In this document: positions 1-64,000 of the stretch, in pieces
Numbering within the stretch: position 1 is the first letter of the stretch
Layout of the letters: each line of letters starts with the position of its first letter
Origin: Denitrobaculum tricleocarpae
GTDB lineage: Bacteria > Pseudomonadota > Alphaproteobacteria > Kiloniellales > Kiloniellaceae
Direction of reading: 5' to 3'
Assembly: GCF_007004665.1 (NCBI RefSeq)
Contig: NZ_ML660053.1
Location: 806,001 to 870,000 of the forward strand
Length of the DNA stretch: 64,000 bases
Notes under the pieces: generated by a model
The model's input: only the letters and a program-made list of their open reading frames with translations
Told to the model about the DNA's origin: nothing
The model's database searches: none
Position numbers and translations under genes: made by a program

Positions 1-1254
1 TCGTCCAGGATAAGCAATCGCGTAGTGTTCACCCAGAACCTCGGGCGCACGCGCGAGGATTGCGTCCAGTTGCGCTTCGCTTGGGTGGAAACGGGCAGGG
101 TGGACTTCGTCGAGGTCCATCGGGGCCTCGCCTTCCGCGATCCAGGCTGCAAGCGCTTTTCCGGCGCCCCCACCCGTCGCCACACCAACCGAGTTCATGC
201 CGCAGCCCAGGTAGAGGCCGTCCACTTCCGGCGCAGGCCCCAAGAGGAAGCTGCCATCCGGCGTAAAGCTCTCCGGACCATTCAGCAACATCCGCACCTC
301 GGCGGTTTCCAGCGCCGGGATGCGATGAAGGCCCGTCAGCATCATGGGTTCAAAATGATCCCAGTCCTCGCCCAGCAGGTCGAAGGCGAAGTCCTTGGGC
401 AGATCTTCCAGCCGGATCGCTTTTCCCATGGGCTCGAAACAGCCGACCAGCAGCCCGCCGACGTCGTCGCGGATGTAGAGATGTCCGTCGTGATCACTCA
501 AGGTTGGCAGACGGCCGGTGATCCCCTCGACCGGCTTGGTCAGAAGATAGAAATGCTCACAGGCCTGGATCGGAATCGTCACACCCGCAAGTCCGGCGAC
601 TTCGCCACTCCACAGCCCACCACAGATCACCGCGGATTCGCAGGCGATATGGCCGTACGCGGTGTCGACGCCTGTGATCTGCGCCCCAGCTTTGGTGAAG
701 CCGGTCACAGGAGTGTCTTCGAAGACTTGTACGCCCATTGTCCTGGCGGATTTCACCAGCGCCGCGCAGAGATCCGAGGGGTTCACGCGGCCATCGCTCG
801 GCGAATAGATGGCTCCGATGACATCGTCTGTATGGGCCAGTGGCCAAAAGTCTTTGACCTCTGCCGCCGAGAGTTCTTGAACCGGGACATCGTAAAGCCG
901 CGCGAGCGCTGCTTGCCGCCGGATATGGATCAGACGATCCGGATTGGTCGCAATGGAGAGGGAACCGGTCTGGACCCAGCCGGTGGATTGGCCCGTTTCG
1001 GCTTCCAGGCCACCGTAAAGCGCTACCGAATCCTTGATCAGTTGGGTCAGGTTCCGGGTCGAGCGAAGCTGCCGGACCTGGGCCGCGGAGTGCCAGGTCG
1101 TGCCGCAGGTAAGTTGCTTGCGTTCCAGAAGGACGACATCTTTCACACCGCGTTTCGCAAGGTGATAGGCCGTGGAACATCCCATGATCCCGCCGCCGAT
1201 AATCACGACGGAGGCTGTGGCGGGAAGCGCCTGTTTCGCGGTGGTGCTGTTCAT
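1..1254 (-). CDS. FAD-dependent oxidoreductase, dimethylglycine/sarcosine dehydrogenase type (3' end outside window)
   Basis: Reading leftward from the ATG at 1252-1254, 418 codons are open to the window edge without a stop. The N-terminus has the Rossmann FAD-binding pattern GGGIMG at about residues 20-25, preceded by a hydrophobic strand and followed by a strand ending in LLER. The rest is typical of the DadA-like glycine/sarcosine/dimethylglycine oxidase superfamily, which oxidises N-methylated or secondary amines. Full-length relatives of the dimethylglycine dehydrogenase type often continue into a GcvT-like folate-binding half, which would lie outside the window. An AGGGAA ribosome-binding site sits just upstream. 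It is divergent from an RpiR-type regulator, with the shared operator between them, so that regulator probably controls it. The exact substrate cannot be read from the sequence. Confidence 0.85.
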   Translation of the reverse strand, partial: MNSTTAKQALPATASVVIIGGGIMGCSTAYHLAKRGVKDVVLLERKQLTCGTTWHSAAQVRQLRSTRNLTQLIKDSVALYGGLEAETGQSTGWVQTGSLSIATNPDRLIHIRRQAALARLYDVPVQELSAAEVKDFWPLAHTDDVIGAIYSPSDGRVNPSDLCAALVKSARTMGVQVFEDTPVTGFTKAGAQITGVDTAYGHIACESAVICGGLWSGEVAGLAGVTIPIQACEHFYLLTKPVEGITGRLPTLSDHDGHLYIRDDVGGLLVGCFEPMGKAIRLEDLPKDFAFDLLGEDWDHFEPMMLTGLHRIPALETAEVRMLLNGPESFTPDGSFLLGPAPEVDGLYLGCGMNSVGVATGGGAGKALAAWIAEGEAPMDLDEVHPARFHPSEAQLDAILARAPEVLGEHYAIAYPGR

Positions 1255-1273
1255 TTCCCTGGCCGGTCTCGAA

Positions 1274-1323
1274 CTGTTTCACGATGTGGATCATTTGTTT
1301 CAATAGTAATTGTGATTGAAACA
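1274..1323. promoter_or_regulatory. Candidate RpiR operator in divergent promoter region
   Basis: A perfect 9-bp inverted repeat, TGTTTCAAT (1296-1304) and ATTGAAACA (1315-1323), is separated by 10 bases. A third half-site, CTGTTTCA, lies at 1274-1281. The cluster lies between the divergent oxidoreductase and RpiR-type regulator genes, where such regulators usually bind. Assignment to this regulator is inference. Confidence 0.6.
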
Positions 1324-1350
1324 GTCGCGTCAAGTGGTTATTGTCGTGAA

Positions 1351-2247
1351 ATGGGGATCGACATGCATACACGCCTTGATGCGGCTTTTGAGCGCCTGGG
1401 GCCGCGCCTGAAGATCGCGGCGCGCTATGTCCTGGATCATCCCGACGATGTCGCGCTCTATTCCATGCGCACCCTTGCGGAACGGGCAGGGGTTGCACCG
1501 GCGACCTTGTCCCGCCTGGCCCGCGCGATCCAGTGCGAGGACTACGAGACCTTCCGACACAGTTATCGGGCAATGGTCGCCGGGCGGCATGATCCCGGCG
1601 CTAGTTTTGCCGGTCGTGCCCGTGCCCTGAAAGCGGATGCAGGCAATCGGAAAGAGGCCATGCGCGAGCAGGCCGAAGCCGTAGTCGGCAACATCGACAA
1701 CTTTTTGGCTTCCGGCTATCGGGAAAGTCTGGATCTGGCGGCTGATATTCTGATTTCCGCACGCAGCGTACAGGTCGTCGGCATGATGAGTGGTTTCTCA
1801 CTCGCCATCTATGCGCATTATGTGGCCAGCATGGCCTTTCCCAACTGGTCTTTGCTGCGTACCCAGGGCGGCAGTATCGCGAACTCGCTTTACGATTTGA
1901 GCGAGGAAGATGCCGTTATTGCCTTCTCGTCCGAACCTTATTCACGTGCAACCATGGTTGCCTGCCAGGACGCCCGCGCGGCCGGTGTGAAGGTGGTTGC
2001 CATGACCGACCGGCGCTCCGCACCCTTGGCGCGCATTGCCGACGTGGCGTTGGTGGCGCCAGCCGACTCGCCGCACTACTTCCCGTCGATCGCGGCACAG
2101 GTGACCGTCATTGAGGGGCTGTTGAGCACCATGTTGAAGCGTGCCGGATCGGAAACCCTGACCAAGATCGAGACCATCGAGGCCGCGCGCCACGCTTACG
2201 GCGAATACTGGGATGAGGAGAAGGAAGCAAGCTCTGCAAGATCATAG
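1351..2247 (+). CDS. MurR/RpiR family transcriptional regulator
   Basis: A 298-residue protein with an N-terminal helix-turn-helix domain (about residues 1-78, including the LAERAGVAPATLSRLAR recognition region) and a C-terminal SIS phosphosugar-binding fold (about 125-265, with VVGMMSGFS at its first strand-loop). This is the standard RpiR architecture and usual length. In this family the SIS domain senses a metabolite, and members next to amine oxidases and amino acid transporters often control amino acid or amine catabolism. The start at 1351 follows the operator dyad; an in-frame ATG at 1363 is an alternative, and neither has a strong ribosome-binding site. The reading frame is open far upstream, but that part is antisense to the oxidoreductase gene and lies beyond the promoter region, so it is not used. 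Confidence 0.85.
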   Translation: MGIDMHTRLDAAFERLGPRLKIAARYVLDHPDDVALYSMRTLAERAGVAPATLSRLARAIQCEDYETFRHSYRAMVAGRHDPGASFAGRARALKADAGNRKEAMREQAEAVVGNIDNFLASGYRESLDLAADILISARSVQVVGMMSGFSLAIYAHYVASMAFPNWSLLRTQGGSIANSLYDLSEEDAVIAFSSEPYSRATMVACQDARAAGVKVVAMTDRRSAPLARIADVALVAPADSPHYFPSIAAQVTVIEGLLSTMLKRAGSETLTKIETIEAARHAYGEYWDEEKEASSARS

Positions 2248-2321
2248 AGAACGGCGTCTGGGTGGACAGGGCGGAGAACAGGAATCTCTGCTTTGGGGAC
2301 TATCCTATCTTGGCGCGGCAG

Positions 2322-2338
2322 TGCAGAGTCACTCTGCA
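2322..2338. promoter_or_regulatory. Perfect 17-bp palindrome upstream of the amino acid transporter
   Basis: TGCAGAG and CTCTGCA flank a three-base centre (TCA), about 118 bases before the binding-protein start codon. It differs from the TGTTTCAAT dyad at 1296. It could be an operator for another regulator, or a short hairpin ending the rpiR-like transcript, although no T-run follows. Confidence 0.35.
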
Positions 2339-2455
2339 AAGAGATAATAGAGCAGGAAGAGTGCGTCTCTTGGCCTTCATGAGCCCAAGCGGTCAGTGGT
2401 CCAAGCGAACGCGTCACAAGCAAAAAAACACTTAGCAAGGAAACGGGAGAACATC

Positions 2456-3286
2456 ATGAGGAAAGCAATTAGTCTTTTAAGCGCAACGGCCATGACGCTG
2501 ACTGCGACCAGCGCTTTTGCCGAGCAATGCACCAATGAAGTCTGGAACAAGGTCATGTCGCGCGACAAGCTGGTCGTGGGAGTCAAAGCCGACTACAAGC
2601 CCTGGGGTTTCCGGGACGAGAGCGGCAATCTGGTCGGTATGGAAATCGACATGGCGCAGTCAGTTGCCGATGCCATGGGTGTGGAACTGGAGACCGTCGC
2701 TGTGCAGTCCTCCAACCGCATGCAGTTCCTGGAACAGGGCAAGATCGATCTGATGATCGCCACCATGTCCGACCGTCCGGACCGCCGGGAAATCGTCGGT
2801 ATCGTCGGACCGAACTATTACACCTCCGGCACCAACATCCTGGCGCCGAAGGCTTTGAAGTTCGCCGATTGGGAACAGCTGCGCGACCGTCCGGTCTGCG
2901 GAAAGCAGGGCGCGTTCTACAATAAGATCGTCGAAGAACGTTACGGCGCCAAGGTCGTGGCCTTCGGCGGCAACGCGGAAGCCAAGCAGGCCCTGCGCGA
3001 CAAGAAGTGCATCGCCTTCGTGTACGATGACAGTTCCATTGTCGCCGACCTCTCTTCGGGCAACTGGGAAGCCTTTGAGATGCCCCTGAAAACAGAAGAC
3101 GACAACCCCTGGGCGCTGGCTGTGCCCAAAGCCGAGCAGAACTGTGTCTTCGGTAACTTCATGTCCGGCATGCAGTACAACTGGCACCGCGACGGCACCC
3201 TGATCGAGCTGGAAAAGAAATGGGGCATCCAGCCGACCGCATATCTGCAAAGCCAGAAAGAACGCTTCGCCGACTGGATCAAGTGA
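2456..3286 (+). CDS. Polar amino acid ABC transporter, periplasmic substrate-binding protein
   Basis: A 276-residue type-3 solute-binding protein. A signal peptide covers residues 1-22 (MRKAI start, hydrophobic stretch, cleavage after SAFA), followed by the ligand-binding fold with the GVKADYKPWGF and MEIDMAQSVADAMGV segments typical of glutamate/glutamine/basic amino acid receptors. The start at 2456 is chosen because it gives a proper signal peptide and has a GGGAGA ribosome-binding site. It is the first gene of a four-gene transporter operon with two permeases and an ATPase downstream. The neighbouring oxidoreductase and RpiR regulator suggest an amino acid or N-methylated amine ligand, but specificity cannot be derived. 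A strong hairpin follows the stop codon. Confidence 0.9.
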   Translation: MRKAISLLSATAMTLTATSAFAEQCTNEVWNKVMSRDKLVVGVKADYKPWGFRDESGNLVGMEIDMAQSVADAMGVELETVAVQSSNRMQFLEQGKIDLMIATMSDRPDRREIVGIVGPNYYTSGTNILAPKALKFADWEQLRDRPVCGKQGAFYNKIVEERYGAKVVAFGGNAEAKQALRDKKCIAFVYDDSSIVADLSSGNWEAFEMPLKTEDDNPWALAVPKAEQNCVFGNFMSGMQYNWHRDGTLIELEKKWGIQPTAYLQSQKERFADWIK

Positions 3287-3298
3287 GGTTTTGCGAGT

Positions 3299-3327
3299 GG
3301 GAGCGGTCAAAGCCAATGACCGCTCCC
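3299..3327 (+). repeat. Intercistronic hairpin after the binding-protein gene
   Basis: An 11-bp perfect stem, GGGAGCGGTCA / TGACCGCTCCC, with a 7-base loop lies 12 bases after the binding-protein stop. There is no T-run, so it is more likely an mRNA-stabilising or partial-termination element that raises binding-protein levels over the permeases than a full terminator. Confidence 0.65.
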
Positions 3328-3501
3328 AACGGGCGATGCCAAAATGATTTGCTGCTACCGTGTAGCGCATAGGGATTCGATGTAGAAAAGCGGAAGCTTG
3401 AGTCGAGCTTCAGGAAGGGTTGTTTCGAGAAACGCAGCATACTTAAGGTATGTGAGGATCGCAGAAACAGCGTTGACGCAGAGGTCGGCCAAGATGCCGC
3501 T

Positions 3502-4269
3502 TTGCAGGGGGTGATCATCGAAGCGATTCAAGAATTCTTTCGGGAAGTTGCGGTCAACAATCCCACCTGGAACTTCATCTTCTTTTACGAGGCGACTCAG
3601 TGGAACAAGGTGGTGGGCGGGCTGTGGATGACGATCCAGCTTTCCGTGGTCTGCGTGCTCTTTTCTCTGGTGATCGGCGTCGTTGGCGCGGGCCTGCAGG
3701 GGGCGAGGAGCGCCGTCCTGCGGGCCGTTGTCGCGGGCTACATTCAGTTCTTCCGCAACACGCCGCCCTTCGTTCAGCTGCTGTTTTTCTACTTTGCGCT
3801 GGGCCAGTTCACACCGACCTATTCGCCGGACGGCTGGCTGGAGATCCCGATCATCAGCAACGTGGGCTGGGCGATCATCTCGCTCTCCTTTTTTGCCGGC
3901 GCCTTCAATGTGGAGATCTTCCGCGCCGGGGTTGAGGCCGTACCGAAGTCGACCCAGGAGGCGGCGGAGTCCCTGGGCTATACGCGCCTGCAGATCTATG
4001 GCCACATCGTCTTCCCCCTGGCGCTGCGGGTGTCCATTCCCGCGCTCAACAACAACCTGGTCAATCTGGTCAAGACCACGACTCAGGCCTTCGTCATAGC
4101 AGTGCCGGAATTGCTCTATCAGTCGGTCACCATCTGGAACGACTATCCCTCCGCGCAGTATCCCATGATGACCTTCCTCTTCTTCGCCTATCTGGCGCTT
4201 GTCGGTGTCGTGGTTGTCGGCATGAACAATTGGGAACGCGCGATGCGCATCCCGGGCTACGGGGGCTGA
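3502..4269 (+). CDS. Polar amino acid ABC transporter permease (first)
   Basis: A 255-residue HisM/GlnP-type inner-membrane permease with about five membrane segments. The conserved cytoplasmic EAA loop is visible as QEAAESLGYTRLQIYGHIVFPLALR at about residues 153-177 (split here only by eye). The motif GGLWMTIQLSV near the first helix is typical of the His/Glu/Gln/Arg/opine permease family. The start is uncertain: TTG at 3502 and GTG at 3511 are both possible, and no clean ribosome-binding site distinguishes them. The 215 bases before it carry the hairpin noted at 3299. It pairs with the next permease, whose ATG follows this stop by one base. Confidence 0.88.
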   Translation: MQGVIIEAIQEFFREVAVNNPTWNFIFFYEATQWNKVVGGLWMTIQLSVVCVLFSLVIGVVGAGLQGARSAVLRAVVAGYIQFFRNTPPFVQLLFFYFALGQFTPTYSPDGWLEIPIISNVGWAIISLSFFAGAFNVEIFRAGVEAVPKSTQEAAESLGYTRLQIYGHIVFPLALRVSIPALNNNLVNLVKTTTQAFVIAVPELLYQSVTIWNDYPSAQYPMMTFLFFAYLALVGVVVVGMNNWERAMRIPGYGG

Positions 4270-4270
4270 C

Positions 4271-5182
4271 ATGGCAAAGCACTCCCTGCGCAGCGCCTCC
4301 ATCCCCGGCGTAACCGCCGCCGCCAAGACCGACCTGCCGGTTCTGCATTCCTTCAAGGCCGGTTATGCGGCGCCGAGCGAGATCGGTTTCAGCCGCTGGC
4401 TTGCGGGTGTCCCGGCCTGGGCGGTTTTCGCGCTGGTCTTTGCCGCCGCGATCTGGCCCTTGTCCGCGATGGCACAGGGGAGCGGCTTCACGGCGGGGCA
4501 GGCCTTCGAGGCCTTATTGCGCTGGATCCCCTATCTGGTCACCACCGGCTTTGCGCTGACCATTCTGATCAGTTTTTTGACCATGTTCATCGGCACGGTT
4601 TTCGGCGTTCTGCTGGGCCTGGGGCAGATCTCGCATAATCCCGTGATGGCGAAGAGCTGCTGGCTGATCACCCAGACCTTCCGCAATTCGCCCTGGCTGG
4701 TGCTGCTTTTCATCGTGATGCTGTCCTTTCCCTTCGAGATCCAGATCGGCAGCCTCATCATCCCGGTACCCGACTGGATGAAGGCGGTGATCGGTCTGGC
4801 TCTGCCGATCATGGCGAACATTTCCGAGATCGTGCGCGGTGCGGTAAACTCCGTGCCGACGGCCCAGTGGGAGGCCGCGGAGAGTCTGGCCTTCTCGCGC
4901 CGTCAGACCTTGTTCGAGATCATCCTGCCCCAGTGTATCAAGCGCATGATTCCGCCCTGGATGAACTGGTACGCGATCCTGACCATGGCCACGCCCATCG
5001 TCTCGATCCTGGGGGTCGACGAGGTGCTGAACCTGACCCGACAGGCCATCGAGGCCGAGGACAATCACCCCGAGCTGCTGATCCCCTTCTACAGCTTCGT
5101 CCTGGTGATCTTTTTCGTCTACTGCTACCCGATCGCGCGCCTGACCATCCGGCTCGAGCGCAAGTTCGCGGTGAAGTTATAG
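4271..5182 (+). CDS. Polar amino acid ABC transporter permease (second)
   Basis: A 303-residue permease of the same family, longer at the N-terminus by a hydrophilic leader of about 45 residues before the first membrane helix (WAVFALVFAAAIWPL). The transport core starts near residue 90, and the EAA loop (WEAAESLAFSRRQTLFEIILPQ) is near residues 200-221. It begins one base after the stop of the first permease, so the two are translationally coupled and probably form the heterodimeric channel. Its stop codon overlaps the AGGAGG ribosome-binding site of the ATPase gene. Confidence 0.88.
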   Translation: MAKHSLRSASIPGVTAAAKTDLPVLHSFKAGYAAPSEIGFSRWLAGVPAWAVFALVFAAAIWPLSAMAQGSGFTAGQAFEALLRWIPYLVTTGFALTILISFLTMFIGTVFGVLLGLGQISHNPVMAKSCWLITQTFRNSPWLVLLFIVMLSFPFEIQIGSLIIPVPDWMKAVIGLALPIMANISEIVRGAVNSVPTAQWEAAESLAFSRRQTLFEIILPQCIKRMIPPWMNWYAILTMATPIVSILGVDEVLNLTRQAIEAEDNHPELLIPFYSFVLVIFFVYCYPIARLTIRLERKFAVKL

Positions 5183-5192
5183 GAGGCCGGGT

Positions 5193-5975
5193 ATGGCCGA
5201 GACCAACACTGCAGCCGCATCCGCCGCCGGGAACTGGACCCCGGAACAGCCCATCGTATCCCTGAAGGAAGTGCGCAAATCCTTCGGCGATCTTGAGGTG
5301 CTGAAAGGCATCACCTTCGACGTCATGAAGGGCGAGGTGATCTGCATCATCGGCCCCTCGGGCTCCGGCAAGTCGACCCTGATCCGCTGCATCAACGCGC
5401 TCAACCCGATCGACTCAGGTTCGATCCAGGTGGAGGGACAGGAGGTCCACGACGCCCACCTGGACAAGCTGGCCCTGCGCAAAAAGGTCGGCATGGTGTT
5501 CCAGCAGTACAACCTCTTCCCCCACAAGACCGCCCTCCAGAATGTCATGATGGCCCCGGTCCAGGTCCTGAAACAGGATAAGGCCGAGGTCGAAGCGCGG
5601 GCGCGTAAGCTGATCAAGAAGGTGCGCCTGGAGGGCAAGGAAGAGAGCTACCCCGGCGAACTCTCCGGCGGCCAGCAGCAACGCGTCGCCATCGCCCGCT
5701 CGCTGGCCATGAACCCCGACATCATGCTGTTTGACGAGGTGACGGCCGCGCTCGACCCGGAGACGGTGAAGGAGGTCCTGGTCACCATCAAGGAACTTGC
5801 CCAGGACGGCATGACCTGCATGCTGGTCACCCACGAGATGGGCTTCGCCAGGGAAGTGGCGGACCATATTTACTTCACGGACCGCGGCGTGATTGTCGAG
5901 CACGGGCCGCCGGCGACGTTCTTCAGCGAGGCGAAGGACCCACGCACGCAGGAGTTTTTAGGGCAGATTTTGTGA
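5193..5975 (+). CDS. Polar amino acid ABC transporter ATP-binding protein
   Basis: A 260-residue ABC ATPase of the HisP/GlnQ group. Walker A GPSGSGKST lies at residues 54-62, the signature LSGGQQQR at 157-164, and Walker B ends in LFDEVTAALDPE (Asp181-Glu182). The H-loop His follows in LVTHEMGFA. It has an AGGAGG site with good spacing to the ATG. As the last gene of the operon it powers import through the two permeases. All catalytic motifs are intact. A 20-residue Ala/Thr-rich N-terminal extension precedes the first strand. Confidence 0.93.
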   Translation: MAETNTAAASAAGNWTPEQPIVSLKEVRKSFGDLEVLKGITFDVMKGEVICIIGPSGSGKSTLIRCINALNPIDSGSIQVEGQEVHDAHLDKLALRKKVGMVFQQYNLFPHKTALQNVMMAPVQVLKQDKAEVEARARKLIKKVRLEGKEESYPGELSGGQQQRVAIARSLAMNPDIMLFDEVTAALDPETVKEVLVTIKELAQDGMTCMLVTHEMGFAREVADHIYFTDRGVIVEHGPPATFFSEAKDPRTQEFLGQIL

Positions 5976-5981
5976 GCGAAT

Positions 5982-6018
5982 GTCAAAGTCGAAGTGGGAA
6001 TTTTCCACATGATTTGAC
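5982..6018. terminator. Weak hairpin between convergent transcripts
   Basis: GTCAAA (5982-5987) pairs with TTTGAC (6013-6018), and GTGG (5994-5997) pairs with CCAC (6005-6008) inside it. It sits between the ATPase stop and the 3' end of the opposing lipoprotein gene, where a bidirectional terminator would be expected. There is no T-run, so support is limited. Confidence 0.35.
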
Positions 6019-6090
6019 GACGTTCAATAGGCCTCACGCCATTTGGTATCAGTCTATGCCACAATAAAGATTGAGATTTACGTCGATCAC

Positions 6091-7878
6091 TCAGGATTGC
6101 GGATCCGGCTTATTTAGTTTTTCCCATGCATTCTCTTTAACAAGGCCGGAGAATTCAGCCCACGGCTTCCAGTCTTTGCCACATGGTTGTATTTGCTCTA
6201 ATTCGAGGGACGTGACTCCGGCTGGTACTCGGTCGACTAAGACCTTGGACAAGAACTCCCCGTCCTCTTCATTAATTTGTGCTGAACGTATTCTTAGAGC
6301 TTCACCTGTCGGAGTGTGACGATCAAAACCTATGGTGAGTTTGAGCAGCTTTTGATCCTGTGACAGCATCATAAGATTACGAATTTCCGTATGTTCGTGC
6401 GGATTAGAGAGGAAACATCCAACACGCGAAGGATTGAACTTTCGGAGATTAGCCACGACAAAAGCCGCTGAGTCCAAGCGTATGGGATTCTTATTTAAAC
6501 TACTCGACCCTGTCTTGTCTTGATATGATAAGTCTTTCTTTGAAAAAATACTCTCGGTTACAACATCAATCAAATCAGAGTTCTTGCTTTTAATTAGTTT
6601 TGCTAATTTTGTAAGCTGGTTATTCATCTCAGAAACTACTAATTCGCGATCTTGAGTAATGCCGGTTGGCGTAATATTTAGTCCTATAGCAGTTCGGATT
6701 TTTTTATTATTTTCGCCCTCACAATCGAGTTTCTGTAACGCGCTGCTGTCACGATAGTATTTATTGTTCATCAGGAAGGCCCACATACTTACTGCGGTAT
6801 CAATTGAATTTAAACCAACTTCTCCGACCATCTTCATTCGGATGTATTCGCAAGTAGAGATAAAATCGTTTCCAAATTGATCTTGCCAAAGACGATATAT
6901 ATTTTTTATGTCGGTATTTTGATCCACATATTGTTGTAAATTATGATTTGGGCTTGGACCGAAATTCGTGGCAAGTATGGTTACAAAGTCTCTATCTATT
7001 TTAGGTAGGGATTCGAGTCTACCTTGGTCTGATCCAAAAATAGATCTGCGATGATTAATTTCAATATTGATTGAGCCAGTTGCGTCGGAATCGGTAATTT
7101 GCTTCAGTTCAATTTTAATGCCTTTGATCCCAGAGGTGTCACCAAGTAAATCCAATTGCTCTGAGTATTTCGAAGTAATATCTTTCGACAACATCTGCCC
7201 CAGTCGATTGTCGGCTTTTTTGGAGAAATCCTCGAAAGTTGGGTTGGTGACCCTATTCAGCAGCCATGCGCCTTGGCCCCCGGCTGCGCCACTGACGAAA
7301 GTCAGAGCTTCTCTGAATGTATCAATTATGTTCGAGCTGTATCCTTCAGTGCTTCTCAAAGAGTATGAGACACGTAACGTGTGTCCTGATCTTGCTCGAA
7401 TGTAAGGGGTCAATGCGCCGGTAGCGCTGACGGCGCTGCTACGAACAACATTTTCTTTCTCATCAAATTGAATAATGAAAATAGGTTCTCTACCGATCAA
7501 CGAAGATTCGCTGGCTGTGCTGATCCCTGTTAGCGTATTTGTTCGATGAACTTCTACGACAAGAGCAACGGTCTTACTTTTTGGAGTGAGGAATCTTCGG
7601 ACCATGTTTCCAAATGTTCGTTTGACATCATCATTGTTGTTCATATCAAGGCCGGCAATTGTGAATTGCACAACAGCGTAGTGGCCATTGTCTGTTAGTT
7701 GCGATTTGTAGGTAGGGGCGTAATAAACTCGCGTGACAGCCTCATTTAGGCTCGAAAATGTTGTTGTTGGTTCGACCGACTTGACTCCTTTGGCCCCATT
7801 GCCGTTGGGGATTGGCGTGCAAGCAAGTAGCGGTGTTAGCAATGCAAACGCCGCTAACCTGTTCAAATAATAGCACAT
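6091..7878 (-). CDS. Large putative lipoprotein of unknown function
   Basis: A 595-residue protein beginning with a short lipoprotein signal: positively charged start, hydrophobic core, and lipobox L17-L18-A19-C20. The ATG at 7876-7878 has an AAAGGA ribosome-binding site; a longer reading with 20 more residues would spoil the signal. I do not recognise the mature part. It is mixed alpha/beta, with a Gly/Ala-rich stretch (SGAAGGQGAW) near residue 215 and a Lys/Asp/Ser-rich second half without repeats or obvious membrane segments. Base composition is clearly richer in A+T than the flanking operons, which suggests acquisition or relaxed selection. It is divergent from a small membrane peptide frame and a LuxR-type regulator, with a palindrome between them. 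Confidence 0.8.
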   Translation of the reverse strand: MCYYLNRLAAFALLTPLLACTPIPNGNGAKGVKSVEPTTTFSSLNEAVTRVYYAPTYKSQLTDNGHYAVVQFTIAGLDMNNNDDVKRTFGNMVRRFLTPKSKTVALVVEVHRTNTLTGISTASESSLIGREPIFIIQFDEKENVVRSSAVSATGALTPYIRARSGHTLRVSYSLRSTEGYSSNIIDTFREALTFVSGAAGGQGAWLLNRVTNPTFEDFSKKADNRLGQMLSKDITSKYSEQLDLLGDTSGIKGIKIELKQITDSDATGSINIEINHRRSIFGSDQGRLESLPKIDRDFVTILATNFGPSPNHNLQQYVDQNTDIKNIYRLWQDQFGNDFISTCEYIRMKMVGEVGLNSIDTAVSMWAFLMNNKYYRDSSALQKLDCEGENNKKIRTAIGLNITPTGITQDRELVVSEMNNQLTKLAKLIKSKNSDLIDVVTESIFSKKDLSYQDKTGSSSLNKNPIRLDSAAFVVANLRKFNPSRVGCFLSNPHEHTEIRNLMMLSQDQKLLKLTIGFDRHTPTGEALRIRSAQINEEDGEFLSKVLVDRVPAGVTSLELEQIQPCGKDWKPWAEFSGLVKENAWEKLNKPDPQS

Positions 7879-7924
7879 CCCCGATTCCTTTCTATTTTGA
7901 GCGAACAGTTCGCAATCGAGCCAA

Positions 7925-7939
7925 ATTGAGTGACTCAAT
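7925..7939. promoter_or_regulatory. Lux-box-like palindrome between lipoprotein and LuxR genes
   Basis: ATTGAG and CTCAAT flank a three-base centre (TGA). The dyad lies 47 bases before the lipoprotein start and about 100 bases before luxR. Position and symmetry suit a LuxR-family binding site; it is shorter than a classic 20-bp lux box, so this is inference. Confidence 0.4.
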
Positions 7940-7955
7940 TGAGGCTAGGCAACCT

Positions 7956-8036
7956 ATGGAACTCTATGAGAAAATAATTTTCTACCTATCACTATCTATA
8001 GGTCTGTTGAGTTCCGTGAGTGCTTTGGGGGAGTAA
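7956..8036 (+). CDS. Possible 26-residue membrane peptide
   Basis: A short frame (MELYEKII start) encodes a charged N-terminus followed by a hydrophobic helix of about 16 residues ending in SALGE. It stops five bases before the LuxR-type start codon, so it could be a translationally coupled leader or a small membrane peptide. The ribosome-binding site is weak (GAGG about 12 bases upstream). Nothing besides the helix and position supports it. Confidence 0.3.
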   Translation: MELYEKIIFYLSLSIGLLSSVSALGE

Positions 8037-8041
8037 TCATC

Positions 8042-8803
8042 ATGGAAAACCAATTGATAGATCTGGTGACGGATCTGAAAGACACGTCCGACAATCTCTC
8101 GGCGTGGGACATCGCTGAAAAATACTTTGAGAACTTACAGTTTGGCGCAATCAACTGCGGAGTCATGGAAAAGGGGGACGGAGCGCTTGTTGGTTTTTTT
8201 TCCAACATGAGTGCCGGCTGGATGGCGCACTATTTGGACTCTGGTTATGATCAATGCGATCCCTTGATCAAACATGTTGTTGATGGCAAACCGGACAGTC
8301 TTTTTCTCCAGGAGAATAAAGATCTCTTCACAACATCGGACCCGCAGCGCTCAGGGAATATGTTTCGAGAGGTCGAGCAGGAGGGTATCCGCTCTTCTGT
8401 TGTCTCTCCCTTCCAACAGCCGTCGTCGCGTCATATTGTCGGTATCAATCTGGGCAGCGCACTTCCTACCGCCGAGTTTCTACGACTTGTCAGGTCTAAC
8501 CGAATGGAAATTCTGGTCGGCTTGGCATTGGTCCAAAATTACCTGATGACCGTTTGGTCTGACCTTCGCCGGCAAGGGCCATGGTTTCCGGTTCAATCGG
8601 AGAACACCATCCTAACGCCCCGCGAGCGCGAAGTGTTGCTCTGGCTGTCGCAGGGTCTCCGGAATGATCGGATCAGCGAGAAAATGAACGTCGCGGTAGT
8701 GACCGTCAATTTTCACATGCAATCTATCAAGCAGAAGCTGGAGGCCAAAACGCGGGAACATGCAGTGGCGATCGCTGTGTCCCGGAACTTGATCGAACCT
8801 TAA
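8042..8803 (+). CDS. LuxR family transcriptional regulator with autoinducer-binding-like domain (solo)
   Basis: A 253-residue protein. Residues 15-165 resemble the acyl-homoserine-lactone-binding fold, with the W-x-x-H-Y and D-P positions of the ligand pocket (WMAHYLDSGYDQCDPLIKH). One conserved Trp further along is replaced (DSLFLQ region). Residues 190-250 form the GerE/LuxR helix-turn-helix: LTPREREVLLWLSQG, then a recognition helix with VTVNFHMQSIKQKL. No luxI-type synthase gene is present in the window, so it appears to be a LuxR solo that may answer foreign or unrelated ligands. The divergent lipoprotein gene and the intervening palindrome make that gene its likeliest target. Confidence 0.8.
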   Translation: MENQLIDLVTDLKDTSDNLSAWDIAEKYFENLQFGAINCGVMEKGDGALVGFFSNMSAGWMAHYLDSGYDQCDPLIKHVVDGKPDSLFLQENKDLFTTSDPQRSGNMFREVEQEGIRSSVVSPFQQPSSRHIVGINLGSALPTAEFLRLVRSNRMEILVGLALVQNYLMTVWSDLRRQGPWFPVQSENTILTPREREVLLWLSQGLRNDRISEKMNVAVVTVNFHMQSIKQKLEAKTREHAVAIAVSRNLIEP

Positions 8804-9060
8804 GATTCGCATATCGGCCTTCATCGGCTCTAGCGTGTGAGGGGCGTTCGATTTGATGGTGCTGGCTAGAGCGATCACGTCGAATCCCGCAGCGACTTCT
8901 ACTCTCGAGACAAGTGAGCCTCCCAGCACGCAAGGGATGCGCGACGGCAATTCTCAATCGCGGACCTAAACCTCCTCGATGAAGTTTCTTTACCTGCTTT
9001 TTTGCGTTTTAGGTTAAGTTGAACTGACTTTTCTTTCTAATTAATTTGAAAACAACCGCG

Positions 9061-9555
9061 ATGCGGCGAATAAAACTATCAGAAGTTGAAGAAAAAAATC
9101 CCATAAATACTATGGCGGAACATTTTTTCCGCTTGCCGCGTGTCACCTGTTCACTTGCGCCGCTCTGGTCGGGCTTCGACCCCATGGAGGTGCCGAACGT
9201 TCTGGAATGGATGGTTGTTCTGGAGCGGCGGGATACGACCCTGGAGGGGCATTTTGTCCGTCTGATGGGGGAAAGCGTGAAGAATCTCTTCGGGGCGAAC
9301 CTGACCGGGAAAGCGCTCTCGGAAAGCCTGAGTGACGCGGACCTTGAACAGCGCTGGCAAGATCTGAATGCAGTTGCGGAAGCGCGCCAGCCTTCATTTC
9401 ATATCAGTAAAGTGCCGCTCAAACAGCGTGAGTTCGTCACGATTTACCGCGGCTGCTTTCCCTTCTGCGATGAAAAAGGCGACATCGTGCGCCTGGTCAT
9501 TGTCGCGGCACCGGCCGGGGATGTCAGCGTGGCTCAGGCCCGCATCACCGATTGA
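9061..9555 (+). CDS. Small PAS-domain protein (PAS_5-like)
   Basis: A protein of about 164 residues that looks like a single PAS fold of the type found alone in many Rhodospirillales. Characteristic segments are LAPLWSGFDPMEVPNVLEWM near the N-terminus, GHFVRLMGESVKNLFGANLTGK in the middle, and a final strand pair ending DIVRLVIVAAP. It has no attached output domain. The start is uncertain: ATG 9061 is used, TTG 9046 and ATG 9112 are alternatives, and no ribosome-binding site decides. The 257 bases upstream hold only an 8-bp dyad (GCTCTAGC at 8827, GCTAGAGC at 8865). A second protein of this type lies at 47488. Confidence 0.65.
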   Translation: MRRIKLSEVEEKNPINTMAEHFFRLPRVTCSLAPLWSGFDPMEVPNVLEWMVVLERRDTTLEGHFVRLMGESVKNLFGANLTGKALSESLSDADLEQRWQDLNAVAEARQPSFHISKVPLKQREFVTIYRGCFPFCDEKGDIVRLVIVAAPAGDVSVAQARITD

Positions 9556-9616
9556 GCGCCGCTGGTGTTTTCTTGCTCCCGAGGACTGGGCCGGATCAGG
9601 TTTCCTTGTTCACGGT

Positions 9617-10240
9617 TCAGCCCGGAGAAGCTCCCTCGGCCTTCTTTCTGTGGCCCACAATTTGCCGCCCGCCTGCACGTTTCAGATCGGCCAGCCTCAG
9701 GCGCGCGTTCGCCAGACGGCTCATGACCGTTCCCAGCGGCACCGCGAGGGTGGCGGCAGCCTCGGCGTAGGTCAGGCCTTCCACATAGACCAAAAGGACG
9801 GTGCTACGCTGCGCTTCGGGAAGGCTGGTCAGGACCTGGTTCAGGAAGATCTGCGTTTCCAGTTTTTCCCGATTGTCGGCGATCAAGGCCTCTTCGGCCT
9901 CGACAAAACCGCCACCGCGACGGATGCGCTCGGCGCGCAGCTCGTTCTTCCATAGCGACGCCATGATCGAGAAAGTCCAACGGTCCAGTTGGGTGCCGGC
10001 TTCGAACTGATCGCTGCGCTGCAGAGCCCGCAGGCAGGTCTTCTGAACCAACTCGGCGGCGGTTTCCTCGTTGTGGGACAATACCATGGCGAAGCGCCAA
10101 AGCCGTGCCAGAAGGGACGGCAGGCCCGCTGTCACCGGATCTGCCAAAGGTATAGGTCGCGGGGGCGGCGCTGCGGTGAATTGTGACTTGGATTCGGTGA
10201 CTGGAGGCTGGCTGTCGCTGGTTTCCTGCGGTGCTGTCAT
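9617..10240 (-). CDS. ECF-type RNA polymerase sigma factor
   Basis: A 207-residue sigma-70 family factor lacking region 3. Region 2 runs from LPSLLARLWRFAMVL through the core-binding and -10-recognition helices to RWTFSIMASLWKNELR. Region 4 (LTSLPEAQRSTVLLVYVEGLTYAEAAATLAVPLGTVMSRL) carries the -35-binding helix-turn-helix. A Pro/Ser/Thr-rich leader of about 45 residues precedes region 2. The ATG at 10238-10240 is preferred because AAGAGA lies just upstream; an earlier in-frame start at 10291 lacks this. No anti-sigma factor gene or NepR/PhyR pair is adjacent, so its control is not visible. Confidence 0.82.
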   Translation of the reverse strand: MTAPQETSDSQPPVTESKSQFTAAPPPRPIPLADPVTAGLPSLLARLWRFAMVLSHNEETAAELVQKTCLRALQRSDQFEAGTQLDRWTFSIMASLWKNELRAERIRRGGGFVEAEEALIADNREKLETQIFLNQVLTSLPEAQRSTVLLVYVEGLTYAEAAATLAVPLGTVMSRLANARLRLADLKRAGGRQIVGHRKKAEGASPG

Positions 10241-10571
10241 CGGTCTCTTGGCGGCGTGCCCGGGTGGGCCGTGTAAAGTGCCGCTCTCCACTTTGTCTGC
10301 CGTGATCTCGACAGATCGGTTGCTGTGGCCGCGGAAACTCTCGTCGAAGAAAGATCCTGCGGCGTGAGTCGAAGGAAACGCCGTTGATGGAACTAAGTTA
10401 GCGATTGGACTGAGCGCTGGTAATTGCTGAAATTTCTATAGGGCTATACGCAAATAGAGGAGGCGTGTGGGGTGTTTTCCTGCCGGAGCAGTCCCAAAAG
10501 GCATGCGCCGAGCGGTCCCGCGCCAGAAATTGCCGAGAAAGACTCCTGGAGACTGTCAAGGATACCTGGTG
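10241..10571. other. Non-coding gap between sigma-factor and LysR genes
   Basis: This is the shared region 5' of the sigma factor and 3' of the LysR-type gene. It must contain the sigma-factor promoter, but I could not identify one confidently. No repeat, RNA or credible small gene was seen. Confidence 0.5.
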
Positions 10572-11474
10572 TCAGCGGATACCGCCGCTCTCCAGGGAGA
10601 GATCCAATTGGGCGCGCAGCCAGGCTACGAAGCGGCGCACGCCACGCGAGGGACGCCGGTGGCGGCCCGTCACCAGCCAATAGGACAGGCCGGTCGGATA
10701 GCGGCCGGGCAGGGGCGCGGCCAGGCGCCCCATAGCCAGGCTGTCGGTAGCCAGGGATTCCCAAGCGAGGAACACGCCTTGCCCCGCGACGGCGGCATCC
10801 AGGCAGAGGGAGCCGTCGGAGAAGGTCGGGCCGTCGCCCAGCATGCTCTCGTTGTGGCCGTTCGGTTTAAGCCAGATATTCCAGCTGTAGACCTGCCCGG
10901 CGTCGCGGATGATCGGGTGTCTGGCTAGATCCTCGGGGCATTTTATCTCTTTCGCGAGGGCGGGACTACAGACCGGAAAGACCCGCTGGTCGATCAGCTT
11001 TTCGGCGCGGACGTCCGGCCAGTCGCCTTTGCCCACGCGGATGCAAAGATCCACGTCTGAGAGATTGGGATCGACCAGAGAGACCGTGGAGTCGATGCGC
11101 ACGCGGATATCGGGGTGGTTTCTGTAGAAGTCCTTCAGGCGCCAGACCAGCCACTTCGCGGCAAAGACCGGGGCCACCGACACCGTCAAGCTGTCCTCCC
11201 GGGTGCGCCCGGCCAGCGTGACCGCCGCCGCGAGCTCCGTCATGCCGGCGGTCAGGTGACGCAGCACGTCTTCGCCGTGGGGTGTGAGTACGAGGCCCTT
11301 GGGCAGGCGTTCGAAAAGGCCGCGGCCGAGCTGTTGTTCGGTCTTTTGGACCTGCTGACTCACCGCTCCTGCAGTGACACCCAATTCCTCCGCCGCCGCG
11401 CGCAGGGAGCCCAGCCGCCCCACCGCCTCAATCGCGCGCAGGCCACCCAGGTTGATGCGGTTCAGGTTTTTCAT
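10572..11474 (-). CDS. LysR family transcriptional regulator, GcvA-like
   Basis: A 300-residue LysR-type regulator. The winged helix-turn-helix covers residues 8-66 (LGGLRAIEAVGRLGSLRAAAEEL, then VTAGAVSQQVQKTEQQLG), followed by the co-inducer-binding domain. The strings LNRINLGGLRAIEAV and VSVAPVFAAKWLVWRL are typical of the GcvA/AmpR-like branch. No divergent target gene with an obvious shared promoter is present; the facing 450 bases contain only a doubtful small frame. Its regulon cannot be stated. Confidence 0.88.
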   Translation of the reverse strand: MKNLNRINLGGLRAIEAVGRLGSLRAAAEELGVTAGAVSQQVQKTEQQLGRGLFERLPKGLVLTPHGEDVLRHLTAGMTELAAAVTLAGRTREDSLTVSVAPVFAAKWLVWRLKDFYRNHPDIRVRIDSTVSLVDPNLSDVDLCIRVGKGDWPDVRAEKLIDQRVFPVCSPALAKEIKCPEDLARHPIIRDAGQVYSWNIWLKPNGHNESMLGDGPTFSDGSLCLDAAVAGQGVFLAWESLATDSLAMGRLAAPLPGRYPTGLSYWLVTGRHRRPSRGVRRFVAWLRAQLDLSLESGGIR

Positions 11475-11922
11475 ATAGCAGCGCTATATCACACTGCAGA
11501 AAAGATCGATAGAAAATAAGGCAAGAGTACGAATATGCTTTAGCTATGCTATATTCATTCAAACCTATCGCAGGACTGCTTTTCTGGGTCGTCACCGGCC
11601 GAAGTAATGGTCAATTCCCCTCCCACAACACATGGTATCGTGACCCGCTTTCCCATCCGGATCTGCAGAAGATGTCGCTGAACGCGCTTGCCGATCTGCC
11701 ATTCGATCCCTTGGCCATTCATGACTTTCCGGATCAGCCAAAAGAGCCTGCATGCGAACGATCAGAGAAATTTCGTGACTGCGTCGTTGAACGCGTGGGC
11801 CAGCTTCATGTCATCGTCAATCCGGCCGCTATCGATCGATAGATTCCGGACAAGTGCTCCGATCTTCAGCGTGGATTGGGTTTGCATCTGCCGGCTTGAG
11901 TTGGACGACAGGCTGTTGGTCT
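11475..11922. other. Intergenic region with one doubtful small frame
   Basis: The stretch between the LysR start and the pobA stop is AT-rich next to the LysR start (GCTATA boxes, likely promoter) and holds the 98-residue frame described separately. No terminator hairpin for pobA was found. Confidence 0.5.
11546..11842 (+). CDS. Possible small protein, weak DUF1127-like motif
   Basis: A 98-residue frame. The segment DPLSHPDLQKMSLNALADLPFD is reminiscent of small DUF1127-type proteins of alphaproteobacteria (a basic or aromatic start, then a D/HP...M...ELADLP motif). The C-terminal half looks unlike a folded domain and could be noise. There is no clear ribosome-binding site. It lies divergently next to the GcvA-like regulator and could be its target. 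Confidence 0.3.
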   Translation: MLYSFKPIAGLLFWVVTGRSNGQFPSHNTWYRDPLSHPDLQKMSLNALADLPFDPLAIHDFPDQPKEPACERSEKFRDCVVERVGQLHVIVNPAAIDR

Positions 11923-13122
<1,200 letters not shown>

Positions 13123-14541
13123 TCAGCCCGACAGCAGCCGGGGCATAAAGAGAGTGAGGGCGGGCAGACTCAAGAGGAGCGCCACCCGCACGATCTCCGC
13201 CGAAAAGAACGGCATGACGCCGCGAAACACCGCACGCATGCCCACATTTTCGGCGAGGGATGAAATGATAAAGACGTTGAGGCCAACCGGGGGCGTGATC
13301 AGGCCGAGCTCCACAACGACCAGCGCCAGGATACCGAACCAGATTTTCAGCTCCTCCGTATCCAGGCCGTAAGCGGCGGTTGCGGCGGTGGTGTAGTCGC
13401 CGCCGTTCAGATCGACCAGCACCGGCCAGAGGAAGGGGACCACAACCAGGATCATGGCCAGGGAATCCATGAAGCAGCCGAGCAGGATCAGGATGATCAG
13501 CATGACGATCAGGATAACCCAGGGATCGAGCCCGCTGGTTCCGGCCCAGCCGGCCATGGCGGTGGGCAGGCCCGCGCGGGTGAAAAAGCCTTTCAGGACC
13601 TCAGCGCCGAAGAGAATGAAATAGATCATGCCGCTGGTGACGGCGGTCTGCAGCAAGGCTTCGCGCAGGCCCGTCAGGGTCAGGCCACCGCGCTGGTGAC
13701 TTTCGGTGCCGAGGCCATTGCTCTGGAAACGCCGCAGCAGACCGTAGGCGAGGATCGCGAAGACCCCGACCGCGGCGGCCGGGGTCGGGGTGAAGAGCCC
13801 CATGCCCAGGCCCAGGATGATCGAGCCGAAGATGACGAGGACCGGGATCAGGCGGATCAGGGCCTGCTTGCGTGCCTGCTCTTCCATCGGATCGGCGAGG
13901 GGCGCCAGCTCCGGTTTCAGGCGGACCTGCAGGGCGATCACGCCGATGAAAAAGGCCACGGCCACGAGGCCGGGCAGGATCGCGGCCTGGAACATCTGTA
14001 TGACCGAGGCTTCGACAATGATCGCGTAGATCACAAGGGCGATCGAGGGCGGGATCAGAATGCCCAGCGTACCGCCCGCGGCCAGGGTGCCGGTGGCCAG
14101 CTTTGGATCGTAGCGCATGCGCCGCAGTTCCGGCAGCGCCACCCGTCCCATGGTCGAGGCGGTGGCAAGCGACGAGCCGCAGACCGCACCGAACCCGGCG
14201 CAGGCACAGACCGCCGCCATGGCGACGCCGCCACGCAGGCGACCGACCAGGGCATTGAGGCCCTGAAAGAGATCGCGGCTGAGTTGGGTCTGTGAGGCGA
14301 GATAGCCCATCAGCACGAAGAGCGGAACCACGGAGAGTTCGTAGTTGGCCAGACCGTTCCAGAGAAGGGTTTTGAACTGCTTCAGATAGGGTTCGAAGCG
14401 CAGATAGGGTGCGGCGAGACTGAGGGCGTAGTTTCCCGCGATCCCTACGGCGATCATGGCCAGACCGACCGGGATCCGCAAGGCCAGCAGGACAAAGAGC
14501 AGTACCAGTCCCGCCAGGCCGATCAGCTCAAGTTCAGACAT
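13123..14541 (-). CDS. TRAP transporter large permease (DctM family)
   Basis: A 472-residue hydrophobic protein with about 12-13 membrane segments, including GFGAVCGSSLATASTMGRVALPELRR and GTLGILIPPSIALVIYAI, both characteristic of DctM subunits. It forms the sodium-coupled transport channel of a tripartite carrier. It overlaps the preceding small-permease gene by eight bases, showing translational coupling. A longer than usual loop (FQSNGLGTESHQRGG) sits mid-protein. The location in front of pobA suggests an aromatic acid such as 4-hydroxybenzoate or protocatechuate as substrate. Confidence 0.92.
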   Translation of the reverse strand: MSELELIGLAGLVLLFVLLALRIPVGLAMIAVGIAGNYALSLAAPYLRFEPYLKQFKTLLWNGLANYELSVVPLFVLMGYLASQTQLSRDLFQGLNALVGRLRGGVAMAAVCACAGFGAVCGSSLATASTMGRVALPELRRMRYDPKLATGTLAAGGTLGILIPPSIALVIYAIIVEASVIQMFQAAILPGLVAVAFFIGVIALQVRLKPELAPLADPMEEQARKQALIRLIPVLVIFGSIILGLGMGLFTPTPAAAVGVFAILAYGLLRRFQSNGLGTESHQRGGLTLTGLREALLQTAVTSGMIYFILFGAEVLKGFFTRAGLPTAMAGWAGTSGLDPWVILIVMLIILILLGCFMDSLAMILVVVPFLWPVLVDLNGGDYTTAATAAYGLDTEELKIWFGILALVVVELGLITPPVGLNVFIISSLAENVGMRAVFRGVMPFFSAEIVRVALLLSLPALTLFMPRLLSG

Positions 14542-15031
14542 GGGCGTCGGCCTTGAAGAACTGCGTCAGGGCGACCAGAGCCCAAAGCGCAAGCGAGGCG
14601 ATGCCCGGCAGATAGAAGGGCCACTCCGGCCAGCCGAGGACCCGCGAAAGCGCGCCGTCGCTGTAGGTCTCGCCCAGTCCCAGGATCAGCCAGTAGGTCA
14701 GGAACAGCGCCATCACCGCGATGGCCAGGAGTGAGAAGCGGTCAAGTCTCCGTTGCGTTCTCAGGGAGAAATGACTGACGAAGATATCGACGGCAACGTG
14801 TCCGCGCCTGAGCTGGCAGTAGGGGAAGAACATGGGGGCGGCGGCGCTGATCGCCAGACGGACGAAGTCCTCATAACCGGGCAGGCCGGGGACAGCGCCG
14901 CCGAAAAGACCGGCGAGGCGATCGAGACCGAACGCCCCGACGTTGACGGCGGTCACCAGAACGATGGCGATCAGGAGCACACCGCCCAGGAGCGCCCATC
15001 CAATCGCTAGCTTTTCCATCAGAGCAGGCAC
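14534..15031 (-). CDS. TRAP transporter small permease (DctQ family)
   Basis: A 165-residue protein with four predicted membrane helices and the PGLPGYEDFVRLAISAAAPMFFPYCQLRRGHVAVDI segment typical of DctQ (discussed in parts; the RRGHVAVD motif is the clearest). It bridges the binding protein and the large permease in the inner membrane. Its stop overlaps the dctM-type start. The 153 bases separating it from the upstream binding-protein gene contain the CTAG palindrome at 15143. Confidence 0.88.
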   Translation of the reverse strand: MPALMEKLAIGWALLGGVLLIAIVLVTAVNVGAFGLDRLAGLFGGAVPGLPGYEDFVRLAISAAAPMFFPYCQLRRGHVAVDIFVSHFSLRTQRRLDRFSLLAIAVMALFLTYWLILGLGETYSDGALSRVLGWPEWPFYLPGIASLALWALVALTQFFKADAHV

Positions 15032-15142
15032 GCGCGTCTTTCTCTCTCGTCGCGATCTGAGACGTGGGTTATTGGATCAGCAGCCACGAGGCTATCCTGG
15101 AGACGTCCGGCCGGGGGGATCAAAACCGTCCCCGGCCGGGTT

Positions 15143-15176
15143 CTAGTGTGGTGGAGCTTAAGTTCCACCACACGAG
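15143..15176. repeat. CTAG-ended 34-bp palindrome (mini-element) between dctP- and dctQ-type genes
   Basis: Starts CTAGTGTGGTGGA and ends with the near-perfect complement TCCACCACACGAG around a CTTAAG centre. Its first 13 bases are identical to the terminal repeat of the MITE at 23769. In the transcript it forms a hairpin of about 14 bp directly after the binding-protein gene, so it may act as an mRNA-stabilising element. Confidence 0.65.
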
Positions 15177-15184
15177 TGCCTCGC

Positions 15185-16234
15185 CTATTTTGCCGTTGAA
15201 TGCTTGGCGACCGAAGCGCGGGCGGCGTCGACCAGCGCTTGCCCGTCGAGGCCGTTGCTGTCGGCATCCTCGATCCAGCGCGCCACGACGCCTTCGCCCA
15301 GTTTATCGAAGTCCGCCAGTGTCGCTGCATCCAGTTTAATGACTTCGCCGCCGGATTTCTCCTGCGCCGCTTTGCCTGGCGCTTCAATGCCGTCCCAGAG
15401 TTCACCGATCTCCGTTGCCAGGGCATCGCCGGAGTTGGCGTCGATCACCGCCTTGAGGTCATCGGGTAAAGACTTGTAGCGGTCCTTATTCATGGCGAAG
15501 AGGAACACGGCTGTACCGAAGCGTCCGCCCGTGTCGCCTTCAACGGAGTATTTGGTCAGCTCCTGCAGCTTGAAGGGCAGGACCACCTCGAAGGGGATCA
15601 GGGCGCCGTCGACCGCGCCCTTGGAGAGCGCCTGGGGCAGCGCGGGCAAGGGCATGCCGACGGGTTCCGCATTCCAGGATTCGATCATCCAGGCACCGGT
15701 CCGCGACGGCGTGCGCAGCTTCATGTCTTTTACATCACCGACGGAGCGCACGGCGGTCTCGCGCAGGTGCAGGGCGTTGCCGGCATGGGCATGGATAAGG
15801 ATCGGTTTCAGATCCTTGAAGTCGTCGGCCAGCAGCGCGAAGTTCTCTTGAATTGCCAGATTGGTAGCCCGCGCGCTGCCCTGATGGACGGTTGGCAATT
15901 CAAAGACTTCGGAACGGGGGAAGACGCCGGGCGTATAGCCGATCACGGTCCAGACCACGTCGGCGGCGCCGTCACGTACCTGCCGGTAAAGCTCCGGAGG
16001 TTTGCCGCCCATGGACATGGCCGGGAAGATCTTGACCTCGATCCGTCCGTTGGACTGTTCCTCGACGCGCCGCGCCCAGGGCTCGATAAAGGACTTATGC
16101 GCCGGCGCCTTGGGGCTGATGAAGTGGTGGACCGTGATGGTCTCCTCAGCGGCATAGCCCGGTGCTGCAAATCCAGCCGCGGCGACCGTGGCGGCGGCCA
16201 ACAGGCCGGTAAAAAGACCCTTTGGGGTTTTCAT
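15185..16234 (-). CDS. TRAP transporter periplasmic substrate-binding protein (DctP family)
   Basis: A 349-residue exported receptor. The signal peptide runs to about residue 28 (FAAPGYAA before EETITVHHF). The DctP core shows RIEVKIFPAMSMGG, the conserved Arg in LRTPSRTG (residues near 165), and WNAEPVGMPLPALPQAL. It captures the solute and delivers it to the two membrane subunits. The first gene of the TRAP-pobA operon, it is preceded by a dyad that also occurs in the pcaQ-pcaD promoter region. An aromatic acid ligand is inferred from context only. Confidence 0.92.
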   Translation of the reverse strand: MKTPKGLFTGLLAAATVAAAGFAAPGYAAEETITVHHFISPKAPAHKSFIEPWARRVEEQSNGRIEVKIFPAMSMGGKPPELYRQVRDGAADVVWTVIGYTPGVFPRSEVFELPTVHQGSARATNLAIQENFALLADDFKDLKPILIHAHAGNALHLRETAVRSVGDVKDMKLRTPSRTGAWMIESWNAEPVGMPLPALPQALSKGAVDGALIPFEVVLPFKLQELTKYSVEGDTGGRFGTAVFLFAMNKDRYKSLPDDLKAVIDANSGDALATEIGELWDGIEAPGKAAQEKSGGEVIKLDAATLADFDKLGEGVVARWIEDADSNGLDGQALVDAARASVAKHSTAK

Positions 16235-16327
16235 GGCTTTCTCCCTGTCGTTCCGGCGCCAAGCACACAGCCTGCGCCGACTTTTATCGTTGTTTCAGTC
16301 TCTGACAGTCGCAGTCTGGCCGATCCA

Positions 16328-16371
16328 TTTGGTTATGGGAAATGAAATTTTTGGGCCGATACATAACCAAA
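16328..16371. promoter_or_regulatory. Candidate PcaQ-controlled site upstream of the TRAP-pobA operon
   Basis: TTTGGTTAT (16328-16336) and ATAACCAAA (16363-16371) are perfect 9-bp arms separated by 26 bases. The identical arms with the identical 26-base spacing occur at 17370-17413 between pcaQ and pcaD. The hexamer ATAACC/GGTTAT is also the core of the PcaQ site described for Sinorhizobium, though there the arms are arranged differently. It lies about 95-137 bases before the dctP-type ATG. Confidence 0.6.
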
Positions 16372-16389
16372 TATACAGGCAAAATACCC

Positions 16390-17319
16390 TTATGCCTGTG
16401 CCCCGAGGCGGTGCTCACTCACATCCCGGATCGCCTGCATCATGATCTGGGTCGCCAGGCCAGGTGGGGTGTCCGCGCGTGTCGTCAGACCGACCGGGCC
16501 CAGGGTGTCACGGGTGTCGACCGGCAATTCCACAAGAACAGCGTCCTCGACATCGTTGGCGGCGACGCCGTTGGAGATAATCCAGACCGCATCGGTGATG
16601 CGGGTGTAGCTGCGTCCGAACGCCATGGAGATGGTTTCGATCTGATCCGGCGGCGTGCCGATGCCGTTGGCGATCAGAAAGCGGTCGACATAAGGGCGGA
16701 TGATCGAGGCCTCGGTTGGCATCAGCACCGGGTATTCGAGAATGCGCGACAAATCGAAGGGCTGGTCCTGCAACAGCGGATGTCCGGGGCGGACCAGAAA
16801 AGAGATGTGCTCAGAGTAGAGGTGCTCGAAGGAGAGGCCTGTCATCAATTCCGGTTCGCCCAAACGACCGACCACGAGGTCCAGTTCACCGACCCGCAGG
16901 CGGGAGATCAGAAGGTCGTTCTCGCCGGTGATGATCCGCACGACCGTCTCCACACCGTCTTTTTTAAAACTTTGGACTGCGTCCGGCATGACGCGCGCCG
17001 CCACGGTGGGCAATACGCCGAGGGTAATGGCGAAGCCGCCCTTTGCTCTTGCTTGGGCGATGCTGTCGACTCCCTGCCGCAGCGCTGTGACGCTTGCGCC
17101 GGCGTAGCGGAGGAACACCTCGCCGAAACGCGTGACGGCAATGCCGCGCTTGCTGCGGTCGAAGAGCTGGACCGCCAGAATGTCCTCGAGCTCACGCAGG
17201 GTTTTGGAGACGGCGGGTTGTGTAATGGCGAGGGCGTCCGCCGCCTTGACCACGCTTTTTTGCCGCGCGACCTCCAGGAAACACTGCAGATGGCGGAACT
17301 TGATTCGCCTGTCGATCAT
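16390..17319 (-). CDS. pcaQ: LysR-type activator of protocatechuate catabolism
   Basis: A 309-residue LysR regulator beginning MIDRRIKFRHLQCFLEVARQ, the characteristic N-terminus of PcaQ; helix-turn-helix at about residues 8-64 with VVKAADALAITQPAVSKTLREL. The length equals known PcaQ proteins. It is divergent from pcaDCHGB, the classical alphaproteobacterial layout, in which PcaQ activates the operon in response to beta-carboxymuconolactone-type intermediates. Its stop lies only 19 bases from the TRAP-side dyad at 16371, so it is flanked on both sides by copies of the same candidate site. Confidence 0.92.
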   Translation of the reverse strand: MIDRRIKFRHLQCFLEVARQKSVVKAADALAITQPAVSKTLRELEDILAVQLFDRSKRGIAVTRFGEVFLRYAGASVTALRQGVDSIAQARAKGGFAITLGVLPTVAARVMPDAVQSFKKDGVETVVRIITGENDLLISRLRVGELDLVVGRLGEPELMTGLSFEHLYSEHISFLVRPGHPLLQDQPFDLSRILEYPVLMPTEASIIRPYVDRFLIANGIGTPPDQIETISMAFGRSYTRITDAVWIISNGVAANDVEDAVLVELPVDTRDTLGPVGLTTRADTPPGLATQIMMQAIRDVSEHRLGAQA

Positions 17320-17369
17320 AAGGGGTCGATCATGAGAGGGTTCCGCGGATCAGCATTGAAATATGTCTT

Positions 17370-17413
17370 TTTGGTTATCTGTTGGGCCGTAATTGTAAAT
17401 TTACATAACCAAA
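17370..17413. promoter_or_regulatory. Candidate PcaQ site between pcaQ and pcaD
   Basis: Perfect arms TTTGGTTAT (17370-17378) and ATAACCAAA (17405-17413), spacer 26 bases, in the divergent pcaQ/pcaD promoter region, 68 bases before pcaD. Same arms and spacing as the site at 16328; the spacer sequences differ except for a shared TTGGGCCG string. Confidence 0.65.
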
Positions 17414-17480
17414 TCAAGCAGGCAATCTTATAGAAACGCGGAACGCGAAATCTGCGAGTGCAGGGAGAGGAAAAGACACA

Positions 17481-18275
17481 ATGAAGTTTGCCAGGATCAA
17501 CGGGGTCGTTCTGCATTACGCGGACAGCGGACCCGGAACGGCACCCGCTCTGGTCTTCTCAAATTCGCTGGGCACCGATTTTCGGATCTGGGACGGACTT
17601 CTTGAACGCATTGGCGCGCCTTTTCGCGTGGTGCGCTATGACAAGCGCGGCCATGGACTGAGCGAGGCACCGGATGCGCCCTATAAGATGGAGGAGCACG
17701 TGGGCGATCTCGCGGGCTTGCTTGATCATCTGGGTGTTCAATCTGCCATCGTCTGCGGTCTTTCTGTCGGCGGGATCATCGCTCAGGGTTTGTCGGCGGC
17801 CCGACCGGAATTGGTCCGGGCTCTGATCCTCTGCGACACCGCGCACAAGATCGGTCCGCCCGAAATGTGGGACGACCGCATCGCCCAGGCGCGCGCCGGC
17901 GGGATCGAGGCACTGGCGGAAACGATCCTGCAGCGCTGGTTCTCGGAGGACCTGCGCGGCAACCGCCCGGACGAACTGATGGGCTGGCGCAACATGCTGG
18001 TACGCACGCCGCTTGCGGGTTACATCGGGACCTCTGCGGCAATCCGTGATTCCGATATGACTGAAGCGGCGCAGGCAGTGCAGGTACCGACGCTTTGTGT
18101 CGTGGGGAAGGAAGACGGCTCTACGCCACCCGATTTGGTGCGCACGCTGGCGGGTCTTATCGCCGGGGCGCAGTTTGAGATTATCGAGGGCGCAGGGCAT
18201 CTGCCCTGTATCGAAAGGCCGGACGAGTTGGCTGCGCTGATCAACGATTTTTTCCAGGAGACCGGACTTGTCTGA
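17481..18275 (+). CDS. pcaD: 3-oxoadipate enol-lactonase
   Basis: A 264-residue alpha/beta hydrolase hydrolysing 3-oxoadipate enol-lactone to 3-oxoadipate. The nucleophile elbow is GLSVGG with Ser95, and the catalytic His is in GAGHLPCIERP near residue 236. The start has a GGAGAGG ribosome-binding site. It is the first gene of the pca operon and its end overlaps the TTG start of pcaC by eight bases. In this lineage pcaD and pcaC are separate genes, not the PcaL fusion. Confidence 0.93.
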   Translation: MKFARINGVVLHYADSGPGTAPALVFSNSLGTDFRIWDGLLERIGAPFRVVRYDKRGHGLSEAPDAPYKMEEHVGDLAGLLDHLGVQSAIVCGLSVGGIIAQGLSAARPELVRALILCDTAHKIGPPEMWDDRIAQARAGGIEALAETILQRWFSEDLRGNRPDELMGWRNMLVRTPLAGYIGTSAAIRDSDMTEAAQAVQVPTLCVVGKEDGSTPPDLVRTLAGLIAGAQFEIIEGAGHLPCIERPDELAALINDFFQETGLV

Positions 18276-18690
18276 AGATCGCTACGCTCTGGGCATGAAG
18301 ACGCGGCGCGCAACGCTGGGCGACCGCTATGTTGATGGCGCCGAGGCCAAAAAGACGCCCTTCGATGAGGACTTTCAGCGCTACATCACGGAAGGGCCCT
18401 GGGGCTCGGTCTGGTCGCGGAACGGGATAACGCCGCGGGAACGCAGCATGGTCACCGTTGGTCTGCTCGCCGCGCTCGGCCACCATGAAGAACTGGCGCT
18501 GCATCTGCGCGCGACCCGCAACACGGGTGCGACTGCCGAAGACATCAAGGAAGTCTTGTTGCAGGTTGCGGTTTATGCGGGGGCACCGCCTGCCAACACG
18601 GCGATCAAGATTGCGAAGTCCGCCTTTGCGGAAATCGACGCGGAAGAAGCCGCTGGCAGGAAGGCTGGAGACGGGAAGGGCGGATCATGA
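18268..18690 (+). CDS. pcaC: 4-carboxymuconolactone decarboxylase
   Basis: A 140-residue AhpD-like protein. The start is read as TTG 18268 because residues SEDRYALGMKTRRATLGDRYVD align with the usual PcaC N-terminus, and a CCAGGAGA site sits about seven bases upstream; an ATG at 18295 would cut nine conserved residues. The core motif includes RNGITPRERSMVTVGLLAALG and NTGATAEDIKEVLLQVAVYAG (each shortened here). It converts 4-carboxymuconolactone to 3-oxoadipate enol-lactone. Its stop overlaps the pcaH start as ATGA. The C-terminal tail is Gly/Lys-rich. Confidence 0.92.
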   Translation: MSEDRYALGMKTRRATLGDRYVDGAEAKKTPFDEDFQRYITEGPWGSVWSRNGITPRERSMVTVGLLAALGHHEELALHLRATRNTGATAEDIKEVLLQVAVYAGAPPANTAIKIAKSAFAEIDAEEAAGRKAGDGKGGS

Positions 18691-19394
18691 CGGATAAGCT
18701 TGGCTTCAAACCGAGAAACTGGAACAGCCATCCGGCATATCTCAGCCCGGACTATAAATCGACGGCGCTGCGCAGTCCGACCAAGCCACTGGTGCCGCTT
18801 GCCCAGTCGCTCTCGGAGATCACCGGACCTGTTTACGGTCACGAGAGCGTTGGGCCACTTGACGCCGATCTGACCAGGAACGGTGCGACCGCTGGCGAAC
18901 CGCTTGGCGAGCGCATCATCGTGACGGGCCGTGTCCTGGATGAAGATGGCAGAGCCCTGCCAAATACGCTGATTGAGGTTTGGCAGGCCAATGCTGCCGG
19001 GCGCTACGTTCATGCTGCCGACCAGCACGATGCGCCCCTGGACCCGAACTTTTTCGGCGGCGGCCGCTGCGCCACCAATGCGGAGGGCTGGTATGCCTTC
19101 AAGACGATCAAGCCGGGCGCTTACCCCTGGGGTAATCACCTGAATGCCTGGCGGCCCAATCATATTCACTTCTCGCTCTTTGGGCCCAGCTTTGCCACCC
19201 GCCTGATTACCCAAATGTATTTTCCGGGCGATCCCCTGTTGGATCTGGATCCGATCTTCCTGGCGACGCCGGAGGCGGCGCGGGGCCGACTGGTTGCTGA
19301 TTTCTCGCTGGAGGCGACGGAGCCGGGCGTCGCCCTGGGATACCGCTTTGACATCGTCCTGCGCGGCCGCAACGAAACGCCGATGGAAGACTGA
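18687..19394 (+). CDS. pcaH: Protocatechuate 3,4-dioxygenase beta subunit
   Basis: A 235-residue intradiol dioxygenase subunit that carries the non-heme Fe(III). The ligand region is intact: the Tyr in AYPWGNH, the second conserved Tyr upstream (WYAFKTIKPG), and the two His in PNHIHFSLFG. It opens protocatechuate between the two hydroxyls to give 3-carboxy-cis,cis-muconate. It overlaps pcaC by four bases and is followed by pcaG after three bases, consistent with equimolar subunit synthesis. Confidence 0.95.
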   Translation: MTDKLGFKPRNWNSHPAYLSPDYKSTALRSPTKPLVPLAQSLSEITGPVYGHESVGPLDADLTRNGATAGEPLGERIIVTGRVLDEDGRALPNTLIEVWQANAAGRYVHAADQHDAPLDPNFFGGGRCATNAEGWYAFKTIKPGAYPWGNHLNAWRPNHIHFSLFGPSFATRLITQMYFPGDPLLDLDPIFLATPEAARGRLVADFSLEATEPGVALGYRFDIVLRGRNETPMED

Positions 19395-19397
19395 GCC

Positions 19398-19988
19398 ATG
19401 ACGCAAAAGCAGACACCGTCGCAAACCATCGGGCCTTTCTTCGCCTATGGCCTGACGCCGGAGCAATACGGCTATAATCTGACTTCCATTGCCGCGCCCG
19501 ACGTCGCCAACAAAGATCAAGCGGGTGAGCACATTCGGATCGAAGGCCAGATCTTCGATGGGGAGGGTGTCACGGTCGGTGACGCCATGATCGAAATCTG
19601 GCAGGCGGACGCCGCCGGACGCTATGCGCATCCCGCCGATAGCCGGGGATCCAATGCGGATTTCACCGGATTTGGCCGGGTCGGGACAGGCACGGATCCC
19701 GAGCGGCGTTTTTTCTTCGAGACCATCAAACCCGGTGCGGTCGGAGACGGGCAGGCGCCGCATATCAATGTCATCGTCTTCATGCGCGGTATGCTCAATC
19801 ACGCCTACACGCGGATCTACCTCTCGGACGAGGTGGAAGCCAACGCCGCTGATCCGGTGCTGGCAGGCATTCCCGATCACCGGCGCGGAACTCTGATTGC
19901 GAAGCGGGACGACAGCGGTGCCGGGCCGGTCTATCGCTTCGATATTCATATGCAGGGGGCCGACGAGACGGTATTCTTCGATCTATGA
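19398..19988 (+). CDS. pcaG: Protocatechuate 3,4-dioxygenase alpha subunit
   Basis: A 196-residue subunit with the same fold as PcaH but, as expected, lacking iron ligands (PHINVIVFMRG in place of the HIH region). It opens with the typical TPSQTIGPFFAYGL string that places N-terminal residues near the active site of the beta subunit. It partners with PcaH in the (alpha-beta-Fe) oligomer. A 48-base gap separates it from pcaB. Confidence 0.95.
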   Translation: MTQKQTPSQTIGPFFAYGLTPEQYGYNLTSIAAPDVANKDQAGEHIRIEGQIFDGEGVTVGDAMIEIWQADAAGRYAHPADSRGSNADFTGFGRVGTGTDPERRFFFETIKPGAVGDGQAPHINVIVFMRGMLNHAYTRIYLSDEVEANAADPVLAGIPDHRRGTLIAKRDDSGAGPVYRFDIHMQGADETVFFDL

Positions 19989-20036
19989 GCAAAACTACTT
20001 GTTTCGTCTCTGACGCCCGCTATTTCCTGTAACACC

Positions 20037-21377
20037 ATGGCCGTCAGTCCTCTCGATTCGACACTCTTTCAGTTGCTCTTCTCCGGTCGCGAGATCGCGA
20101 AGCTCTTCAGTGACGAGGCCACGGTGGCCCAAATGCTGCGCGTTGAAGCGGCCCTGGCCCGCGTTCAGGGCCGGTTGGGTGTCATTCCTGAAGAGGCGGC
20201 CGACGCCATCGATGCGGTTCTGTTCGAGACGGTTTTGCCGGTATCGGAACTGACGGACGGCACTGGGGACGCAGGCGTGCCGGTCCCGGCACTCGTCGCG
20301 GCGTTGCGCAGCAGAATGGACACGGACGCCGGACAGTATCTGCATTGGGGCGCAACCAGCCAGGATATCGTGGACACGGCTCTGGTCCTGACACTGGCCT
20401 CCGCCGCCGAGGTGCTGGAAATGCGGCTGGAGCATAGTATCCAGGCTTTGAAAAGCCTTGCAGAGAGGCATCGCGCGACAGTCATGGTCGCGCGCACACG
20501 CTCGCAACAGGCTCTGCCTATGACCTTCGGACTCAAGGTTGCGAATTGGCTGTCGCCTCTGCTGCGGCATCGCACCCGGCTGGCCGAGCTGCGGTCGCGA
20601 TTGCTTGTGGTCCAGTTCGGCGGCGCGGTAGGCACGCTCTCGGCGCTGGGCGGGCGCGGTCTGGAGGTGATGGAGGCTCTGGCCGCCGAGCTGAAACTGC
20701 AAACGCCCGCCGTGCCCTGGCATACACAGCGCGACGGCCTGGCTGAGTTCGCCGGCTGGCTTTCACTGGTGACCGGCAGCCTCGGAAAGATCGGACAGGA
20801 CATCGTGCTGATGTCGCAAAACGAGGTCGGCGAAGTCCGCGAGGGCGGTCAGGCTCTGGGCGAAGGCGCCCGCGGCGGCTCCAGCACCATGCCGCAAAAA
20901 TCCAATCCGGTCTCCAGTGAAGTGCTGGTGACTTCGGCGAGAAACAACGCGACCCTGCTGCCGGCACTGCACCAGGCGCTCTTGCAGGAGCATGAGCGTG
21001 GCGGCGCAGCCTGGCAGCTGGAATGGCTGAGCCTGCCGCAAATGGTGGTCTCGACCGTCGTTTCCTTGAAACATGCGCTCTATTTGATCGAAAATCTTGA
21101 GGTAAATGCCAAGCGCATGCGAAGCAATCTCGAGATTTCGAACGGTCTGATGCTCGCCGAAGCCGCGACCTTTGCGCTGGCCGAACATTTGCCGCGCCCG
21201 GAAGCGCAAACCCTGGTCAAGCAGTGCTGCCATGAGGCGGCGGCGAGCGGTTTGAATCTGATGGACGTGCTGGCGGAGTGCTGCGACGCGCCGGTCGATT
21301 GGACGCAGCTTCGCGACCCCGAGCATTATCTCGGTGTCACCGACCAGTTGATTGACCGGGTGTTGAGCAGCGTCTGA
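20037..21377 (+). CDS. pcaB: 3-carboxy-cis,cis-muconate cycloisomerase
   Basis: A 446-residue member of the fumarase/argininosuccinate lyase superfamily. The superfamily signature GGSSTMPQKSNPV lies at about residues 280-292, with the second motif HWGATSQDI near residue 103. It lactonises 3-carboxy-muconate to 4-carboxymuconolactone, the substrate of PcaC. It is the last gene of the pcaDCHGB operon. Downstream steps (pcaIJ, pcaF) are not in the window. Confidence 0.94.
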   Translation: MAVSPLDSTLFQLLFSGREIAKLFSDEATVAQMLRVEAALARVQGRLGVIPEEAADAIDAVLFETVLPVSELTDGTGDAGVPVPALVAALRSRMDTDAGQYLHWGATSQDIVDTALVLTLASAAEVLEMRLEHSIQALKSLAERHRATVMVARTRSQQALPMTFGLKVANWLSPLLRHRTRLAELRSRLLVVQFGGAVGTLSALGGRGLEVMEALAAELKLQTPAVPWHTQRDGLAEFAGWLSLVTGSLGKIGQDIVLMSQNEVGEVREGGQALGEGARGGSSTMPQKSNPVSSEVLVTSARNNATLLPALHQALLQEHERGGAAWQLEWLSLPQMVVSTVVSLKHALYLIENLEVNAKRMRSNLEISNGLMLAEAATFALAEHLPRPEAQTLVKQCCHEAAASGLNLMDVLAECCDAPVDWTQLRDPEHYLGVTDQLIDRVLSSV

Positions 21378-21391
21378 TCAGAATCGATCTC

Positions 21392-22003
21392 TCAGGCCTG
21401 CAGCTTTTCTATCGCGCGATCCAAGAACGCGATGCGGTCCTGGCCCCAGAAGATTTCACCGTCCGGCAGGACGTAGCTCGGCGCTCCGAAAACGCCGGCC
21501 GCGATCGCCTCGCCGGTATTTTGCTCAAGCCTTTCGGCAAGATCTTCGGCTGATACCGCATGGGCTTCCAAGGCTGCGGTATCGAGTCCGGCCCGCTCGA
21601 CAGCCGCGGCAAGCACGCTGGCTTCCGCGATGTCTTCGTCTCGTTCCCACATAGCTCTGCCCAACTCCGTATAGAAGCGCAGGGTGTTTTCGCCCGCGTC
21701 ATTCGAAGCGAAGATTAATCCGATCGCCGGCATGTGATCGGTCATGCTATGCGCCGGGGTCAGGACGATGGGGATGTTGAGATGATCGCGCCAGCGCTTC
21801 AGCTCCATCATCCGGTAGGCCTGCCGTTCCGGTGAGCGTTTGGGCAGAGGCACGCCGCCGGTTTGCGCAAAGACCTCGGCGAACTTCGCCGGCTTCATCG
21901 TGACGCTGCAGCTTCTGCGCTGCGCAATCTCCTCCAGGCGGGCATTGCCGAGATAGGCCCAAGGGGAATTCAGAGCAAAGTAAGTGTCGATATTGATCGT
22001 CAT
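21392..22003 (-). CDS. 2-hydroxychromene-2-carboxylate isomerase family protein (DsbA-like)
   Basis: A 203-residue kappa-class GST/DsbA-like protein. The N-terminus YFALNSPWAYLG has the Ser13-Pro position used for glutathione activation, and the cis-Pro loop appears as GVFGAPSYVL near residue 173. Members isomerise chromene carboxylates in naphthalene pathways, but many act on unknown CoA or glutathione substrates. It is the last gene of a minus-strand unit with a TetR regulator and an enoyl-CoA hydratase, convergent with pcaB. A role in aromatic degradation is plausible but unproven. Confidence 0.82.
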   Translation of the reverse strand: MTINIDTYFALNSPWAYLGNARLEEIAQRRSCSVTMKPAKFAEVFAQTGGVPLPKRSPERQAYRMMELKRWRDHLNIPIVLTPAHSMTDHMPAIGLIFASNDAGENTLRFYTELGRAMWERDEDIAEASVLAAAVERAGLDTAALEAHAVSAEDLAERLEQNTGEAIAAGVFGAPSYVLPDGEIFWGQDRIAFLDRAIEKLQA

Positions 22004-22090
22004 CCGCCGGGCCCGCCTCTGTTGGATCTTTTCACGTGAGAGGCTGGTTCAAGTCTGGTGCAGTGTCAAAGTAAATTCTTCAGGACCTGT

Positions 22091-22702
22091 TCACAGGCTC
22101 TTGAGAAAGCTGGCAAAAAGCTCGGACGCGGTCCTTTGGAAAAGACGCAGCCGGCCGGTTTGTTCCAGAATCAGAAGTCCGGTGGCCTGCGCCATCGCGG
22201 ACGCGGTTTTACCGGCGGGATCCGGGGCGCCGGCGTCCCTGAAAGAATTTTCGACCAGATCGAAGACGTCGCGGAGCTGCGTGTTGAGAGCGTGGTTCAG
22301 TTCGCTGTTCAAGCCAGCGGGTTGCTCGCCTCCAAAAAGATAAAGCCCGAGCGTGAGGTCGTCCGGGTTTGTCCTGTAATAATCGAAGATCGCCCATAGA
22401 CCTGCTTGCGCCGCGTTTTCCGGTTGGAGGTCATTTGCAGCCTTTTTCACTTCATCTCTCAAGGCTTCCAGTGATGTCGCGAGCACCGCGGCGTAAAGTT
22501 CTTCCTTCCCCTGAAAGTAAGGATAGATTGCGCCGGTCGAGCAGCCTGCTTCAGCGGCAATGACCCGCATGCTCGCACCTTCCAGGCCCACGGCCTTAAA
22601 GACGGTCTTTGCCGCCTCGACCAGCTGGCTGCGCCGCACATCGCGTAAGGCGGCACCACGGCTCTTGCGGTTGGCGGTTGTCGTTGCTTGCGCGCTTGTC
22701 AT
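22091..22702 (-). CDS. TetR family transcriptional regulator
   Basis: A 203-residue TetR protein. DNA-binding domain residues 20-70 include the recognition helix region CSTGAIYPYFQGKEELY. The ATG at 22700-22702 with GAGAG upstream is preferred over a GTG three codons earlier. It sits between the enoyl-CoA hydratase gene (30 bases upstream) and the isomerase gene, so it likely autoregulates through the perfect palindrome at 23645 in front of the hydratase gene. The ligand is probably the CoA ester or aromatic substrate of the unit. Confidence 0.88.
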   Translation of the reverse strand: MTSAQATTTANRKSRGAALRDVRRSQLVEAAKTVFKAVGLEGASMRVIAAEAGCSTGAIYPYFQGKEELYAAVLATSLEALRDEVKKAANDLQPENAAQAGLWAIFDYYRTNPDDLTLGLYLFGGEQPAGLNSELNHALNTQLRDVFDLVENSFRDAGAPDPAGKTASAMAQATGLLILEQTGRLRLFQRTASELFASFLKSL

Positions 22703-22731
22703 GTCTCTCACTGCTCGCCTTCGGTGCTCAA

Positions 22732-23589
22732 CTACGCGGGATCGTCAAAGGGCCGGTCGGCCGTCCAGTCGTAGCTCCCCGAGTCGCGTTCCCGGACGGC
22801 CTGTTTCCATCCGATGGCCTCTGCGCGCTTCTTGAAGTTCATGCCCTCGGGACTGTGGCGGGTAATGCCGTCGAACACGGTCGCCATCATTTGCGTGTTG
22901 CGCAGGCCCATGGCTTCGATGGCCTGATTGATGACCAGCTTGTGCATCATCAGCTGATTGACCGGCACAGAGCAGATTCGCTCGGCAAGAGCTTCGACCT
23001 GCTGTTCAAGGTCGGCATCGGGCACGGCCTTGTGAACCAGGCCGATGCGTTCCGCTTCGGCGCCATCGATAGTGTCGCCGGTAAAGAGCATGCGCTTGGC
23101 GCCCTCGGCCCCCAGGCGGTAAACCCACATGGCGGTGGTCGGGCAGCCCCAGACCCGCGCGGGCATGTATCCGATCTTGGCCGTCTCCGCCATGACGATC
23201 AGATCCGAGCAAAGCGCGATATCCGATCCGCCTGCGACCGCGCTGCCCTGAATTCGGCATATCACGGGCCGGTGACTGCGCCACAATGACATGAAGAGAT
23301 CCGTGTTCCGCATCATGAAGGCGTAATCCTTCATGGGGTCCCAGGGCATCGCCTGGTTCACGTCGTTGGAACCGCCGTCTTCCGCATAGGCTTTCAGGTC
23401 ATAGCCCGCGCAAAATGCCCGGCCGGCGCCGCCCAGTACGATGACATGGACGCTTGGGTCGGCATTGGCCCGTGCGACACAGTCGGCAAGCTCATGCGGC
23501 AAGTCACCATCGATTGCATTCAACACCTCCGGTCGGTTGAGGGTGATTCGGCCGATACGGCCATCCTTTTCGTAAAGGACTTTTGGCAT
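22732..23589 (-). CDS. Enoyl-CoA hydratase/isomerase family protein
   Basis: A 285-residue crotonase-fold protein. The oxyanion-hole residues are in FCAGYDLKAY (about residue 65) and VAGGSDIALCSD (near 123); the second catalytic position that is usually Glu is followed by GYMPARVWGCPTTAMWV. The start at 23589 is the first Met after the palindromic promoter region; the frame remains open further upstream only through noncoding DNA. It heads the hydratase-TetR-isomerase operon. A typical role is beta-oxidation of an acyl-CoA, with substrate unknown; a Trp-rich GCPTTAMWVYRLG segment suggests a non-housekeeping specificity. Confidence 0.85.
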   Translation of the reverse strand: MPKVLYEKDGRIGRITLNRPEVLNAIDGDLPHELADCVARANADPSVHVIVLGGAGRAFCAGYDLKAYAEDGGSNDVNQAMPWDPMKDYAFMMRNTDLFMSLWRSHRPVICRIQGSAVAGGSDIALCSDLIVMAETAKIGYMPARVWGCPTTAMWVYRLGAEGAKRMLFTGDTIDGAEAERIGLVHKAVPDADLEQQVEALAERICSVPVNQLMMHKLVINQAIEAMGLRNTQMMATVFDGITRHSPEGMNFKKRAEAIGWKQAVRERDSGSYDWTADRPFDDPA

Positions 23590-23644
23590 TAAGAAGCTCC
23601 CGCAGACTGATGAACGAACCGAAACGCGCCGGTGCCGACAAAAA

Positions 23645-23665
23645 AAATATAACACTGTTATATTT
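23645..23665. promoter_or_regulatory. Perfect 21-bp TetR-type operator
   Basis: AAATATAAC and GTTATATTT flank a three-base centre (ACT), 56-76 bases before the enoyl-CoA hydratase start. Size and symmetry fit TetR dimers, and the regulator gene is in the same operon. The AT-rich arms probably overlap the promoter -10 region. Confidence 0.6.
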
Positions 23666-23768
23666 GTCGTATATCTTTGTTTCAACGAGAAAAATTCAGA
23701 CATCGACATGTCATAAATGGGACGCTGTTTTCCGTCTTTGTCTGAGTCGTCAATCTGCGCATCATTCC

Positions 23769-24038
23769 CTAGTGTGGTGGAACTGAAGTTCGTGTGATTT
23801 ATGACGTCTTTGCAAGTTACGCGGTTAGGCGCGAGGGCCGCAGTGATGTGGAGCATCACAAGGTCCTCGCAACGACATCCGCGGGACTTGCAAAGGCGCT
23901 GGAAAGGTCGCTTTTGTGGCTCTCTGAAGGGCTTCACCGCCGCTCGCCGATGCTTCAGCATCGCCAGCACGACACTTCCTGCTCAGAAAACCGCAAAAGC
24001 GATCATAAATGATACGAACTTCAGTTCCACCACACCAG
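23769..24038. mobile_element. Miniature inverted-repeat transposable element (MITE) with CTAG ends
   Basis: A 270-bp non-coding element. The left end starts CTAGTGTGGTGGAACTGAAG and its 25-base terminal repeat (23769-23793) matches the complement of the right end (24014-24038) at 24 of 25 positions; similarity continues inward through a TCATAAAT motif to about 36 bases. There is no transposase frame inside. CTAG at the left and CCAG at the right would fit duplication of a TA target with one later mutation. Related ends occur at 15143 and 49706, so a family exists in this genome; the mobilising transposase must be elsewhere. Confidence 0.75.
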
Positions 24039-24086
24039 ACTGGTGAAGCTTAGGAATGGTTTCGCGAGCTTGATAAGGAGACTCTA

Positions 24087-25100
24087 TTGGCAGGACGGAA
24101 AGTACGCCCGAAAGTGGTGGTGATCGGCACCGGAGGGACCATCTCCTTCGATGGCAGGCACGGCCTTGACACCTATGAATATGTGGAGTTCGGGGAGCGC
24201 CATGAAATTGGCGAGGTGTTGGCCAGATTTCCTGAACTGGACGTCATGGCAGAGATCGAGAGCGTATCATTTCGCAGACTCTCGAGCTCCGCGGTTTCGC
24301 CCGGGGACTGGATCGACCTCGCCGGCAAGATCCATGAAGTTGCCGTGGCGCCTGATCCGCCGATGGGTATTGTTGTAACCCATGGGACCGCGACGCTCGA
24401 GGAAACCGCCTACTTTCTGAATCTGACACTCAAGACCGAAATCCCCGTCGTGCTGGTGGGCGCGCAAAGACCAAAGAACGCTCTGGGCTCGGACGCTGGT
24501 CCCAACCTGGTGAATGCGGTGCAGGTTGCGGTGTCGGAAGAAGCCCGCGGCGTCGGCGTCCTGGTCATGCTGAACGAGGAAATTCAGGCCGCCCGCGAAG
24601 TCACGAAGATGTCGACCCACCGTCTGGAGACCTTTCGCAGCCCGGATCTTGGTATGCTGGGATATGCGGACCCGGACGGACGGGTTGCGATTTATCGGCA
24701 TCCGGCACGGCGCCATGCGCCAGATACGGAATTCAACGTCGGTGGGCTTGAGACCCTGCCGCGCGTCGATGTTGCCGCAACCTACGCCGGGGCGGATGCC
24801 GCCGCCATTTCGGCTTTCGTCACCGCCGGCGCCCGGGGCATCGTAGTGTCGAGCGTCGCCCCGGGTCTGGTAACGCCCGCTCAGCAGGAGGCGCTACTTT
24901 CCGCGCGCGGAGAGGGGGTGGTGATTGTTCAAAGCACACGAGCCGGCAGCGGGCGCGTGCTGCGGCGTGCGTCGATGCGCGACGCGGGCATCGTGGCGGC
25001 GGACAATCTGAACCCTCAGAAGGCGCGGGTGCTCGCCATGTTGGCCCTGACTGTCACGAACGACCCGGAGCGCATTCAGAAAATGTTCGATATTTACTAG
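24087..25100 (+). CDS. Asparaginase family protein with altered active site
   Basis: A 337-residue type-II-like asparaginase without a signal peptide. It is read from TTG 24087, which has a strong AAGGAG site seven bases upstream. Thr18 (GTGGTIS), Tyr32, Thr101 (VTHGT) and the Lys in EVTKMST are present, and the C-terminus (LNPQKARVLAMLALT) is canonical. However, the residue after Thr101, an invariant Asp in true asparaginases (HGTD), is Ala102 here (codon GCG at 24390-24392). That Asp holds the substrate amino group, so this protein probably acts on a different amide or has lost activity. It has no operon partner downstream. Confidence 0.85.
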   Translation: MAGRKVRPKVVVIGTGGTISFDGRHGLDTYEYVEFGERHEIGEVLARFPELDVMAEIESVSFRRLSSSAVSPGDWIDLAGKIHEVAVAPDPPMGIVVTHGTATLEETAYFLNLTLKTEIPVVLVGAQRPKNALGSDAGPNLVNAVQVAVSEEARGVGVLVMLNEEIQAAREVTKMSTHRLETFRSPDLGMLGYADPDGRVAIYRHPARRHAPDTEFNVGGLETLPRVDVAATYAGADAAAISAFVTAGARGIVVSSVAPGLVTPAQQEALLSARGEGVVIVQSTRAGSGRVLRRASMRDAGIVAADNLNPQKARVLAMLALTVTNDPERIQKMFDIY

Positions 25101-25218
25101 AGGAGACACTCTAGGCCGAGGGATCGCCCATGAGCTGACCTTCTCTCCGGGCCTCGACAGTCCGCTCGATCTTGCTACGCAGGGAATGGAGCCTCTTGAG
25201 AGAATTGGTCAGTCCCGC

Positions 25219-25755
25219 CTAGATGCTCAGACCGATGGCCTGGTTGATTTTCCGGCCAGCGTTCACCGCATGATATGTCGGAAATGGAGAACGCTGGGAA
25301 ACATCGATTTCGCGCTTGAGCCACGCCCGGTCTTCTAGAACGCAGAGTGATTGGGATAAGGCGCGATCCGTGATTGTTCCCAGTCCGGATTTAATGACCG
25401 AAAAGCGTGTCGGGGACTCCGTGACCGCCAGAATGGGCACGGCCCAGCTCCGTCTTATGATGGCGAAGGCGTCGTCATCGGGCAGGGTCTCCAGAATCCT
25501 GCTGGCAATTGCCGCTGCCGTCTTGCCTGTATGGGTCAGGCGGAACTCCGGCCGCAAGGGATGGCCGTGACCCGGGTTTTTCTCGAGCAATCCAAGCTGA
25601 ACCAGATGATCCAGGCTCGATGCAAACGAAGTACGGCTTGCCCTGGCCGCGGCGATCAACGGAGCCTGCCGGCCCGGGGTGCCAGAATCCAACAGGGCCA
25701 GAATTTTCAGCGACCAGGCTCTGGATGTGAGATTGACAAGCAGTGTTATATCCAT
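25219..25755 (-). CDS. Tandem winged-helix transcriptional regulator, HxlR-like
   Basis: A 178-residue protein that appears to contain two winged-helix units. The first (about residues 10-80) has SLKILALLDSGTPGRQAPLIAAA then SFASSLDHLVQLGLLEKN. The second (about 95-178) reads like HxlR: RRSWAVPILAVTESPTRFSVIKSGLGTITDRALSQSLCVLEDRAWLKRE (cited in fragments), then a Tyr-His wing and an AGRKINQAIG tail. There is no Cys of the redox type. It is divergent from a VOC protein gene 40 bases away with an AT-rich promoter between, so that gene is its likely target. Confidence 0.7.
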   Translation of the reverse strand: MDITLLVNLTSRAWSLKILALLDSGTPGRQAPLIAAARASRTSFASSLDHLVQLGLLEKNPGHGHPLRPEFRLTHTGKTAAAIASRILETLPDDDAFAIIRRSWAVPILAVTESPTRFSVIKSGLGTITDRALSQSLCVLEDRAWLKREIDVSQRSPFPTYHAVNAGRKINQAIGLSI

Positions 25756-25795
25756 GAATTATATTTACTATATTTTTAGTGCATAAGGAAGTACC

Positions 25796-26167
25796 ATGCC
25801 AGTCGTTTCTTTAGACAACACAATCACTTTGGCTCTTTCAGTTCGTGAAAGGCACGCAAGTGCCGAGTGGTACGAAAAGATGCTGGGTTTCCGATTGCTT
25901 GTGCATATCGACGAAGCCGGTTGGAGCGAGATGCAGACCAATACACAAGGCGTCACTCTGGGTTTGGGCGAACAGTCGGAACCCACTCCCGGCAACACAG
26001 TTCCCGTGTTTGGCGTGGCGGACATCGCGGCCGCGCGGGGGGCGCTGGAAAATGCCGATGTGAAATTCGATGGGGAAACCGAAACCATTGAAGGGATGGT
26101 CAGCGTGGCGACATTCTATGACCCGGACGGCAATGCTCTCATGTTGGCTCAAGACCTTTCAAAGTAG
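25796..26167 (+). CDS. VOC (glyoxalase/bleomycin resistance) family protein
   Basis: A 123-residue single-domain VOC protein with two beta-alpha-beta-beta-beta modules. The first module carries ALSVRERHASAEWYEKMLGF and the second ends YDPDGNALMLAQDL. Metal-binding Glu/His positions are only partly recognisable. It is divergent from the HxlR-like regulator. The substrate is unknown; such proteins may act on electrophiles or bind toxins. Confidence 0.82.
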   Translation: MPVVSLDNTITLALSVRERHASAEWYEKMLGFRLLVHIDEAGWSEMQTNTQGVTLGLGEQSEPTPGNTVPVFGVADIAAARGALENADVKFDGETETIEGMVSVATFYDPDGNALMLAQDLSK

Positions 26168-26292
26168 ACGTGATCTACCATGATAGACCTGACAGCGGGT
26201 GGCCGGTGTCTCGTCGGGGCTGGGTGCAGAGTCCCTCTGGCGCTATCATAACGCTGTTGAGCGCGTTTCTCTCCGGGCTGTGAATTAGCCTC

Positions 26293-26324
26293 TTGACCCG
26301 GACCCCGGGGCCACCCCGATACAG
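26293..26324 (+). promoter_or_regulatory. Possible MerR-type promoter
   Basis: TTGACC at 26293 and GATACA at 26319 are separated by 20 bases, longer than the 17 of ordinary promoters and near the 19-20 spacing of MerR-controlled promoters. The spacer holds a CCCCGGGG palindrome. It lies 36 bases before the MerR-type gene. Inference from spacing only. Confidence 0.35.
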
Positions 26325-26359
26325 AGGGTCTCGAGACCCAACAGTGGAGGCGAATTGCA

Positions 26360-27385
26360 ATGACGTCCGGTGAATTTCTGAACCCATCCGAGGCCGCACG
26401 GCGGCTTGGGGTATCCGCGAAAGCCCTGCGCCTCTATGAGGCGCAGGGCCTGATGACACCCTTGCGCAGTGAAGCCGGATGGCGGAGCTATGGTCCGGTG
26501 GAAATGGCACGTGCCGCCGAAATCGCGACTCTGCGCAAGCTGAAGCTGAGCCTCGCTCAGGTGGCGCGAGTGCTCGATGGCGATGCGGAGAGTCTCGCGG
26601 CTGCGCTCATGGCGCATCAGGTTTCGTTGGAGGCACAGGCGACGCAGCTTTCCGGGACCATCGCCGAGGTCCGAAGCTTCCGCGAAAAACTGTCACAAGG
26701 GCAGACGCCGGATATCCGGGCGCTGGCCGACATTCTGGAGCCTGCCGAAGGGGCGAGAGTCGCATTCGATCTCCCTTGGCCCTGGGGCGGAGAGAGATTT
26801 GAGCTGAACGGCATTCCGCACCTCACCTTCATCACCGGCCCGCTGGGGAGTGGCAAGACACGTCTGGCCAGGCGGATAGCGGAAAAGCTGCCAGGTGCCG
26901 TTTTTGTCGGGTTGGATCGTCTGGATGAAGGCGGGGCAGGCGAAAGACCGGGATATAGACAGACTTCGGACGCCGCGTGGTCCGACGCGCTGAGCTGGTT
27001 GCTGGATGACGGGGCCGCAGATACACAGGCCTTGCGTCAGCTTCTTTCTCTTTTGCATGCGGAAGGTGCCGATATTCTTGTGATCGATATGGTCGAGCAG
27101 GGCTTGGATGAAGCCTCACAGGAGGCGCTCATGAGATATCTGCGGCGGCGTCCGCACGGAGCAGCTTCGCTGTTTCTACTCACCCGTTCCAATGCGATTC
27201 TCGATGTGACGCTGGTCGGCAGTGAGGAGCGGATTCTTTTCTGTCCGGCCAATCACAGTCCGCCGGTCGAGGTGAAGCCCTATGCTGGCGCGCCCGGCTA
27301 TGAGGCTCTGACCTCTTGCCTTGCGTCACCGGACGTGCGTGCACGGACCGAAGGCGTGGTTGTTCTGAGATCGGGGCAGGCCTGA
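26360..27385 (+). CDS. MerR-type regulator fused to a P-loop NTPase domain
   Basis: A 341-residue two-part protein. Residues 6-75 are a MerR helix-turn-helix (LNPSEAARRLGVSAKALRLYEAQGL, then a SYGPVEMAR wing), followed by a short coiled coil (about 95-125). From residue 145 there is a nucleotide-binding domain: Walker A GPLGSGKT at 160-167, a Walker-B-like strand ILVIDMVEQGLDEASQ near 233-248, and LFLLTRSNAI as a later strand. This second half resembles a compact ABC-type ATPase without an obvious LSGG signature. Ordinary MerR proteins end near residue 130, so the fusion suggests a nucleotide-dependent switch. It stands alone between the VOC gene and a convergent oxidase gene. Confidence 0.75.
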   Translation: MTSGEFLNPSEAARRLGVSAKALRLYEAQGLMTPLRSEAGWRSYGPVEMARAAEIATLRKLKLSLAQVARVLDGDAESLAAALMAHQVSLEAQATQLSGTIAEVRSFREKLSQGQTPDIRALADILEPAEGARVAFDLPWPWGGERFELNGIPHLTFITGPLGSGKTRLARRIAEKLPGAVFVGLDRLDEGGAGERPGYRQTSDAAWSDALSWLLDDGAADTQALRQLLSLLHAEGADILVIDMVEQGLDEASQEALMRYLRRRPHGAASLFLLTRSNAILDVTLVGSEERILFCPANHSPPVEVKPYAGAPGYEALTSCLASPDVRARTEGVVVLRSGQA

Positions 27386-27426
27386 CGGGATCTACGATAC
27401 GGGATCTACGATACGGGATCTACGAT
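27386..27426. repeat. Short tandem repeat, 14-bp unit, about three copies
   Basis: The unit CGGGATCTACGATA starts at 27386, 27400 and 27414 (the last incomplete), lying between the stops of two convergent genes. The third copy includes the TAG stop (on the minus strand) of the FMN-oxidase gene. Confidence 0.8.
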
Positions 27427-28058
27427 GGGGCCTTCAAAGCCGCCAGTTCGCTCTCCAGTTCCAGGATCCTCGCTTCGAGTTTCTTCAGGGCATGTGCGAC
27501 CACTTCCTCGTCGTATTTTTGCGGAATGTGCTGCGGGCAGTTGGCGTCCCAGGCCTCCACGCTGAAGACGATCGCGCGCTCGGGGCGGCCGCGGTATCCC
27601 TCGACCCGCAGCTGCGCGATCAGTTCCGGGTCCTCGGAGATTTCGGCCCGGCCCCAGATCTTCACCCTTTGCCGACCCATGTAGTCCATCAGGAAGATAA
27701 AGGCTTTCGGACTCTCACTGAGATTACCCGTGGAAATGTACTGTTTATTGCCCTTGAAGTCGGCGAAGGCCAGGCGCTTGGCGTCGAGCACCTGTAGAAA
27801 ACCCCTCGGGCCGCCCCTGTGCTGGATGTAGGGCTGTCCATCTCTATTGCCCGTCGAAAGGTAGAAGGAGTTGCGTTGAGCGACGAAGGCGGCGAGGTCG
27901 CCAGTGATTCGGTCGGACCAATCCGCCATCGGGTCGGCGTAGTTCTTCCGGGAGCCATAGCGCTCCTGAAGCTCTTTGACCGCGGGCGTGAAGGCGATGT
28001 CGCTCACGAAGCCGCTGTCGTTCCGAGTCCTGTCGTTCCGAGTTGTATCGTCGTTCAT
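27420..28058 (-). CDS. Pyridoxamine 5'-phosphate oxidase family protein (FMN-binding split barrel)
   Basis: A 212-residue flavoprotein-fold protein. After a 15-residue leader that repeats TRND twice, the split barrel shows SFYLSTGNRDGQPYIQHRGGPRGF, FADFKGNKQYISTGNL and FLMDYMGRQRVKIWGRAE (given in separate pieces), all typical of the PNPOx-like group that binds FMN or F420. A C-terminal coiled coil (ALKKLEARILELESELAAL) is added. It is divergent from a TetR regulator whose operator-like site lies in between, and belongs with the GST and second PNPOx gene in one regulon. A detoxifying or redox role is inferred. Confidence 0.83.
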   Translation of the reverse strand: MNDDTTRNDRTRNDSGFVSDIAFTPAVKELQERYGSRKNYADPMADWSDRITGDLAAFVAQRNSFYLSTGNRDGQPYIQHRGGPRGFLQVLDAKRLAFADFKGNKQYISTGNLSESPKAFIFLMDYMGRQRVKIWGRAEISEDPELIAQLRVEGYRGRPERAIVFSVEAWDANCPQHIPQKYDEEVVAHALKKLEARILELESELAALKAPS

Positions 28059-28163
28059 AACGGGCCTTTCGGCTCTAAAAAACCGTTGTTCTGCAAAACT
28101 TTGAAGCGGGGCGTGAGGGCTTTTTTGAAATCTTTACCTTGAAAAGCCGCTGGTTCCTATATA

Positions 28164-28182
28164 ATTTTACCGAACGATCGGT
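28164..28182. promoter_or_regulatory. TetR operator, copy 1
   Basis: ATTTTACCGAACGATCGGT contains a near-palindromic ACCGA...TCGGT core and lies between the divergent oxidase and TetR genes. Fifteen of its bases (ATTTTACCGAACGAT) recur inverted at 28904-28919 before the GST gene. Confidence 0.7.
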
Positions 28183-28208
28183 CAATATCGTCAAGGAAGG
28201 AAAGTCGA

Positions 28209-28775
28209 ATGCCTGCTGCCTTGTTGCCGAAAGAAGAGGTCATCGAACGTTTGGCGATCGCCTTTCGCGATCTTGGTTACGAGGGCACCAGTCTGACTAA
28301 ACTCTCCGAAGCCACGGGTCTGAAGAAGGCCAGCCTTTATTACTATTTTCCGGGCGGGAAAGAAGAAATGGCTGCGGTTGTTATTCAACAGATCGAGACC
28401 TGGTTCGGCGAGAATGTTTTTGCCGCACTGCAAGGGCAGGGGACGCCGGCGGCGCGCCTGAAGAAAATGACGGCTGCGCTTGACCGCTTTTACAACAGCG
28501 GCAGTCGTGCCTGTATCCTGGATGTCTTTGGGATCGGGCAGGCGGGCGCGCTGTTCTCCAACCAACTCGCAGCTTCGGTCAAAGCCTGGGAAAAGACCAT
28601 TGCTGAGGTGGTCATGGATGCCGGGATCGACAAAGCCACTGCCCGGACCCGGGCCGAGGACGCTCTGATCTCGATCGAGGGGGCCTTGGTTTATACACGT
28701 ATCACCGGCTCACCAAAGGGATTTAAGCGAACTTTGGCGTCACTTCCCGAGAGGCTGCTGGCGCCTGCAGTCTGA
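28209..28775 (+). CDS. TetR family transcriptional regulator
   Basis: A 188-residue TetR protein of the YxaF/LmrA-like kind. DNA-binding residues 10-55 include LTKLSEATGLKKASLYYYFPGGKEEM. The ligand domain has a conserved-looking Cys-containing helix (SRACILDVFGIG). A purine-rich AAGGAAGG site precedes the ATG. It sits between two copies of a 15-base operator motif, one before itself and the divergent oxidase, one before the GST gene, so it most likely represses all four genes of this locus and responds to an electrophilic or aromatic compound. Confidence 0.88.
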   Translation: MPAALLPKEEVIERLAIAFRDLGYEGTSLTKLSEATGLKKASLYYYFPGGKEEMAAVVIQQIETWFGENVFAALQGQGTPAARLKKMTAALDRFYNSGSRACILDVFGIGQAGALFSNQLAASVKAWEKTIAEVVMDAGIDKATARTRAEDALISIEGALVYTRITGSPKGFKRTLASLPERLLAPAV

Positions 28776-28903
28776 AGCGGCAAGCTCGATCTTGAGCCCG
28801 GCGGCGGAGAGCACGTCAGACGACGAAACACGACACCCAACGATACCTTAAATTCACTCAGACCGGCATCGCAGCATCAACAATATGTGTTTAGATATTT
28901 AAC

Positions 28904-28919
28904 AATCGTTCGGTAAAAT
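28904..28919. promoter_or_regulatory. TetR operator, copy 2
   Basis: AATCGTTCGGTAAAAT is the reverse complement of the copy at 28164 over 15 bases and lies 31-46 bases before the GST start codon, in promoter position. Confidence 0.68.
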
Positions 28920-28949
28920 ATCTGCAAACAACAGGCAAAGGATACAGTC

Positions 28950-29579
28950 ATGAAACCAGCGCAAGCCATCAAGCTCTACCGCCATCCTCTCTCCGGTCAC
29001 TGCCACCGGGTCGAGCTTTTGCTCGCCATCCTCGGGCTGCCGTACGAGACCGTCGATCTTGACATGGCCAATGGCGCGCACAAGGCTCCCGACTTTCTGG
29101 CGCTCAATCCGCTTGGCCAGGTTCCGGTCATCGACGACGGCGGGACTATCGTCGCGGACTCAAACGCCATCCTGATCTACCTGGCTGCCAAGTACGACAA
29201 TGGCACCTGGTATCCGAAGGACCCGGAAGGCCTCGCCGAGGTGCAGCGCTGGCTGTCCGTCGCTGCCGGGCAGATCGCGTTCGGTCCCGCAGCCGCGCGC
29301 CTGATCACGGTCTTCGGCGCTCCCCTGAATGCCGAAGAAACGATTGCGCGGGCAGCGGGTATCCTGGGGATCATCGACGGCATTCTGGTAAACCGGCCCT
29401 ACCTCGCTGGGGAGAGTCCCTCACTCGCCGACATTTCCGGCTACAGTTACATTGCCCATGCGCCGGAAGGCAACGTCACCCTGGAACCCTATCCTAATCT
29501 GCGCGCCTGGCTGACCCGGATCGAGGCGCTTCCCGGCTTTGTTCCGATGACGGCCACCAAAGCCGGTTTGGCAGCTTAG
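28950..29579 (+). CDS. Glutathione S-transferase family protein
   Basis: A 209-residue soluble GST. The thioredoxin-like N-domain begins [21 protein letters not shown], contains the cis-Pro [10 protein letters not shown] and the glutathione-contacting [11 protein letters not shown]. The helical C-domain has the conserved N-capping region [13 protein letters not shown]. It probably conjugates or reduces electrophiles. It is followed 36 bases later by a PNPOx-like gene, and the pair is preceded by the TetR operator copy at 28904. Confidence 0.92.
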
Positions 29580-29615
29580 GTTCAACCGACGACAACGCCT
29601 CTGGGAGAGAATACC

Positions 29616-30572
29616 ATGGATGATGCAGAAGGAACGGGCGAGACATCGCCCTTTCATGCGGGAGAGCAGGAAGCTCAGGAACGCGCCGGCGTGCGAGACA
29701 GGGCGGAGCGCGCGGGCGGGATGATCCGCGACCACATGCCCGAACAGCATCGGGACTTCTTTGCTCAGTTGGAAACGCTGTTCGTCGGTCATGTCGATCA
29801 GCAGGGGCGGCCCTGGGCGTCTCTCCTGACCGGAGAGTCTGGTTTCATCGCTTCGGATGACCCGACGCAGCTGCAGATTCAAGCCGATATCCTGGAAGGT
29901 GACCCGCTCAGGGATAGCCTTCAGGAGGGCATGGATGTCGGCTTGCTCGGGCTGGAGTTTCACAGCCGCCGCCGGAACCGGATGAACGGGAAGCTTCATT
30001 CGCTCCGGCCCGGCGCCTTCAGTGTAAAGGTTGCTCAGTCTTTCGGAAACTGCCCGCGCTTCATTCAGACCCGTCATCTGGTTGCCAGGACGGGATGGCG
30101 GTCAGGCAAGCAGACCAGAGCGCGGGTCATCGGATCTGCGCAACGCCGGCTGATCGAGCAGGCGGATACTTTCTTCATCGCGACGCAATTCTCCGAAGGC
30201 AAAGGGGAGGCGGCGGAGGGCGTGGACGTTTCGCATCGCGGTGGCAAGCCCGGCTTCCTGCGGATCGATGGTGATGCTCAGATCCTGTGGCCTGATTTTC
30301 GCGGCAATGCGCTCTTCAATACGATCGGCAACATTCTGCTCAATCCGCGTTGCGGACTGCTGCTGGTGGATTTCGAGGGCGGTGATCTTTTGTATATGAC
30401 CGGTCAGACAGAGGTGATCTGGGAAGGGCCGGAGGTCGAGGCTTTCGACGCGGCCGAACGTCTGCTGCGTTTCACTGTGGAGGAACTCATCCATCTTGAA
30501 GATGCGTTGCCGGTGAAATGGGAGTTCGAAGCCTACTCCCGCGTATTGGAGAAGACCGGTTCCTGGGAGTAA
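29616..30572 (+). CDS. Pyridoxamine 5'-phosphate oxidase family protein (long form)
   Basis: A 318-residue protein with two half-barrel regions. The first (about 45-110) reads HRDFFAQLETLFVGHVDQQGRPWASLLTG, the second (about 170-290) includes ADTFFIATQF, GFLRIDG, ILWPDFRGNALFNTIGNILLNPRCGLLLVDFEGGD (fragments) and a final strand VIWEG. This is the common long PNPOx-like protein, sometimes fused to a ferredoxin reductase in other genomes; no such fusion here. It forms an operon with the GST gene and shares its control with the shorter oxidase at 27420. Confidence 0.85.
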   Translation: MDDAEGTGETSPFHAGEQEAQERAGVRDRAERAGGMIRDHMPEQHRDFFAQLETLFVGHVDQQGRPWASLLTGESGFIASDDPTQLQIQADILEGDPLRDSLQEGMDVGLLGLEFHSRRRNRMNGKLHSLRPGAFSVKVAQSFGNCPRFIQTRHLVARTGWRSGKQTRARVIGSAQRRLIEQADTFFIATQFSEGKGEAAEGVDVSHRGGKPGFLRIDGDAQILWPDFRGNALFNTIGNILLNPRCGLLLVDFEGGDLLYMTGQTEVIWEGPEVEAFDAAERLLRFTVEELIHLEDALPVKWEFEAYSRVLEKTGSWE

Positions 30573-30579
30573 CCCGGAT

Positions 30580-30610
30580 GCCGTCCCTGATGGATTGCGT
30601 CAGGGACGGC
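30580..30610. terminator. Bidirectional hairpin between convergent genes
   Basis: Perfect 11-bp stem GCCGTCCCTGA / TCAGGGACGGC with a 9-base loop, eight bases after the oxidase stop and 99 bases from the phnE-type stop on the other strand. There is no long T-run. Confidence 0.55.
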
Positions 30611-30708
30611 CGTTCTAAGCATGTCGCGTGAAATTGCAGTCTCTGGCGCGTCCGAGCGCGGTGTGCTCTGCAAACGCTGTCCCGGATCGGCCTTCGAAGT
30701 TACATGCT

Positions 30709-31527
30709 CTAGATGATCGCGCCCCGAACCTTTGCGGAGACCATCTCGCTGAGGATGACGGCGACGAAGATCACCAGTAGAATCAGTGAGACCTGGGGCC
30801 AGGCCAGCACATTCAACGAAGCCTGCATCTGCAAACCGATGCCGCCCGCGCCAACCAGTCCCAGCACGGTGGACTCACGGATGTTAATGTCCCAGCGGAA
30901 GACCGTTATACCCGCGAAGGACGGCATGATCTGCGGCACAATGCCATAGGCCATGACCTGCCAGGGGCTGGCGCCGGTTGCTCTGATCGCCTCGACCTGT
31001 TTCTCGTCGATTTCCTCGATGGCTTCGTAGAGCAGTTTGGCACAGAACCCGATCGAGCGCAGTGCGATGGCGATGGTGCCTGCGAAGATGCCCGGACCGA
31101 TGATCGCAACCAACAGCAGGGCCCAGATCAGCGAATTGATCGAGCGGGACGAGACGATGATCAGCAGCGCGGGCAGGCGGCAGAACACCTGATGCGGCGT
31201 GGTGTTGCGGGCAGCCAGAAACGCGACCGGAACGGCGAGGATGAGCGAGAGCAGCGTGCCGATCGTGGCGATATTGATCGTGTCCCACAGAGGTTCCCAG
31301 AGCTCGTTGATGTAGGGCCATCTGGGCGGCATGGCGCGGGACATGATGTCCCCTGCGATGTTCGGAGCGTCCATCACGAAGAACCAGGTCGTCTTTTCCG
31401 AAATCGCCTGCCAGCAGTACATGATAACGGCGACCGCGACGAACCAGGCGAACCAGCGGATGAGCTGGGCATTGCGGTCCCGCAGCTGCCAGACCTTTTG
31501 CCCCGATCTATTGGTGGCGATGGCCAT
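30709..31527 (-). CDS. phnE: Phosphonate-type ABC transporter permease (PhnE family, second)
   Basis: A 272-residue inner-membrane permease with about six helices and the EAA-like loop EAIRATGASPWQVMAYGIVPQIMPSFAG typical of PhnE. It is the last gene of a phnD-phnC-phnE-phnE operon; its start overlaps the previous stop by one base (TAATG). Two related but non-identical permeases usually form a heterodimer in alphaproteobacterial phosphonate transporters. The substrate may be a phosphonate, phosphite or hypophosphite. Confidence 0.88.
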   Translation of the reverse strand: MAIATNRSGQKVWQLRDRNAQLIRWFAWFVAVAVIMYCWQAISEKTTWFFVMDAPNIAGDIMSRAMPPRWPYINELWEPLWDTINIATIGTLLSLILAVPVAFLAARNTTPHQVFCRLPALLIIVSSRSINSLIWALLLVAIIGPGIFAGTIAIALRSIGFCAKLLYEAIEEIDEKQVEAIRATGASPWQVMAYGIVPQIMPSFAGITVFRWDINIRESTVLGLVGAGGIGLQMQASLNVLAWPQVSLILLVIFVAVILSEMVSAKVRGAII

Positions 31528-32333
31528 TACTGAACCCTCCTGCGGATAATGCCGGAGAGGTATTCAAGGCACATCACGATTGCGATGATGATAATGATGA
31601 TCGCTGCTGCCGTATCGAATTCATAGCGGTCGAAAGCGGTGTTCAGGGTCGCGCCGATCCCGCCGGCGCCCACCAGTCCCAGGATTGCGGACTCCCGGAA
31701 GTTAATGTCCAGACGGTACATGGAGAGGCCGATCAGGCGCGGCATGACCTGGGGCTGAATGCCGTAGTTGATCCACTGCAGCCAGGAGCCGCCGGTGGCC
31801 TTGATGGCTTCCGCCTGGGAGCGGTCCGTGTCTTCGATGTCCTCGGCCAGCAGCTTGGCGAGAAAGCCGATGGTGGCGAAGGAGAGCGTAATGAAGCCGG
31901 CGAGGGGACCGAAGCCGAAGATGGCGACCATCAGGATGGCGACGATGATCTCATGCAAAGCGCGGGAGATGGCGATGATGCCGCGGCAGATGATATAGAC
32001 CGGCATCGGCGCGATGTTCTTCGCCGCGCCCAGGCCGATGGGAATGGAGATGATGATGCCTGCCGCCGTGGAGGTGATGGTCATGATGATGGATTCCAGC
32101 ATGCCTGCTGAAATGTCCGACCAGCGGCTGACGAAATCGGGTTGGGAGAACGCCAGGATGAAACGCCCGCCCCGGTCCAGGCCTTCGTAAACGCGCGACC
32201 AGTTGACCTCCATGGTGCCGAGTGCCAGCACGAGATAGAGGAGCGCACCCAGCAGCAGGCTCCAGCGCATCATGGGGTTCTTGATCAGCGGCGGCTTTCG
32301 CCACTTTCTCGGCGCAGCGACGGAGGTGCTCAT
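31527..32333 (-). CDS. phnE: Phosphonate-type ABC transporter permease (PhnE family, first)
   Basis: A 268-residue permease similar to its downstream partner. The helices start near residue 27, and the coupling loop is [41 protein letters not shown] (quoted in part). The C-terminus has an isoleucine-rich final helix. It overlaps the ATPase gene by four bases (ATGA) and the next permease by one, so the three are tightly coupled. Confidence 0.88.
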
Positions 32334-33142
32334 GCAAGGGCTCCCTGTGGGAGCGCATCGTCACCTTCTTCGTCATCCTCCACCTTTTCGATGGTGGCTT
32401 CCCAGTCCTCCTCGCCGTAGATCTGGGTCAGGGTATCGGGCGTCAGCTGGTTGGGCGGGCCGTCGTAGACAACTTCGCCGAGGCGCAGCCCGACCACGCG
32501 CTGCACGAACATCTGCGCCAGGGCGACGTCATGAATGTTGATGATCGCCGCCAGTCCGCGCTCCGCGCAGAGCTCGCAGATCAGACGCATGATCTGGCGC
32601 GAGGTCTTGGGGTCGAGGGAGGCCGTCGGTTCGTCGACCAGCAACAATTCCGGGTCCTGAATGAGGGCGCGGGCGATGCCGACCCGCTGACGCTGACCGC
32701 CTGAAAGCTCGTCGGCCCGCTTGTCGGCCATGTGGTCCAGTCCGACCCGTTCAAGCAGGCGAAAGGCCTCATCGATATCGCTCTGGGGATAGCGCCGCAG
32801 AAACGACCGCCAGAAGCCGACGTAGCCCAGGCGGCCGGAGAGGACGTTTTCCATCACCGTCAGGCGCTCGACCAGGGCATATTCCTGAAAAATCATACCC
32901 ATGCGCCGCCGTGCCGTCCGCAGAGCGCCAGATCCCAGTTTGGTCAGCTCTTTCCCGTTGAGATCTACGCTCCCCGACGTCGGCTCGACCAGTCTGTTGA
33001 TGCAGCGGATCAGAGTGCTTTTGCCGGCACCGGAAGGCCCGATCAGGGCCACGACCTGTCCCTTGGGAATTTCCAGCTCGACAGCCTTCAACGCCAGGTC
33101 GCCGGTCGCGTACTGCTTGGTCAGTTTATTCAGTTGTAGCAT
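32330..33142 (-). CDS. phnC: Phosphonate-type ABC transporter ATP-binding protein
   Basis: A 270-residue ABC ATPase: Walker [10 protein letters not shown] near residue 34, [15 protein letters not shown] signature near 144, Walker [14 protein letters not shown] near 164. The Glu-Asp-rich tail of about 35 residues is longer than usual. The string GVDLNGKEL and the LSGGQ region match the PhnC group. It energises uptake through the two PhnE proteins. An 84-base gap containing a 12-bp hairpin separates it from phnD. Confidence 0.92.
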
Positions 33143-33168
33143 GGCACTCTACCTGCAAAGACGACACG

Positions 33169-33201
33169 CCCGGCAACTCTTGTGAAAGCAGAGTTGCCGG
33201 G
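33169..33201 (-). repeat. Intercistronic hairpin between phnD and phnC
   Basis: A perfect 12-bp stem CCCGGCAACTCT / AGAGTTGCCGGG with a 9-base loop lies directly after the binding-protein gene, as at 3299 and 15143. There is no T-run on the transcribed strand; a stabiliser/partial terminator is likely. Confidence 0.65.
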
Positions 33202-33226
33202 GTGACGATAGGATCGGGAACGTCTC

Positions 33227-34207
33227 TTACTGACAGGCGTAGGAAACGTCGTTCGCGCTGTCGATTTTCCGGATGACGTCCCAGAATTCCTGGTAGGTGA
33301 TAGGCAGGAACTTGGCTTCTTTTGACTTCGAGAATTCTCTTTCCAGTGAAGATCCGGCCCATTCGAAACTGAAGAAGGCATCTTTGATCTGCTCTTGAAG
33401 TTCAGGCTTCAGATTGTGGGCAACGCCGTAACCGGTGGTCGGGAAGGTCTGCGACTTGAAGATCGTCACGACCTGGTCTTCCTTAATCACGTCGCGCGAT
33501 ATCATGCGGAACTTCACCGAATTGGCGATCGAGGCTGCGATGTAGTCCTTGTTGGCAACGCCCAGGATCGAGTTGTCGTGCTTTCCGGAGAAGGTCGCCT
33601 CGAAGTCCCGGTCTTTTTCCATGCCAAAGTCGGCTTTCAGGATCGCGGAAGGCGCCTTGAAGCCGGAGTTGGAGGTTGGGGAGGTGAAGGCCAGGCTTTT
33701 GCCTTTCAGGTCTTCGACCTTTTCGATGCCGCTGCCCGGATAGGTGATGATTTCCATCTCGTAACCGAAGCTGCCGTCTTCCCGGGCCATGATGGTGAAG
33801 GGCCTGAAGCCCGCGCAGTTCACGGCGAGGGGGTTGGATCCGGTGTTGAAGCCCGAGATGTGCAGGCGTCCGGAACGCATGGCCTCGATCTGGGCGGCGT
33901 TGGACTGGACCGGAAAGAAGACCACGTCCTTGCCGGTTTTCTCCTCGAGATAATCCGTAAAGTCAGACCAGGCTTCCTTGTAGACAGCGGGGTCTTCCAC
34001 CGGTGTGTAGGCGAAGATAAGCTTGTCGGGATCCAGCCATTTGGATGAATCCGTAGGAATGTCGGCGATCAGATCACCATCCACATCGCAGAAGCGGCTG
34101 TCGAGATCGCCACGCGGGCACTCGTCGGCTGCAGCTGCGCCGGTCACGTTGAGGGACAGGCAAGCCAGTACGCTCGCGCAGCCGAAAAGAAGGTCTCGAA
34201 GTTTCAT
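33227..34207 (-). CDS. phnD: Phosphonate-type ABC transporter substrate-binding protein
   Basis: A 326-residue exported receptor. The signal peptide ends near residue 27 (GAAAADE). The PhnD fold is seen in LIFAYTPVEDPAVYKEAWSDFTDYL, FPVQSNAAQIEAMRSGRLHI, SLAFTSPTSNSGFKAPSAIL (quoted in pieces). The Thr-Ser-Asn-Ser-Gly stretch binds the phospho-oxyanion in this family. The start at 34207 is chosen for the signal peptide and the GGGAGA site. Four Cys in CPRGD...FCDVDGD near the mature N-terminus are unusual and might form disulfides (two clearly seen). It is divergent from the PhyH-type gene. Confidence 0.9.
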   Translation of the reverse strand: MKLRDLLFGCASVLACLSLNVTGAAAADECPRGDLDSRFCDVDGDLIADIPTDSSKWLDPDKLIFAYTPVEDPAVYKEAWSDFTDYLEEKTGKDVVFFPVQSNAAQIEAMRSGRLHISGFNTGSNPLAVNCAGFRPFTIMAREDGSFGYEMEIITYPGSGIEKVEDLKGKSLAFTSPTSNSGFKAPSAILKADFGMEKDRDFEATFSGKHDNSILGVANKDYIAASIANSVKFRMISRDVIKEDQVVTIFKSQTFPTTGYGVAHNLKPELQEQIKDAFFSFEWAGSSLEREFSKSKEAKFLPITYQEFWDVIRKIDSANDVSYACQ

Positions 34208-34392
34208 CAGTTTCTCCCTGTATTTCCTCATTTTGCGGATGAAAGCCGCAGCTTCAGACCGCTCAGCACTCAAACCCTTCCCGAGGTCTCTCGCGGACTC
34301 TAGGAGGAGTTTTCGATTGAAACATTATCGTTATCTATTTGTAGCAACTACGTTTCAGAAAGCAAAATGATTCGGATCAGGTGACCCAGTCA

Positions 34393-34410
34393 TTGCACCG
34401 GCTGGTGCAA
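34393..34410. promoter_or_regulatory. Dyad TTGCACC-N4-GGTGCAA
   Basis: Perfect 7-bp inverted repeat with a 4-base centre in the middle of the divergent region; a candidate regulator site. No regulator gene of this locus is adjacent. Confidence 0.4.
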
Positions 34411-34423
34411 CGCGGAGCAGCCG

Positions 34424-34460
34424 TTTTCCCAAGTTTAACGCGGGCATTTTCCCAAGTTTA
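34424..34460. repeat. Two direct repeats of TTTTCCCAAGTTTA
   Basis: Identical 14-base units start at 34424 and 34447, that is 23 bases apart (about two DNA turns), fitting cooperative binding by a regulator on one face. They lie about 210-245 bases before both divergent genes. Confidence 0.5.
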
Positions 34461-34667
34461 GCAAAGAAGGTGATGCTGTCGGTTTTCGCATTTGCATCCT
34501 CTCAGGGCGTTTTCAAAACCGAAAACAAATGAAAATTTTGTGTGCGCAAACAAAAAGGACCAATCAGCACGGCCTGAAACGGAAGTTTCATTTATCGATT
34601 TTTAGGTTGGCGGCGATACTATTGTGCTCGTTCGAACAAAGTAAGATCACTGCTTGGTGGATCGCGT

Positions 34668-35501
34668 ATGGTTCAGGACCACGTTTCTCAGTTTCAGGCG
34701 CAAGGCTATGCGGTCGTTCGCGGCGTCTTTGCGCCGGACGAAATCGCTGAGATGGCCGAAGCTTTCGACGGGATTCATGCGCGGGCCCTGGCGGGCGGGC
34801 GTAACTGGCGAGACCGCAACACATTCTTCTGTCTTGCCGATGATCCAGCCAAGGGCAAGATTCTGCGCTATGTTCAATGGCCGGGCTGGATCGACGAGGG
34901 TCTTGAGCGTGTCCGGCGGGACCCCCGCATCCTGGAGATCCTGGAGCCCTTGATCGGTCCCAATCTCAAGCAGATCATCAATCAGATGCACTGGAAGGCG
35001 CCGGGTGCGTCCGCAGAGTTCGGATTTCACCAGGATTCCCGCTCTCGCCGTCCGCGCGAGGCTTACCGGGATCTCGCCAATTCCTACATCCAGACCGGCA
35101 TTGCAATTGACCCCCACAGCATGGAAAACGGTGCCATGGTAGTCTGCCCGGAGAGCCACCTGAGCGGCGATTTGCCCTTCGACGCGGACCGGCGTTCTAT
35201 GGACCAGGAAATGGATACCGCCGATCTTTCACGCCTCGGCCTGCGCTCGGATAAGGTTGCTGTCCTCAAAATGGCGCCCGGCGATATGGCGCTCTGGCAC
35301 GTCCACACGCTCCATGGCTCAGGTCCCAACCGCTCGACGATCGATCGTCGATTCTACATCAATGGCTATGTCATCGCTGAGAACTGCGACCGGGGTGAAT
35401 GGGCCTTCCGGGACGGCGCGCCGTGCCCGCTGCGAGGCGAGCAGAGCCTGGTCCACTATGACGAGCTCTACAGCAATCCCGGTCCCATGTACCTTGATTG
35501 A
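34668..35501 (+). CDS. PhyH family Fe(II)/2-oxoglutarate dioxygenase
   Basis: A 277-residue non-heme iron oxygenase. The HxD pair is His121-x-Asp123 (FGFHQDS), and the distal His with the 2-oxoglutarate-binding Arg lies in LHGSGPNRSTIDRRF (His216 onward). The divergent phosphonate transporter suggests that it hydroxylates the imported compound. Family members in such contexts include PhnY (2-aminoethylphosphonate), TmpA (trimethylated aminoethylphosphonate) and HtxA (hypophosphite). No HD-domain PhnZ/TmpB partner is in the window, which would leave hypophosphite oxidation or a partner elsewhere. The specific substrate is inference. Confidence 0.85.
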   Translation: MVQDHVSQFQAQGYAVVRGVFAPDEIAEMAEAFDGIHARALAGGRNWRDRNTFFCLADDPAKGKILRYVQWPGWIDEGLERVRRDPRILEILEPLIGPNLKQIINQMHWKAPGASAEFGFHQDSRSRRPREAYRDLANSYIQTGIAIDPHSMENGAMVVCPESHLSGDLPFDADRRSMDQEMDTADLSRLGLRSDKVAVLKMAPGDMALWHVHTLHGSGPNRSTIDRRFYINGYVIAENCDRGEWAFRDGAPCPLRGEQSLVHYDELYSNPGPMYLD

Positions 35502-35526
35502 GGCGCGGAACGCGCGCAGAGCCGGG

Positions 35527-36141
35527 TCAGTCTGCGAGATCCGCAACCGTCGGCACGATGCAGGCAAAGCGGTCGGACAGGGCGGCGAGGGCGCTGTCGT
35601 GTAGAACGCCAGCTTCAATCGCACGACTGCCGGGGTTCGGGCCGCTGGGGTTCGGGAGGGCGCGCGTGCTGCAGGTCTCAGCGACGATGGTGTTGTTGTA
35701 GCCCAAATCGAAAGCTGCGCGCGCGGTCGAACTGACGCACATGTGGGTCATGAAACCGGCCAGGATCAGATCCTTGCGGCCGATTTTTTCCAGCTCTTCC
35801 TGCAGATTGGTATCGGCCAGGGCATTCGGTTTGCGTTTTTCGATGACCAGTTCACCTCCCTCCGGTGCAGCGGCATCGATGATCTGACCCCGATGGGCCG
35901 AGCGGTCGAACGCTCCGCCGGCGCCCCCGACATGGGCGATATGGACGATCCGGGCTCCGGCGGCGCGGGCACGCGCCAAGAGAGTGGCGGCATTGGAGAC
36001 AGCGGCATCGACCTTATGCAGGGCGAGCGGACCTTCCAGATATTCGTTCTGAAGATCGATCATGACCAGCGTGGCCTTGGAGAGCTTTGCCTGCGGGATG
36101 GCGGCACCCGCGAGGTTCAGCAGCGTTTTGGGTTCGGACAT
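35527..36141 (-). CDS. Isochorismatase-like cysteine hydrolase
   Basis: A 204-residue hydrolase of the nicotinamidase/isochorismatase fold. The catalytic triad is visible as Asp in MIDLQNEY (about residue 28), Lys in VIEKRKPNAL (near 103) and Cys in FMTHMCVSSTARAA (near 138). The start at 36141 follows the divergent regulator region; the frame stays open upstream only through regulatory DNA. It hydrolyses an amide or vinyl ether of unknown identity. A LysR regulator is divergent from it, with dyads between. Confidence 0.86.
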   Translation of the reverse strand: MSEPKTLLNLAGAAIPQAKLSKATLVMIDLQNEYLEGPLALHKVDAAVSNAATLLARARAAGARIVHIAHVGGAGGAFDRSAHRGQIIDAAAPEGGELVIEKRKPNALADTNLQEELEKIGRKDLILAGFMTHMCVSSTARAAFDLGYNNTIVAETCSTRALPNPSGPNPGSRAIEAGVLHDSALAALSDRFACIVPTVADLAD

Positions 36142-36185
36142 TTTGGCCTCCAACGGGTTGGGTGTAGCTGTTGCCTTGTTTACGC

Positions 36186-36242
36186 TTTGCAATGTCTCCT
36201 GCAAATCCTCGACAACTGCAGCCGCTTCCTGCATTTTTGCAG
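36186..36242. promoter_or_regulatory. LysR-type dyads between hydrolase and regulator
   Basis: TTTGCA (36186-36191) and TGCAAA (36200-36205) are separated by 8 bases; a second dyad CTGCA-N4-TGCAG spans 36229-36242 and touches the LysR start. Both share the TGCA half-site, as expected for recognition and activation sites of one LysR protein. Confidence 0.45.
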
Positions 36243-36244
36243 CC

Positions 36245-37141
36245 ATGATCAATTGGGATGATGCAAAGGTCGTCCTGGCTATTGCGCGCGGTGGCACCTT
36301 CGCGGCGGCGGCGCGGGGGCTTGCCATGGATGAGACGACGGTTGCCCGGCGTTTGGCACGTCTGGAGCGGGCGCTGGAGGTGGAGGTTTTTCAGGCCTAC
36401 GACGGCCGCCGGATTCCAACTTCAAGAGGCGCGGGCCTGATCGCCCAGGCTGAGCGTTTGGAGGCCGAGGCCCTGCGGCTCGAGCATCTGGCAGGCGATA
36501 GCCTGGAAGAGGCGGTGGGTTGCGTGCGCATCGCCGCCACCGAGATGATTGCCCGCCATATCCTGGCGCCACGGATCAGGGCCCTTCAGGCGGCTCACCC
36601 GAAGGTCACGCTGCGCTTTCTCACCGGGCACGAGAACGTCAGCTTTGCACGCTGGGAGACGGATCTTGCCGTGCGTCTTGCGCGTCCAGAGCGGGGGGAT
36701 CTCCTGGTGCGGAAACTCGCCGATATTCGCTTCGCCGTTTTCCAGGCGAGTGCGGACCCGAAAGCGCGCGGTCCGGCCGCAAGCCGTCAGTGGCTGACCT
36801 ATCAGGAGGACCTGGCCCATTTGCCTGAGGCCCGATTTGTCGCGGGGAAATTGGATGGCGCGGAACCTCTCTTGCGGAGTAACGATCTGGACGCCCTGAC
36901 CAGGGCAGTTGCATGCGGGGCGGGTGTGGCTTGCCTGCCGACGTTCGTTGCTGAATTGGCGTCTCGGGGAGGCGCAGACGGGCTTTCGATCGTGCCTGAG
37001 GAGAAGGATCTGAACCTGAGCCGGGAAGCCTGGCTCCTGATGCGACCGGATCAACGTGAAGTGCAGTCGGTGCGCGCGGTTGCCGACTGGATCATTGACG
37101 CCTTTCGGGAGGTGCAAGCTGGGCTGGCGGGCCAAACCTAG
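36245..37141 (+). CDS. LysR family transcriptional regulator
   Basis: A 298-residue LysR-like protein. Its N-terminus INWDDAKVVLAIARGGTFAAAARGL (HTH about residues 3-60) belongs to the branch that recognises targets as single-gene local regulators. The effector domain includes ATEMIARHILAPRIRAL. The start at 36245 abuts the dyad at 36229. It most likely controls the divergent isochorismatase-like hydrolase. It is convergent with the GntR gene, with one base between stops. Confidence 0.88.
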   Translation: MINWDDAKVVLAIARGGTFAAAARGLAMDETTVARRLARLERALEVEVFQAYDGRRIPTSRGAGLIAQAERLEAEALRLEHLAGDSLEEAVGCVRIAATEMIARHILAPRIRALQAAHPKVTLRFLTGHENVSFARWETDLAVRLARPERGDLLVRKLADIRFAVFQASADPKARGPAASRQWLTYQEDLAHLPEARFVAGKLDGAEPLLRSNDLDALTRAVACGAGVACLPTFVAELASRGGADGLSIVPEEKDLNLSREAWLLMRPDQREVQSVRAVADWIIDAFREVQAGLAGQT

Positions 37142-37142
37142 G

Positions 37143-37835
37143 TTAGGGACTTCCAAGCAGTCGTTCATGTAGTTTACGGCCGGCATCTTCTATGTGGCGG
37201 GTGAGGCTTTCGATCGCGGCCATTTCGTCCCGGCGCCAGCAGGCGTCCAAAAGCGCACGGTGTTCCCCGTGGGAGACCTTCGCATAGTCCAGGGTGCTAA
37301 CGGTCATACGTAGGTAGCGGTCGGCGGCATTGCTCAGGTTTTCGATGTGGGCAAGCAGGCGTGGGCGCGCGCAGGGCTGATAAAGGGTCGTGTGAAACGC
37401 GGCATTCAACCGGCCGAAGTCGGCGACGGGCGCGGATTCCATTTTTTCCTGCAGATCCTCCGCGCGCCCGATCTGCGCGTTGGTGAGTTCGGGCAGGGCG
37501 AGCCGCAAGGCGAGCGTTTCGGCAGCCACCCGCATTTCATAGATTTCCTGCAGGTCCGCCGCGCTGACCGGCGCGACCATCGCCCCTTTGTTCGGCGTGA
37601 AGGAGATAAAGCCCTCTGCTTCGAGGCGATAGAGCGCTTCACGGATCGGCATGCGGCTGACACCGAAACGTTCCGCCAAAAGCTGTTGGCGCAGGACCGA
37701 GCCCGCCTGCAGACGGCCACTGACAATGTCTTCACGCAATACCTCGAGAACTTCCGTTGCCTGTTCACCGTGCCGTCCGGTGAGCAGGGCTGTCCTGCCG
37801 GCGTCTGTGCCTCTCTGATTTAGATTGCTCGTCAT
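37143..37835 (-). CDS. GntR family transcriptional regulator (FCD domain)
   Basis: A 230-residue FadR-type regulator. The winged helix (about residues 25-85) has LLAERFGVSRMPIREALYRLEAEGFI; the all-helical FCD domain (about 95-220) supplies Asp/His ligands for a metal near a carboxylate effector (e.g. FHTTLYQPC, and SHGEHRALLDA). It is divergent from a BenE-type carrier, with a direct repeat in between, so it probably controls that carrier in response to an organic acid. Confidence 0.88.
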   Translation of the reverse strand: MTSNLNQRGTDAGRTALLTGRHGEQATEVLEVLREDIVSGRLQAGSVLRQQLLAERFGVSRMPIREALYRLEAEGFISFTPNKGAMVAPVSAADLQEIYEMRVAAETLALRLALPELTNAQIGRAEDLQEKMESAPVADFGRLNAAFHTTLYQPCARPRLLAHIENLSNAADRYLRMTVSTLDYAKVSHGEHRALLDACWRRDEMAAIESLTRHIEDAGRKLHERLLGSP

Positions 37836-37875
37836 GAGGAGATGTTAGCCCAGGATGAGGATTGACAAAACAATC

Positions 37876-37906
37876 AAATTGTATCCAGATATATAAATTG
37901 TATCCA
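37876..37906. promoter_or_regulatory. Direct repeat AAATTGTATCCA x2, likely GntR site
   Basis: Identical 12-base units at 37876-37887 and 37895-37906 (19-base period) lie between the divergent GntR and carrier genes, just before the carrier ATG. Such repeated half-sites with GTAT are common for FCD-type GntR proteins. Confidence 0.55.
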
Positions 37907-37918
37907 ATTTGTTGTTCC

Positions 37919-39067
37919 ATGATGCGTTCATCCCACGTTATATCCGCTCTTGTCGCCATCCTGGTGGGTTTCGGCAGTTCCGTCGCCGTGATTCTGGCCG
38001 CCGCCAGGGCCGTCGGCGCAACACCCGACCAGACCTCCTCCTGGGTTGCCGCGCTTTGCCTGGCAATCGCGGCAACCACGGCGGTTCTGAGCCTGCGTCA
38101 CCGCATGCCGATCGTGACGGCATGGTCGACACCCGGTGCTGCCCTGATCGCGACCACGCAGGGGGTCAACATTGAGCAGGCCGTCGGTGCCTTCCTGCTG
38201 GCGGCGGTCCTGATCATCGCCACGGCCGCTTTTCGTCCGATCAATGCCCTCATGGCACGGATCCCGACGGCGATTGCCGCCGCCATGCTCGCGGGCGTCT
38301 TGTTCGGCTTCGTTCTTTCCCTTTTCGACCACCTGGAGGCCAGTCCGGCCCTGGTCCTTCCGCTGCTGGCGGTCTTCGTGACTTTCAGACTGTTCTCCGC
38401 CGCCTGGGCGGTTCTGGTGGTTCTGGTGGCCGGTGTCGCGCTTTCTTACGGACTGGATTTAACCCGGCCGATCGGAGACCTGGCGCTGTCCCGCTTCATC
38501 TACGTCCATCCGGTTTTCGACCCCGTCACACTGATCGGACTGGGCCTGCCACTCTACATAGTGACCATGGCTTCGCAAAACCTGCCGGGCTTTGCGGTGT
38601 TGAAGGCGTCGGACTATCATCCGCCATCGCGCTCGATCCTCGGGGTGACCGGACTTGCGTCACTCCTGACGGCACCGGTCGGCGCGCACGCCACGAACCT
38701 CGCGGCGATCACCGCCTCGCTCTGCACCGGACCCGATGTTGATCCGGACAAGGACAGGCGCTGGCTCTGCGGACCTTTCTACGCATTGGGATACGCTCTT
38801 CTCGCTGTCTTCGGCGCATCGCTGGTAACGCTTTTTGCCAGTTTCCCCGAAGCCTTGATCGCGACCGTTGCCGGGGTGGCCCTGGCGAGCCCCTTCATGG
38901 CTTCGCTCAGCGCAAGCGTCAGCGAAGAACGCGACCGCTTTGCAGCGCTCACCACCTTTGCCGTGACGGCTTCCGGATTCAGCGCCTTCGGTTTGGGTGC
39001 GGCCATGTGGGGTTTATTCGCCGGCCTCCTGGCGTTCGGCCTGGAGCGTCTCAAGGCACAGCATTGA
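37919..39067 (+). CDS. Benzoate/H+ symporter family carrier (BenE-like)
   Basis: A 382-residue polytopic protein with about 11-12 membrane helices. Family marks are IVTAWSTPGAALIATTQG (about residues 66-83), YIVTMASQNLPGFAVLKASDY and a TAPVGAHATNLAAITASLC stretch (each cut short here). BenE proteins import benzoate or related acids by proton symport. The start is at ATG 37919 or 37922. It is alone on its strand and regulated by the divergent GntR protein. The presence of the pca pathway makes aromatic acids plausible, but no benzoate dioxygenase is in the window. Confidence 0.88.
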   Translation: MMRSSHVISALVAILVGFGSSVAVILAAARAVGATPDQTSSWVAALCLAIAATTAVLSLRHRMPIVTAWSTPGAALIATTQGVNIEQAVGAFLLAAVLIIATAAFRPINALMARIPTAIAAAMLAGVLFGFVLSLFDHLEASPALVLPLLAVFVTFRLFSAAWAVLVVLVAGVALSYGLDLTRPIGDLALSRFIYVHPVFDPVTLIGLGLPLYIVTMASQNLPGFAVLKASDYHPPSRSILGVTGLASLLTAPVGAHATNLAAITASLCTGPDVDPDKDRRWLCGPFYALGYALLAVFGASLVTLFASFPEALIATVAGVALASPFMASLSASVSEERDRFAALTTFAVTASGFSAFGLGAAMWGLFAGLLAFGLERLKAQH

Positions 39068-39103
39068 CCGGTGAAAGACCGGGTTAACGCATTCGAAGGT
39101 GGA

Positions 39104-39388
39104 CTATTTCGTCTCAACCTCGACAAACACGAACTCAAAGTCGTTCGGATTGATCACGTCGTGTTCAACGCCGGTTTCGCGGTAGTAGGGCACGCCTTTT
39201 TTGAGTTCGGCCAAGCTTTCCTTACCGCCCTCAGTCACGATCTTGAGTTGTCCGTCGAGCATCGGGACGACGACGTAGTCCATCTCGTGACGGTGCCAGC
39301 CGGTTGCGGCCCCGGGTGCGAAGCGCCATTCGGTGACCCGGACTTTGTCATTGTCGATGAAGACAGTGGGTGTCGCAGCTTCAGTCAT
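39104..39388 (-). CDS. Cupin domain protein
   Basis: A 94-residue single cupin. The metal-site motif reads PGAATGWHRHEMDYVVVPMLDG (G-x5-H-x-H-x-E pattern, with E/D variation) and the second His is in TGVEHDVINPNDFEFVFVE. The start at 39388 has a GAGG site. It is the downstream gene of a small unit with a VOC protein. Role unknown; possibly a small-molecule oxygenase or regulator. Confidence 0.8.
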   Translation of the reverse strand: MTEAATPTVFIDNDKVRVTEWRFAPGAATGWHRHEMDYVVVPMLDGQLKIVTEGGKESLAELKKGVPYYRETGVEHDVINPNDFEFVFVEVETK

Positions 39389-39440
39389 GGAGTGCCTCAA
39401 TCTTTAGGGCTTTGGTTGTGGCTTGACCTCGGCGTTAGGC

Positions 39441-39818
39441 TCAGGCGCTCTCACTCGCGAGGAACTGAATTTCGATCCGGTTGCCGTCCGGGTCGCGCAC
39501 ATTGACCTGGGTGTTGCCCAGTTCCGGTATCGTCCGGGTCGCGTATTCGATGTTTCGCTTTTCCAGGTTGGCAATGAAGTCGCTGAGGCCCGAAGCCATA
39601 AAAGCGAAGTGATCGATTTGTCCGACCGCGGCGGTTTCCCCCTCGGCGGGTCCCATCAGATGCAGGGCCGCCCGGTCTCCGCAATAGAGCCATGCACCCG
39701 GGAAGGAAAATGGCGGTCGCTCCCCCTCATACAAACCGACAACCTCCTCGTAAAAGCGCACCATCTCCGGCAGGTTTCTGGTGCGGATGTTGACATGATC
39801 CAATGACGTGAGCGGCAT
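39441..39818 (-). CDS. VOC (glyoxalase) family protein
   Basis: A 125-residue VOC protein with metal-site residues in TSLDHVNIRT (His at about 8), AALHLMG, IDHFAFMA (His near 71) and NRIEIQFL (Glu near 118), that is, a near-complete set of two His and a Glu. It resembles small glyoxalase I- or fosfomycin-resistance-like proteins. The start at 39818 is used; an extra 13 residues upstream look untranslated. It shares an operon with the cupin gene 52 bases downstream. Confidence 0.85.
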   Translation of the reverse strand: MPLTSLDHVNIRTRNLPEMVRFYEEVVGLYEGERPPFSFPGAWLYCGDRAALHLMGPAEGETAAVGQIDHFAFMASGLSDFIANLEKRNIEYATRTIPELGNTQVNVRDPDGNRIEIQFLASESA

Positions 39819-40143
39819 GACGACCCATTTCCCTTTGTTGGTTCGCAAGTGTCTCACTGCTGTGCGCCGCGTTCCAGAATTTTTCTCTTCGGGCTCTGGT
39901 CAAGCCGCGAAGCTGTTCCCATATCGATTTCCATCGATCGCGCTAACGCGATTTCGTCTCAGAGGTGGAACGGAAAATTATCGCTTCGGAACAAATCGGC
40001 CGGGAGACGCCGCTCTGCGGCCTCCGATTCTGCCGGAAATACGGCACATCCGAAGACGTAGGATACGTCCCTTTCCCAAAAGATCTATCGTCCGAAAAGC
40101 ACGCCGGGCGGGATAAGCCCGCTCCGGTCAATGGAGGTTTTCC
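39819..40143. other. Divergent promoter region
   Basis: Between the VOC gene and the molybdenum hydroxylase operon. A perfect dyad GACGTA-GGA-TACGTC (40055-40069) lies about 75 bases before the hydroxylase start; otherwise nothing was recognised. A GGAGG site precedes the ATG at 40144. Confidence 0.5.
40055..40069. promoter_or_regulatory. 15-bp dyad upstream of the molybdenum hydroxylase genes
   Basis: GACGTA and TACGTC flank three bases; symmetric, in promoter position. The regulator is unknown. Confidence 0.35.
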
Positions 40144-40602
40144 ATGTACGAACTCAAAATAAATGGTGAAACCCGCAGCGTTGATGTCGATGGCGACACG
40201 CCGCTGCTGTGGGTGATTCGCGACGAACTCAATTTAACGGGCACCAAGTTCGGCTGCGGGGTTGCCGCCTGCGGCGCCTGCACGGTGCATGTCGACGGCC
40301 AGCCCATGCGGTCCTGCCAGCTTTTCATCGAGGACTCCGAGGGTCTCGAGATCACCACGATCGAAGGCTTGAACAGTCCGGTCGCGGAAGCGGTTCAGAC
40401 CGCCTGGCGGGAGATGGATGTGCCGCAGTGCGGATACTGCCAGTCCGGCCAGATCATGCAGGCCATCGGCCTCTTGAGTGAGAACCCGAAACCGAGCGAT
40501 GCGGACATCGACGAGTCCATGGCCGGCAATCTCTGCCGCTGCGGGACCTATGTCCGTATCCGCGGCGCCATTCACAAGGCTGCCGGTAAGTTGGAGGCTT
40601 AA
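40144..40602 (+). CDS. iorA: (2Fe-2S) subunit of a molybdenum hydroxylase, isoquinoline 1-oxidoreductase alpha type
   Basis: A 152-residue protein with two [2Fe-2S] clusters: the plant-type cluster in [16 protein letters not shown] (residues about 38-55) and the second, helical cluster in CGYCQSGQ and [13 protein letters not shown] (near 98-140). It passes electrons from the molybdenum subunit to an outside acceptor such as a cytochrome or quinone; the two-subunit IorAB type has no FAD subunit. It overlaps nothing but is three bases before its partner. A gene name is given by family resemblance only. Confidence 0.88.
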
Positions 40603-40605
40603 GTC

Positions 40606-42783
40606 ATGTTGAAACACCTTATGAGAGAGAGCCGGACGTCCCGCCGCGGTTTCCTGCTCGGCGCAACCGGTACGGCGGCGGCTCTGGTGGTCGGTTTCCG
40701 CCCGACCTCCGAACCTCTGGCGGCCGGCGACGCGAAGATGGTTCACAATCCCTTCGTCAAGATCACGCCTGACAATGTGGTTACGGTCGTGGCCAAGCAC
40801 TTCGAGATGGGGCAGGGCACGACGACAGGTTTGCCCACGCTGGTCGCGGAAGAACTGGATGCGGACTGGGATCAGGTGGCGGTCGAATGGGCGCCCGCGG
40901 ACGCCAAAGTCTACAACAACCTGCACTGGGGCGAAGCTCAGGGAACCGGCGGCAGCTCGGCGATCGCCAATTCCTTCATGCAGTACCGGCAGGCCGGTGC
41001 GGCGGCGCGGGATATCCTGGTCCGGGCGGCGGCCGGGGCCTGGAAGGTTCCTGCATCGGAGGTCAGGGCCGAAAAGGGCCGCCTGTTCCACGATGCGAGC
41101 GGTCAGTCCGCGAGCTTCGGCGAAATGGTCGAACATGCGTCCGGATTGGAGGCCGTTGCGGAACCTCAATTGAAGGATCCGTCGCAGTTCACGCTGATCG
41201 GCAAACGCATTCCGCGCAAGGATACGGCGGCCAAGACAAACGGTGAGGCGATCTTTGCCATGGATGTCAGAATCCCAGACATGGTCACCGCCGTGCTGCA
41301 GCGTCCGCCCAGGTTTGGCGGCAAGGTTGCTTCTTTCGACGCGACCGAGGCCATGAAGGTGCGCGGCGTTGTTGACGTCAAGTCGATCGATAGCGCTGTT
41401 GTCGTCTATGCCAGCAACACCTGGGCGGCAATCAAGGGCAGGGATGCCTTGAGCATCGAGTGGGATGAGAGCGCAGCCGAGACCCGGGGCAGCGAAGAGA
41501 TCTTCGCGGAATATGAAGCGCTCGCCAAACAGCCTGGCGCCGTTGCCCGGCAGGATGGCGATGTCGGTACGGCGCTGGCGCAGGCCAGTAAAAAGGTCAG
41601 CGGAACCTTCCGCTTCCCCTATCTTGCCCACGCACCCATGGAGCCCTTGAACTGCGTGATACGGGTTGACGGCCAGAGTGCCGAAGTCTGGACGGGCTCT
41701 CAATTCCCGAGCATGGAGCAGGGCGTGACCGCGACGATCCTGGGACTAAAGCCGGAACAGGTGAAGATCCACACGGTCTATGCCGGTGGCAGCTTCGGAC
41801 GCCGGGCGACACCGAATGCCGATTATGTGGGCGAAGCCGCGATGGCGGCCAAAGCTATCGACGGCCGGTCGCCGGTGCATCTGGTCTGGACGCGTGAAGA
41901 CGACATCAAAGGAGGGTTCTACCGCCCGCTCAACCTTCATCACGTGGAGGCGGGAATCGATGATCAGGGACAGCCCTCGGCCTGGCACCAGCGCATCGTT
42001 GGTCAGTCGATCCTTGCCGGCACGCCCTTCGAGGGCTTCCTGGTCAAGGACGGTATCGACGCTACCTCGGTCGAGGGAGCCCAGAACCTGGGGTACGACG
42101 TACCCAACATCACGGTCGATCTTCATTCGCCGAAGGTCGGGATCCCCGTTCTCTGGTGGCGGGCGGTTGGTCATACCCACACCGGCTATTCGACCGAAGT
42201 GATCATCGACATGCTGGCGGAGGCGGCGGGGCAGGATCCCGTCGAATACCGGCTTAAGCAGATGAAGAACCACCCGCGCCATACCGGAGTGCTTCAGCTT
42301 GCCGCCGAGAAGGCGAACTGGGGCAGCGATCTGCCGGAAGGCTGGGCGCGCGGTGTCGCCGTCCATGAGTCCTTTAATTCCTATGTGGCTCAGGTCGCGG
42401 AGGTGGCACGGGAAGACGATGGCTCCATCAAGGTCAAACGCATTGTCTGCGCTGTGGACTGCGGGCTCGTTATCAATCCCGATGTGGTCGTCGCGCAGAT
42501 GGAAAGCGGGATCGTGTACGGACTTGGAACGGCGATCCGCAATGCCGTGACCCTGGATGGCGGTGAGGTCGAGCAGGATAACTTCCCGGTTTACGATCCG
42601 CTGCGTATCTCGGAAATGCCTGAGATCGAAGTCCATATCGTCAATTCGACCGAAGCGCCTACGGGCGTAGGTGAGCCCGGCACGCCGCCGGTGGCACCGG
42701 CGGTGGCGAACGCGATCCATGCGGCGATAGGCAAGCGAATCTTCACTCTGCCGTTCTCGGAAAGCGGTGTTGAAGTCGCTTAG
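40606..42783 (+). CDS. iorB: Molybdopterin subunit of aldehyde/isoquinoline oxidoreductase type
   Basis: A 725-residue molybdenum hydroxylase large subunit. A twin-arginine signal is visible (SRRGFLLGATG near residues 12-23), so the complex is probably exported folded with its small partner. MPT-binding and active-site segments include GGSFGRR, GVGEPGTPPVAPAVANAI near the C-terminus (conserved Glu-Pro-Gly-Thr for catalysis) and EMGQGTTTGLPTLVAEEL near residue 66. It hydroxylates an N-heterocycle or oxidises an aldehyde with water as oxygen source. The substrate is unknown; isoquinoline is one family example. A strong terminator follows. Confidence 0.88.
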   Translation: MLKHLMRESRTSRRGFLLGATGTAAALVVGFRPTSEPLAAGDAKMVHNPFVKITPDNVVTVVAKHFEMGQGTTTGLPTLVAEELDADWDQVAVEWAPADAKVYNNLHWGEAQGTGGSSAIANSFMQYRQAGAAARDILVRAAAGAWKVPASEVRAEKGRLFHDASGQSASFGEMVEHASGLEAVAEPQLKDPSQFTLIGKRIPRKDTAAKTNGEAIFAMDVRIPDMVTAVLQRPPRFGGKVASFDATEAMKVRGVVDVKSIDSAVVVYASNTWAAIKGRDALSIEWDESAAETRGSEEIFAEYEALAKQPGAVARQDGDVGTALAQASKKVSGTFRFPYLAHAPMEPLNCVIRVDGQSAEVWTGSQFPSMEQGVTATILGLKPEQVKIHTVYAGGSFGRRATPNADYVGEAAMAAKAIDGRSPVHLVWTREDDIKGGFYRPLNLHHVEAGIDDQGQPSAWHQRIVGQSILAGTPFEGFLVKDGIDATSVEGAQNLGYDVPNITVDLHSPKVGIPVLWWRAVGHTHTGYSTEVIIDMLAEAAGQDPVEYRLKQMKNHPRHTGVLQLAAEKANWGSDLPEGWARGVAVHESFNSYVAQVAEVAREDDGSIKVKRIVCAVDCGLVINPDVVVAQMESGIVYGLGTAIRNAVTLDGGEVEQDNFPVYDPLRISEMPEIEVHIVNSTEAPTGVGEPGTPPVAPAVANAIHAAIGKRIFTLPFSESGVEVA

Positions 42784-42798
42784 CGTCCATTGGCAAAA

Positions 42799-42840
42799 AA
42801 AACGGGCGGCGGTACATTGAGAGGGTTAGCCGCCCGTTTT
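42799..42840 (+). terminator. Rho-independent terminator after iorB
   Basis: AAAACGGGCGGC (42799-42810) pairs with GCCGCCCGTTTT (42829-42840): 12 bp with A-run before and T-run after, so it can stop transcription in both directions. Confidence 0.85.
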
Positions 42841-43321
42841 CTATTTAGATGATGTTGTTCTGGGCTTGATACTCGCGTGAATGGATACGTGCTACAATTT
42901 GAGCAAACCATTTTTAGTTGTGAGAACTGACTGCGGTGATACGAAAAAATTCGTCTTTAGTTGCATATGTCAGTTAGAGCATCGACAACACAGGTGTCGC
43001 GCTTTGCTTACTCAAAGTAATTCCTGTCTTTCTCATTCCGGTCAAATATTTTCCGGTAAAACATAATCAAAACAAGTAAATATAGATATTTCTTTTCATT
43101 GATTCTGCAGGTCCTTTCGGCTCTGCAGTTTCCTTTAAGTTTCTCGCCTTGGTGGGAAGTATTTTTTTCCTGCGCTCTTCTCTCCTTAAATAATTTTTAA
43201 TCCGGTTGCCTAATCTTTAGCCACTTGATGTGCATGTTTTTCACATTCAGGGGCGTGCTCAATTTAGGCCGTCATAAGAACCGAAAACGAGCTATGGGGG
43301 GCTGCTTCAGCAGTCTGAAAA
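42841..43321. other. AT-rich intergenic region before the cytochrome peroxidase gene
   Basis: About 480 bases, clearly AT-rich, without credible frames. It must carry the promoter of the next operon. A GCTG-CTT-CAGC mini-hairpin sits just before the ATG at 43322. An FNR-like TTGAT is seen near 43226 but its second half-site is poor. Confidence 0.5.
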
Positions 43322-44377
43322 ATGAATTTACTGGATATTTCTTGGCGTTCCTTGATCGCCGGCGGAGTTTTTGCCGCAGCAATACCGGCGGTAGCGGCGG
43401 AGCAGATCGCCACGCGGACTGTTGCAGGTGTTGACCCTGCCGAGCTTCAGAAGATGATTGAACTCAACGTCAGACCGACCGCTATTCCTTTTCCTGAAGA
43501 AAACCCCTATTCGGTCGAAAAAGCCGAACTGGGGAAGATGCTCTTCTTCGACCCGCGTCTGTCGGGCTCCAACCTTCTGTCCTGCGCGTCCTGCCACAAT
43601 CCCAGTTTCGGCTGGGAAGACGGTCAACCCACGGGTGCCGGTCATGGCATGAACCGGCTCGGTCGGCACACGCCGACTGTTCTGAACCTCGCCTGGGGAG
43701 AGATATTCATGTGGGATGGACGCATGGACTCTCTCGAGGAACAGGCGCTCGGTCCGATTCAGGCGGATGTGGAGATGGCCCAACCTCTCGATGAACTGAT
43801 TGCGGAATTGCAGGCAATCGAAGGTTATAGGGAGTTGTTCGCCGCCGCGTTCCCGGACCAGGAAATTTCTGAAGAGACCATCGGGCAGGCGATTGCCACT
43901 TACGAGCGCACCATTGTTTCAAACCGCGCGCCATTCGACCACTGGGTCGACGGCGATGAGACCGCGATCAGCGAGAGCGCAAAAAGAGGCTTTGTCATCT
44001 ACAACACCAAGGCCAACTGCGTGGCCTGTCATTCCGGCTGGAACATGACCGATGACAGCTTCCATGATATCGGCCTGGATACCGACGACGTCGGTCGTGC
44101 CGCGGAAATGAACGACATGCCCGAGTTCAAGCATGCTTTCAAAACGCCGGGGCTGCGCAACATCGTTGAACGCGCGCCTTATATGCACAATGGTTCTCTG
44201 GCAAACCTCAGCGAGGTCATCGACCATTACGCCGCGGGTTTCGCCGAACGCCCTAGCCTGTCCGACGACATCAAACCCTTCGAGCTCTCAGCCGCCGAGA
44301 AAGACGACCTGATCGCGTTTCTCGAGAGCCTGTCCAGCGAAGACGACCCGGTCGAAATTCCCGTACTGCCGAATTGA
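43322..44377 (+). CDS. Diheme cytochrome c peroxidase (CcpA/MauG family)
   Basis: A 351-residue periplasmic protein. The signal peptide ends near residue 25 (AVAAEQ). Two heme-binding motifs are present: C88ASC91H92 and C233VAC236H237. The family string ENPYSVEKAELGKMLFFDPRLSGSNLLSCASCHNPSFGWEDG is complete (quoted only in part: FFDPRLSGS), and the Met/His sixth-ligand region includes FKTPGLRNIVERAPYMHNG. It reduces hydrogen peroxide with electrons from a small donor; alternatively it is a MauG-like maturation enzyme. Next to it is an amicyanin-like cupredoxin, a likely electron donor. Confidence 0.92.
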   Translation: MNLLDISWRSLIAGGVFAAAIPAVAAEQIATRTVAGVDPAELQKMIELNVRPTAIPFPEENPYSVEKAELGKMLFFDPRLSGSNLLSCASCHNPSFGWEDGQPTGAGHGMNRLGRHTPTVLNLAWGEIFMWDGRMDSLEEQALGPIQADVEMAQPLDELIAELQAIEGYRELFAAAFPDQEISEETIGQAIATYERTIVSNRAPFDHWVDGDETAISESAKRGFVIYNTKANCVACHSGWNMTDDSFHDIGLDTDDVGRAAEMNDMPEFKHAFKTPGLRNIVERAPYMHNGSLANLSEVIDHYAAGFAERPSLSDDIKPFELSAAEKDDLIAFLESLSSEDDPVEIPVLPN

Positions 44378-44464
44378 TTGCGGGTTATGGAGCATGATGG
44401 CTCTTGAGATCAGGGCTCAAGAGTAAGGATCGTGCTCGAAAAAAAACAGTTATTGGAGTGCAGC

Positions 44465-44800
44465 ATGAAGTATTTTGGGTTCAAAGCAAGCACTGGTGCC
44501 GCGGCACTTGTCGCGGTCGGCGGTCTTGGCGCCATCTCGGCCTTTGCCTCGACCAGTCACGTCATTTCCCAGGCGGAAAAGGCCTTTTCGACCAAGAAGA
44601 TGGAGGTTGCCGTCGGTGACAGCATTACCTTTGTCAACGATGACAAGGTCAAGCACAACATCGTCATAAAGAAGATGGATGTCAGCAGCGGTATCCAGAA
44701 GCCGGGCGAAAAGATCGACGTGCTTTTTGACAAGAACGGAAAGTTCAAAGTCCGTTGCGGCATCCACCCGAAAATGAAGGTGACCGTCGTCGTGAAGTGA
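44465..44800 (+). CDS. Amicyanin/plastocyanin-like cupredoxin
   Basis: A 111-residue periplasmic blue copper protein. Signal segment to about residue 28 (SAFAS). Copper ligands are His64 (KHNIV), Cys98, His101 and Met104 (CGIHPKM); the C-x2-H-x2-M spacing is that of amicyanin, while pseudoazurins have a longer loop. It likely shuttles electrons to the cytochrome peroxidase encoded just upstream. No methylamine dehydrogenase genes (mauAB) are in the window. Confidence 0.88.
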   Translation: MKYFGFKASTGAAALVAVGGLGAISAFASTSHVISQAEKAFSTKKMEVAVGDSITFVNDDKVKHNIVIKKMDVSSGIQKPGEKIDVLFDKNGKFKVRCGIHPKMKVTVVVK

Positions 44801-44832
44801 GAGCGGCCGGCGTAGATGAGAGAGGTGGGGGC

Positions 44833-47154
44833 ATGTCACTCGTATACAAGCTATTTTTGTGTTTTTTCCTGGTTATGCTGATGACCGCCGCGCTGGGCAG
44901 CTACGCCCTCTACTCGGTCACGGGTTTGGGCAACCTGGCCATGGAGATGTACAACAAACCCCTGATGGCGATCAATTTTGCCCGTGCCGCCGCAACCGAC
45001 TTCGCCATGATCGATTCGACGGTCGCGCGCCTGCAGCCGCCACGCCAGGAGCCGGTGTCGCAATCCGCACCGCAGCCGATTTCGGTGCCGCAAACTCCCC
45101 CGGAACCGCAAGTCCTGGTCGCGGCAGGGCCGCAGGCAGAAAGCTTAAGTGAGCGGCAGCGCCTGCTGTTTCAGGCCGCGGGCATCGAGGCGAACCTGAT
45201 CGAGCGGTTACGGGTCCGACCGGATGCATTAAGTGAACGTCAGCGGCTTCTTGGGGCTGCCGCAAAGGCGGTGGCGCCGCAGCAGACCCAAACCCAAACC
45301 CAAGTTCAGGCCAAAGCCGTTCCGGAGTCAGAGCCGGTCGCCGGAGCGGACACCGCAGCCGAAGCGGTCGATCAAAGCGAACAGATCGAACTGATCGCCG
45401 AACACTTCGAAAACTTCCTGGATAACCTCGAGATTGCCAGCGAGCGCGCACTGTCCGAAGAGACCCGCGCGATGGTGGACGAGGTCACGTTACTGGGCGA
45501 AAGATGGCAAGAGGAGAATCAGGCCTTCCTGGACGGTGAGAGCGAGGCCTTTATCCAGGATCCTGAACTTGCCGGACAGATCCAAACCGGTCTGTCGGAC
45601 CTGGTCGAAGCGACGGCCGCCGAGGGCTTCGAGTACCAATTGGCTGCGGAAGAGAAAGTCGGACAGGTTCAGGTTATTACCCTTGTGGCCATGGGCCTGG
45701 GTCTGTTGTTGGTTCTGGTCATTATCTTCGGGCTCAATCAGACCATCGTTCGGCCTCTGCGCAAGACCGTGAAGGTGCTGGGCGCTCTGACCGCTGGCGA
45801 TACTTCGGCGGACCTTCAGGTCAAATCCAATGACGAGATCGGCGCGATTGCCAAGGCGATCCAGGTGTTCCGGGAGAAGCTCATTGCTGTGAAGCGCATG
45901 GAGCGTGAGCAGGGTGAAATCAAAGTCCGGGCCGAAATCGAAAAGGCGGAAGCGATCAACCGCCTGCTGGCCGATTTCGAAAAGCGTGTCACGCGGGTTG
46001 TCGAAAACGTATCCGGTTCGGCGTCGGAGCTGCAATCGACGGCGCAAACCATGTCCGACAATGCGGCATTGGCCGGCAACCGTTCGGACAGCGTGGTCAA
46101 GGCGTCGGAATCCATGACAAGCGGCGTTCAGACCGTTGCCACGGCCACCGAGGAGCTCTCAAGCTCCGTTGATGAAATCGATCGCCAGGTCGTGCAGTCG
46201 TCAGAGATTTCGGGACGGGCCGTCAAACAGATCGAGCGGACCAATGCGACGGTTCAGGGGCTCGACGAAGCGGCCAAAAAGATCGGTGCGGTGGTCAGCA
46301 TGATTTCGGATATCACCGAACAAACCAATCTTCTGGCCCTCAACGCCACGATCGAGGCGGCCCGCGCCGGTGAAGCCGGGAAGGGTTTTGCGGTCGTTGC
46401 AAACGAGGTTAAGAGCCTTGCCGGTCAGACTGCGAATGCGACCCATGAGATTTCGGATCAGATCGGTCAGATCCAGGGTGTCACGGATGAAGCCGTTGCC
46501 GCGATCCGCGGGATTGGCGAAATCGTCGGGCAGATGGATGACATCGTCTCGACAATTTCCGGCACGGTTCAGCAGCAGGGCGCGGCGACCCGTGAAATCG
46601 CGTCGAACGTCGCGACCACCGCTCAGGGCACTCAGAGCGTCTCGACCAGTATTGTCGAGGTTCAGGATGTGGTTCGGGAAACCGGAAACTCGGCTGAACT
46701 GGTCCTGGAGCGTGCCCAGGGTCTGATGGAGTCCTCAAATGTTCTCCGCGCGGAAGTGACCTCCTTTGTTGAGGAGGTGCGTGAAGGAGCCAATGAAGCC
46801 GGCGAACCCGAGGAGATGATGAAGACCTTTCGGGAGACCCCGGAAGGAAACCGGCGCCAGCACCCCAGATTCGAGGGCGATTGGCCGGTCGCCATTGAAT
46901 GTGATGGTGTGAATGCTCACGGGCGGATTTGTGATCTCTCGCTTGGCGGTGCGCGCATTGAAACCGATGGCATCTATTGCCAGGGCGAGAGTCTGACCTT
47001 GAAAATTGATAAGATGCCGATGGCGATAACAGCGAAGGTTGTGGGCACGTCGGAGCGGGGGCTGCACATTGCATTTGAGGGCTGGGAAGCGTTCCGTAAC
47101 GAAATCGCTTCGTTTCTACCGGAACCTGAGATGAATCAGGACCGGGCGGCCTGA
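44833..47154 (+). CDS. Methyl-accepting chemotaxis protein with C-terminal PilZ domain
   Basis: A 773-residue transmembrane receptor. Helix 1 spans about residues 7-30, then a periplasmic region of about 250 residues with a Pro/Gln-rich linker containing two LSERQRLL repeats and Gln-Thr repeats, helix 2 about 281-303, HAMP about 303-357, and the signalling coiled coil with the conserved tip near 495-530 (EQTNLLALNATIEAARAG). The end is a PilZ domain (about 674-765) with both c-di-GMP motifs intact: R675-x3-R679 and D701-x-S703-x2-G706. It probably adjusts chemotaxis or energy taxis to c-di-GMP, as described for Azospirillum Tlp1. A terminator follows. Confidence 0.9.
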   Translation: MSLVYKLFLCFFLVMLMTAALGSYALYSVTGLGNLAMEMYNKPLMAINFARAAATDFAMIDSTVARLQPPRQEPVSQSAPQPISVPQTPPEPQVLVAAGPQAESLSERQRLLFQAAGIEANLIERLRVRPDALSERQRLLGAAAKAVAPQQTQTQTQVQAKAVPESEPVAGADTAAEAVDQSEQIELIAEHFENFLDNLEIASERALSEETRAMVDEVTLLGERWQEENQAFLDGESEAFIQDPELAGQIQTGLSDLVEATAAEGFEYQLAAEEKVGQVQVITLVAMGLGLLLVLVIIFGLNQTIVRPLRKTVKVLGALTAGDTSADLQVKSNDEIGAIAKAIQVFREKLIAVKRMEREQGEIKVRAEIEKAEAINRLLADFEKRVTRVVENVSGSASELQSTAQTMSDNAALAGNRSDSVVKASESMTSGVQTVATATEELSSSVDEIDRQVVQSSEISGRAVKQIERTNATVQGLDEAAKKIGAVVSMISDITEQTNLLALNATIEAARAGEAGKGFAVVANEVKSLAGQTANATHEISDQIGQIQGVTDEAVAAIRGIGEIVGQMDDIVSTISGTVQQQGAATREIASNVATTAQGTQSVSTSIVEVQDVVRETGNSAELVLERAQGLMESSNVLRAEVTSFVEEVREGANEAGEPEEMMKTFRETPEGNRRQHPRFEGDWPVAIECDGVNAHGRICDLSLGGARIETDGIYCQGESLTLKIDKMPMAITAKVVGTSERGLHIAFEGWEAFRNEIASFLPEPEMNQDRAA

Positions 47155-47487
47155 TCCGCGCAGCCCCAACGCGAGCGCTTCTATCTGCCACTGAGCGGCG
47201 GCTGTCATCGAGACAGCCGCCGTTTTTGCGTTCAAACTCCGGTTTTGGGTAAGTTTGCGCGCGATTTTCGCTTTCTGAATAAGAGATGATCTGACTGTAG
47301 TGAGCGCCGCGTCCACGCACTCGGCGGCAATGCAATCCGTGACCCGCAAACACCGGCAAGCGTGTTACGCTACAAGATAGGGACAATGGACTCCTTTCCT
47401 CGTTTGCATTTGTCGTCGCGCCTTTTGACTCAATCGTGCGTGTTGGCGGCAGGAGGCGGTTTGGTGGGGGCATCTTGGGGAACTTTA
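47155..47487. other. Intergenic region between MCP and PAS genes
   Basis: Contains the terminator at 47196. The remaining bases form an open stretch that could add an N-terminus to the PAS protein (GTG 47362 or ATG 47386) but carries no separate gene. Confidence 0.5.
47196..47227 (+). terminator. Rho-independent terminator after the MCP-PilZ gene
   Basis: Perfect 11-bp stem CGGCGGCTGTC / GACAGCCGCCG with a 5-base loop followed by TTTTT. Confidence 0.9.
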
Positions 47488-48063
47488 ATGAGTCGTGCGG
47501 AGGCCAGAGATCTCTCGGAGAAGATCGTAACCTACCTCTCCGGGACTATTGAACAATCGCCGTCGCAATATCTCGGTCTCTCGATCGAAGACCTTTTTCT
47601 CGCGTGTAATCCTGAGCCTGAGAGCTTGCCGGCAGAGCAGCTTCGATCGGTGCTGCAGTTCTGGTCGCGACTGCCGAAGGTCGATGGGGTGCCGGATATC
47701 GTTAAGATCACGCCGGAAGATGTCAGGTCGGCGCTTGGGTACCTCATCCTGATCGACATCGACGAAGAGAACGAAGACTTCCGCTATGCGCTTTATGGCT
47801 CCCGTATCGCCGCGGTTTCCGGCTTCGATATGACCGGACGGGGCGTGTGGGAGCTCGAATCCACCACAACGATACAAACCTTCTTCGCGGCCTGCTATAT
47901 CGCCGCGCAGCGTTTGCGCTGCCCGGTCTATACAATTCACGAAGCGCCGCCCGCGATTACGGTCAGCCATTGGCACCGATTGATCCTGCCGCTCGGCCTG
48001 AAGGGTGAGATCAAACGCTTCCTGGTTTGTAACTTGCCGATTTTCAAAGGCGAAGTGCGTTAG
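47488..48063 (+). CDS. PAS-domain protein (PAS_5-like), second copy type
   Basis: A protein of about 191 residues, a single PAS-type fold: LRSVLQFWSRLPKVDGVPDIVKITPEDVRSALGYLILIDI (fragmentary citation; key strand LILIDID), FRYALYGSRIAAVSGFDMTGRGVWEL and a final RLILPLGLKGEIKRFLV strand. The ATG 47488 with a GGGG site is used; ATG 47386 would add 34 residues. It has no output domain and could be a sensor subunit. It precedes the transglycosylase gene by 53 bases. The same family occurs at 9061. Confidence 0.7.
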   Translation: MSRAEARDLSEKIVTYLSGTIEQSPSQYLGLSIEDLFLACNPEPESLPAEQLRSVLQFWSRLPKVDGVPDIVKITPEDVRSALGYLILIDIDEENEDFRYALYGSRIAAVSGFDMTGRGVWELESTTTIQTFFAACYIAAQRLRCPVYTIHEAPPAITVSHWHRLILPLGLKGEIKRFLVCNLPIFKGEVR

Positions 48064-48116
48064 AGTCTGATAGGTTCGATGACTTTTTGTACAGGACTCA
48101 ACAGAGGATCTGAGAC

Positions 48117-49628
48117 GTGTTGTGGAAAAAGATCCGTCGTTCCCAAGATGATCCGGCGTTCAGGCTGAAGACCCTTCAGATCTTCCTGCTAGCCTGTCTG
48201 CTCATTGCGCTCGCAATGCCGGCCAAGGTTTTCGCAGAGAATGCCGCCGATCCGAAGCCCCTAACCGCCGACGAGAGGGCCCTTCTGAAAACCTGGACCG
48301 GTGACTTCGACGGGATGGTCGAACGCAATCGCATTCGCGTTCTGATTCCCTACAACAAAACCTACTACTTTATCGATCGCGGGCGGCAGCTCGGGCTCGC
48401 CTACGAAATGGTGACGGCCTTCGAGGCGCAGATTAACAAGGAGTTGAAACGGCGGACGCTGAAGGTCCAGGTGATCTTTATTCCGGTCCGGCGGGACCGG
48501 CTGATCGAAGGCTTGCTGACCGGCCTCGGCGATATCGCGGTCGGAAACCTGACCGTTACATCCGAGCGCCGGGCATTAGTGGATTTTTCCGACCCGCTTT
48601 TGACCGATGTCGACGAGATCCTGGTCACGAACGCCGGTGTTTCGGCACCGAGCAAGCTGGAAGGACTGGCTGGAAAGTCCATTCACGTCCGACCCTCCAG
48701 CAGCTATGCAACCAGCGTCCGTCACCTCAACGACAGCCTGAAAGCGAAGGGGATCGGGACGCTTAAAGTCATTGATGCGGATGAGAACCTCGAAGATTCG
48801 GATCTTCTGGAGATGGTAAATGCCGGCCTGCTCCCGATGGCGATTATCGATCGGCATAAGGCAGAATTCTGGGCTCAGGTCTTCGAGGACATCCGCCTTC
48901 ATCCGGATCTGGTCGTCAAGGGTGGCGGAGAGATTGCCTGGGCATTTCGAAAGAACAGCCCAAAGCTCAAAGCGGCCGTGAACCGTTTTATCAAAACAAG
49001 CAAGAAGGGCACGCTCTTGGGCAATATCCTCTTCAAGAGATACCTGGAGGACACCAGCTTTGTCAGCAATGCGCTTGATCCGGGCGAGCTTGAGAAGTTC
49101 AACACAGCAGTGGGGTTTCTCCGGAAATACTCGGGTCAATATGGTCTTGATTGGCTGCTCGTCGGAGCGCTGGGATATCAGGAATCCGCTTTCGATCAGA
49201 GCAAGATAAGCGAGGCGGGCGCTATTGGGGTCATGCAGCTCCTGCCCAGCACGGCGCGCGATCCTGTGGTCGGTATCCCGAACATCGAAGAGCTGGAGCC
49301 GAACATCCATGCAGGTGTGAAGTACCTGCATTTTCTGCATGACCGCTACTTTAAATCGGATGACATCGCGCTTTTGGATCAGTGGCTCTTCGCGGCGGCG
49401 GCCTATAATGCCGGACCCGCCAAGGTCGCCAGGTTGCGCAAGGAAGCGGATGCATCCGGCCTGGATCGGAACAAATGGTTCCGCAATGTAGAATTGATTG
49501 CGGCCAAGAGGATCGGCCGCGAGACGGTTCAGTATGTCAGCAACATTTTCAAGTACTACACGGCATACAAGCTGATCATGAAGGAACGAGGTGCGCGTGA
49601 GGAGAGCCTTCAGCAGGAACTGAAATAG
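48117..49628 (+). CDS. MltF-like protein: solute-binding domain plus lytic transglycosylase domain
   Basis: A 503-residue periplasmic protein. A hydrophobic signal/anchor is at about residues 19-38. Residues 55-290 form a type-3 solute-binding fold (IRVLIPYNKTYYFIDRGRQLGLAYEM...; key start VLIPYN), and residues 330-490 a SLT domain: GYQESAFDQ with catalytic Glu356, AIGVMQLLPST, AAAYNAGPAKVARL. This is the MltF architecture: cleavage of peptidoglycan glycan strands with a regulatory ligand-binding half that usually senses muropeptides. Start GTG 48117 (GAGG site) or TTG 48120. Confidence 0.9.
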   Translation: MLWKKIRRSQDDPAFRLKTLQIFLLACLLIALAMPAKVFAENAADPKPLTADERALLKTWTGDFDGMVERNRIRVLIPYNKTYYFIDRGRQLGLAYEMVTAFEAQINKELKRRTLKVQVIFIPVRRDRLIEGLLTGLGDIAVGNLTVTSERRALVDFSDPLLTDVDEILVTNAGVSAPSKLEGLAGKSIHVRPSSSYATSVRHLNDSLKAKGIGTLKVIDADENLEDSDLLEMVNAGLLPMAIIDRHKAEFWAQVFEDIRLHPDLVVKGGGEIAWAFRKNSPKLKAAVNRFIKTSKKGTLLGNILFKRYLEDTSFVSNALDPGELEKFNTAVGFLRKYSGQYGLDWLLVGALGYQESAFDQSKISEAGAIGVMQLLPSTARDPVVGIPNIEELEPNIHAGVKYLHFLHDRYFKSDDIALLDQWLFAAAAYNAGPAKVARLRKEADASGLDRNKWFRNVELIAAKRIGRETVQYVSNIFKYYTAYKLIMKERGAREESLQQELK

Positions 49629-49705
49629 CTAATGCTACGCACCGACCTGCCGTAAGAACGCAATCCCGGCCGACGAACCGCTATGCATGTCAGGGGCTGC
49701 TCAAC

Positions 49706-49771
49706 CTAGTGTGATGTTTCTGAAGTTCGCCGCATAATCTGCGGCGAATTTTAGAGACTGAATCACACTAG
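49706..49771. repeat. CTAG-ended 66-bp palindromic mini-element
   Basis: Ends CTAGTGTGAT and ATCACACTAG are perfect complements; the interior pairs through TTCGCCGCA / TGCGGCGAA. Its first 24 bases match the MITE end at 23769 at 20 positions. It lies after the transglycosylase gene. Confidence 0.7.
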
Positions 49772-49782
49772 ATTCAATGAGA

Positions 49783-49837
49783 TAGTGTCCCGTTGAATCT
49801 GAAATTCAATGAAGTGAATTTCAGATTCGGGATACTA
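49783..49837. repeat. Second palindromic mini-element, 55 bp
   Basis: TAGTGTCCC and GGGATACTA (one mismatch) enclose a perfect 14-bp stem GAATCTGAAATTCA / TGAATTTCAGATTC with a 6-base loop. It sits 12 bases from the 66-bp element and shares only the TAGTGT start; it may be an unrelated hairpin that also serves as bidirectional terminator before the convergent MerR gene. Confidence 0.6.
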
Positions 49838-49847
49838 GGTCACGGGC

Positions 49848-50237
49848 TCATTGACTGCCCGCGAGGTCGTTCAGAATCGGGCAGTCCGGCCGGTGATCGC
49901 CCTGGCAGGATTTAACCAGCTGCGAGAGGGTGTCGCGCATGCCAGCCAACTCCTGGATCTTCTGCTCGATTTCCTCAAGATGACTTTCGGCCAGGGCCCG
50001 GACATCGGCACTGGAGCGGTCGGGATCGTCGTAAAGCGAGAGCAGGGTACGGCATTGCTCGACGGTGAATCCGAGGCTCCGGGATCTTTGAATGAACCTG
50101 AGCTTATGGATCTGTTGCTTGCCGTAGTCCCGATATCCGTTGTCCAGACGATCTGACTGCACCAGTCCGATTTCTTCGTAGTAGCGAATGGTTTTCGCGG
50201 GCAGATCGCTGAGTTCTGAGGCTTCACCGATTTTCAC
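49848..50237 (-). CDS. MerR family Cu(I)-responsive-type regulator (CueR/HmrR-like)
   Basis: A 129-residue MerR protein. Helix-turn-helix about residues 1-70 (MKIGEASELSDLPAKTIRYYEEIGLV), dimer helix 80-110, and a metal loop with Cys111 and Cys119 (CQGDHRPDC), the spacing of CueR/HmrR that binds Cu(I), Ag(I) or Au(I) in linear geometry. No copper ATPase or copper chaperone gene is divergent from it, unlike the usual arrangement; its targets must be elsewhere. Confidence 0.88.
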   Translation of the reverse strand: MKIGEASELSDLPAKTIRYYEEIGLVQSDRLDNGYRDYGKQQIHKLRFIQRSRSLGFTVEQCRTLLSLYDDPDRSSADVRALAESHLEEIEQKIQELAGMRDTLSQLVKSCQGDHRPDCPILNDLAGSQ

Positions 50238-51622
50238 ATTGAGTCTCTATCTGTTTTCCCGCGGATCAGGGCTTCCTTCAAGTCGTCCGCAGCTTGTTGC
50301 CTGCGAGATAGGCTTTGGCTTGGAGGCAGGTTGCGCCAGAAGACGACCTATAGCCTCGGCACAGGTCTATCTGCGGCCTTACGAACAGCGCGTTCGCTTT
50401 CCAGTTATCATAACCTTCCTGTTTGTGGAACGCTAGGACGGAGAGCGATCAACAGCGACGCGTTTGAGGGTAGGCCTGTGCAATGCTGAGCGCCGCTACT
50501 CGGTGTCCTTACTCTGCCTTTGACGGCGCCCGATGCGCGCATTCATTCGAATATCACGCTGCAAACGAAGCGTTAAAAAAAGGATCGATGCCCACTTCAC
50601 GGCACTGACTAGAAGATACACTATTCAGTCTCCCCATGCTTTGCAGGGAAGAAGCCTGTTGCCGGACCAAGGTGTGCGATTTCCTCCGGCAGGTTTTTCG
50701 AAGCTTCAGCTTTGTTAGTCGAATACCACATCCTGTGACCTCGCCGACTATCTGACTTTTTCTGTCTTAACTGACACGTCAGATCGATACTGTGCCTATT
50801 CCCGGCACCAGGGACTGCAATTGGTTTCGGCCGTTTTCATTTACGCGCAGATTGACCATCACTCAGCTTCGGCTCCAAAAAAGCGAGGAGGCGGCTGAAC
50901 TCTAACTCACGGTTTTCTCAGCAAATCAGTTCTTTTCCCCAGCTGGTATCCGCTGTGACCGCAATCTATCCGCAAGGCAGCTACAATAGTTAAGGTTTTT
51001 AACCCTCAGCACCAGTACTGATTGTGCTCGCAAATTTATAACGGCGCTTAACTGTCTATACCTGATTGTTCCTTCGAATTGATTTCGAAAAAGCACTGAT
51101 TTAATGATTGGAAAAAGCCGTTATTTCTACTGCAGATGGTTTAGCTCTCTGTCGCCGAATATTGAAACGAATGGTACAATAAAACACTCTTACTATACGT
51201 CGCTTATTTTTCCCTGGTACCAATCGTATCTGTTATTAAGCTCAGTAACTTATCTGCTCCGTTAATTTTATTAAGGCTTTATTGGTTTTGGATGTCAAGG
51301 CTGTGCGGAGGTAGGATGCAAATTTATACCGTTTTATGCACTAAATCTCATAAACGCTCACAATCCCACTTTGTCGCTTGTCTCCTTTTACGCGATAAAA
51401 ACACCCTATGAATGCTTTTCTTCTAATAATTTAACTAATGGTAGAAATTTTTTTCTCTCTAGTTTTTTTTGCGTAAGCGGCGTCCAATCTCTTCGTGGCA
51501 ACGTATCTTCCTGTAATAGGCGTGATAAGCGTTCCGAGCTGCACGCTTAGTGATGCAATGCCGGGTGGTAGGGCTTGGCCGAAAGCTTCTATTCTCAATC
51601 CCTTTGGCGAGGAGTTGACTGA
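50238..51622. other. 1.4-kb region without recognised genes
   Basis: Its first part near 50238-50450 looks like a regulator promoter and maybe a decayed coding segment; from about 50700 on it is AT-rich, full of stops in all frames, and with no tRNA-like fold, no terminal repeats and no recognised protein remnant. It may be decayed mobile DNA or an unrecognised regulatory/RNA locus. Confidence 0.5.
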
Positions 51623-52561
51623 TTGGCGACATTGAAACGCGACGAAGAGCAATTGCGGCGCTTCAAACGAATAGTACTCCTGCTGCTCTTCTGTCTTTTC
51701 CTTCAGGCTTGCTCCCCCCTCACGCTCGTTGACGCAACGCTTCCCGAGGATAGCTGGAAGCAATTGGAACCTGTCGACTACGGAGCCGATCCTCGCCAGA
51801 AACTCGACATCTACATTCCGGCAGACGGCGATCCTAAGGCTCTGCTCGTGTTCTTCTACGGCGGGAGCTGGGACAGCGGTGAGAGAGCGGACTATCGCTT
51901 CGTCGCGGCCGCTTTCACCGCTGCCGGTTACGCCGTTGCTATTCCCGACTATCGCCTTTACCCGCAGGTGCGCTATCCCGCATTTCTGGAAGACTCTGCC
52001 GAAGCCTTGGCCGCGCTGGCGGCACATCCCGAACTCGGTGTCCTGGTGCCGGAGCGCACTTTTATCGCCGGGCACTCTGCGGGTGCGTGGATCTCGGTGA
52101 TGTTGGCTTTGGAAACGCGCTGGCTTCGGGCGAGCGGGGTCGATCCCGATGGGCTGGCTGGTGTGGTCGGCATTGCAGGGCCTTATGATTTCGATCCCGC
52201 GCGGTACAGATCAACCCGCCGGACCTTCGGCCATGTCGAACCCGCGTCACTGACACAGCCACTGCACTTCGCACGAAAGGACGCGCCGCCGCTTCTGCTC
52301 TTGCACGGGGCGGAAGATACGACGGTTGAGCCGGTCGACAGCCGGCTCCTCGCGGAGCGGATCCAGGCCATGGGCGGGCGCGCGGACTATCTCTTCTACG
52401 ATGATATCGGCCACCTTCGGATCGTCGGTGCATTGGCGCCCCAGCTGACTTGGATCGCGCCCGTGCAGGCTGACATTCTGAGCTTTATGGAGGCGCGTCT
52501 GGCCGGCGCCGACGGTTTGCCGGTGCGAAAAGACTCAGCGGAGACACGGGCCATGAAATGA
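51623..52561 (+). CDS. Lipoprotein-type alpha/beta hydrolase (carboxylesterase)
   Basis: A 312-residue hydrolase. The TTG start at 51623 has a GAGGAG site eight bases upstream and gives a lipoprotein signal ending LFLQAC. Catalytic features: oxyanion motif FFYGGSWDSG near residue 78 (HG is replaced by YG), nucleophile elbow GHSAG with Ser152, then Asp in LHGAEDTTVEP and His in YDDIGHLRIVGAL. It is close to BD-FAE/acetyl esterase-like enzymes. It is alone between the long gap and the rtcB leader; its substrate is unknown. Confidence 0.87.
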   Translation: MATLKRDEEQLRRFKRIVLLLLFCLFLQACSPLTLVDATLPEDSWKQLEPVDYGADPRQKLDIYIPADGDPKALLVFFYGGSWDSGERADYRFVAAAFTAAGYAVAIPDYRLYPQVRYPAFLEDSAEALAALAAHPELGVLVPERTFIAGHSAGAWISVMLALETRWLRASGVDPDGLAGVVGIAGPYDFDPARYRSTRRTFGHVEPASLTQPLHFARKDAPPLLLLHGAEDTTVEPVDSRLLAERIQAMGGRADYLFYDDIGHLRIVGALAPQLTWIAPVQADILSFMEARLAGADGLPVRKDSAETRAMK

Positions 52562-52751
52562 CAATGACTGTCGCAGTCAGAGCGCACCCGACATCATGAC
52601 GCAGGGGTTCAGGTGAAGGCTCCCTTCTACTGCTCTTACTTCTTTGCTCACTCTCTTTCCGGCGCAGGCTTCAGAAAACAAAATTTGTACCCTGACAAAA
52701 ACCGGCTTGACTTTTTTCGCTGACCTAGGCAACGTCTCGCCTGATAGTTGA

Positions 52752-52780
52752 GTTGCTGTGGCCTCACCGGGTGCAGCAAC
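52752..52780 (+). promoter_or_regulatory. rtcB leader, hairpin 1
   Basis: GTTGCTG (52752-52758) pairs with CAGCAAC (52774-52780). Its loop contains a CGGGT that can alternatively pair with ACCCG (52779-52783). It lies just before the leader frame and could shape access to its start codon. Confidence 0.45.
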
Positions 52781-52800
52781 CCGTAATCTGGACGAGACCG

Positions 52801-52917
52801 ATGACCCCGACCCTATACCAAAGCGTCAATTCCGAAATGCAGTTCGCAGGCAAATGCCTCGTGCACACTGCATGGGATATTGCGCGCCTGCGGGAGGGTG
52901 GGAGAACACTGCGGTAA
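52801..52917 (+). CDS. Putative leader peptide of rtcB (38 codons)
   Basis: A frame of 38 codons from ATG 52801 to TAA 52915-52917, with a weak GGACGAGA site upstream. The peptide (MTPTLYQSVN start) ends in an Arg-rich tail, RLREGGRTLR, four Arg in ten residues, including AGA and CGG codons. The frame runs through hairpin 2 and through the 5' arm of the antiterminator stem and stops inside the following hairpin loop, so its translation would decide which RNA structure forms. It was not predicted from homology; its coding status is inferred from this placement. Confidence 0.45.
   Translation: MTPTLYQSVNSEMQFAGKCLVHTAWDIARLREGGRTLR
52837..52873 (+). promoter_or_regulatory. rtcB leader, hairpin 2
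   Basis: ATGCAGT (52837-52843) pairs with ACTGCAT (52867-52873), enclosing a second stem AGGCA/TGCCT (52848-52859) with a 2-base tip. It lies within the leader frame. Confidence 0.5.
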
Positions 52918-52957
52918 CAGATTAGACGCAGTCTCCGGTTTCGACACACACCCTCCC
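52892..52957 (+). promoter_or_regulatory. rtcB leader, antiterminator stem with inner hairpin
   Basis: GGGAGGGTG (52892-52900) pairs perfectly with CACCCTCCC (52949-52957). Inside, GGAG/CTCC and ACTGCG/CGCAGT (52901-52936) form a further hairpin with loop GTAACAGATTAGA. The 3' arm is the same sequence that forms the 5' arm of the terminator, so both cannot exist together. Confidence 0.6.
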
Positions 52958-52989
52958 AGGCACAGGCTTCGGGAGGGTTTTTTGTTTTT
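52950..52989 (+). terminator. Rho-independent terminator in the rtcB leader
   Basis: ACCCTCCC (52950-52957) pairs with GGGAGGGT (52971-52978), followed by TTTTTGTTTTT. It lies 74 bases before the rtcB start, so rtcB expression from an upstream promoter requires readthrough. Confidence 0.75.
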
Positions 52990-53062
52990 GGGCCGGGCTG
53001 CGTCGTCGGAAAAAAGGCGCGGCCCGGAAGATCCGCCAGGCAGGCGGAAGAGGAGAGAGATC

Positions 53063-54280
53063 ATGAGTGGCTATGAAGTGATTGAGACGGGACGCGCCGT
53101 CGTGAAGATGTGGACCAAGGGTGTGCCGGTCGATGACTCGGCACGCCAGCAGCTCACGAACGTCGCGCGCCTTCCCTTCGTGCATAGCCATGTCGCCGCC
53201 ATGCCGGACGTCCATTTCGGGCGCGGCGCAACGGTCGGCAGCGTGATTGCAACCAAGGGCGCCATCATTCCCGCCGCCGTCGGTGTCGACATCGGCTGCG
53301 GTATGATGGCGGTCCGTACCAGCCTGACGGCCGAGCAACTGCCTGATTCCCTTGCGAAAATTCGTTCGATCATCGAACGGACCGTGCCCCATGGCGGGAC
53401 CGGTAAAAAGGGCGGTTGGAAGGACGAGATCCCCTCGCGGGTGTCCAAACGCTTCGAGCAGACCGGTTTGGGTGAAGGCCTGGAGCGGATCGAGAGCAAG
53501 CATCCGGCCATCGCCGGGGCGAACTCCGTGGTTCACCTGGGATCGCTTGGGGCCGGGAACCATTTCATCGAACTCTGTCTCGATGAAGCGGGCAAGGTCT
53601 GGATCATGTTGCACTCCGGATCGCGGGGCGTGGGCAACCGGATCGGCAGCTACTTCATTCAGGAGGCGCGGAAGTCGATCGAGAAAAAGGTTCTTGGACA
53701 GGCTCTGCCTGACCGTGACCTGGCCTACTTCATCGAGGGCGAAGACGAGCTCTTCGGTGATTACCTGGAAGCGGTTATGTGGGCACAGGATTTCGCCCGT
53801 GTGAACCGGGAGGTGATGATGGAGCGGATCCTGGTTGCGATCCGCCCCTTGCTGCCGCCCTTCACCACGGAGAAGCAGGCCGTGAACTGCCACCACAACT
53901 ACGTGGCGAGCGAGCGGCACTTCGGTGCGGATGTCTGGCTGACGCGGAAGGGGGCTGTTTCGGCCCGCGAAGGACAGTTGGGCATCATTCCGGGATCCAT
54001 GGGTGCGAAGTCCTTCATCGTCCGGGGACGAGGCAACGCGGAGTCCTTTCACTCCTGCAGCCATGGCGCCGGACGGACCATGAGCCGGACGGCGGCCAAG
54101 GCGAAGTTCACCCTTCAGGACCATCGCGATGCGACGGAAGGGGTGGAGTGCCGGAAAGACCGGGGTGTCTTGGATGAGACGCCCAAGGCCTACAAGAACA
54201 TCGACGCAGTGATGGCGGCCCAGGCCGATCTGGTCGATGTGGTTCACACCTTGAAGCAGGTCGTCTGCGTGAAGGGGTGA
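53063..54280 (+). CDS. rtcB: RtcB family RNA ligase
   Basis: A 405-residue GTP-dependent RNA ligase, nearly the length of E. coli RtcB (408). Mn-binding Cys79 (DIGCGMM), His in HLGSLGAGNHFIEL, HSGSRGVGN and NCHHNYV, and the guanylylated His334 in SHGAGRTMSR are all present. It joins 2',3'-cyclic phosphate (or 3'-phosphate) and 5'-OH RNA ends, repairing tRNA or other RNA after toxin cleavage. AGGAGAGAG precedes the ATG. No RtcA cyclase or RtcR activator is adjacent; instead two small genes follow. Control is probably by the structured leader. Confidence 0.95.
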   Translation: MSGYEVIETGRAVVKMWTKGVPVDDSARQQLTNVARLPFVHSHVAAMPDVHFGRGATVGSVIATKGAIIPAAVGVDIGCGMMAVRTSLTAEQLPDSLAKIRSIIERTVPHGGTGKKGGWKDEIPSRVSKRFEQTGLGEGLERIESKHPAIAGANSVVHLGSLGAGNHFIELCLDEAGKVWIMLHSGSRGVGNRIGSYFIQEARKSIEKKVLGQALPDRDLAYFIEGEDELFGDYLEAVMWAQDFARVNREVMMERILVAIRPLLPPFTTEKQAVNCHHNYVASERHFGADVWLTRKGAVSAREGQLGIIPGSMGAKSFIVRGRGNAESFHSCSHGAGRTMSRTAAKAKFTLQDHRDATEGVECRKDRGVLDETPKAYKNIDAVMAAQADLVDVVHTLKQVVCVKG

Positions 54281-54287
54281 CACCGGG

Positions 54288-54358
54288 CTGCAAATGGAAG
54301 TCCCCGTCCATTTGCAGTCGATAAGGCGGTGCCGCCGGGTCAATCCGGACCCGGCGGC
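54288..54358 (+). repeat. Two tandem hairpins after rtcB
   Basis: CTGCAAATGGA / TCCATTTGCAG (54288-54317) and GCCGCCGGGTC / GACCCGGCGGC (54331-54358), both perfect 11-bp stems without T-runs, between rtcB and the next gene; they may set the expression ratio or protect mRNA 3' ends. Confidence 0.6.
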
Positions 54359-54431
54359 CCAGCGGAAAATTTGAGCGCAAAAGAAGAGCTCGAAACCGCT
54401 GCAAAACGAGTGAGAGAGAAGAGGGAGCGGA

Positions 54432-54794
54432 ATGATGAAATTGTGGCGTCCCGTGGGACGGAACGAACTCGAGAAGATCGAAGCCGCCGGCATGAAAGGC
54501 TTTCCGCCCCGTTTGCCGGAGCAGCCGATTTTCTACCCGGTCCTGAGTTTTGATTACGCCGAAAAGATTGCGCGCGATTGGAACTCGACCTGTCCGGATC
54601 ACGATCATGTCGGTTTCGTGACCGAATTTGAAGTCGATGACGGCTTTGCCGAGTCCTTTGAGGCCAATGAAGCCGGTGGCTCGGCGCACCGCGAGCTTTG
54701 GGTTCCCGCGGAGGAACTCGAGGCTCTGAACAGAAATCTGCTGGGACCGATTGCGGTCGTGGCGGCCTACCACAACGGAGAACGGGTGCGGTAG
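54432..54794 (+). CDS. Small conserved protein of the ADP-ribosylation/crystallin J1-annotated type
   Basis: A 120-residue protein, start ATG 54432 or 54435 after a GGGAGCGG site. The family string LWRPVGRNELEKI...GFPPRLPEQPIFYPVL (first and last pieces seen), YAEKIARDWN, VGFVTEFEVDD and HRELWVPAEELEALN is that of a short protein often named after ADP-ribosylation/crystallin J1 in databases, though it lacks the catalytic domain of those enzymes. It follows rtcB in the same direction, suggesting a role around RNA repair or a generic stress function. No catalytic residues can be named. Confidence 0.75.
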   Translation: MMKLWRPVGRNELEKIEAAGMKGFPPRLPEQPIFYPVLSFDYAEKIARDWNSTCPDHDHVGFVTEFEVDDGFAESFEANEAGGSAHRELWVPAEELEALNRNLLGPIAVVAAYHNGERVR

Positions 54795-54839
54795 GCGTGT
54801 TTGGGACGGTCGTCGAAGGGCGGCCGGATGGAGGGTGAT

Positions 54840-55232
54840 ATGTGTGAAGGAAGTTTGGCGAGCGAGGCTGTAAGCGATCAAGACCTGGGGTTTTGCGGGA
54901 TCTGCGGGGTTGAGGTGCCGCTGCTGTCCCAGGCCCAGGTCAATGAGATCGAACGGACCTGCAGCTCCGCCTTGGAAAAGGTCCGGGCCTACCGTGCGGC
55001 GCACGGCGGCCCGGACGCCCAGGTGCCCCAGGCCGAGCTCTTCGCGCCGGTCTACGAAAAGCATCTGGATCTGACCGGTGTGGATCTGCGCGGTGTGACC
55101 ACCTCCGCGCACCACATTCTGATCCACCAGAAGTCCTGCCTCGGCCCGCCCTGCTGGAGCTGCGGCAAGCTGCTGCGGTCCCAATACGACCGGCACTGCA
55201 GCGAATGCGGTGCCGAGAAAAACTTGGGGTGA
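54840..55232 (+). CDS. Small zinc-ribbon protein
   Basis: A 130-residue protein (start ATG 54840 with a GAGGG site; ATG 54828 is an alternative) with three Cys-x2-Cys knuckles: CGIC near the N-terminus, CWSC and CSEC at the C-terminus, the last two forming a classic zinc ribbon around GKLLRSQYDRH. The middle has HHILIHQKSCLGPPC. It probably binds zinc and perhaps RNA or a partner. It is third in line after rtcB; a 10-bp hairpin ends the unit. Confidence 0.7.
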   Translation: MCEGSLASEAVSDQDLGFCGICGVEVPLLSQAQVNEIERTCSSALEKVRAYRAAHGGPDAQVPQAELFAPVYEKHLDLTGVDLRGVTTSAHHILIHQKSCLGPPCWSCGKLLRSQYDRHCSECGAEKNLG

Positions 55233-55284
55233 GTTCTTTCTGTCGTATCGCGTCATTTGTTTCGTGATGCAGGATTGATGTACA

Positions 55285-55319
55285 CCGCCGACTGTGTCTT
55301 CATTTTCCGCAGTCGGCGG
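55285..55319. terminator. Hairpin after the zinc-ribbon gene
   Basis: CCGCCGACTG / CAGTCGGCGG, perfect 10 bp with a 15-base loop, between the rtcB unit and the acetyltransferase gene. No T-run. Confidence 0.5.
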
Positions 55320-55344
55320 CACGCACTAGAGAAGGTTCTTGTTT

Positions 55345-55917
55345 ATGAACGACGAAATGACTGAACGGGAGAAGATGGCGGCAGGTCTGGATTACTATGA
55401 CATGGATCCTGAACTCTCGGCTATGCGCAACCGCGCGCGCAAGCTCTTGCGCGACTTCAACCGTTCGGACTTTCTGGAGGGCGATGGCCCCAACCCGGTG
55501 CTGAAGGAACTGCTGGGTACTATGGCGGATGGCGTTTTCATCGAGATGCCGTTTCACTGTGCCTACGGCGTGAATCTGCACCTGGGCGAGAATGTCTATT
55601 TCAATGCTGGCTGCGCAATCCTGGACTGCGCCGATGTCCGGGTCGGTGCCAACTCCATGTTCGGACCCGCGGTCCAGATTTACACCGCGACCCACGCCTT
55701 CGATCCGGTTGAACGCGCCAGCGGCCGGGAGTCTGCCCAGCCGATCACCATCGGCCACGACGTCTGGGTCGGCGGCGGCGCCATCCTCTGCCCAGGCGTG
55801 ACCATTGGCGACAATGCAGTGATCGGCGCGGGCAGCGTCGTGACCAAGGACATCCCTGCGAACGTGGTGGCGGTGGGGAATCCCTGCCGGGTCGTTCGGG
55901 AGCTGGAGATTGGCTAA
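55345..55917 (+). CDS. Sugar O-acetyltransferase (maltose/galactoside acetyltransferase family)
   Basis: A 190-residue left-handed beta-helix protein. The N-terminal helical cap (MTEREKMAAGLDYYDMDPEL) is typical, followed by hexapeptide repeats (VNLHLGENVYFNAGC, ITIGHDVWVGGGAILCPGVTIG, NAVIGAGSVV). The catalytic His is in TATHAFDP near residue 115. It transfers acetyl from acetyl-CoA to a sugar hydroxyl, probably as detoxification. It is convergent with the MFS gene (three bases between stops). Confidence 0.92.
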   Translation: MNDEMTEREKMAAGLDYYDMDPELSAMRNRARKLLRDFNRSDFLEGDGPNPVLKELLGTMADGVFIEMPFHCAYGVNLHLGENVYFNAGCAILDCADVRVGANSMFGPAVQIYTATHAFDPVERASGRESAQPITIGHDVWVGGGAILCPGVTIGDNAVIGAGSVVTKDIPANVVAVGNPCRVVRELEIG

Positions 55918-55920
55918 GTG

Positions 55921-57237
55921 TTAAGCCGTCTTTCCGCGGTCTGCTTTGAGCAAAAGCACAAGCAACCCGGCCCCGACGACCACGGAAAGCGACGACAGCG
56001 TCAGCGAGGAGTCAAAAGATCCGCTGCGTTCGGCGAGAAGTCCGGCGATCAAAGGGCCCAGAATCTGGCCCAGCCCAAAAGCGCCTGTCATCAGGCCGAT
56101 CGCGACGGCTGTTGCGGTCGGGGCGACCTTGCGGGTGTAGGCGACCACCAACAGGGTGATGCCGACGAAGGTGCCGCCAAAGAGGATGGCCGCGAGCAGG
56201 GATGGCACCAAAGCGGTCGAGAACAAAGGCAGCGCGATGCCGACGGCCTGCAGCAGGTGCGCGGCAATCATAGCGCGGATTTCACCCCAACGCTGGGCGG
56301 CCCAGGCCCAGATCAGACAGGAGGGCGCGACCGCCAGTCCGACCATCACCCAGGTCAGGTTCCCGATGTCGCCGAAGATGCCCAGGGTGACCGCGTCACT
56401 GGCTTTTTCCTGTAGGATCGCCACTAGGAAGGTGCCGCTGACCACGTAGCCCAGACCTTCCAGGAAATAAGCGAGACCCAATAGTGTGAGGGGCAGGATG
56501 ACGGCGGGCGGCAAGCGTTTTTGTTGCTTCTCCGCCCCGGCACCGGGGGGTGCGTTTTCGCTTTGCGGCACCGCGGGGTTATCACGCAGCCACAGAACGG
56601 CTGGCACGGCGAGCAGTCCGCCCAGCAGTCCAAGGCCGATCCAGTCGGCCTGCCAGCCGCCCAGATGCGCGAGCGCCGGCACCAGAAGACCGGAGAGCGC
56701 GATCCCGATTCCGACACCGCCGAAGTAGACGCCAAGGAGGCGTGTCCGGCCTGCTTCCATCAGAACCCGCATGACCATGTCGGCGCTGAAAACGAACAGC
56801 AGCCCGCTGATGACTCCCGACGCCAGCCGCAAGAAGCCCCAGAAGGCGAACCACTCGCTGGCCGCCATCAGGCCGGTCGTCGTGACCGAGGCCAGCAGCG
56901 CGAGGCGGAAAGCGGCGGTGCGGGTCCGTCCCATGGTGACATAACCGCCGGCCAGTGCCCCGATCAGGTAGCCGAGGTAGTTGAGGGAGGCGAGCAAACC
57001 GGTCTGCGCGTGGCTGAGGCCGAGGGCGCCCTGCATTTCCGGCAGGATCGGAGTGTAGGCAAAGCGTCCGATGCCCATGGCGATGATCAAGGTACAGATC
57101 CCACCGATCAGCGCAGGCTTGAGCACGGGCGCTGAGGCTCCGGGCTGCAATTCAACTTGGCGCAACTCTCCAGGGCTCGGCGCCAAAGGGGAAGCGTCGC
57201 CGGAACCGGATCCGGAGTCTGGAGTTTGCCTGCTCAT
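55921..57237 (-). CDS. MFS transporter, YbfB/YjiJ family
   Basis: A 438-residue 12-helix carrier. The first helix contains the family hallmark GGICTLIIAMGIGRFAYTPILPEMQ (cut: GIGRFAYTPILP), and later GGYVTMGRTRTAA and VAYTRKVAPT. The hydrophilic N-terminus of about 45 residues is Ser/Pro-rich. Start ATG 57237 (six codons after a TTG at 57255). It is divergent from a LysR regulator that likely controls it. Substrate unknown. Confidence 0.9.
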   Translation of the reverse strand: MSRQTPDSGSGSGDASPLAPSPGELRQVELQPGASAPVLKPALIGGICTLIIAMGIGRFAYTPILPEMQGALGLSHAQTGLLASLNYLGYLIGALAGGYVTMGRTRTAAFRLALLASVTTTGLMAASEWFAFWGFLRLASGVISGLLFVFSADMVMRVLMEAGRTRLLGVYFGGVGIGIALSGLLVPALAHLGGWQADWIGLGLLGGLLAVPAVLWLRDNPAVPQSENAPPGAGAEKQQKRLPPAVILPLTLLGLAYFLEGLGYVVSGTFLVAILQEKASDAVTLGIFGDIGNLTWVMVGLAVAPSCLIWAWAAQRWGEIRAMIAAHLLQAVGIALPLFSTALVPSLLAAILFGGTFVGITLLVVAYTRKVAPTATAVAIGLMTGAFGLGQILGPLIAGLLAERSGSFDSSLTLSSLSVVVGAGLLVLLLKADRGKTA

Positions 57238-57308
57238 GCTTGACAGGCTAATCAAAGCCAGTGATCATTACAAACGATAAAAGTTGCAGATGGTGTTCGC
57301 TTTTAGTG

Positions 57309-58199
57309 ATGGATATCCGTAACCTCAAATTCTTCTCGGCAATTGCCGATACGGGCGGCGTCTCCAGCGCGGCGCGCCATCTGAATACCGTACAGTCAAA
57401 CGTGACTGCGCGCTTGAAAGACCTGGAGCGGGAACTTGGCGTCGAGCTCTTTTACCGTACCGGCAAGGGCATGGTGCTGACCTCGGCGGGTGAGATCCTG
57501 CGCAGCTACGCCTGGCGCCTGGAGCGTTTGGGAGAGGAGGCCCGGCAGGCGATGCGCGACTTTGCGGGCGAAGGCGGTCTGATCAGGATCGGGGCGATGG
57601 AAACAACCGCGGCGATCCGTTTACCTCCAATCCTGAAAAGCCTCCAGCAGGAGCAGCCGAAATTGGAAGTCCGCGTGACCGCCGGTCCGACCGAGACGCT
57701 GCTCTATGAGCTGCTGGCTTACCGGCTGGACGGGGCTTTTGTAGCGGGCGAACAGACACACAAGGAACTTGTCGGCGAGAAGGTCTTTGCCGAACGCCTG
57801 GTGCTGGTCCGCCCGGCCGCCCGCGAGGTCAGCCAGCGCAGCGATGCGCCGGAGCAGCTGATCGTCTTCCGGCGCGGCTGCTCCTACCGGGCGCGCAGCG
57901 AAGAGTGGCTGCGTGACCAGGGACAATTGCCGTTTCGGGTTATGGAATTCGGAACCCTGGACGGAATTCTGGGCTGCGTCGCCGCGGGCCTGGGCGTGAC
58001 GCTTTTGCCCGAGATTGTGATTGCCGCGTCACGCTTTGCCGGAGATCTCGAGGTCGAAGCGCTGCCGAAACGCCTGGCTGACTTGCCGACCTATTTCGTC
58101 CGCCGCAAGGATACAGCGCCAAAGCACAGCCTCGACGCCTTCCTCGCAGCCGTGCGAAAAACCAAAACCTCACCAGTTCCAAAGCGTGCCGTCAGCTAG
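57309..58199 (+). CDS. LysR family transcriptional regulator
   Basis: A 296-residue LysR protein. HTH residues 2-60 ([22 protein letters not shown], then [17 protein letters not shown]). Effector domain with [28 protein letters not shown] (short citation [10 protein letters not shown]). It is close to the group that regulates YbfB-type carriers (divergent gene). Its 3' end overlaps the opposing mannonate dehydratase gene by 30 bases. The ATG at 57309 has no strong ribosome-binding site. Confidence 0.88.
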
Positions 58200-59378
58200 G
58201 CGGTTCACCGGCAGGTAGGCCCGGTCGTAGGGATACTCCGCCGCCAGTTCCTCATCGATGTCCACCCCGTGACCCGGTTTATCCCCGACCTGCAGCATGC
58301 CGTCCGCGTAGCTGTAATCGTGCGGGAAGACCGCGTCGGTCTCCGGCGTGTGGCGCATGTATTCCTGGATCCCGAAGTTGGGCACCCAGGTGTCGAAGTG
58401 CAGGGCCGCGCCCATGGTGACCGGCGAGAGGTCGGTGGCGCCGTGGAACCCGGTGCGGACCTGATAGAGCGCGGCCAACGCGGCGATGGTCCGCATGTGA
58501 GTGATGCCGCCGGCATGGACCAGGGTCGCGCGGATGTAGTCGATCAGCTGATTCTGGATCAGGTCCTTGGCGTCCCAGACCGTGTTGAAGATCTCGCCCA
58601 CCGCCAGGGGCGTCGTGGTGTGCTGGCGGATCAGCTTGAAGGCTTCCTGATTCTCCGCCGGGGTAGCGTCCTCGATCCAGAAGAGGCGGTAGGGTTCAAG
58701 ATCCTTGCCCAGGCGCGCGGCTTCGATCGGGGTCAGGCGGTGATGGCAATCGTGCAGAAGGAGCGGGGCGTCGCCGTATTTTTCCCGGACCGCTTCAAAG
58801 ACGCCGGGGATGAAGCGCAGGTAGTCAGGGGTTGACCAGACTTCCTCCGGCGGCAGGCCTTTTTCGGCGGGTTCGTAGTAGAGATCGCCCTTGCCGACGC
58901 CGTAGACGCTTGCGTTGCCTGGCACGCCGCATTGAATCCGGATGGCCTTATAGCCCATCTCGATGTAGCGCCCGACCGCCTCCAGGGTGCCTTCCAGGTC
59001 CTTGCCGTTGGCGTGGCCGTAGACCAGGACACCGTTGCGGCTGCGCCCGCCGAGTAACTGATAGAGCGGCATGCCGGCAGCCTTGGCCTTGATGTCCCAG
59101 AGCGCCATATCAACGGCGGCGATGGCCGACATGGTCACCGGTCCGCGCCGCCAGTAAGCGCCCCGGTAGAGATATTGCCAGATATCCTCGATCTGTCCGG
59201 CGTCGCGCCCGATCAGGCAGGGAATCACATGGTCTTCCAGGTAGGAAGCCACCGAGAGCTCCCGGCCGTTCAGGGTGGCGTCTCCGATGCCGTAGGTGCC
59301 GCTCTCCGTCACGATTTTGAGGGTGACGAAGTTTCTGCCGGGAGAGGTGACGATCACCTTGGCGGATTCGATTTTCAT
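58170..59378 (-). CDS. manD: D-mannonate dehydratase family protein (enolase superfamily)
   Basis: A 402-residue enolase-superfamily member matching ManD/RspA in length and motifs: [27 protein letters not shown] in the lid region (in part), metal ligands Asp in LLLHDCHH, Glu in [11 protein letters not shown] and Glu in VGEIFNT, and the His of [10 protein letters not shown]. It dehydrates D-mannonate to 2-keto-3-deoxygluconate; some family members prefer gluconate or have low activity. It overlaps its upstream GntR regulator by four bases (ATGA). Confidence 0.9.
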
Positions 59379-60115
59379 AAGGAGGCTCCGGAGTGTGTTT
59401 CGGCCCAGTCGCTGCCGGGTTCGATCGTTTCGGTAAAGAATTGCGGATAGTCGTGCGAAGCCTGGGGCAGGGTGGTCAGCAGTTCCCGCAGGTGCCCGCG
59501 CATATGGGTGAGGGCGGCCCGCCGGTCGCCCGAGACAACCGCGTCCAGGATGGCTTTGTGCTGGCTGATCAAACGCTTGAATGGCGGCATTGTCTTGAGA
59601 CTTAGGATGCGTACCCGGTCCATCAGGGCCTTCTCACTTTCAATCATGCCGCTGAGCCGCTCGAACCCGGTGGCCTGCGCCAGCGTGCTGTGGAAGGCGT
59701 CGTCGGCAAGGTGAAAGGCGTAGATGTCCTTGGCTGCCGCTGCGGCTCTCTGATCTTTAAGTGTGGCCTCGCAGGCGCGGGTCGCCGCGCTGTCCAATCG
59801 CCCCAAGATCCGCTCGATGGCCGCGGTTTCGATGGCCTCCCGGATGAAGCGGGCCTCCAGAAGTTCCTTGGGCCGGATCTTGGTGATGAAGGTGCCCCGC
59901 TGTGGGCGAACTTCGATGAAACCCTGCTGCGCCAGTTTGATCAGGGCTTCGCGGACCGGCGTGCGGCTGACCCCGAAGCTCTCGGCCAGGTCGCTCTCCG
60001 ACAGCATCTGTCCCGGCGGCAGCTCCAGCCGCACGATGGCGCTCCGCAGCTGTTCGACGATCTGAATCGCCGCCGGGCGGTCCGCAGAGACGCTATAATC
60101 TTTGGGAGAAAGCAT
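59375..60115 (-). CDS. GntR family transcriptional regulator (FCD domain)
   Basis: A 246-residue FadR-type regulator. Winged helix about residues 20-85 ([40 protein letters not shown], cited in fragments), FCD domain about 95-220 with [21 protein letters not shown] and [14 protein letters not shown]. Start ATG 60115, with GGGAGAAAGC upstream. It heads the regulator-manD operon and probably binds the dyad at 60145, responding to a hexuronate-derived acid. Confidence 0.9.
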
Positions 60116-60144
60116 GAAACCAGGAGCAAACGCGGTGAACCAAT

Positions 60145-60161
60145 CTAGTGCACTAGTATAC
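60145..60161. promoter_or_regulatory. Candidate GntR operator
   Basis: CTAGTGCACTAG (60145-60156) is a perfect 12-bp palindrome, overlapped by GTATAC (60156-60161); TTGTATAC-type half-sites are usual for FCD GntR regulators. It lies 30-46 bases before the regulator start. Confidence 0.5.
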
Positions 60162-60316
60162 AAGTTGGGTTTGTGACGCGCAAGCGGGGGTCTTCATCGG
60201 AGCCAATGCTACGCTTTGAGTTTCAGGTTTCGATCGGGCAGTCTTGGCTGTCCGACAGGACTCGTCGGCGCTCACGGTGCGTGTGGGGCCGGTGCCTTGG
60301 AGAAAAGGGTTTTTGG

Positions 60317-61222
60317 ATGATTACGGTATTCGGTTCGATCAATCTGGATCTTGTTACGCGGGTGGTGCAGCTGCCCCGCCCGGGTGAGACGGTTCACGGT
60401 TCCGATATTACCCGGTTCGCTGGTGGCAAAGGCGCGAACCAGGCCCTCGCAGCCCGCAGGGCGGGGGCGGAGGTACGTCTGGTCGGCGCTGTCGGGCAGG
60501 ACGATTTTGCGGGCCAGGCCCTTGCCGAACTACGGGCCGCTGCTGTTGACCTGACCGCTGTCGAGGAGCGGGGCGACACGACCGGCGTCGCCGTGATTAC
60601 GGTCGACGAAGCGGCCGAGAACACAATCGTTCTCTCGCCCGGCGCCAATCTGCGGTGCGAGGCAAAACAGATTCCAAGGGATGCGTTCGCTCCGGGCGGG
60701 ATCCTGATGCTGCAGATGGAAGTCTCCGAGCATGAGACTTTTGCGGCGGCCCGTCTGGCCAAGGCCAGCGGGGGATGTGTGATCCTCAGCCTGGCGCCCT
60801 TCCAACCACTGGCGCGGGACGCCTTCAGCGATGTCTCGATCCTTCTGGTGAACGAGACGGAAGCAGCGGACCTCGCCGGACACTACGGTATCGAGGGCGT
60901 TGGGTACGAAGAGATCGTGCAGGCGCTTGCCGGTTACCTGGATGTGACTGTAATCGCGACCCTGGGGGCCGACGGTGCTGCCTCCTCGCAGAGCGGTGGA
61001 GATGTTATCAGGGTCTCCTCGCCGCAGGTCACGCCGGTTGATACAACAGGGGCGGGTGACACTTTCGCCGGTGTACTGGCCGCGGGTCTTGATGCGGGCG
61101 ATGACCTGGCGAACGCCATGGGCCGCGCGGCGGTCGCGGGGGCTCTGGCCTGCACGAAACAGGGCGCGCAGCCTTCCTTCCCGACGAGGTTGGCAATCGA
61201 TAGGGCACTGACGCGCGACTGA
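60317..61222 (+). CDS. rbsK: Ribokinase (PfkB family sugar kinase)
   Basis: A 301-residue PfkB-family kinase. The signature FAGGKGANQALAARRAG (about residues 35-51) is typical of ribokinase, and the ATP/catalytic signature DTTGAGDTFAGVLAAGL (catalytic Asp, near 244-260) is complete. Start ATG 60317 with AGGG upstream, giving the conserved ITVFGSINLDLV N-terminus. It phosphorylates ribose or another sugar; in view of the mannonate genes a different sugar or 2-keto-sugar substrate cannot be excluded. Divergent from the GntR-manD operon with 200 bases between. Confidence 0.9.
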   Translation: MITVFGSINLDLVTRVVQLPRPGETVHGSDITRFAGGKGANQALAARRAGAEVRLVGAVGQDDFAGQALAELRAAAVDLTAVEERGDTTGVAVITVDEAAENTIVLSPGANLRCEAKQIPRDAFAPGGILMLQMEVSEHETFAAARLAKASGGCVILSLAPFQPLARDAFSDVSILLVNETEAADLAGHYGIEGVGYEEIVQALAGYLDVTVIATLGADGAASSQSGGDVIRVSSPQVTPVDTTGAGDTFAGVLAAGLDAGDDLANAMGRAAVAGALACTKQGAQPSFPTRLAIDRALTRD

Positions 61223-61265
61223 CGAGACCTCAAAAGCACCCGAGCGAGAAGGGAGTGCCGGGCTG

Positions 61266-64000
61266 CTATTGCTGCTGACCAACTCGCAGCAGGGGATCGC
61301 CTGAGGCGTCGGGCGCGTCCCCGATAAAGAGGATCGCCTGCTCGAAGGCTGCCATGGCCGCCTGCCGCCCGCGGGTGACCTCGAGGATCACACCGCCGAC
61401 AATCCGGTTGGCGTCGGCAGAGATTTTCTGCAGTTGGATTTCGCGCAGTGCGAACTGCGCTTTGGCGGTGGCAAGTGCAGATTGCTCTAAGGCCAATTTC
61501 TCCTTGTTTGCTGCCAATTCTGTTCCGAGCACTGTGAGCTTGCCTTCCAGCTCCGCGATTTTGGCGTCGAAGGACGCTCGCTGTGGGTCCGTGTCATCGG
61601 GCGTAAGGGCTCTGAGATCCGCGAGGGCCGCCATCAGGTTCTTCTCGGTCGTTTCCTGCTCTGCGATACTCTTTTCGATTGACTTTATCGTCGTGGATGC
61701 CGCGGTCATTTGTCCGCGGTTCTCCTTGACTTTCTTTTCGATGATAAGTCCGGCCTCTGATAGCAGCTTTGAGCGATAACTGTTCACGTGCCCGAGGGCT
61801 GTGACCATATTCTTTCCCATCTTGACGGCGGCTTTCTCGCGCTCTTGCCGCTTCTTCTTAAGGTCATTCACGTCGTCGCCGGCCGACAGTGCCGGTAGGC
61901 TACCGGCTTCCGTCAGCGTCTTGTTGGCTTCCTTAATCGCATCGTCATTGTCCGGGAGGGTGAGCAGGGATTGCCGGAAGGCTTCATCGTCGCCCCCCTG
62001 AAGTGACTGAGTCCAGGCGTCTTGCACCCGTTTCTGCAGGGTCGTGTCCTTCACGGCCGCGGCGAAGGATTGCAGCTGCATGTCGGTCTTTTCGACATAA
62101 CGTTGTTCATGATGCTCGAAGAGGCGTTTGAGCGCCGGGCCGCCACCGGTCGTGCGTTCGGTCAGCAGGTTGAGTTCCTCCTGCTCGCCGGCGCTGCGGT
62201 TGGGATTGGCCCGCAGTTCGTTGACCCGCAGCAGGTTGGTATCCAGACTGCCGCCCAGATTGAACATGGCGAGGCTTTGTGCGGCCTTGATAATGGGCTC
62301 GGGGTTGGCACTGTAGGATTTGATCGCCCAGTTGCCGATATCGTCCTTGATCAGCGCATAGTTGGTGATCCCCCCGCCGCCGACCCTCACGCTGTTGATG
62401 TTCTGCCAGAACTGCTTGTCGAGTTCCGACTGAATTTCCAGGGTGCGTGTATCCAGATTGCTGAAGGCTTCCCCGATCCGGAACGGCAAAGCGCGTGTCC
62501 CGTGCCGGTCCAACATGTTCCGCCAGCCGAGACCAGGATCGTCCTGGTAGGTGCTCGAGGCATAGCTGCTGCGTAGGTAGGCGCTGGCCGGCCGAATGTA
62601 CACCATGCTGGCGCGGTACTCGTAGGCCTTTTTCAACGCTGCTTGAACCGACTTCGCGCGAGCCGCCTGACCGCTTCGTTCCGCTTCGATGTCGGAGTAG
62701 TGGAGCGCGGCAATGAGGTCGTCTAGGACATCCCGCTGATCCCCGTCGTTCATTCGATCAGGCAGACTGGTGACCTGTGCTTGTCCAGTGGGCAGCTGAT
62801 AGGCTGCGAGGGTCTTTGCTGCATGTTCAAGTTTCTTCCGTTCGGCTTCCTTCAGCTTTCGTTCGTCATCAGTAAGTTGAGGCTCTGTTTGCTCAGCCGC
62901 CACTTTGGCTTTGGCTGCTTGATTGTTGACGAGCTGCTTCAAAAGCGCAAAGACAGCCGAAGGTTCCTTGTCAACACCTAGCTTTTCGGCGTTTGCTACG
63001 ACTTCATTGCGCGAAGCCATTGCAACGGAAATTGTGTCCTTTATGCGCTTAAGTCTGGCGTCCAGATCATTGTCTTCCGATGTTCTGTTCTTCTGTTTTG
63101 CAAGCTGTTTCTTTTGCGTGGTTTGAGCGGACTCAAGTTGGTTTGTGCTGTTGCGCTCCCTGACAGTCGCATCAAAAACAACTGCCTCTGCACCCTGAAC
63201 CAGCGCAACCGCATCCAGATAATCTTGGGTTAGTGAAGTGATAACGCTTGTCACTGCCTTGTCTCTGGCTAGCTTGCCGCTACCGGCGATATGGCTTGAG
63301 CGGTTCTTGAAAAACGCACGCGTCTCCGTCAGGCGATGATGTCGCGGAGATGCGGCGTGACTTGGGTTGATCTGACTCACGATCCCGCGCGCCGCGTCGC
63401 CTTCCAGCCAAATCACTATGTGTTGTTTAACTTCATCTATTGAAATTTCTTTGGCCAACCCCCCAAGATGCTTGTTGATCGCGTTTTGGTCTCGGATGAT
63501 CGTTATGAGTTGTTCCGGAGTGACGAAACTGTCGGTTACATACTCCGCGTTCCCTGTGAGAGTTCTGAATGCAAAGACTGCCGGTGTGGCTGTAGCGTTG
63601 GAGGCGTTGAGCTTTCTTTGCGCTTCTTCGCGGGCCGACGTGTTTTCGCCTTGAAGTTTTGTGAGATCGGAGATGGATTCTTCGATGGCTTCTAAGACCG
63701 CCGCTTCATTCTGCTCGGCTTCGGCGAACTTGGTCACTTGCTCTTCTAACTGGCTGACCCTGTTGTTCAGGTCAAGCAGCAGGTTGTCGAAGGTTTCGCG
63801 TGAATTTCCGCTCAGCGAGAATGCCCGGGCCAGCTCGCCCGGTATCCGCCGTTCCTCAAGCTTTTTCTCATGGCGCGCACGAGCTTCCAACTCGTCTGCC
63901 TGGATCAGGAAGGTGTTGCCGATGGCCTGCAGAGCGGGCACGAAGGCCTTGCGAACGCGCGGGCCAACCCCGCTGATGCTGGTAATCGGAATGATGCCTT
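61266..64000 (-). CDS. Very large helical/coiled-coil protein of unknown function (5' end outside window)
   Basis: At least 911 residues, open to the right edge (upstream of the first GTG at 63941 the frame reads GIIPITSISGVGPRV without stop). I do not recognise it. It is rich in Ala, Glu, Lys, Gln and Asn, with long predicted coiled coils at about residues 30-130, 265-345, 375-410 and 720-840 of the visible part. A central part (YIRPASAYLRSSY, GLGWRNMLDRHG, GGGGITNYALIKDDIGNWAIKSY) looks globular, with a glycine-rich loop. No membrane segments or signal peptide are in the visible part. A gene of this size next to a sugar kinase has no evident functional link. Confidence 0.8.
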   Translation of the reverse strand, partial: GIIPITSISGVGPRVRKAFVPALQAIGNTFLIQADELEARARHEKKLEERRIPGELARAFSLSGNSRETFDNLLLDLNNRVSQLEEQVTKFAEAEQNEAAVLEAIEESISDLTKLQGENTSAREEAQRKLNASNATATPAVFAFRTLTGNAEYVTDSFVTPEQLITIIRDQNAINKHLGGLAKEISIDEVKQHIVIWLEGDAARGIVSQINPSHAASPRHHRLTETRAFFKNRSSHIAGSGKLARDKAVTSVITSLTQDYLDAVALVQGAEAVVFDATVRERNSTNQLESAQTTQKKQLAKQKNRTSEDNDLDARLKRIKDTISVAMASRNEVVANAEKLGVDKEPSAVFALLKQLVNNQAAKAKVAAEQTEPQLTDDERKLKEAERKKLEHAAKTLAAYQLPTGQAQVTSLPDRMNDGDQRDVLDDLIAALHYSDIEAERSGQAARAKSVQAALKKAYEYRASMVYIRPASAYLRSSYASSTYQDDPGLGWRNMLDRHGTRALPFRIGEAFSNLDTRTLEIQSELDKQFWQNINSVRVGGGGITNYALIKDDIGNWAIKSYSANPEPIIKAAQSLAMFNLGGSLDTNLLRVNELRANPNRSAGEQEELNLLTERTTGGGPALKRLFEHHEQRYVEKTDMQLQSFAAAVKDTTLQKRVQDAWTQSLQGGDDEAFRQSLLTLPDNDDAIKEANKTLTEAGSLPALSAGDDVNDLKKKRQEREKAAVKMGKNMVTALGHVNSYRSKLLSEAGLIIEKKVKENRGQMTAASTTIKSIEKSIAEQETTEKNLMAALADLRALTPDDTDPQRASFDAKIAELEGKLTVLGTELAANKEKLALEQSALATAKAQFALREIQLQKISADANRIVGGVILEVTRGRQAAMAAFEQAILFIGDAPDASGDPLLRVGQQQ

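Follow-up and report, generated by a model that had tools for sequence, protein, structure and literature searches.

Transcription attenuators of the trp type are built from a promoter, a leader reading frame and two mutually exclusive stems, an antiterminator and a terminator. Leader-peptide attenuation is an old principle, and it has a direct precedent in armZ (PA5471), a gene of P. aeruginosa that has been called RtcB-like and is preceded by the leader-peptide attenuator PA5471.1 (PMC12057347, PMC13041342). According to these two papers, complete translation of PA5471.1 leads to the terminator and stalling prevents it, and the inducers of armZ are antibiotics that target the ribosome and the loss of the tRNA CCA enzyme. 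For the RNA ligase operon rtcBA under control of RtcR, the input is reported to be tRNA fragments in Salmonella (PMC7790460) and impaired translation in E. coli (PMC5175333).

The leader described here lies directly upstream of rtcB in Denitrobaculum tricleocarpae, within a window of 64,000 nucleotides (the whole stretch of DNA analysed), to which all coordinates refer. This rtcB is the sole PF01139 match in the genome. Its product falls below the cut-off of TIGR03073 (156.3 versus 271.8 bits) and is not of the release-factor-associated RtcB type, to which ArmZ presumably belongs. The elements of the locus, in 5' to 3' order, are as follows.

52707..52735, + strand: probable promoter, TTGACT and CAACGT with a 17-nt spacer; TTGACT is invariant in 4/4 genomes of the genus
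52752..52780, + strand: hairpin near the predicted transcript start, -16.8 kcal/mol (z -2.3, 4/200 shuffles as good)
52801..52917, + strand: leader reading frame of 38 codons, MTPTLYQSVNSEMQFAGKCLVHTAWDIARLREGGRTLR, stop codon TAA; indel-free and open in 4/4 genomes of the genus
52892..52900, + strand: antiterminator 5' arm GGGAGGGTG, within the last codons of the frame; pairs with 52949-52957 and covaries in other genera
52901..52936, + strand: inner hairpin extending the antiterminator helix; its loop holds the stop codon, and its stem sequence hardly varies within the genus
52949..52957, + strand: shared arm CACCCTCCC, for the antiterminator or the terminator; seen by position check, folding and covariation
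52951..52983, + strand: intrinsic terminator CCCTCCCAGGCACAGGCTTCGGGAGGG followed by TTTTTT, dG -17.9 kcal/mol
53050..53059, + strand: purine-rich rtcB ribosome-binding stretch GAGGAGAGAG, read from the sequence and conserved in the genus
53063..54280, + strand: rtcB, RNA ligase of 405 aa (Pfam RtcB, 418 bits)

A generic consensus scan listed neither the leader promoter nor the leader terminator, the latter probably having been missed because of a bulge in its stem. Just 5' of the -35 box, an inverted repeat TTTGT-N6-ACAAA (52684-52699) is kept in 4/4 genus genomes and could be a candidate repressor or activator site. A CCGGTT..GACAC-like stretch before the shared arm (52935-52948) is common to two genera (also L010-L012) and resembles a tRNA T-loop. 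The gene 3' of rtcB (54432-54794) encodes a 120-aa protein without Pfam or NCBIfam family, and a near-identical sequence is also found after rtcB in L007.

Two segments compete for CACCCTCCC, namely GGGAGGGTG, located in the last codons of the frame, and the terminator segment GGGAGGG (52971-52977), which is followed by the T-run at 52978-52983. When each stretch is folded alone, the energy is -30.6 kcal/mol for the antiterminator (z -3.7) and -21.7 kcal/mol for the terminator (z -3.4); in either case 0/200 shuffles do as well. A search for all three arms as one exact pattern, GGGAGGG-N30-60-CCCTCCC-N6-16-GGGAGGGTTTT, gives a single occurrence in the genome and three matches over 387 alphaproteobacterial genomes: the present leader, the rtcB leader of G325, and one in G328 that looks like low-complexity sequence. 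The reversed pattern has no match in the same 387 genomes. The arms, the T-run and the 38-codon frame had been placed by the initial annotation exactly to the base.

The leader is probably a ribosome-controlled transcription attenuator of rtcB. This was also the central proposal of the initial annotation, and stem covariation, a recurring frame and the promoter-side pattern, all detailed below, back it. RNA polymerase would start at about 52743, as judged from the promoter-like site, with a ribosome following on the 38-codon frame. A ribosome that reaches the stop codon in time would cover the end of the frame and leave the 5' arm unable to pair; with this arm masked, the shared arm would fold into the terminator and transcription would end at about 52983. 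If the ribosome lagged or stalled at an earlier point of the frame, possibly owing to a damaged or uncharged tRNA or to its own damage or inhibition by a drug, the 5' arm would stay free and capture the shared arm once made, no terminator would form and rtcB would be transcribed. Sequence comparison shows the frame, the two exclusive stems with their covariation, the promoter-like site 5' of the frame and the alternation with RtcR detailed below. That the frame is translated, how the ribosome moves, which stress induces rtcB and how large the effect is are predictions from this arrangement, from which we also infer induction of rtcB by translation stress. The frame would then be a meter of translation and not the source of an active peptide.

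A search with the leader recovered it in 4/4 genus genomes, the three others at 80-95% identity, and gave a single match of 46 bases among 37 further relatives. In the genus alignment, conservation sets in abruptly at about 52682, just 5' of the promoter, and the sequences differ upstream of this point. Few or no changes affect the arms, the stop codon and the terminator in the four genomes, and the stem of the 52752-52780 hairpin is, by eye, largely kept via paired changes. The frame shows a pN/pS of 0.48-0.77, and 44/300 column shuffles gave as few non-synonymous changes (not significant); given this weak amino-acid constraint, the leader probably does not act through the peptide itself. A conserved active peptide was rejected on these values and on the differences between peptides of different genera. 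The 5' arm is moreover read in differing reading frames between genera (REG in L010, GRD in L089, GKG in L115).

Examination of other Alphaproteobacteria revealed the same design before many rtcB genes. An RtcB match at E 1e-100 was found in 23/387 sampled alphaproteobacterial genomes, in 15/61 genomes of the same order and in 53/150 genomes of a second order, and 92 distinct alphaproteobacterial upstream regions were read, copies with an identical 300-nt upstream sequence being counted once. A fixed rule, requiring a stem of 6 or more pairs, a dG of -13 or lower and 5 or more T in 9, identifies a terminator before rtcB in 55 of the 92. An ATG frame of 20-60 codons precedes the terminator at 54 of these 55 loci, L119 having a GTG frame instead, and the best-fitting frame in the 54 ends with its stop codon 26-45 nt before the terminator arm. 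Eleven further loci (L112, L113, L133, L134, L141, L152, L154, L158, L160, L161 and L164) have the same design except that the T tail is weaker or the distance greater, as judged by a looser rule or by eye; for L113 this was by eye alone, the looser rule having scored another hairpin best. L140 has a terminator without a frame and was not counted as an attenuator. In L145 the hairpin picked by the rule is not that of the attenuator; the locus was kept among the 55 and left out of the mid-frame pairing and triple tests. The terminator scan found no RtcB motif for L095 and eight distant loci. Neither an attenuator nor RtcR was found for 12/92 regions.

Of the 31 representatives (loci less than 80% alike), 30 have a frame that is placed in the same way with respect to the stems, while dinucleotide shuffles give 4.0 (sd 1.9) and the antisense-strand control 7/31; thresholds and the 80% clustering were picked after first looks at the data, and the statistics take related loci as independent. 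Recurrence of the frame among relatives was one of the checks that the initial annotation had asked for, and its outcome supports the core of the proposal. A simple scan gave no Shine-Dalgarno-like motif for 16/30 frames.

Several loci have additional elements. L026/L093 contain an extra reading frame between the attenuator and rtcB, the terminator ending 254 nt before rtcB. A further CCCCTCCC copy, which could pair with a GGGAGGG-type arm, is present between terminator and rtcB in L089, L090 and L119. In L099 a tRNA gene (positions 1359-1446; Rfam tRNA, 51 bits) lies directly 5' of rtcB, with a strong terminator and perhaps a short frame in front of the tRNA gene; L099 would pass the looser rule and was left out of the counts after the contiguous-complementarity test, its hairpin being 266 nt upstream, before the tRNA gene.

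The alternative pairing is supported by folding as well as by covariation. By contiguous complementarity alone, the best match of the terminator arm to the stretch 5' of it is individually significant at p 0.05 in 10/32 representatives (combined p 3e-7). Folding discriminates better. When a ribosome is set in the middle of the frame, pairing between the shared arm and the final codons has a mean probability of 0.97 versus 0.35 in shuffles, 28/29 leaders lying above 0.9 (combined p 6e-15), and the antiterminator probability exceeds 0.5 in 29/30; with the ribosome at the stop codon it does so in 0/30, a value that is zero by construction. Base triples tabulated in 54 leaders reveal that the shared arm changes together with both of its partners. 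In L115-L117 the change is three-way, CCCTTCCC occurring with GGGAAGGG on both sides, that is T in the shared arm and A on either side. In CCTTTCCGG (L119) and CCTTCCG (L142), one position each has A-U in the antiterminator and keeps G-U in the terminator; these two matter most, as pairing there is better preserved in the antiterminator than in the terminator. Other pair types are found at stem edges across the table. The two exclusive stems with a common arm, first drawn for this one leader, thereby covary between genera, and in the present leader each beats 200 shuffles. Pairing in the 5' arm starts at a base whose median distance to the downstream stop codon is 26 nt (10-90% range 18-33 nt); given the size of the ribosome footprint, the 3' part of the arm at least should be hidden by a ribosome that has reached the stop.

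The attenuator could depend on translation in another manner, responding to the absence of ribosomes and not to their stalling. The frame would then gauge ribosome availability at its start and its C-rich early codons would matter, as reported for a DUF1127 gene of S. meliloti, a bacterium of the same class, which is tetracycline-induced and dependent on its upstream frame (PMC12218461). The present frame likewise has C-rich early codons (ACC CCG ACC), which the full-length fold pairs with the region of the 5' arm. However, control in S. meliloti sits, according to the same study, in the C-rich codons at the frame start, whereas here the conserved and covarying pairing is at the frame end. The predicted untranslated state is also mixed, the antiterminator probability exceeding 0.5 in 13/30 leaders without a ribosome in the model (0.62 for the present leader). 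We therefore regard ribosome absence as a rather unlikely signal, and stalling within the frame as the preferred one.

Codon usage was compared with dinucleotide shuffles as a guide to what a stalled ribosome may report. The most enriched codons are those for Gln (7.5% of codons versus 3.9% expected, z 5.4, in 28/30 peptides), Tyr (z 5.4, inflated by stop-codon avoidance) and Phe (z 3.5), and the most depleted are those for Ser, His and Arg (10.1% versus 13.6% expected, z -3.3 for Arg), all z values being inflated by relatedness. Gln occupies 51/628 positions at 11-35 codons before the stop and 5/300 in the last ten codons, an effect that is only suggestive because the arm dictates what these final codons are. 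The genome has 48 tRNA matches, and most anticodons were found once, including those for Gln (two anticodons), Tyr and Phe, so that tRNA copy number does not discriminate. Single-copy tRNAs were rejected on this ground as a reason for the Gln, Tyr and Phe codons; His, whose anticodon was likewise found once, is depleted in the frames.

A classical amino-acid attenuator for one charged tRNA, Arg or Gln, could draw on the Gln enrichment, on its placement mostly 11-35 codons before the stop, and on the Gln3 and Phe4 codons of PA5471.1, which are reported to mediate armZ induction on loss of the CCA enzyme (PMC13041342). The role of these two residues may form an intriguing parallel to the Gln and Phe enrichment observed here. 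Against such a device stand the lack of a run of one codon in any listed leader frame, the depletion of Arg, a Gln position effect confounded by the arm, z values inflated by related leaders, and the fact that rtcB is not an amino-acid gene, all of which make it improbable. The initial annotation had suggested depletion of Arg tRNAs as the signal, and this suggestion was not upheld: the frames contain less Arg than expected, and the present one has its four Arg codons in or right beside the 5' arm, so that a ribosome stalled there would cover the arm and favour termination.

We read the frame instead as a general meter of translation. A more specific and tentative version, somewhat less likely than its negation, makes it a broad sensor of tRNA damage: sampling many codons and rich in Gln, Tyr and Phe, the frame might stall ribosomes before the arm when tRNAs are broken by nucleases, and so switch on the ligase that mends them. 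If true, the repair loop would be closed through the ribosome and would have evolved as an alternative to RtcR, which, by contrast, reads broken tRNA ends directly.

The sequences around the frame indicate where transcription of rtcB begins. TTGAC occurs upstream of the frame in 16/30 representatives versus 4.3 expected, and the 17-nt spacing is found in several other genera as well, with CATAAC or CATACG. Of the 27 representatives whose terminator ends less than 200 nt before rtcB, none has TTGAC in this gap (2.5 expected); over 30 representatives the gap has a median of 75 nt and a minimum of 29 nt. The upstream excess and the empty gap make a separate rtcB promoter 3' of the terminator unlikely; such a main promoter was the objection that the initial annotation had raised against itself. 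The leader does look like a short transcription unit with a terminator, and might be an ordinary small gene or small RNA next to an independently transcribed rtcB. The second pairing partner of the terminator arm is nevertheless conserved and covarying, the gap shrinks to 29 nt and holds no TTGAC in those 27 representatives, and the peptide sequences differ between genera, which renders this explanation very improbable. A ligand-binding riboswitch or protein-binding leader is the least credible alternative, for competing stems are common to such devices but Rfam has no match in the window at gathering score nor in 52500-53100 at E up to 5, and no core outside the arms is, by eye, conserved between genera.

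An attenuator of this kind would stand in for RtcR control in many Alphaproteobacteria. RtcR (PF06956) has no match in the present genome at E 1e-10. It was sought in 80 of the 87 genomes with rtcB and found in 14/80, with the match 0.25-3.0 kb from an rtcB copy. These RtcR-side copies carry an attenuator in 0/14 cases by the fixed rule and in 0/14 by the looser rule, and the contrast with the other searched loci (0/14 versus 47/68 by the fixed rule) gives a Fisher p of 1e-6, a value made too small by the relatedness of loci. Ten of the 78 non-RtcR loci were left out of the test as unsearched (eight with an attenuator; three of the ten from other records); with them the comparison is 0/14 versus 55/78 (p 5e-7). 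None of the searched rtcB loci has both RtcR alongside and an attenuator. The two genomes with both devices, G325 and G530, have two rtcB copies each, one beside RtcR without an attenuator and the other with an attenuator. This alternation points to the evolution of two unrelated devices for one kind of damage, which the first reads from broken tRNA ends and the second from stalled ribosomes. Many Alphaproteobacteria would, if this is true, tie RNA repair directly to how well their ribosomes move, and the inducing stress would be faltering translation; the question bears on what bacterial RtcB is for and on what switches rtcB on where RtcR is missing.

Between RtcR and rtcB, four loci (L100, L105, L109 and L111) contain tandem tRNA-like elements in which the 3' half comes before the 5' half. 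The L111 element matches the Rfam family YrlA (Y RNA) with 73.6 bits, and the other three have no match at gathering score; from the L111 match, permuted tRNA-like elements beside rtcB are probably of a known kind.

Outside Alphaproteobacteria, 50 rtcB loci were scanned for terminators alone. A strong terminator lies within 60 nt of rtcB in 8/50 (seven Janthinobacterium, one Thiotrichaceae), and two more (L056, L066) have a weak one. The Janthinobacterium loci (L069-L075) carry, 50-52 nt 5' of rtcB, a different leader, with a frame of 11-12 codons of the MFEQAGSKYYH type, a peptide well kept in the seven loci, then several hairpins and a terminator; it is perhaps an independently evolved rtcB attenuator. 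L067, a Thiotrichaceae MAG, combines a frame of ten codons (MRKIQLNSKN) with a terminator that lies 41 nt 5' of rtcB.

The initial annotation had called the arrangement a new control of RNA repair. This may hold for rtcB itself, as none of the top-ranked matches listed from the open-licence literature describes leader-frame attenuation of this gene, and is weakened by the RtcB-like armZ, which is already described as leader-attenuated. PA5471.1/armZ is the closest precedent, sharing by description the logic of leader peptide and terminator; the armZ product is described as an anti-repressor for an efflux pump, unlike the RNA ligase encoded by rtcB. The upstream frame of E. coli topAI is likewise reported as a general sensor of ribosome stalling that responds to several classes of ribosome-targeting antibiotics (PMC12121999), with a toxin-antitoxin target unlike rtcB, and the S. 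meliloti DUF1127 gene offers an alphaproteobacterial upstream frame coupled to termination and induced by tetracycline, although its control resides in C-rich codons at the frame start (PMC12218461). The trp-type attenuators share the layout, and the present leader differs from them in having no run of cognate codons. Finally, RtcR/sigma-54 control of rtcBA in E. coli and Salmonella concerns the same gene and, as reported, a similar input; it employs a protein activator with a CARF domain, where the rtcB gene described here would be governed by a putative RNA switch.
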